DNA of 21,477 bases. Source: Clostridia bacterium (GTDB lineage: Bacteria; Bacillota_A; Clostridia; Christensenellales; Aristaeellaceae). The notes beneath the pieces are model-generated. The model was given only the letters and a program-made list of their open reading frames with translations. It had not been told where the DNA came from and did no database searches. Position 1 is the first letter of the stretch; every line of letters begins with the position of its first letter. Below are positions 1 through 21,477 of the stretch, one piece after another. The position numbers and the translations under genes were made by a program. The stretch is from positions 1 through 21,477 of the forward strand of contig JAFQEB010000024.1 of assembly GCA_017399225.1 (NCBI GenBank). The letters run 5' to 3'.

Positions 1-22
1 CTTGTGCCGAAACCATTTCTTA

Positions 23-63
23 CATTTTTTGCGGCCGTCAGCTTTAGCTGACAGCAAAAAATG
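23..63. terminator. Bidirectional hairpin downstream of pheA
   Basis: Outer arms CATTTTTTGC (23-32) and GCAAAAAATG (54-63) are perfectly complementary and enclose a second perfect stem, GTCAGC (37-42) with GCTGAC (47-52) around a TTTA loop. The A and T runs in the outer arms place a T run on the 3' side in either direction, so it could stop transcription both ways. It lies beyond the first terminator of the aroA-aroC-pheA operon and probably also faces an unseen gene to the left. Confidence 0.6.
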
Positions 64-77
64 CAAAACCTCCACTC

Positions 78-103
78 AAAAAAGTGGCCGCAGCCACTTT
101 TTT
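78..103. terminator. Bidirectional rho-independent terminator after pheA
   Basis: A perfect palindrome: six A, then GTGGC (84-88), a CGCA loop, GCCAC (93-97), then six T. It reads as an intrinsic terminator on both strands. It lies about 40 bases past the pheA stop codon and is the natural end of the minus-strand aromatic operon. A further stem, GCCGAC (116-121) with GTCGGC (129-134), lies between it and the pheA stop. Confidence 0.85.
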
Positions 104-143
104 GACACGCTGCCCGCCGACAGATAACGTCGGCAGATTTTGC

Positions 144-971
144 TCACTGCGGTCTTTCCGCCCGGGGATATACCCCCAGCAGGCGCAGCGCGCAGGTGTA
201 GGGCCTCGCCGCAGCCATGGCCCGGGAAAGGTGGGCAGCGTCCATCTCCCCTTCAAAATCCGCGGAAAAGAAATACTGGAAGGGTGTCTCCGGCAGCGGG
301 CGGGACTCGATGCGGCTCATGTTGAGGCCGCTGTCCGCAAAGGAGGACAGCACCTTGACCAGTGCGCCGACCTCATTGTTCACGCGGAAGGTCACCGTCG
401 CCTTGGAGGGCGCGCCCAGCGGAATAGCGCTCAGGCTGAGGATGAAGAAGCGGGTCGTGTTTTGCTCGCTGGTCTGGATGTTCTCCGCCAGGGGGACCAG
501 GCCGTATTCCTTCGCCGCCTCGATGCTGGCGATGGCCGCATGGGACTTATCCCCCAGCGCAGCCACTTCGCGGGCAGAGATCGCCGTGTTGGCGGAGGGC
601 ACGATCTGCGCCCCCGGGAGCGTCGCAAGGAACTCATCGCACTGCGCAATGGCCTGGGGATGACTGGCGATATACCGGATGTCCGCAAGCTCCGCCCCGG
701 GAACGCCCAGCAGATGATGCCGCACAGCCTTCATCGTTTCGCCCACTATGTGCAGGGGCAGCTTCTCCAGCAGGGAGTAGGTCGGCAGCACCGCTCCTGC
801 AAAGGAGTTCTCCACCGGGAGCAGGGCGTAATCCGCCTGGCCATCAGCTACCGCCTTCGCCGCCTCCGGAAAGGTCTCGTAGGCAACGCACTTTCCCTCC
901 GGGAAGGCCGCCCTCGCCGCGCCGTGGGAGAAGCTCCCCGCCGTGCCGGGATAGGCGATCACATAAGACAT
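144..971 (-). CDS. pheA: Prephenate dehydratase with C-terminal ACT domain
   Basis: Converts prephenate to phenylpyruvate, the committed step to phenylalanine, in the cytoplasm. The start at 971 (MSYVIAYPG) is chosen because GGAAGGAG sits 8 bases upstream. An in-frame ATG six codons earlier overlaps that site. This gives 275 residues, a normal size for a monofunctional enzyme. Visible motifs are the N-terminal PGTAGSFSHGAA (family GxxGxFSHxAA), LLPVENSFAG, and the catalytic NTTRFFIL segment near residue 180. The last ~80 residues form an ACT domain with GALV and ESRP motifs, which in this family bind phenylalanine for feedback inhibition. There is no chorismate mutase domain, so that activity must be elsewhere. 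The start overlaps the aroC stop by 13 bases, indicating translational coupling as the last gene of aroA-aroC-pheA. Confidence 0.93.
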   Translation of the reverse strand: MSYVIAYPGTAGSFSHGAARAAFPEGKCVAYETFPEAAKAVADGQADYALLPVENSFAGAVLPTYSLLEKLPLHIVGETMKAVRHHLLGVPGAELADIRYIASHPQAIAQCDEFLATLPGAQIVPSANTAISAREVAALGDKSHAAIASIEAAKEYGLVPLAENIQTSEQNTTRFFILSLSAIPLGAPSKATVTFRVNNEVGALVKVLSSFADSGLNMSRIESRPLPETPFQYFFSADFEGEMDAAHLSRAMAAARPYTCALRLLGVYPRAERPQ

Positions 972-2050
972 CCCTGTCGCTCCTTCCACATATCAACGAT
1001 GGCAATGGCAGCCATGGCCTCGATCACCGGCACCGCACGGGGCAGGATGCACGGGTCGTGTCGGCCGTGGATCTCAAGCACAGCGTCCTCCCCCGTTTTC
1101 AGGGAGACCGTCCGCTGTCGCTGCGCGATGGAGGGCGTGGGCCGGACGGCACAGCGGAAGATGACCGGCATCCCGTTGGTGATGCCGCCGTTCACGCCGC
1201 CGGAATGGTTGGTTTCAGTCACGATCTTGCCCTCCGCCATGCGGAAGGCGTCGTTGGCCTGGCTGCCGCGCAGGGTCGCAAAGCCAAAGCCCTCGCCGAA
1301 TTCAACGCCCTTTACTGCAGGCACCGAAAACAGCAGATGGCTCAGCGAGCTTTCCACGCTGTCGAAGAAGGGCGCGCCCAGCCCTGCCGGAAGCCCCGTG
1401 ATCATGCACTCGATCACGCCGCCAATGGAATCTCCCGCATTGCGGGCAGCCATGGCTTCCGCCTCCATCTGCGCGTCGAGGCCCTCCGTCAGCACGGGCA
1501 GGTGCATCTGCTTCATATAGGAATAGTCACCGTTCGGGTCGGCCTGCAGGAAGGAGGCGTCCTTCACCCCGCCCAGCTGCTGGATGTGACAGGAGATCCT
1601 GATCCCCTGCTGCTCCAGCCACTGGCTGCACAGCGCACCGGCAGCCACCACAGGGGCCGTGAGCCTTCCGGAGAAGGAGCCGCCGCCCCGCCAGTCCTCA
1701 AAGCCGAAGTAGCGCACATGACCGGTATAATCCGCGTGGCCCGGGCGGACAAGATCCACGCCGTCGCCGTAGTCCCGGCTGCGTTGATTGGTGTTGCGGA
1801 TCAGGATGCAGATGGGCTGCCCGGTCGTGCGGCCGTTCAGCACGCCGGAAACGAACTCCGGCGCATCCGCCTCCTTGCGGGCGGTGGTCAGGGCGCTCTG
1901 CCCGGGAGCGCGGCGCGCCATCTCGGCAAGCAGACGATCCATATCGATCGTCATGCCCGCCGGGAAGCCGTCCAGGGTCACGCCGATGCCCTCGCCGTGG
2001 CTCTGGCCGAAGATAGACAGCTTCAGACACTGCCCATAGGTGCTGCTCAT
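959..2050 (-). CDS. aroC: Chorismate synthase
   Basis: Makes chorismate from 5-enolpyruvylshikimate-3-phosphate using reduced FMN, the last common step of aromatic synthesis. At 363 residues it has standard family length. The signature segments are in order: FGQSHGEGIGVTLDGFPAG near residue 14, ARRAPGQSALTTARKEAD around 45-62, GHADYTGHVRYFGFEDWRGG around 105-125, FDSVESSL, and NHSGGVNGGITNGMP with RPTPSI near the C-terminus. A GGAGG lies 9 bases before the ATG. The gene overlaps aroA upstream by 4 bases (ATGA) and pheA downstream by 13 bases. No disrupted motif was noticed. Confidence 0.96.
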   Translation of the reverse strand: MSSTYGQCLKLSIFGQSHGEGIGVTLDGFPAGMTIDMDRLLAEMARRAPGQSALTTARKEADAPEFVSGVLNGRTTGQPICILIRNTNQRSRDYGDGVDLVRPGHADYTGHVRYFGFEDWRGGGSFSGRLTAPVVAAGALCSQWLEQQGIRISCHIQQLGGVKDASFLQADPNGDYSYMKQMHLPVLTEGLDAQMEAEAMAARNAGDSIGGVIECMITGLPAGLGAPFFDSVESSLSHLLFSVPAVKGVEFGEGFGFATLRGSQANDAFRMAEGKIVTETNHSGGVNGGITNGMPVIFRCAVRPTPSIAQRQRTVSLKTGEDAVLEIHGRHDPCILPRAVPVIEAMAAIAIVDMWKERQGCLM

Positions 2051-3318
2051 TCAGCGATTCCTCCAAGCTGCTTGTATACGGTGATGAACTCCGGCCAGGA
2101 CTTGTTCAGCGCTTCCGTCCCGGCGACCGTCACGGGCAGCTCCGCCTTTGCCGCAGCAACGGCGGCCAGCATGACCATGCGGTGATCGTTGTAGTCCTTG
2201 AGCTGCACGCCGCCGCGCAGCTGCTTCACGCCCTGGATCACGATATCGTTACCTTCAGCCCGGGCATTGCCGCCCAGGGCATTGAGGATCTCCACCGTGG
2301 CCGCCAGGCGGTCGCATTCCTTGATGCGCAGGCGACCGCAGCCAGTCAGGCGGCTCTTCCCTTCGGCCAGCTGGCACACAAGGGCAAGGATGGGCGCGAT
2401 ATCCGGGCAATCCGACATATCAAGGGTTGCGCCGGCGAGCTTGTCTGCCCTGACCTGCACGCAGCCGTCATTCTCCGTGACGCAGGCCCCCAGCGCCTTC
2501 AGGTGCGCCAGCACTGCCCGGTCGCCCTGGGTGGTGTCCGCCGCAAGGTTGGTGACAGTCACGTCATGCCCCAGCGCCGCTGCGCACAGCAGCACCGCAG
2601 CCTGCGAGTAATCCCCCGCAAGGCGGCCGTCCTTCGCATGATAGGCCTGTCCGCCGGGGATATGCCACTTATAGGGCGCCTGCTCCTCCATCACCACGCC
2701 GCTGGCCGTAATGGCCTCCACCGTCATGCGGATATAGCCGGCGCTTTCCACCGGGGGCTGCACCGTCAGGGTGGAAGCCTCCTGCAGCAGGGGCAGGGCG
2801 AACATCAGGCCGGAAACGAACTGGCTGGACACATTGCCCGGAAGCACATAATTGCCGGCCTCCAGCTTGCCCTGCACCGTCAGCTCCGCTGCGCCGTCGC
2901 AGCCCACGCCCATGCGCCAGCGCACGCCGCGCGGGACGAACAGATCCTGATAAACATCCATGGGGCGCTGGCCAAGGCGGCCATGCATACGGAACACGCC
3001 GCCGCCCGTCAGCGCCAGGGCAATGGGAACGAAGAAGCGCAGCGTCGAGCCGCTTTCGCCGCAGTCCAGCACGGGCAGCTTCTTGGGCTGCTTCGCAAAG
3101 CCCTGCAGGCGCAGCCAGTCCTCGCCCCGCTCCGTCGCCGCGCCCAGCGCCCGGAGGCACCGGCGCGTCGCCGCCATATCCGCCGAGTCCATATAAGCGC
3201 TCAGCAGCGTTTCACCGTCCGTCAGACCGGCGCAGATCATCCGGCGGTGCGCCTCGGATTTGGAGGCAGGAGCAGCCGCCGTGCCAGCGAGGTGTGCGGG
3301 AGAAAATGTCATATCCAT
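2047..3318 (-). CDS. aroA: 3-Phosphoshikimate 1-carboxyvinyltransferase (EPSP synthase)
   Basis: Transfers enolpyruvyl from PEP to shikimate-3-phosphate, the step before AroC. The frame is open upstream for 79 more codons, but homology starts at MDMTFSPAHL and AAAGGAG lies 12 bases before that ATG. This start gives 423 residues, matching the usual ~427. Visible motifs are the substrate-binding SKSEAHRR (K20), DCGESGSTLRF (85-95, the PEP/glyphosate loop, with Gly-Ser where E. coli has Gly-Ala), SSQFVSGLMFALP, GDYSQAAVLL, SDCPDIAPI with the catalytic Asp, RIKECDRL, and DYNDHRMVM. It is the first gene of aroA-aroC-pheA. The spacing to the Shine-Dalgarno is slightly long, and another well-supported initiation signal lies upstream in a different frame (see 3212-3442). 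Confidence 0.94.
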   Translation of the reverse strand: MDMTFSPAHLAGTAAAPASKSEAHRRMICAGLTDGETLLSAYMDSADMAATRRCLRALGAATERGEDWLRLQGFAKQPKKLPVLDCGESGSTLRFFVPIALALTGGGVFRMHGRLGQRPMDVYQDLFVPRGVRWRMGVGCDGAAELTVQGKLEAGNYVLPGNVSSQFVSGLMFALPLLQEASTLTVQPPVESAGYIRMTVEAITASGVVMEEQAPYKWHIPGGQAYHAKDGRLAGDYSQAAVLLCAAALGHDVTVTNLAADTTQGDRAVLAHLKALGACVTENDGCVQVRADKLAGATLDMSDCPDIAPILALVCQLAEGKSRLTGCGRLRIKECDRLAATVEILNALGGNARAEGNDIVIQGVKQLRGGVQLKDYNDHRMVMLAAVAAAKAELPVTVAGTEALNKSWPEFITVYKQLGGIAE

Positions 3319-3442
3319 AAGCGTAGGGATCTCCTTTGCTGGTATCATCGTGTGCACATATCTTATCACAGCAACCTGTTTTTGTGCTGTTTTCGTTCTG
3401 TATTTGGGCCGGATATACAGAGAAAATACAAGTGTTTCCCAT
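3212..3442 (-). other. Possible upstream reading frame in the aroA leader
   Basis: The 193-base interval between the upstream terminator (3511-3546) and aroA holds an ATG at 3442 preceded by GGGGAGGAG with an ideal 7-base gap. It opens a 76-codon frame, out of frame with aroA, that overlaps the first ~107 bases of aroA. The predicted peptide (MGNTCIFSVYPAQIQ...) resembles no family I know and lacks a run of aromatic codons that would mark a classical attenuator. It may be a leader ORF coupled to aroA, or a chance ATG near a purine-rich stretch. No clear -35/-10 pair for aroA was found here, although a promoter must lie in this interval. Confidence 0.25.
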
Positions 3443-3510
3443 GCTTCATCTCCTCCCCGGATGAGCTGTTTTTCCGGTATACGGCTGCCTGATCCGCACC
3501 CTGTTCCAGC

Positions 3511-3546
3511 ACAAAAGCGGCTGCCGCATTCACTGCGACAGCCGCT
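3511..3546 (-). terminator. Rho-independent terminator of trpS-3556 operon
   Basis: On the minus strand a 13-base arm AGCGGCTGTCGCA pairs, with one mismatch, with TGCGGCAGCCGCT around a 5-base loop, followed by TTTTGT. It starts about 10 bases after the stop codon of the 165-residue gene. It separates that gene from aroA, which therefore needs its own promoter. Confidence 0.8.
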
Positions 3547-3555
3547 CCTGTTCAC

Positions 3556-4053
3556 TTAATCACGGAAGATCGGCACGATCTTCTCCGGCTCCTGCGCCTC
3601 CTCCGGGATCCTGTCCGAAAGGCACACAAGGTCCTTGTGCGTCGTTACGCCGGTCAGGTAGCCTTTGTTGACCAGCGTCATTGCCCGGTCCGCAGCGCCG
3701 CGGATCTTGCAGGCCTCGTCCATCTCCTCCATGGGCAGCGCGCCGTTTTCGCTCTTCAGCAGGGCAGAAACGATCAGCCGGGCGTGCTTGCGGGCACGGA
3801 TCCGCTCAGCCAGCGGGTTCATCACCAGCACGAGCAGGATGACCGGCACGAGCAGCAGCAGGGATCTCCAATTGAGGCCACCCGCCTCCGCACCGATAGC
3901 GGTGATCACGCGGGCGCCGTACATTACGACCGTTGCCACGCCGTAAACGCAGGCCGCAAGGAGCAGGAACAGCAGGAGCAGCGCCGCGTTTTCCGCCAGC
4001 AGCAGGCCCTTGCCGGGCATAGCCTTCTTTGTGAGATATTTCTCCATGCGCAT
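3556..4053 (-). CDS. Two-helix membrane protein of unknown function
   Basis: I do not recognise this family. The 165-residue product has a short basic N-terminus (MRMEKYLTKK), a hydrophobic segment at about 18-45, a Gly-rich turn, a second at about 64-79 (SLLLLVPVILLVLVMNP), then a basic stretch (ERIRARKHAR). A soluble C-terminal part of about 75 residues follows. Its ALLKSENGALPMEEMDEACK...LVNKGYLTGV pattern looks like a small winged-helix fold (helix, helix, strand), most likely on the cytoplasmic face given the basic flank. AAAGGCGG precedes the ATG. The gene follows trpS by only 28 bases and shares its terminator, so it is probably expressed under the trpS T-box. This is real coding sequence by codon usage and context; its function is unknown. 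Confidence 0.75.
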   Translation of the reverse strand: MRMEKYLTKKAMPGKGLLLAENAALLLLFLLLAACVYGVATVVMYGARVITAIGAEAGGLNWRSLLLLVPVILLVLVMNPLAERIRARKHARLIVSALLKSENGALPMEEMDEACKIRGAADRAMTLVNKGYLTGVTTHKDLVCLSDRIPEEAQEPEKIVPIFRD

Positions 4054-4081
4054 CGCCGCCTTTCATTTAAGCGTTTCAGCT

Positions 4082-5101
4082 TCAGCCGCGGGCAGCGAAG
4101 CCGACCTTCTTCTGTACCTTGCGCAGGGTCTTCGTCGCCAGGTAGGTCGCGGTCTTGGCATTCTCATCCAGCACGCCCTGCAGATAGGCCTTGTCGCCGA
4201 TCAGGCGCTTGTACTCGGCCTGCATGGGCGCAAGAGCCGCAATGACGCAGTCCGCCACGCGGTTCTTGAGGGCGCCGTAGCCCTGACCCTGCAGTTCGTT
4301 CACCAGCGCGTCGATCTCGCCCGCGCCCAGCGCAGACATGATGCTCAGCAGGTTGGAAACGCCGGGCTTGTTCTCCGGGTCAAAGCGGATCTCGCCGTCG
4401 GAGTCGGTCACGGCGCGCTTGATCTTGCGGCGGATGGTATCCGCATCGTCCGTCAGGGCGATGAAGGTGTCCTCCGGGTCGGACTTGGACATCTTGCGGG
4501 TAGGCTCCTGCAGGCTCATCACGCGGGCGCCCACCTTGGGGATATAGCCCTCGGGGATGGTGAACACGTCGCCATAGATGCCGTTGAAGCGCTGGGCGAT
4601 GTCACGGCAGATCTCGAGGTGCTGCTTCTGGTCGTGGCCCACGGGCACCAGGTTGGTCTGGTACAGCAGGATGTCAGCGGCCATCAGCACGGGGTAGGTA
4701 AACAGGCCCACGTTGATATTGTCGGCGTGCTTGGCGGACTTGTCCTTGAACTGGGTCATGCGGTTCATTTCGCCCATGTAGGTAAAGCAGTTGAGGATCC
4801 ATGCCAGCTCGGCATGGCCGGAGACATGGCTTTGGCAGTAGATCAGCGCCTTCTTGGGATCGATGCCGCTGGCGATGTAAAGGGCAGCCAGCTCCAGGCA
4901 GCGGCGGCGCAGCTCAGCGGGATTCTGGCGGACGGTGATGGCGTGCATATCCACGATGGAGTAGATGCAGTCATAGTCGTCCTGCAGCTTGGAGAAGTTC
5001 TTCAGCGCGCCGATGTAGTTGCCCAGGGTCAGCGTACCGGAGGGCTGGATGCCGGAAAAAATGATGGGTTTCTTCTCGGGCTTGACGATGGTCTCGGACA
5101 T
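4082..5101 (-). CDS. trpS: Tryptophanyl-tRNA synthetase
   Basis: A class I aminoacyl-tRNA synthetase that charges tRNA-Trp. At 339 residues it has normal length. It begins with [19 protein letters not shown] (15-33), containing the HIGH-equivalent LGNYIG, and carries the KMSKS loop as RKMSKSDPE at 202-210. Between them are the family segments [27 protein letters not shown] (132-147) and [11 protein letters not shown] (153-163). GGGAGG sits 8 bases before the ATG. Expression is controlled by an upstream T-box leader with its own sigma-A-type promoter, so transcription should rise when tryptophan is short. The downstream membrane-protein gene probably belongs to the same transcript. Confidence 0.97.
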
Positions 5102-5163
5102 AGGAAATACCTCCCAACGTATTGACTGACCACAGACCGGGGACGCCCGACGTCAGCACTATG

Positions 5164-5412
5164 ATTGAAATAAAAAACACAGCCCCTCTATCCCTCTGGG
5201 GACAGATGACTGCGGTGCCACCCCACTTCACGGACAATACGCCCGTGCGCTCGATCCTGTTAACGGAGGAAGCCGTCGCAGGATACGCAGGCTGATACAG
5301 CCCTTCCCCTGCGCCCTCGAAGCCCCAATGTCCTCGCCGTCCGCCGCCGGGCTTCCACTCTCTCCGGCTCGCTGGGGGTGACCTGACGATTCCCATGCTT
5401 CTCATCGGTTTG
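5164..5412 (-). promoter_or_regulatory. T-box riboswitch leader of trpS, Trp specifier
   Basis: This T-box leader reads uncharged tRNA-Trp. The minus strand carries the T-box core GGGTGGCACCGC (5223-5212). Its TGGC bulge (5220-5217) would pair with tRNA 3' end GCCA, which fits the G discriminator base of bacterial tRNA-Trp. Upstream, GAGCCGG...GGAAGCCCGGC (about 5370-5340) resembles the distal Stem I with its AG-type loop. A candidate specifier TGG at 5327-5325 is followed by a purine, as T-boxes require. The GATGAG near the 5' end fits the Stem I kink-turn. A GC-rich hairpin and T run follow the core (separate entry). Exact stem boundaries were not computed. Confidence 0.9.
5172..5213 (-). 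terminator. T-box-controlled terminator
   Basis: Immediately after the T-box core, the minus strand has CCCC (5201-5198) and GGGG (5186-5183) able to form the heart of a hairpin, followed by TTTTTTATTT from 5177. This is where the T-box expression platform places the intrinsic terminator that competes with the antiterminator. The full pairing is imperfect by eye. Confidence 0.7.
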
Positions 5413-5418
5413 CGTACT

Positions 5419-5447
5419 ATTATAATACACAACCCTCCGCTTGGCAA
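5419..5447 (-). promoter_or_regulatory. Sigma-A promoter of trpS T-box
   Basis: Minus-strand -35 TTGCCA (5447-5442), 17-base spacer, perfect -10 TATAAT (5424-5419). The predicted start near 5412 is directly upstream of the T-box Stem I. Confidence 0.88.
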
Positions 5448-5530
5448 GCCCAATGGTGGGATTTTATCTGTATTTCGTCTGACAGCGCAGCAAAACCCGC
5501 CCATTGTTTACATTTCGACACAGCATTTGA

Positions 5531-5560
5531 TTGACATTCCCCCCGCCCATATGCTATATT
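5531..5560 (+). promoter_or_regulatory. Sigma-A promoter of the SH3b protein gene
   Basis: Perfect -35 TTGACA (5531-5536), 18-base spacer, and -10 TATATT (5555-5560), about 38 bases before the ATG at 5599. It is divergent from the trpS promoter, which lies about 85 bases away. Confidence 0.8.
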
Positions 5561-5598
5561 TGAGGCGTAACCCTGTATTCAAAGGAGGTAATGATACC

Positions 5599-6651
5599 AT
5601 GACGAAGCGGCTTCTCCCGATCCTGCTGCTGCTCGCCGCGATCCTGCTGACCCTGCCTGCCATGGCAGCCAGCACCGAGGAGGAATGGAACGCCAGCTGC
5701 AACTGGGTCATCTCCCATAACACAACACTCTATACTGCATCCTATGTGGAGGATGCTGCCACCAACACCGACCTGTATAAGTTCACCCCCATCGGCACCA
5801 TCTCCGCCGGCTCCAAGGTGAGCATCCGCTCCTCTGCCACGGGTATGCGCGAGATCTACTACTGGAACGGCGGCAAGCGCTCCGCCTGGGTGCTGGAAAG
5901 CGCCGTCCGCTGGGATGGCGGCAGCTCCACCGGCTCCGGCTCCACGGGTTCCGGCTCCAGCGGTTCCGGCAGCTCCGGTTCCGGCTCCTCCGGCAGCGTG
6001 AGCACCAACACCAACCTGGGCTCCGGCTCCTCCGGCGGCCGCTACTACCCCAAGCGCATCCAGTCCTCCAAGGTCTGGGAGGATCTGGACGTCACCCTGC
6101 TGCTGGAGGACGACGAAACGACCTCCGTCTCCCTGGAGGTGCTGGGCACGGCGCAGTCCATCGTCTTTGACGGCGAGGAAATGATGACCGTCCCCACCGA
6201 GAAGCTCCAGTGGGAGACCGAAGCTGAGGACGACCAGCGCCTGGGCATCATCAACGCTCCCAAGACCGGCAAGGCGACCCTGCGCGCCTCCGCCAGCAGC
6301 TCTGCCAAGAAGCTGGACGACTGCGAGGACGGCCGCATCGTGGCAGTGCTCAAGGTCGGCAAGACCTGGACCCGCATCATGTATGACGGCAAGGAGGGCT
6401 GCGTGCTGACCGCCGCGATCAAGCTGTGCGGCGCAGTGCCCGAGGAGGAGATCACCACCGCCACCCTGAGCTACAAGGGCCGCACGGATTCCTCCGCCAC
6501 CATCTCCGTTTACACCGCCACCAACGGCAAGCGCCGCATCGACCAGTGGCGCGTGGGCAACGAGGTCGTCACCCTGGGCGAGACCGGCTCCTGGACGGAA
6601 GTGGAGATCGAGGGCTGGCACGGCTTCGTCAAGTCCGCCTACCTGGAGTAA
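5599..6651 (+). CDS. Secreted SH3b-repeat protein with Gly/Ser linker
   Basis: A 350-residue exported protein of unknown specific role. The start at 5599 has AAAGGAGG 10 bases upstream; the longer open frame has no such site. Residues 1-23 form a signal peptide (Lys-Arg, long Leu-rich core, AMA cleavage site). Three regions look like bacterial SH3 (SH3b) domains: about 35-105, 216-277 (GKATLRASASSSAKKLDDC...GCVLTAAIKL) and 286-349 (ending GWHGFVKSAYLE). A 40-residue Gly/Ser/Thr linker (108-147) follows the first, then an unassigned beta-rich stretch (150-205). Such domains commonly bind cell-wall material, so an envelope-associated or sensory role is a fair guess. No catalytic domain or membrane anchor is seen. 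The gene is monocistronic, with its own promoter and terminator. Confidence 0.88.
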   Translation: MTKRLLPILLLLAAILLTLPAMAASTEEEWNASCNWVISHNTTLYTASYVEDAATNTDLYKFTPIGTISAGSKVSIRSSATGMREIYYWNGGKRSAWVLESAVRWDGGSSTGSGSTGSGSSGSGSSGSGSSGSVSTNTNLGSGSSGGRYYPKRIQSSKVWEDLDVTLLLEDDETTSVSLEVLGTAQSIVFDGEEMMTVPTEKLQWETEAEDDQRLGIINAPKTGKATLRASASSSAKKLDDCEDGRIVAVLKVGKTWTRIMYDGKEGCVLTAAIKLCGAVPEEEITTATLSYKGRTDSSATISVYTATNGKRRIDQWRVGNEVVTLGETGSWTEVEIEGWHGFVKSAYLE

Positions 6652-6671
6652 ACCCCAAGTTTAGCCATACT

Positions 6672-6702
6672 GCATCCCGCACACGCTGCGGGATGCTTTT
6701 TT
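6672..6702 (+). terminator. Rho-independent terminator of the SH3b gene
   Basis: A perfect 10-base stem GCATCCCGCA (6672-6681) with TGCGGGATGC (6687-6696), five-base loop, then six T. It lies 20 bases after the stop codon. Confidence 0.93.
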
Positions 6703-6820
6703 CTTTTCCGGCGTTCCCCCTCAAAGCCTGTCATTTACCGGGTTTGCGCCGTTTTAGGCGTGCATGTCGTCCCATGTGCAAAAAGTACAAGCGAAATTCA
6801 CGTTTTTTCGCCAAAACCTA

Positions 6821-6849
6821 TTGACAGAGGGCATAGGGTATGGTTTAAT
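6821..6849 (+). promoter_or_regulatory. Sigma-A promoter of the HTH-cupin-potABCD operon
   Basis: Perfect -35 TTGACA (6821-6826), 17-base spacer, -10 TTTAAT (6844-6849). Predicted start about 6856, at the left edge of a large palindrome. Confidence 0.87.
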
Positions 6850-6855
6850 GTATAT

Positions 6856-6890
6856 CGTTTGCAGGTTTAGTTTTGCTAAACTTCCGAACG
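6856..6890. promoter_or_regulatory. Probable operator palindrome, autoregulatory site
   Basis: Two 15-base arms (6856-6870 and 6876-6890) match at 12 of 15 positions as an inverted repeat. The perfect core is GTTTAG-TTTTG-CTAAAC (6865-6881). It begins at the predicted transcription start, directly after the -10 box, where a bound repressor would block initiation or escape. The natural candidate ligand is the HTH-cupin protein encoded next; binding itself is inferred. Confidence 0.6.
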
Positions 6891-6940
6891 CAGTATTCTG
6901 ATAATTCGTGAACCTTACATCAGCAGGGAGGGATACGCTG

Positions 6941-7483
6941 TTGGATATCGGTGAAAAGCTTCGTCAGCTGCGGCTGCAGCGGGGACTGACACAGGAAGAC
7001 ATGGCGGACCGGTGCGAGCTGTCCAAGGGCTTCATCTCACAGGTGGAGCGCAACCTCGCCTCCCCCTCCATCGCCACGCTGACCGACATGCTGGAATGCC
7101 TGGGCTCCTCGCTGAGCCAGTTCTTTTCCGAGGCCAAGGCAGAAAAGACCGTCTTTGCCCCGCAGGACATGTTCGTCAAAGAAGACGCCGAGGGGATGCG
7201 CGGCTCGGTGACCTGGCTGGTGCCAGACGCACAGAAAAACACAATGGAACCCATCCTGGTGGAAATGGACGAGGGCGGTGAGACCTATCCCCTGCCGCCG
7301 CATGAAGGCGAGGAATTCGGTTACGTCCTTTCCGGCTCGGTGTACCTTGTCACCGGCGACAAAAAAACCCGCGTGCGCACCGGCTGCAGCTTCTGCATCC
7401 ACCCGCGCCAGGCCCATCACCTCATCAACGCCGGCAAAACGAAGGCCCGCGTGCTGTGGGTCAGCAATCCGCCCATCTTCTGA
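6941..7483 (+). CDS. HTH-cupin transcriptional regulator of polyamine uptake
   Basis: The start is taken as TTG at 6941, with GGGAGGG 8 bases upstream. A GTG eleven codons earlier lacks a ribosome site. The 180-residue product has an XRE-type helix-turn-helix at about 5-60 (LRQLRLQRGLTQEDMA, then LSKGFISQVERNLASPSIATL) and a C-terminal cupin barrel at about 105-175 (HEGEEFGYVLSGSVYLVTGD and HPRQAHHLINAG). This is the architecture of PuuR-type regulators, in which the cupin is thought to sense a small metabolite. It stands 49 bases before potA with no terminator between. With a palindrome over the promoter start, it probably represses its own potABCD operon in response to polyamine. Regulation is inferred from position. 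Confidence 0.9.
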   Translation: MDIGEKLRQLRLQRGLTQEDMADRCELSKGFISQVERNLASPSIATLTDMLECLGSSLSQFFSEAKAEKTVFAPQDMFVKEDAEGMRGSVTWLVPDAQKNTMEPILVEMDEGGETYPLPPHEGEEFGYVLSGSVYLVTGDKKTRVRTGCSFCIHPRQAHHLINAGKTKARVLWVSNPPIF

Positions 7484-7532
7484 GTTTGATCCCTCCTGAG
7501 ATCCCAATATATATTGAAGGGAGCAGCCCTCC

Positions 7533-8649
<1,117 letters not shown>

Positions 8650-8660
<11 letters not shown>

Positions 8661-9642
8661 CCTGTCGCTGCCATGGTGGGCATGGGCGGCAATGGGGCTG
8701 GGTCTGGTGCTTTTCGCAGTGCTGGTGGGCTTCAGCGTCCGCCGCAACCGCGGCATACACCGTTCCCTCTTTGCCTCCCCCTACACGCTGTGGATGATCA
8801 TTTTCACCGTCGTGCCCGTGATCCTGATCGGCTATTATGCCTTCACGGATGCAAGCGGTGCCTTCACGCTGGATAATTTCAAGAACTTCTGGGACTCCAA
8901 CTACGAGTCCAACAAGGTGATCCTGGACGTCATGGGCGAAGCGGGCGCGGCCTACATCACCCGCGGCACCGTGAATGTGGACACCCTGGTCTACTCCCTG
9001 TGGATGGCCTTCCAGTGCACGGCCATCTGCCTGCTGCTGGGCTACCCGGCGGCGCTGTTCATGGCAGACCGCAAGATGAAGATCGGCCCCACGCTGGTGG
9101 TGCTCTTCATCATCCCCATGTGGATGAACTTCCTCCTGCGCACCATCGCCTGGATGAGTCTGCTGGAGGATTCCGGCCTGATCAACACCGTCCTTAAATG
9201 GATGGGCTTTGATGGCGTGCAGCTGATGTACAACTCCCAGGCCGTGCTGCTGGGCATGGTGTACAACTTCCTGCCTTTCATGGTCTTCCCCATCTACACG
9301 GTGCTGAGCAAGATGGACTACCGCCTGACGGAGGCCGCCGCCGATCTGGGCTGCAACAGCTTCCGCACGCTGTATAAGGTCACGCTGCCCCTGTCTGTGC
9401 CGGGCGTCGTGAGCGGCATCACCATGGTCTTCATGCCCTCGGTGACGACGTTCTTCATCCCCCGCGTGCTGGGCGGCGGCAACACGATGATGTTCGGCGA
9501 CCTGATCGAATCGAAGTTCCTCACCGAAGGCAACTGGAACGTCGGTTCCGCCCTGTCGCTGATCATGATGGTGCTGATCCTCATCAGCCTGTCCATCCTA
9601 CGCAAGGCCGACCCCAACGGCGAAGGAGGTGGCATTGCATGA
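8650..9642 (+). CDS. potB: Spermidine/putrescine ABC transporter permease PotB
   Basis: Membrane permease forming half of the polyamine channel with PotC. The coupling helix that contacts PotA is marked by the EAA motif, [15 protein letters not shown] at 228-242, followed by LPLSVPGV. At 330 residues it is longer than the usual ~285. The difference is an extra N-terminal hydrophobic segment (about 9-30, [18 protein letters not shown]) ending in a basic RRNRGIHR before the canonical first helix ([19 protein letters not shown]), suggesting seven membrane spans. A GGAGGAGGA stretch in the end of potA serves as ribosome site. It overlaps potA by 11 bases and potC by 4 (ATGA). Confidence 0.93.
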
Positions 9643-10409
9643 TGAAATGGTTCAAGCGCTGCTACCTGGGCCTGATCCTGGTCTTCCTGTATGTACCGAT
9701 CCTGGTGCTGATCGTGCAGAGCTTCAACGCAGGCAAGTCCCGCGCGAAGTGGGAGGGCTTCTCCTTCCGCTGGTACATCGAGCTCTTCCAGGATGAGCGC
9801 ACCCTGAACGCACTCTTCGTCACCCTCTCCATTGCAGTGCTGGCGATGGTCATCGCCACCGTCCTGGGCACCCTGGCCGCCATCGGCATCCACGCGATGA
9901 AGAAGCGCCCCCAGGCGCTCATGATGACCCTGACCAACCTGCCCAACACCATGCCCGACATCGTCACCGGTATTTCCCTGATGCTGCTGTTCATCTTCAC
10001 CAAGGTGGAGCGCGGCTATGTGACGATGCTGCTGGCCCACATCACCTTCGATACCCCCTATGTCATATTGTCGGTGCTGCCCAAGCTGAAACAGATGAAC
10101 CGCCACACCTACGAGGCGGCGCTGGATCTGGGCGCAACGCCGATGTACGCCCTCTTCCACGTCATCATTCCCCAGTGCAAGCAGGGTATCATCACCGGCG
10201 CGATGCTGGCCTTCACCCTCTCCCTGGACGATTTCACCATCAGCTATTTCACCACGTCGCCCCTGGTGCAGAACCTGTCCACGCTGATCTACTCCTCCGC
10301 CCGCAAGGGCATCGACCCCTCGCTGAATGCACTCTCCGCCCTGATGTTCGTGGCGCTGCTGGTGCTGCTCCTCATCGTCAACCGCCGCACGGCTGAAGAC
10401 AAGTCTTGA
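9639..10409 (+). CDS. potC: Spermidine/putrescine ABC transporter permease PotC
   Basis: The second permease subunit of the polyamine importer. Its 256 residues contain about six hydrophobic segments, starting LGLILVFLYVPILVLIVQSF (10-29). The EAA motif EAALDLGATPMYALFHVIIP lies at 159-178, followed by LAFTLSLDDFTISYF (190-204), a stretch characteristic of PotC. It is translationally coupled to potB through an ATGA overlap and is followed 20 bases later by potD. Nothing is missing compared with the family. Confidence 0.95.
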   Translation: MMKWFKRCYLGLILVFLYVPILVLIVQSFNAGKSRAKWEGFSFRWYIELFQDERTLNALFVTLSIAVLAMVIATVLGTLAAIGIHAMKKRPQALMMTLTNLPNTMPDIVTGISLMLLFIFTKVERGYVTMLLAHITFDTPYVILSVLPKLKQMNRHTYEAALDLGATPMYALFHVIIPQCKQGIITGAMLAFTLSLDDFTISYFTTSPLVQNLSTLIYSSARKGIDPSLNALSALMFVALLVLLLIVNRRTAEDKS

Positions 10410-10429
10410 TTATGAAAGGATGAACTACC

Positions 10430-11578
10430 ATGAAGCTTCGCAAGATTGCCCTGCTCATCGTCGTCACCCTCTGCGCTCTGCTGCTGGCGAGCTGCTCCTC
10501 TGAGCCCGCTGAGACCCCCGCCGAGGCCACGGCAATGCCTGAAACGCTCGCCACCGTGGTGCCCGCTGTTGAGCCGGAGGCCACTGCTGTTCCCGTGCAT
10601 ACCGGCAAGGTCGTCAACGTCTACAACTGGGAGGACTACATCGACCCTGCCGTGATCACCCTGTTTGAAAAGGAAACCGGCATCAAGGTCAACTACATGT
10701 GCTTCACCACGGTGGAGGACATGATCGTGCAGGTGGAGGCCAACCCCGGCGCCTTTGACGTGTGCTTCCCCTCGGACTACATCATCGAGCGTATGATCAA
10801 GAACGACATGCTGGCGGAGATCGATTTCGCCAATGTGCCCGGCGCAGATCAGACCATCGAGTACCTCCGCAGTCCTGCCTACGACCCCGAGAACAAGTAC
10901 TCCGTACCTTATATGTGGGGCACCGTCGGCATCCTGTACAACAAGGAATTGATCGCCGATCCGGTCAAGAGCTGGTCCATCCTTTGGGACACGCAGTACC
11001 AGAAGAACGTCTTCATGCTCGACTCCATCCGTGACAGCATGGGCGTGACCCTCAAGTCCCTGGGCTACAGCATGAACACCCACGACATCCCCTCTATCAT
11101 GGCCGCCAAGCAGAAGCTGATCGAGCAGAAGCAGTCCGGCGTGGTGAAGGCCTACCAGGTGGACGAGACCAAGGACAAGATGGTCGCCGGCGAGGCCGCC
11201 CTGGCGCTGATGTGGTCCGGCGACGCGATGTACGCCATCGACCTGAACGAGAACCTGGATTACTTCGTGCCGGAAGAGGGCTCCAACGTGTGGGTGGACG
11301 GCGCTGTCATCCCCAAGACCGCCAAGAACAAGGCGAATGCTGAGAAGTTCATCGACTTCCTCTGCCGCCCCGAAATTGCCCAGATGAACTGCGAGTACAT
11401 CTGCTACTCCAGCCCCAACCAGGGCGCCATCGACCTGATGGGCGAGGAATACACGGGCAACCACGTGCAGAACCCCGACCCCGCCGTGCTGGAAAAGTGC
11501 GAGTTCTTCAACGATATCGACGCGAACTTCCTGAGCATCTATGAAGCGATGTGGATGGAAGTTAAGAATACGAAGTGA
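10430..11578 (+). CDS. potD: Spermidine/putrescine-binding lipoprotein
   Basis: The extracellular substrate-binding subunit of the importer. Its 382 residues begin with a lipoprotein signal peptide whose lipobox LLASC places the acylated Cys at 22. A Pro/Glu/Ala/Thr-rich tether follows (about 23-58), then the binding domain from VVNVYNWEDYIDPAVITLF. Aromatic and acidic positions typical of PotD pockets are present: MWSGDA and VWVDGAVIP (Trp and Asp), and an acidic LDSIRDSMG where E. coli has its Asp/Glu pair. AAAGGA lies about 10 bases before the ATG. It is last in HTH-cupin-potABCD. The exact polyamine bound cannot be read from the sequence. Confidence 0.94.
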   Translation: MKLRKIALLIVVTLCALLLASCSSEPAETPAEATAMPETLATVVPAVEPEATAVPVHTGKVVNVYNWEDYIDPAVITLFEKETGIKVNYMCFTTVEDMIVQVEANPGAFDVCFPSDYIIERMIKNDMLAEIDFANVPGADQTIEYLRSPAYDPENKYSVPYMWGTVGILYNKELIADPVKSWSILWDTQYQKNVFMLDSIRDSMGVTLKSLGYSMNTHDIPSIMAAKQKLIEQKQSGVVKAYQVDETKDKMVAGEAALALMWSGDAMYAIDLNENLDYFVPEEGSNVWVDGAVIPKTAKNKANAEKFIDFLCRPEIAQMNCEYICYSSPNQGAIDLMGEEYTGNHVQNPDPAVLEKCEFFNDIDANFLSIYEAMWMEVKNTK

Positions 11579-11586
11579 TAGCGAAG

Positions 11587-11610
11587 CCCCGCCGCAGGTA
11601 TGCGGCGGGG
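11587..11610 (+). terminator. Hairpin ending the potABCD operon
   Basis: A perfect 10-base GC stem CCCCGCCGCA (11587-11596) with TGCGGCGGGG (11601-11610) and a GGTA loop lies 8 bases after the potD stop. The following TATTACTTATTAT is T-rich but not a pure T run, so termination may be less efficient or the hairpin may mainly protect the mRNA end. Confidence 0.7.
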
Positions 11611-11619
11611 TATTACTTA

Positions 11620-12294
11620 TTATCTAAACTTGAAAGTTACTAAGAAGCTCCACCCATTATCGCTACTTACATTTTGTAAATCAACGTAAGCATCTGAGCA
11701 GTTATTCAACACCGTAGCAGCTATAGGGTCTGCTGCATCTTTCAACGGTAACCCTGCCGTCTTGCGCCACTCAGCCCCTGTAACAAGCCACGATTCCAAA
11801 TTATCTATCGAGTTCGACTCATATATTACTGTATCGCCATCAATCTTAAATCCATCACCTAAGTTAATTCCAAATGTTCGATGGAAGCCATCCATATTCC
11901 AATCGAAATCGAACGAAAACTTCGCACAACCGTACTCCATTTCTGTCCGCTGCTTCAGCAGTATTAAAATTCGGTAGAAGCATCGATCTCTGTCCGGAGC
12001 CATTTGATTGATGAGTCGATATGTGTAGCACGCCAAATTAGCAAACATCTCAACCGCATCATGCGCATCATTAGGCACATTAAAATCCTTCAAAGCTCTT
12101 GCATTTGCCGCACCCTTGCTGCTATAAGAGCTGCTCGCTGAATACGAGTTAGCCTTCCCCGCACCGGTATGCTCCTTCATCATCTCCTTCCGTTTCTTTT
12201 CAGAGTAATTCACGCAATAGAAAACGAGTACAATCATACCAACTAAATAAATCAACACAATCAGGCAGAAAGCCTCTGCGCTCACATCACGCAT
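11620..12294 (-). CDS. Single-helix membrane protein, unknown function
   Basis: No family recognised. The 224-residue product has one N-terminal membrane helix (about 7-28, EAFCLIVLIYLVGMIVLVFYCV), then a basic KKRKEMMKEH and a Ser/Tyr-rich linker. A globular C-terminal domain of about 150 residues follows (from ALKDFNVPNDAHDAVEMF to the end). The positive flank after the helix suggests the domain is cytoplasmic. AAAGGGGAG precedes the ATG. It overlaps the upstream 73-residue gene by 8 bases, so they form one operon under the operator-controlled promoter at 12556-12584. Its base composition is clearly richer in A and T than the neighbouring genes, pointing to acquisition from elsewhere. Confidence 0.75.
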   Translation of the reverse strand: MRDVSAEAFCLIVLIYLVGMIVLVFYCVNYSEKKRKEMMKEHTGAGKANSYSASSSYSSKGAANARALKDFNVPNDAHDAVEMFANLACYTYRLINQMAPDRDRCFYRILILLKQRTEMEYGCAKFSFDFDWNMDGFHRTFGINLGDGFKIDGDTVIYESNSIDNLESWLVTGAEWRKTAGLPLKDAADPIAATVLNNCSDAYVDLQNVSSDNGWSFLVTFKFR

Positions 12295-12508
12295 TAGCCG
12301 TCTCCCCTTTCTCCACCAACAGGCACAGTTTCTCTTCCTCCGTCAGCGGGTCAAAGTACCGTCTGCTCCCATCCGCAAAGCCCTTGCAGCCGTAAGCATT
12401 CTGGTCTGCCTTTTCATAGCGCCGGGAATAGGGGCACCACCGCTCACCATACCGGTTCGTATCGGAGGAACCGCGCCACACCGCGCATTCGCCACAGTAG
12501 TTAGCCAT
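12287..12508 (-). CDS. Small four-cysteine protein, probable zinc-binding
   Basis: A 73-residue protein starting MANYCGECAVWRG. The start at 12508 has AAAGGAAG with an 8-base gap; the in-frame GTG three codons earlier abuts that site and is unlikely. Four cysteines in the first half, as CxxC, then WCP, then GCKGF, resemble the small Cys-rich 'CGxC...CKxF' proteins common in Firmicutes and their mobile elements. The pattern fits a metal-binding knuckle. The C-terminal third is acidic and helical (LTEEEKLCLLVEKGE). It is the first gene after the promoter/operator region and is followed, with 8-base overlap, by the membrane protein. Its function is not known; metal binding is inferred from the cysteines only. 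Confidence 0.75.
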   Translation of the reverse strand: MANYCGECAVWRGSSDTNRYGERWCPYSRRYEKADQNAYGCKGFADGSRRYFDPLTEEEKLCLLVEKGETANA

Positions 12509-12528
12509 TGTATGCACTTCCTTTCAAT

Positions 12529-12546
12529 ATACCACGTTTGTGGTAT
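12529..12546. promoter_or_regulatory. Operator O1, XRE repressor site
   Basis: A perfect palindrome, ATACCAC-GTTT-GTGGTAT, followed by TCT. It lies between the -10 box and the start codon of the minus-strand operon. It shares its arms and GTTT centre with O2, 30 bp away. Confidence 0.7.
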
Positions 12547-12555
12547 TCTACAAGC

Positions 12556-12584
12556 ATAATACATCGTTTGTTGTATTCTGTCAA
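12556..12584 (-). promoter_or_regulatory. Promoter of the Cys-protein/membrane-protein operon
   Basis: Minus-strand -35 TTGACA (12584-12579), 17-base spacer, -10 TATTAT (12561-12556). Operator O2 fills the spacer and O1 lies just downstream, so a bound repressor should shut it off tightly. Confidence 0.85.
12559..12576. promoter_or_regulatory. Operator O2, XRE repressor site
   Basis: ATACATC-GTTT-GTTGTAT, an inverted repeat with one mismatched pair, followed by TCT exactly like O1. It begins exactly 30 bases after O1, about three helical turns, and sits within the -35/-10 spacer of the minus-strand promoter. Confidence 0.7.
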
Positions 12585-12611
12585 TAGTAGAAGCGAAAGA
12601 GAGGTGTTGTT

Positions 12612-12851
12612 ATGCACTATCGCCGCTTGCGTGATCTGCGCGAAGACCATGATTTGACGCAAGACCAGCTTGTTTCAAGACTCGGGCTCAACAAGACCAC
12701 CTACACCAACTACGAGCAGGGCAAGCGTGAAATTCCCTTCGCGCTGGTCATCCGCCTGGCGCAGTTCTACAACGTGTCCATCGACTATATCGCCGAGCTC
12801 AGCAACACGCCCGCTCCCCTCTCCGGCCACAATATCTATCAGCATACATGA
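12612..12851 (+). CDS. Small XRE-family helix-turn-helix repressor
   Basis: A 79-residue DNA-binding protein consisting almost only of an HTH domain of the phage Cro/CI type: LRDLREDHDLTQDQLVSRLG (6-25), recognition helix around NKTTYTNYEQGKREIPF, then LVIRLAQFYNVSIDYIAEL. GAGAGG stands about 9 bases before the ATG. It is divergent from the small Cys-protein operon, with two matching palindromes between them. By analogy with phage and island repressors it probably binds these, repressing the minus-strand operon and possibly itself. No clean promoter for it was recognised. It has its own terminator. Small XRE genes of this kind often accompany mobile elements, but no recombinase is present here. 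Confidence 0.88.
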   Translation: MHYRRLRDLREDHDLTQDQLVSRLGLNKTTYTNYEQGKREIPFALVIRLAQFYNVSIDYIAELSNTPAPLSGHNIYQHT

Positions 12852-12894
12852 CAGCCGCCCGACCCATGAATGCGCATGGTCAAGCGGCTGTTTT
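12851..12894 (+). terminator. Rho-independent terminator of the XRE gene
   Basis: ACAGCCGC (12851-12858) pairs with GCGGCTGT (12884-12891), with an inner CCATG/CATGG stem, followed by TTTTG. It starts at the last base of the XRE stop codon. Confidence 0.8.
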
Positions 12895-12903
12895 GTATTG
12901 CAC

Positions 12904-12935
12904 AAAAAAGGAGAGAGCCTCGCAGCCCTCTCCTT
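12904..12935 (-). terminator. Rho-independent terminator of the argF-carA-carB/dapF operon
   Basis: On the minus strand, AAGGAGAG (12935-12928) pairs with CTCTCC (12915-12910) followed by TTTTTT. It lies just after the dapF-like domain's stop codon at 12943 and converges with the XRE terminator. Confidence 0.88.
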
Positions 12936-12942
12936 GTGTGTT

Positions 12943-16961
<4,019 letters not shown>

Positions 16962-16971
<10 letters not shown>

Positions 16972-18065
16972 TCCTTATTACCTCCCATCAGCGCAGTGAA
17001 GCGGTCGAACAGGGTATGGGTGCCGATCTTGGCGCCACCGTGGATACCGCCGGTCATAGCGGGCTGGAACTGCACGGAGAAAACCGGCATATCCAGATAA
17101 TCGACGCCCTCGCAGGAGCCGTCGTTGCGGTTGATATAGCGCAGAGAGGCGTTCTCGGGCAGGCTGTCCTTATCGACCTCATAGCCATGGTTCTGGCTGG
17201 TGATGCCGCAGGAGCCGGTCTTGACGTCCTCGATAGGCTGATTGCCGCCGCGGTGGCCGAAGGGCAGCTTGGCAACGGACGCGCCCTGGCTCACGGCGAT
17301 CAGCTGATGGCCCAGGCCGATGCCCATCATGGGCAGGTGCTTGTCCTCCAGGAGCTTGGCGATCTCGTCAGCCACAGCACGGTAATCCGCCGGATTCTCC
17401 GCACCGTTGGTGATCACCACGCCGTCGGGGCTCAGGGCCGCAACGGCCTCCGCCGTCACATTGGCAGGAACCAGCGTCACCGCGCAGCCGCGCTTCTCCA
17501 GCTGCTGCACCGTATCGGCCTTCGCGCCCATGTCCCACATAACGACATTGTACTTGCCGGGCTTTTCGGCGGGAACGATGTCCTCCACGCCGGTTTCGGT
17601 CTGCGCGTCAATGGTCATCGCAACCAACTCGGCAGCAGCCGCAGCGACGTCGGCGGGCTTTTCGGTCAGGATGGCGGCATTCATTACGCCCTTGTCGCGC
17701 AGGCGGCGGGTGATGGCACGGGTATCCACCCCCGTCAGGCAGGGGATGCCCTGCTGGGTAAGGTAATCCTCCAGCGTACCGCCGCAGCGGAAGTTGCTGG
17801 GCTTGTCACACAGCTCACGGCACACATAGCCCGCGAGGCTGGGCTTCACAGCCAGGTCAGCCTCCGGCACCACGCCGTAATTGCCGATCTGAGGGAAGGT
17901 CTGCACCACGATCTGCCCGGCATAGGCAGGGTCCGTCAGGGTATCCATATAGCCCACGACGGAAGTCAGGAACACTGCTTCGCCGCTGGACGCCTTCTCA
18001 GCGCCGCGCAGCACGCCCTCGTACAGCTGGCCGTCCGCCAGCAAGAGGTAGCCTTTCTTTTCCAT
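16962..18065 (-). CDS. carA: Carbamoyl-phosphate synthase small subunit, glutaminase-dead
   Basis: At 367 residues it is full length, with the N-terminal CarA domain (VGYMDTLTDPAYAGQIV, FPQIGNYG, GVDTRAITRRLRDKG) and a C-terminal class I amidotransferase fold (GHRGGNQPIED, ITSQNHGYEVD). The usual catalytic residues are absent. GIGLGHQL puts Gly250 at the nucleophile Cys (E. coli C269). SVQFQPAM puts Gln334 and Ala336 at the catalytic His and Glu (H353, E355). The glutamine contacts S47 and G243 of E. coli appear as Ala47 and Glu223. The frame and overall conservation are good, so it is not decaying at random. It probably serves as a structural partner of CarB in an ammonia-using enzyme. GGAGGG precedes the ATG. 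It lies between argF (18 bases away) and carB (10-base overlap). Confidence 0.92.
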
Positions 18066-18083
18066 GCTGATTCCCTCCTGTAT

Positions 18084-18986
18084 TTACTTCATGCAGGCGA
18101 CCAGAACGGCCTTCTGCGCATGCAGACGATTCTCCGCCTCGTCGAAGATCTCGTCGGCATGGGCCTCGAAGACCTCCTCGGTGATCTCCTCCCCGCGGTG
18201 GGCGGGCAGGCAGTGCTGCACCATGCAGCCCTCGTGGGCGACCGCCATCAGCTCGGCATTGACCTGATAGCCGGCGAAGGCCTTTTCGCGGGCAACGCGC
18301 TCCTCCTCCTGACCCATGGAGGTCCACACGTCGGTGAAGATGACGTCGGCGTCCTTGGCGGCCTCAAGGGGCTTGTCGGTCATGAAGAACTGACCGGGGT
18401 ACTGCTTGACGAACTCCAGGATCTGCGCATCAGGCTGGTACGCGTCGGGGCAAGCGATGGACACCTTCGCGCCGACCTTCAGGAAGCCGACGATCAGGGA
18501 GTTGGCCATGTTGTTGCCGTCGCCGATGTAGCACATGTTCACATCGAGGGCGCCCTTGTGCTCGCGCACCGTCTGCAGATCCGCCAGCACCTGGCAGGGA
18601 TGGCAGAAGTCGGTCAGACCGTTGATAATCGGGATGGAGCCGTACTTCGCCAGGTCTTCAACTTCCTGCTGGGCGAAGGTGCGGATCATGATGCCGTCCA
18701 GGTAGCGGCTCAGCACGCGGGCAGTATCCTGCACGGGCTCGCCGCGGCCAATTTGAAGATCGCGGCTGGACAGGAACAGCGCCTGGCCGCCCAGCTGGTA
18801 CATACCCGTCTCAAAGGAGACGCGGGTGCGGGTCGAAGACTTCTGGAAGATCATGCCCAGGGTCTTGCCCTTAAGGATCGGATGCGGGATGCCAGCCTTG
18901 TTCTCCGCCTTGAGCTTATCCGCCAGATCCAGCAGCTCGATGATCTCATCCTTGCTCAGGTCCAGCAGCTTCAGGAGGTGCTTCAT
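18084..18986 (-). CDS. argF: Ornithine carbamoyltransferase
   Basis: Joins carbamoyl phosphate to ornithine to give citrulline in arginine synthesis. The reading frame is open far upstream, but homology starts at MKHLLKLLDL and AAAGGTGGAG lies 9 bases before that ATG. The 300-residue product has the carbamoyl-phosphate site SSTRTR (50-55), the HPCQ motif (129-132), GDGNNMANS (155-163), the ornithine-binding DVWTSMGQE (219-227) and HCLPAHRGEE (258-267). The SMG motif favours ornithine over aspartate carbamoyltransferase. Anabolic argF is more likely than catabolic arcB because it heads a carA-carB operon, with a TATAAT promoter and about 120 bases of leader. No residue loss was noticed, in contrast to carA. 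Confidence 0.95.
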   Translation of the reverse strand: MKHLLKLLDLSKDEIIELLDLADKLKAENKAGIPHPILKGKTLGMIFQKSSTRTRVSFETGMYQLGGQALFLSSRDLQIGRGEPVQDTARVLSRYLDGIMIRTFAQQEVEDLAKYGSIPIINGLTDFCHPCQVLADLQTVREHKGALDVNMCYIGDGNNMANSLIVGFLKVGAKVSIACPDAYQPDAQILEFVKQYPGQFFMTDKPLEAAKDADVIFTDVWTSMGQEEERVAREKAFAGYQVNAELMAVAHEGCMVQHCLPAHRGEEITEEVFEAHADEIFDEAENRLHAQKAVLVACMK

Positions 18987-19106
18987 ATGGGAATACTCCA
19001 CCTTTCCGATTGCAAATATGTTGATGAAAACGCAGGATTGCAGATGGGCCGCAGCGGCGCATTTCGCAGCTGTTTGCACACGAAATACAGTGCGCCTTCG
19101 CACCCA
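18987..19106 (-). promoter_or_regulatory. Structured 5' leader of the argF operon
   Basis: The predicted transcript starts with about 120 untranslated bases. Near its 5' end is a perfect hairpin, GTGCG-AAGG-CGCAC (19103-19090 on the minus strand). A second possible stem pairs ATTTCG with CGAAAT (19086-19061). No clear terminator or match to a known riboswitch class was recognised, and no obvious arginine-repressor box. It could carry attenuation or a repressor site; the structure was judged by eye only. Confidence 0.35.
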
Positions 19107-19112
19107 CCGTGC

Positions 19113-19141
19113 ATTATAGCATAGATTAGGAGCAAGGGCAA
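19113..19141 (-). promoter_or_regulatory. Sigma-A promoter of argF-carA-carB/dapF
   Basis: Minus-strand -35 TTGCCC (19141-19136), 17-base spacer, perfect -10 TATAAT (19118-19113). No other promoter was seen before carA or carB, consistent with one operon. Confidence 0.82.
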
Positions 19142-19163
19142 GCAAAAACATGCCTTGGCCCCT

Positions 19164-19195
19164 GCACAAAACTGCGAAAAAACAGCAATTTGTGC
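19164..19195. repeat. Spaced inverted repeat upstream of the LysM gene
   Basis: GCACAAA (19164-19170) and TTTGTGC (19189-19195) form a perfect 7-base inverted repeat around 18 A-rich bases, between the argF promoter and the LysM gene. It could be an operator or a hairpin in the LysM mRNA leader. No protein can be assigned to it. Confidence 0.35.
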
Positions 19196-19220
19196 CTTCA
19201 AATTTCAAGGAGGGACGATC

Positions 19221-20015
19221 ATGGAGTATCAGGGCCGCATCTGCCCCCGCGGGGCAAGCTATTACACATGGCAATCCGGCGACACGGCGCAATCCGTCGC
19301 CCAGGCTAACGGCACCACCGTGCAGGCGCTGCAGGTGCTCAATCCGGACGTGAATTTCTCCACCCTTCCCGCAGGTACGGAGATCTGCCTGCCCAGCCAG
19401 TCCTACACCTGCATTTCCGGCGCGCCCTACACCGTGCAGGCCGGCGATACCTTTACATCCATCGCGGCGCGCCTGGGCATCACCACATACGAGCTGCTGG
19501 AGCGCAACCCGGGCGTCGCCCCGGATAATCTGATGGCGGGCCAGGTGCTGTGCGTCCCTTTCTCGTCTGGCGAAAGCGATGACGGCACGGCGGATCAGCC
19601 CGCCCAGCCCGACACCCCCATCCTGCCCACGCCCTCTCAGCCCTCGCGGCCCAATCCGCCCATCGTCATCATCCCCACCCAGCCCAACTGCCCCGCCGGG
19701 TACACCCGCAGCACCGTGACTGCCGGCGACACCTATGCCGACCTGCTGGTGAAGCACAATGTCTCCTACCGGGCCATGCGCAGCGCCAATCCGCGCCTCT
19801 CCCCCGGCTACCTCATCGCCGGTCAGACCTACTGCGCGCCGCCCCATGGCACCCGCCAGGTATGCACCGGCACCCGCGCCTACACGGTGCTGGCCGGAGA
19901 AACGCTGGACACCATCGCCGCGGATCTGGGCGTCACCAGAGGACGGCTGCTGTCGCTGAATCCCAATCTGCTGCCCAGCGACTTTGCGCAGGGCGCGGTC
20001 ATCTGCATCCCGTAA
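19221..20015 (+). CDS. Four-LysM-domain protein without signal peptide
   Basis: A 264-residue protein built of four LysM modules at about 14-58, 69-113, 162-207 and 220-264. Modules 2 and 3 are separated by a Pro-rich linker (114-155). LysM domains bind N-acetylglucosamine-containing polymers such as peptidoglycan. Each module is bracketed by two cysteines (8/56, 64/111, 157/205, 215/262), ending in ICLP, LCVP, YCAP, ICIP, a spacing that suggests one disulfide per module. The start at 19221 has AAGGAGGGA 8 bases upstream; the earlier in-frame ATG lacks one. There is no signal peptide or membrane helix, so export by the Sec route is unlikely. Clostridial LysM proteins of this type are often spore-coat or cortex-associated, which is a possibility only. 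Confidence 0.88.
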   Translation: MEYQGRICPRGASYYTWQSGDTAQSVAQANGTTVQALQVLNPDVNFSTLPAGTEICLPSQSYTCISGAPYTVQAGDTFTSIAARLGITTYELLERNPGVAPDNLMAGQVLCVPFSSGESDDGTADQPAQPDTPILPTPSQPSRPNPPIVIIPTQPNCPAGYTRSTVTAGDTYADLLVKHNVSYRAMRSANPRLSPGYLIAGQTYCAPPHGTRQVCTGTRAYTVLAGETLDTIAADLGVTRGRLLSLNPNLLPSDFAQGAVICIP

Positions 20016-20024
20016 AAGCGCAGC

Positions 20025-20052
20025 AAAAGCCCCGGCCGATCATGGCCGGGGC
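20025..20052 (-). terminator. Rho-independent terminator of clpC
   Basis: A perfect 9-base stem GCCCCGGCC (20029-20037) with GGCCGGGGC (20044-20052) around six bases. On the minus strand it is followed by TTTT (20028-20025), about 10 bases after the ClpC stop. On the plus strand no T run follows, so the LysM gene has at best a weak stop here. Confidence 0.8.
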
Positions 20053-20062
20053 GCAGCTGTGC

Positions 20063-21477
20063 TCATTCTTCTTTGGCTTCGGGCTTTTTACGGGCACGGG
20101 GCTTCTTTGCAGGCTTTTCAGCCTCCCCCACATTCTCTTCCTTGGGCTTGCGGGTGCGGGGCTTGCGCGGCTTTGCCTCCGGCAGCACCGGCGCCGCCTC
20201 ATCGGGGGCCTCCGCCCGGATCACGGCGATCTTATCCTCCTCCACCACCAGGCGCACCATATCGCCCAGGGCGACCCGGCCTGCCAGCAGTTCCTCGGAG
20301 AGGGTGTCCTCCACCGTGCGCTGGATCAGGCGGCGCAGGGGACGCGCGCCGTACTTGGCGTCGTAGCCCTCCCGGGCCAGCTTCTCGACCACCGCATCGT
20401 CCCAGGCCATGTTGATGGCCCGTTCCTTCAGTCGGGATGCGACCTGCCCCAGCATCATACCGGCAATTTGACGGATGTTCTCTTCGTTCAGCGGGTGGAA
20501 CACGATCATCTCGTCCACACGGTTGATGAACTCCGGCCGGAACACGTCCTTGACGGCCTTCATCACTGCATCCCGCAGGGTCGAGTAGTTGGCGGCGTCT
20601 GCAAAGGTGCGGGCGCCGAAACCCATGCTGCGGCTCTGGGCGATATCATGGGCGCCGGCGTTGGAGGTCATGACGATGATGGTGTTCTTGAAGGACACCA
20701 CCCGGCCCGTGCTGTCGGTCAGGCGACCGTCCTCAAGGATCTGCAGGAGGATGTTGAACACGTCGGGGTGGGCCTTTTCCACCTCGTCCAGCAACACCAC
20801 GCTGTAGGGCTTGCGGCGCACGGATTCCGTCAGCTGGCCGCCCTCCTCGTGGCCGACATAGCCGGGGGGCGAGCCCACCATGCGGGAGACCGCGTGCTTT
20901 TCCATATACTCGGACATGTCCACGCGGATGACCGCGTTTTCATCGCCGAACATCGCCTCGCCCAGTGCGCGGCACAGCTCCGTCTTGCCCACGCCCGTGG
21001 GCCCCAGGAAGATGAAGCTGCCGATGGGGCGGCGGGGATCCTTGAGGCCTGCGCGGGCCCGGCGGATCGCACGGGCGATGGCGCTGATGGCCTCCTCCTG
21101 TCCGATGACCCGCAGATGCAGCACCTCTTCCAGGTGCAGCAGCCGGTCGATCTCGCTCTGGGTCATCTTGGTCACGGGGATGCCCGTCCAGCCGGATACG
21201 ACGGCGGCAATATCCTCCGCCGTGACCTCCCCCGTGCTGCCGGACTGCTGCTCGCTCCAAGCCTTGCGCTTACGCTCGATCTCCTCGGTCAGGATGCGCT
21301 TGCGATCCCGCAATGCGGCGGCGGCCTCAAAGTCCTGCTTGGCGGCAGCGCTCTGCTTTTCAGCCTCGACCGCCTCCAGCTCCTTCTCCTGCGCCCGCAG
21401 ATCCGGCGGCGTGGTGAAGGCCGCGATGCGTACCCGGGAGCAAGCCTCGTCCATCAGGTCGATGGCCTTGTCCGGCA
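20063..21477 (-). CDS. clpC: ClpC-type AAA+ protease ATPase, C-terminal part
   Basis: The 5' end lies outside the window; about 470 C-terminal residues are visible. They include a UVR-like segment (KQDFEAAAALRDRKRIL), which favours ClpC over ClpB, and the linker VVSGWTGIPVTKM. The complete second AAA+ module has Walker A GPTGVGKT, Walker B VVLLDEVEKAHPD, pore-loop region GSPPGYVGHEEGG, sensor 1 MTSNAG, FRPEFINRVDE, and sensor 2 YGARPLRR. ClpC unfolds proteins for ClpP and is regulated by adaptors. After the D2 module comes an unusual ~60-residue tail rich in Lys, Pro, Arg and Glu, with PRKPRTRKPK-type repeats, that ClpC normally lacks. It ends just before a terminator facing the LysM gene. 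Confidence 0.93.
   Translation of the reverse strand, partial: PDKAIDLMDEACSRVRIAAFTTPPDLRAQEKELEAVEAEKQSAAAKQDFEAAAALRDRKRILTEEIERKRKAWSEQQSGSTGEVTAEDIAAVVSGWTGIPVTKMTQSEIDRLLHLEEVLHLRVIGQEEAISAIARAIRRARAGLKDPRRPIGSFIFLGPTGVGKTELCRALGEAMFGDENAVIRVDMSEYMEKHAVSRMVGSPPGYVGHEEGGQLTESVRRKPYSVVLLDEVEKAHPDVFNILLQILEDGRLTDSTGRVVSFKNTIIVMTSNAGAHDIAQSRSMGFGARTFADAANYSTLRDAVMKAVKDVFRPEFINRVDEMIVFHPLNEENIRQIAGMMLGQVASRLKERAINMAWDDAVVEKLAREGYDAKYGARPLRRLIQRTVEDTLSEELLAGRVALGDMVRLVVEEDKIAVIRAEAPDEAAPVLPEAKPRKPRTRKPKEENVGEAEKPAKKPRARKKPEAKEE

Follow-up and report, generated by a model that had tools for sequence, protein, structure and literature searches.

The carA gene of the window (the whole 21,477-nucleotide stretch of Clostridia DNA that was analyzed) was found to encode a small subunit of carbamoyl-phosphate synthetase (CPS) in which the Cys, His and Glu of the glutaminase triad are all replaced. 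This triad loss is shared by relatives, and the enzyme therefore probably runs on free ammonia. We consider it likely that this CarAB is an ammonia-dependent CPS and that its small subunit is a pseudo-glutaminase, retained because it supports CarB structurally and perhaps also regulates it. An earlier note on this DNA had suggested a retained pseudo-glutaminase, and this view was borne out: the triad was absent clade-wide, the gene was intact and under purifying selection, the protein was the sole CarA above the family cut-off in 12 of 13 genomes, and its predicted fold was that of CarA.

The carA gene (16962..18065, minus strand) was an open frame of 367 amino acids with no internal stop, in agreement with the intact length and frame reported in the earlier note. 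Its product scored above the cut-offs of TIGR01368 (346.5 bits; cut-off 307.35) and NF009475 (358.2 bits; cut-off 221). Membership of the CarA family and the two-domain fold were evident from the TIGR01368 score, from matches to PF00988 and PF00117, and from the match of an AlphaFold2 model (mean pLDDT 88.6) to 1a9x_B. The best PDB matches of this model were E. coli CarA (TM-score 0.88) and human CPS1 (0.85), and in the loop where the triad His and Glu would lie, mean pLDDT was 77 for residues 331-340 and 62 for residues 341-350.

By PDB alignment to E. coli CarA (in which C269 is Ser in the C269S entry and Cys in the wild-type row) and by codon readout on the minus strand, the nucleophile Cys269 was found to be replaced by Gly250 (GGC, 17316..17318), His353 by Gln334 (CAG, 17064..17066) and Glu355 by Ala336 (GCT, 17058..17060), with codons and coordinates exactly as first described. 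The same alignment confirmed the two further changes noted at that time, Ala47 (GCC, 17925..17927) at the equivalent of E. coli S47 and Glu223 (GAG, 17397..17399) at the equivalent of G243. Leu251, Gln254, Asn292, Gly294 and Tyr295 were still present and aligned to other E. coli residues that we take to have roles in the glutamine pocket. The Cys-His-Glu triad of a glutamine-hydrolyzing class I amidotransferase CarA was thus missing, and by known CPS chemistry the window CarA is predicted to be unable to hydrolyze glutamine. The family models that name these CarAs say glutamine-hydrolyzing, which known chemistry does not permit. Excerpts of a review describe Cys-269 and His-353 of the E. coli enzyme as essential (PMC6245113). 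An Rfam search of the window at the gathering threshold gave no match.

A search of relatives for the Gly/Gln/Ala set, as proposed in the earlier note, found it in 64 of the 120 homologues listed (the best 120 of 8000 scored); another 24 had Gly in place of the nucleophile but a different pair at the other two positions, and Cys/His/Glu (C/H/E) was seen in 32. A CarA 100% identical to that of the window (P0002) was recovered from other contigs. The replacement at the nucleophile was Gly in all 88 homologues without Cys listed by this first search, while a second search gave 40 homologues without Cys, with Gly in 36, Asp in 3 and Ser in 1. At 38 named loci, all of which were read with a CarA frame open through to the stop, the triad positions were C/H/E in 18, G/Q/A in 9, G/M/Q in 4 and G/E/E in 4, with G/V/E, G/T/E and S/Q/K in one each. 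Because the same set recurs in relatives (64/120 listed homologues and 9/38 named loci), chance and sequencing or assembly error are ruled out, and we give next to no credence to the triad loss being an artefact of sequencing, assembly or annotation; the synonymous codons of the set, moreover, differed across loci L001-L004.

The window's own group comprised 13 loci (L001-L012 and L032), of which nine were assigned by title to the gut of goat, sheep, roe deer or water deer, while the titles of the other four named no host. A match to the window CarA was found in 112 of 150 relatives of genome G004. Thirty loci were read from this survey: 13 were those of known genomes and 17 were new, with two of the new loci (G028 and G030) lacking Cys and 15 having C/H/E. 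Glu at position 223 set the window and some of its near relatives apart, Gly being found there in most of the clade, and position 47 was variable in the rows without Cys (A, N, V, T, S, H, G and others).

On a tree of 96 rows of our choosing, Cys must have been gained or lost six times or more; this was a quick tree with SH-aLRT support only, in which the long branches L029 and L035 joined directly. One change was that of the gut Clostridia clade (44 rows, SH-aLRT 99). The others, by reading of the tree, were P0089, L019 with L020, the Siminovitchia-Lederbergia group of Bacillaceae, a small Asp group and L035. The first-branching rows of the Clostridia clade (P0101) and of a 15-row Bacillaceae group (P0233) have Gly yet keep His and Glu, which suggests that the nucleophile was lost first, by replacement of Cys with Gly. 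This order was not clean, as P0066 (G/H/A) and P0150 (G/H/E) were nested among rows without His. The nucleophile elbow is strained, and this strain may favor Gly after catalysis is no longer needed.

Several other arrangements were observed among the Bacillaceae and their like. In three Bacillaceae-like CarAs (P0153, P0178 and P0230), the nucleophile Cys was replaced by Asp, with His and Glu retained. Culturable Bacillaceae (Bacillus norwichensis and Siminovitchia; L022, L023, L025 and L026) had a G/E/E CarA in a pyrimidine-type locus. Siminovitchia fortis DSM 16012 and Lederbergia lenta are culturable Bacillaceae whose CarA is without Cys. A second CarA-like copy was present in B. norwichensis (G021) and in three further Bacillaceae genomes (G022-G024), where it lay below the family cut-off and adjoined carB, with Gly at the nucleophile and His and Glu kept (L066-L068). 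In Virgibacillus halotolerans (L035), the sole CarA above cut-off had Ser/Gln/Lys at the triad.

Comparison of dN/dS across relatives, also called for by the earlier note, pointed to purifying selection on carA. By the NG86 method, 15 pairs drawn from the window and 10 loci gave values of 0.09-0.25 for CarA, 0.02-0.07 for CarB and 0.02-0.09 for ArgF, and the four intact pairs with usable dS gave 0.09-0.12 for CarA and 0.02-0.07 for CarB. The ratio of CarA to CarB protein distance was 2.3-7.0 in 15 group pairs, 8.05 for L019-L020 and 0.9-2.8 in 13 intact pairs; in the four Bacillaceae G/E/E pairs it was 1.3-2.2, with no clear speed-up. When pairs of similar CarB distance were compared, the ratio was 3.51-4.71 in six pairs of divergent members without Cys versus 1.98-3.16 in ten pairs with the closest intact sisters (G027, G031, G033, G039 and G063), a speed-up of about 1.8-fold in medians (4.15 versus 2.35). 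The larger speed-up obtained from distant intact pairs was rejected as overstated. Many columns were invariant over 56 aligned CarAs, those without Cys and the intact alike. Constraint on the CarA without Cys is relaxed but real.

The carB partner adjoined carA in an overlapping frame (10 bases shared with the end of carA). CarB and DapF (diaminopimelate epimerase) were found to form a single ORF of 1342 amino acids (window 12943-16971, minus strand), with a carB part (residues 1-1062; 13786..16971) that matched TIGR01369 with 1392 bits and a DapF part (residues 1063-1342 plus the stop; 12943..13785) that matched TIGR00652 with 285.7 bits over residues 1066-1340. This fusion was open in 11 of the 13 group genomes, the other two being cut at contig ends. 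It was also found in relatives with an intact CarA (L014, L015, L223, which is cut, and L226-L230) and therefore predates the triad loss. A search of the open-licence PMC literature for the CarB-DapF fusion returned only unrelated papers.

The window CarB aligned with E. coli CarB over at least residues 1-1051, and its half boundaries were set after what we take to be those of the E. coli protein. Clade-specific changes were found in the carboxyphosphate half (residues 1-401; 15769-16971, minus strand). When 14 CarBs from loci without Cys were compared to the five nearest intact CarBs, ten differences were near-fixed (at least 13/14 against 5/5; L002 and L007, with incomplete CarB, were excluded), and all ten were within residues 1-401. 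A control split of two intact CarB groups placed 13 of 37 differences in this half (Fisher p 0.0002 vs 10/10), in a test that was post hoc, prompted by a first difference list, and that rests on one branch. When all 11 intact CarBs of both groups were taken, residues 1-401 held 8 of 9 near-fixed differences; with the more distant intact CarBs alone, these residues held 18 of 43, with no enrichment. The mean distance to the sisters relative to that among sisters was 1.8-fold in the carboxyphosphate half (0.126 vs 0.070), 1.0-fold in the carbamoyl-phosphate half (0.086 vs 0.087) and 1.1-fold in the other two domains. Positions at which the window CarB differs from the sisters include 158, 174, 177, 272, 338 and 345. 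Met174 and Glu177 of CarB lie within the stretch FTMGGEGGG, presumably the Gly-rich ATP loop as in E. coli. The carboxyphosphate half thus appears to have changed on the same branch as the triad loss, and adaptation of CarB is only suggested; with no adaptation at all, the pattern could equally have arisen from a recombination tract that spans carA and the beginning of carB. E. coli CPSase is reported, in excerpts of a review, to require very high ammonia (PMC6245113), and a CPS run on ammonia would therefore require an adapted CarB.

Among the 13 group genomes, all of them MAGs and perhaps incomplete, one CarA above the TIGR01368 cut-off and one CarB above cut-off were detected in the same 12. 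PyrB was above its cut-off in 13 of 13, and carbamate kinase was above cut-off in none of the 13 (best match 24.1 bits; cut-off 358.25). Since CarA and CarB are single, PyrB is present and carbamate kinase is below cut-off, the window-type CPS probably supplies most of the carbamoyl phosphate that this group uses to make arginine and pyrimidines. A consumer of carbamoyl phosphate, the ornithine carbamoyltransferase ArgF (300 amino acids; TIGR00658, 411.9 bits), is encoded directly upstream of carA (18084..18986, minus strand), and the argF-carA adjacency was conserved in clade loci. Elsewhere in the window (6908-11578, plus strand), a helix-turn-helix/cupin regulator gene was followed by putative polyamine transporter genes, identified by eye as encoding an ATPase, two permeases and a binding protein.

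The earlier note had also asked for a search for a second, intact carA. None was found above cut-off in 12 of the 13 genomes; genome G007, by contrast, had one on contig C103. This contig (L039, L082, L095, L103 and L160) encoded an intact CarA, an unfused CarB, a canonical GuaA, PyrG and two GATase_6 proteins. Its genes were mostly without counterpart in the other 12 group genomes, and G007 had the group's own versions as well; C103 is probably contamination.

Other amidotransferases were read in these genomes, with the names HisH, PurF, GlmS, PurL and C26-type hydrolase given by motif reading and Pfam match. The nucleophile was kept in HisH (three proteins read), PurL (11 of 13 genomes), PurF (10 genomes) and GlmS (6 genomes). 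Genome-wide loss of glutamine amidotransferases was thereby ruled out, and the loss in CarA is therefore selective. PF00117 proteins were few, with 2-7 matches per group genome, and those read resembled HisH and C26-type hydrolases. The GMP synthetase of most group genomes was a form of about 336 amino acids without GATase. A GuaA paralogue of about 490 amino acids had a GATase without the Cys motif in nine of nine read (L122-L124, L128-L132 and L134); it also was without the KPPATIEWE-type C-terminal end of canonical GuaA. This paralogue may have a substrate other than XMP, and its neighborhood, read in two regions, gave no clue.

PyrG (CTP synthase N-domain, PF06418) was detected neither in 12 of the 13 group genomes nor in G018-G020, and was present in G013-G017 (as a fragment in G016) and on contig C103 of G007. 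Genome G018 has an intact CarA, yet PyrG is likewise absent, so this absence may be a background trait rather than tied to the switch. If there is truly no recognizable CTP synthase, there would be room for an unknown route to CTP. AsnA was found in 15 of 15 genomes without Cys versus 1 of 6 intact comparators in a first comparison, and in 12 of 15 other intact relatives in a second set, for an overall count of 17/17 versus 13/21 (Fisher p 0.005, with kinship ignored). As a marker of the ammonia switch AsnA was rejected, since its presence in the 12 of 15 further intact relatives makes it largely a background trait. It is conceivable, though on balance somewhat doubtful, that several bacterial lineages independently made CarAB ammonia-only and that in the herbivore-gut Clostridia this was accompanied by remodeling of the carboxyphosphate half of CarB and by a wider tilt from glutamine to ammonia; the elements of such a tilt would be the GATase-less GuaA and the paralogue with a dead GATase, the ammonia-type AsnA, and the lack of a recognizable CTP synthase.

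CarB makes carboxyphosphate, and by established CPS chemistry ammonia from solution can be used. If the window enzyme is, as seems likely, an ammonia-dependent CPS, free ammonia would enter CarB from solution and attack carboxyphosphate in the N-terminal half, after which the usual carbamate and carbamoyl-phosphate steps would feed ArgF, encoded by the adjacent gene, and PyrB. CarA would hold CarB in working shape, and such a scaffold role is plausible. The gut is rich in ammonia, which may have made the glutaminase dispensable.

Other explanations were weighed against a retained pseudo-glutaminase. CarA could be a functionless remnant that is decaying toward loss while CarB alone makes carbamoyl phosphate from ammonia, and its raised dN/dS and its rate relative to CarB, above that of intact sisters, are as expected for decay; the 10-base overlap with carB could hold the frame. 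We nevertheless regard decay as unlikely, given that dN/dS is still 0.09-0.25, that 38 of 38 CarA loci read are open to the stop, that many columns are invariant over the 56 CarAs with and without Cys, and that carA is kept throughout the clade. That CarA is a sensor, tuning CarB through bound glutamine or some other metabolite without hydrolysis, is quite unlikely in our view: Leu251, Gln254, Asn292, Gly294 and Tyr295 or aromatic equivalents are kept in nearly all rows without Cys, but these pocket residues may have a structural role, there is no equivalent of Ser47, and position 223 is variable.

Finally, glutamine might still be the nitrogen source, by use of another CarA residue or of another glutaminase that docks to CarB. 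HisH-like and class-I hydrolase proteins with Cys do occur in these genomes, none of which is direct evidence for such a role. There is no replacement nucleophile at the CarA site, His and Glu are gone as well, and the few PF00117 proteins that were read (from the 2-7 matches per genome) are like HisH and C26-type hydrolases, all of which renders this explanation very improbable.

The pseudo-glutaminase reading bears on two published generalizations. As excerpted, a review holds that glutamine is the physiological donor for bacterial CPSases in general (PMC6245113), and a structure paper states that all CPS types but CPS1 use glutamine (PMC4655335). If use of ammonia is confirmed, the gut Clostridia clade and the independent case in culturable Bacillaceae would count against both statements. 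No bacterial case of such a CPS was found in the open-licence PMC literature, as represented by excerpts. These lineages would offer replicate natural experiments on the purpose of an inactive amidotransferase subunit and on the adaptation of a synthetase to external ammonia.

Among known systems, the E. coli and other bacterial CarAB enzymes (CPS II) have the same two-gene architecture and families as the window CPS, in which the glutaminase triad is missing. Tetrapod CPS I (human CPS1, the urea-cycle enzyme; PDB 5dot/5dou) is described, in excerpts of the structure paper, as having an inactive glutaminase-like domain and as requiring external ammonia (PMC4655335). The window CarA, the model of which matches the N-terminal part of human CPS1 (TM-score 0.85), has likewise lost the catalytic Cys, with Gly250 in place of the Ser of CPS1 (PMC4655335, in excerpt). 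Human CPS1 has a Cys to Ser change and needs N-acetylglutamate; in the window CarA, by contrast, no residue of the Cys-His-Glu triad is left, and the earlier note was right that the loss exceeds that of CPS1 (for which we rely on the same excerpts of PMC4655335). Unlike the single chain of CPS I, CarA and CarB are encoded here by separate overlapping ORFs. The window CPS would work like CPS I without being a member of it, and an origin independent of CPS I is inferred because intact bacterial sisters are present on the tree. A shift from glutamine toward ammonia is likewise described, in excerpts, for Alcolapia CPS III and bullfrog CPS I, which keep the triad and have altered glutamine-binding residues, whereas the window CarA has lost the triad (PMC7657897). 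The NAD synthetases without a glutaminase domain form an ammonia-only branch of another bacterial amidotransferase family, as outlined in the portions of the source available (PMC3376133); in that branch the glutaminase domain is absent, whereas in the window CPS it appears to be kept in an inactive form.
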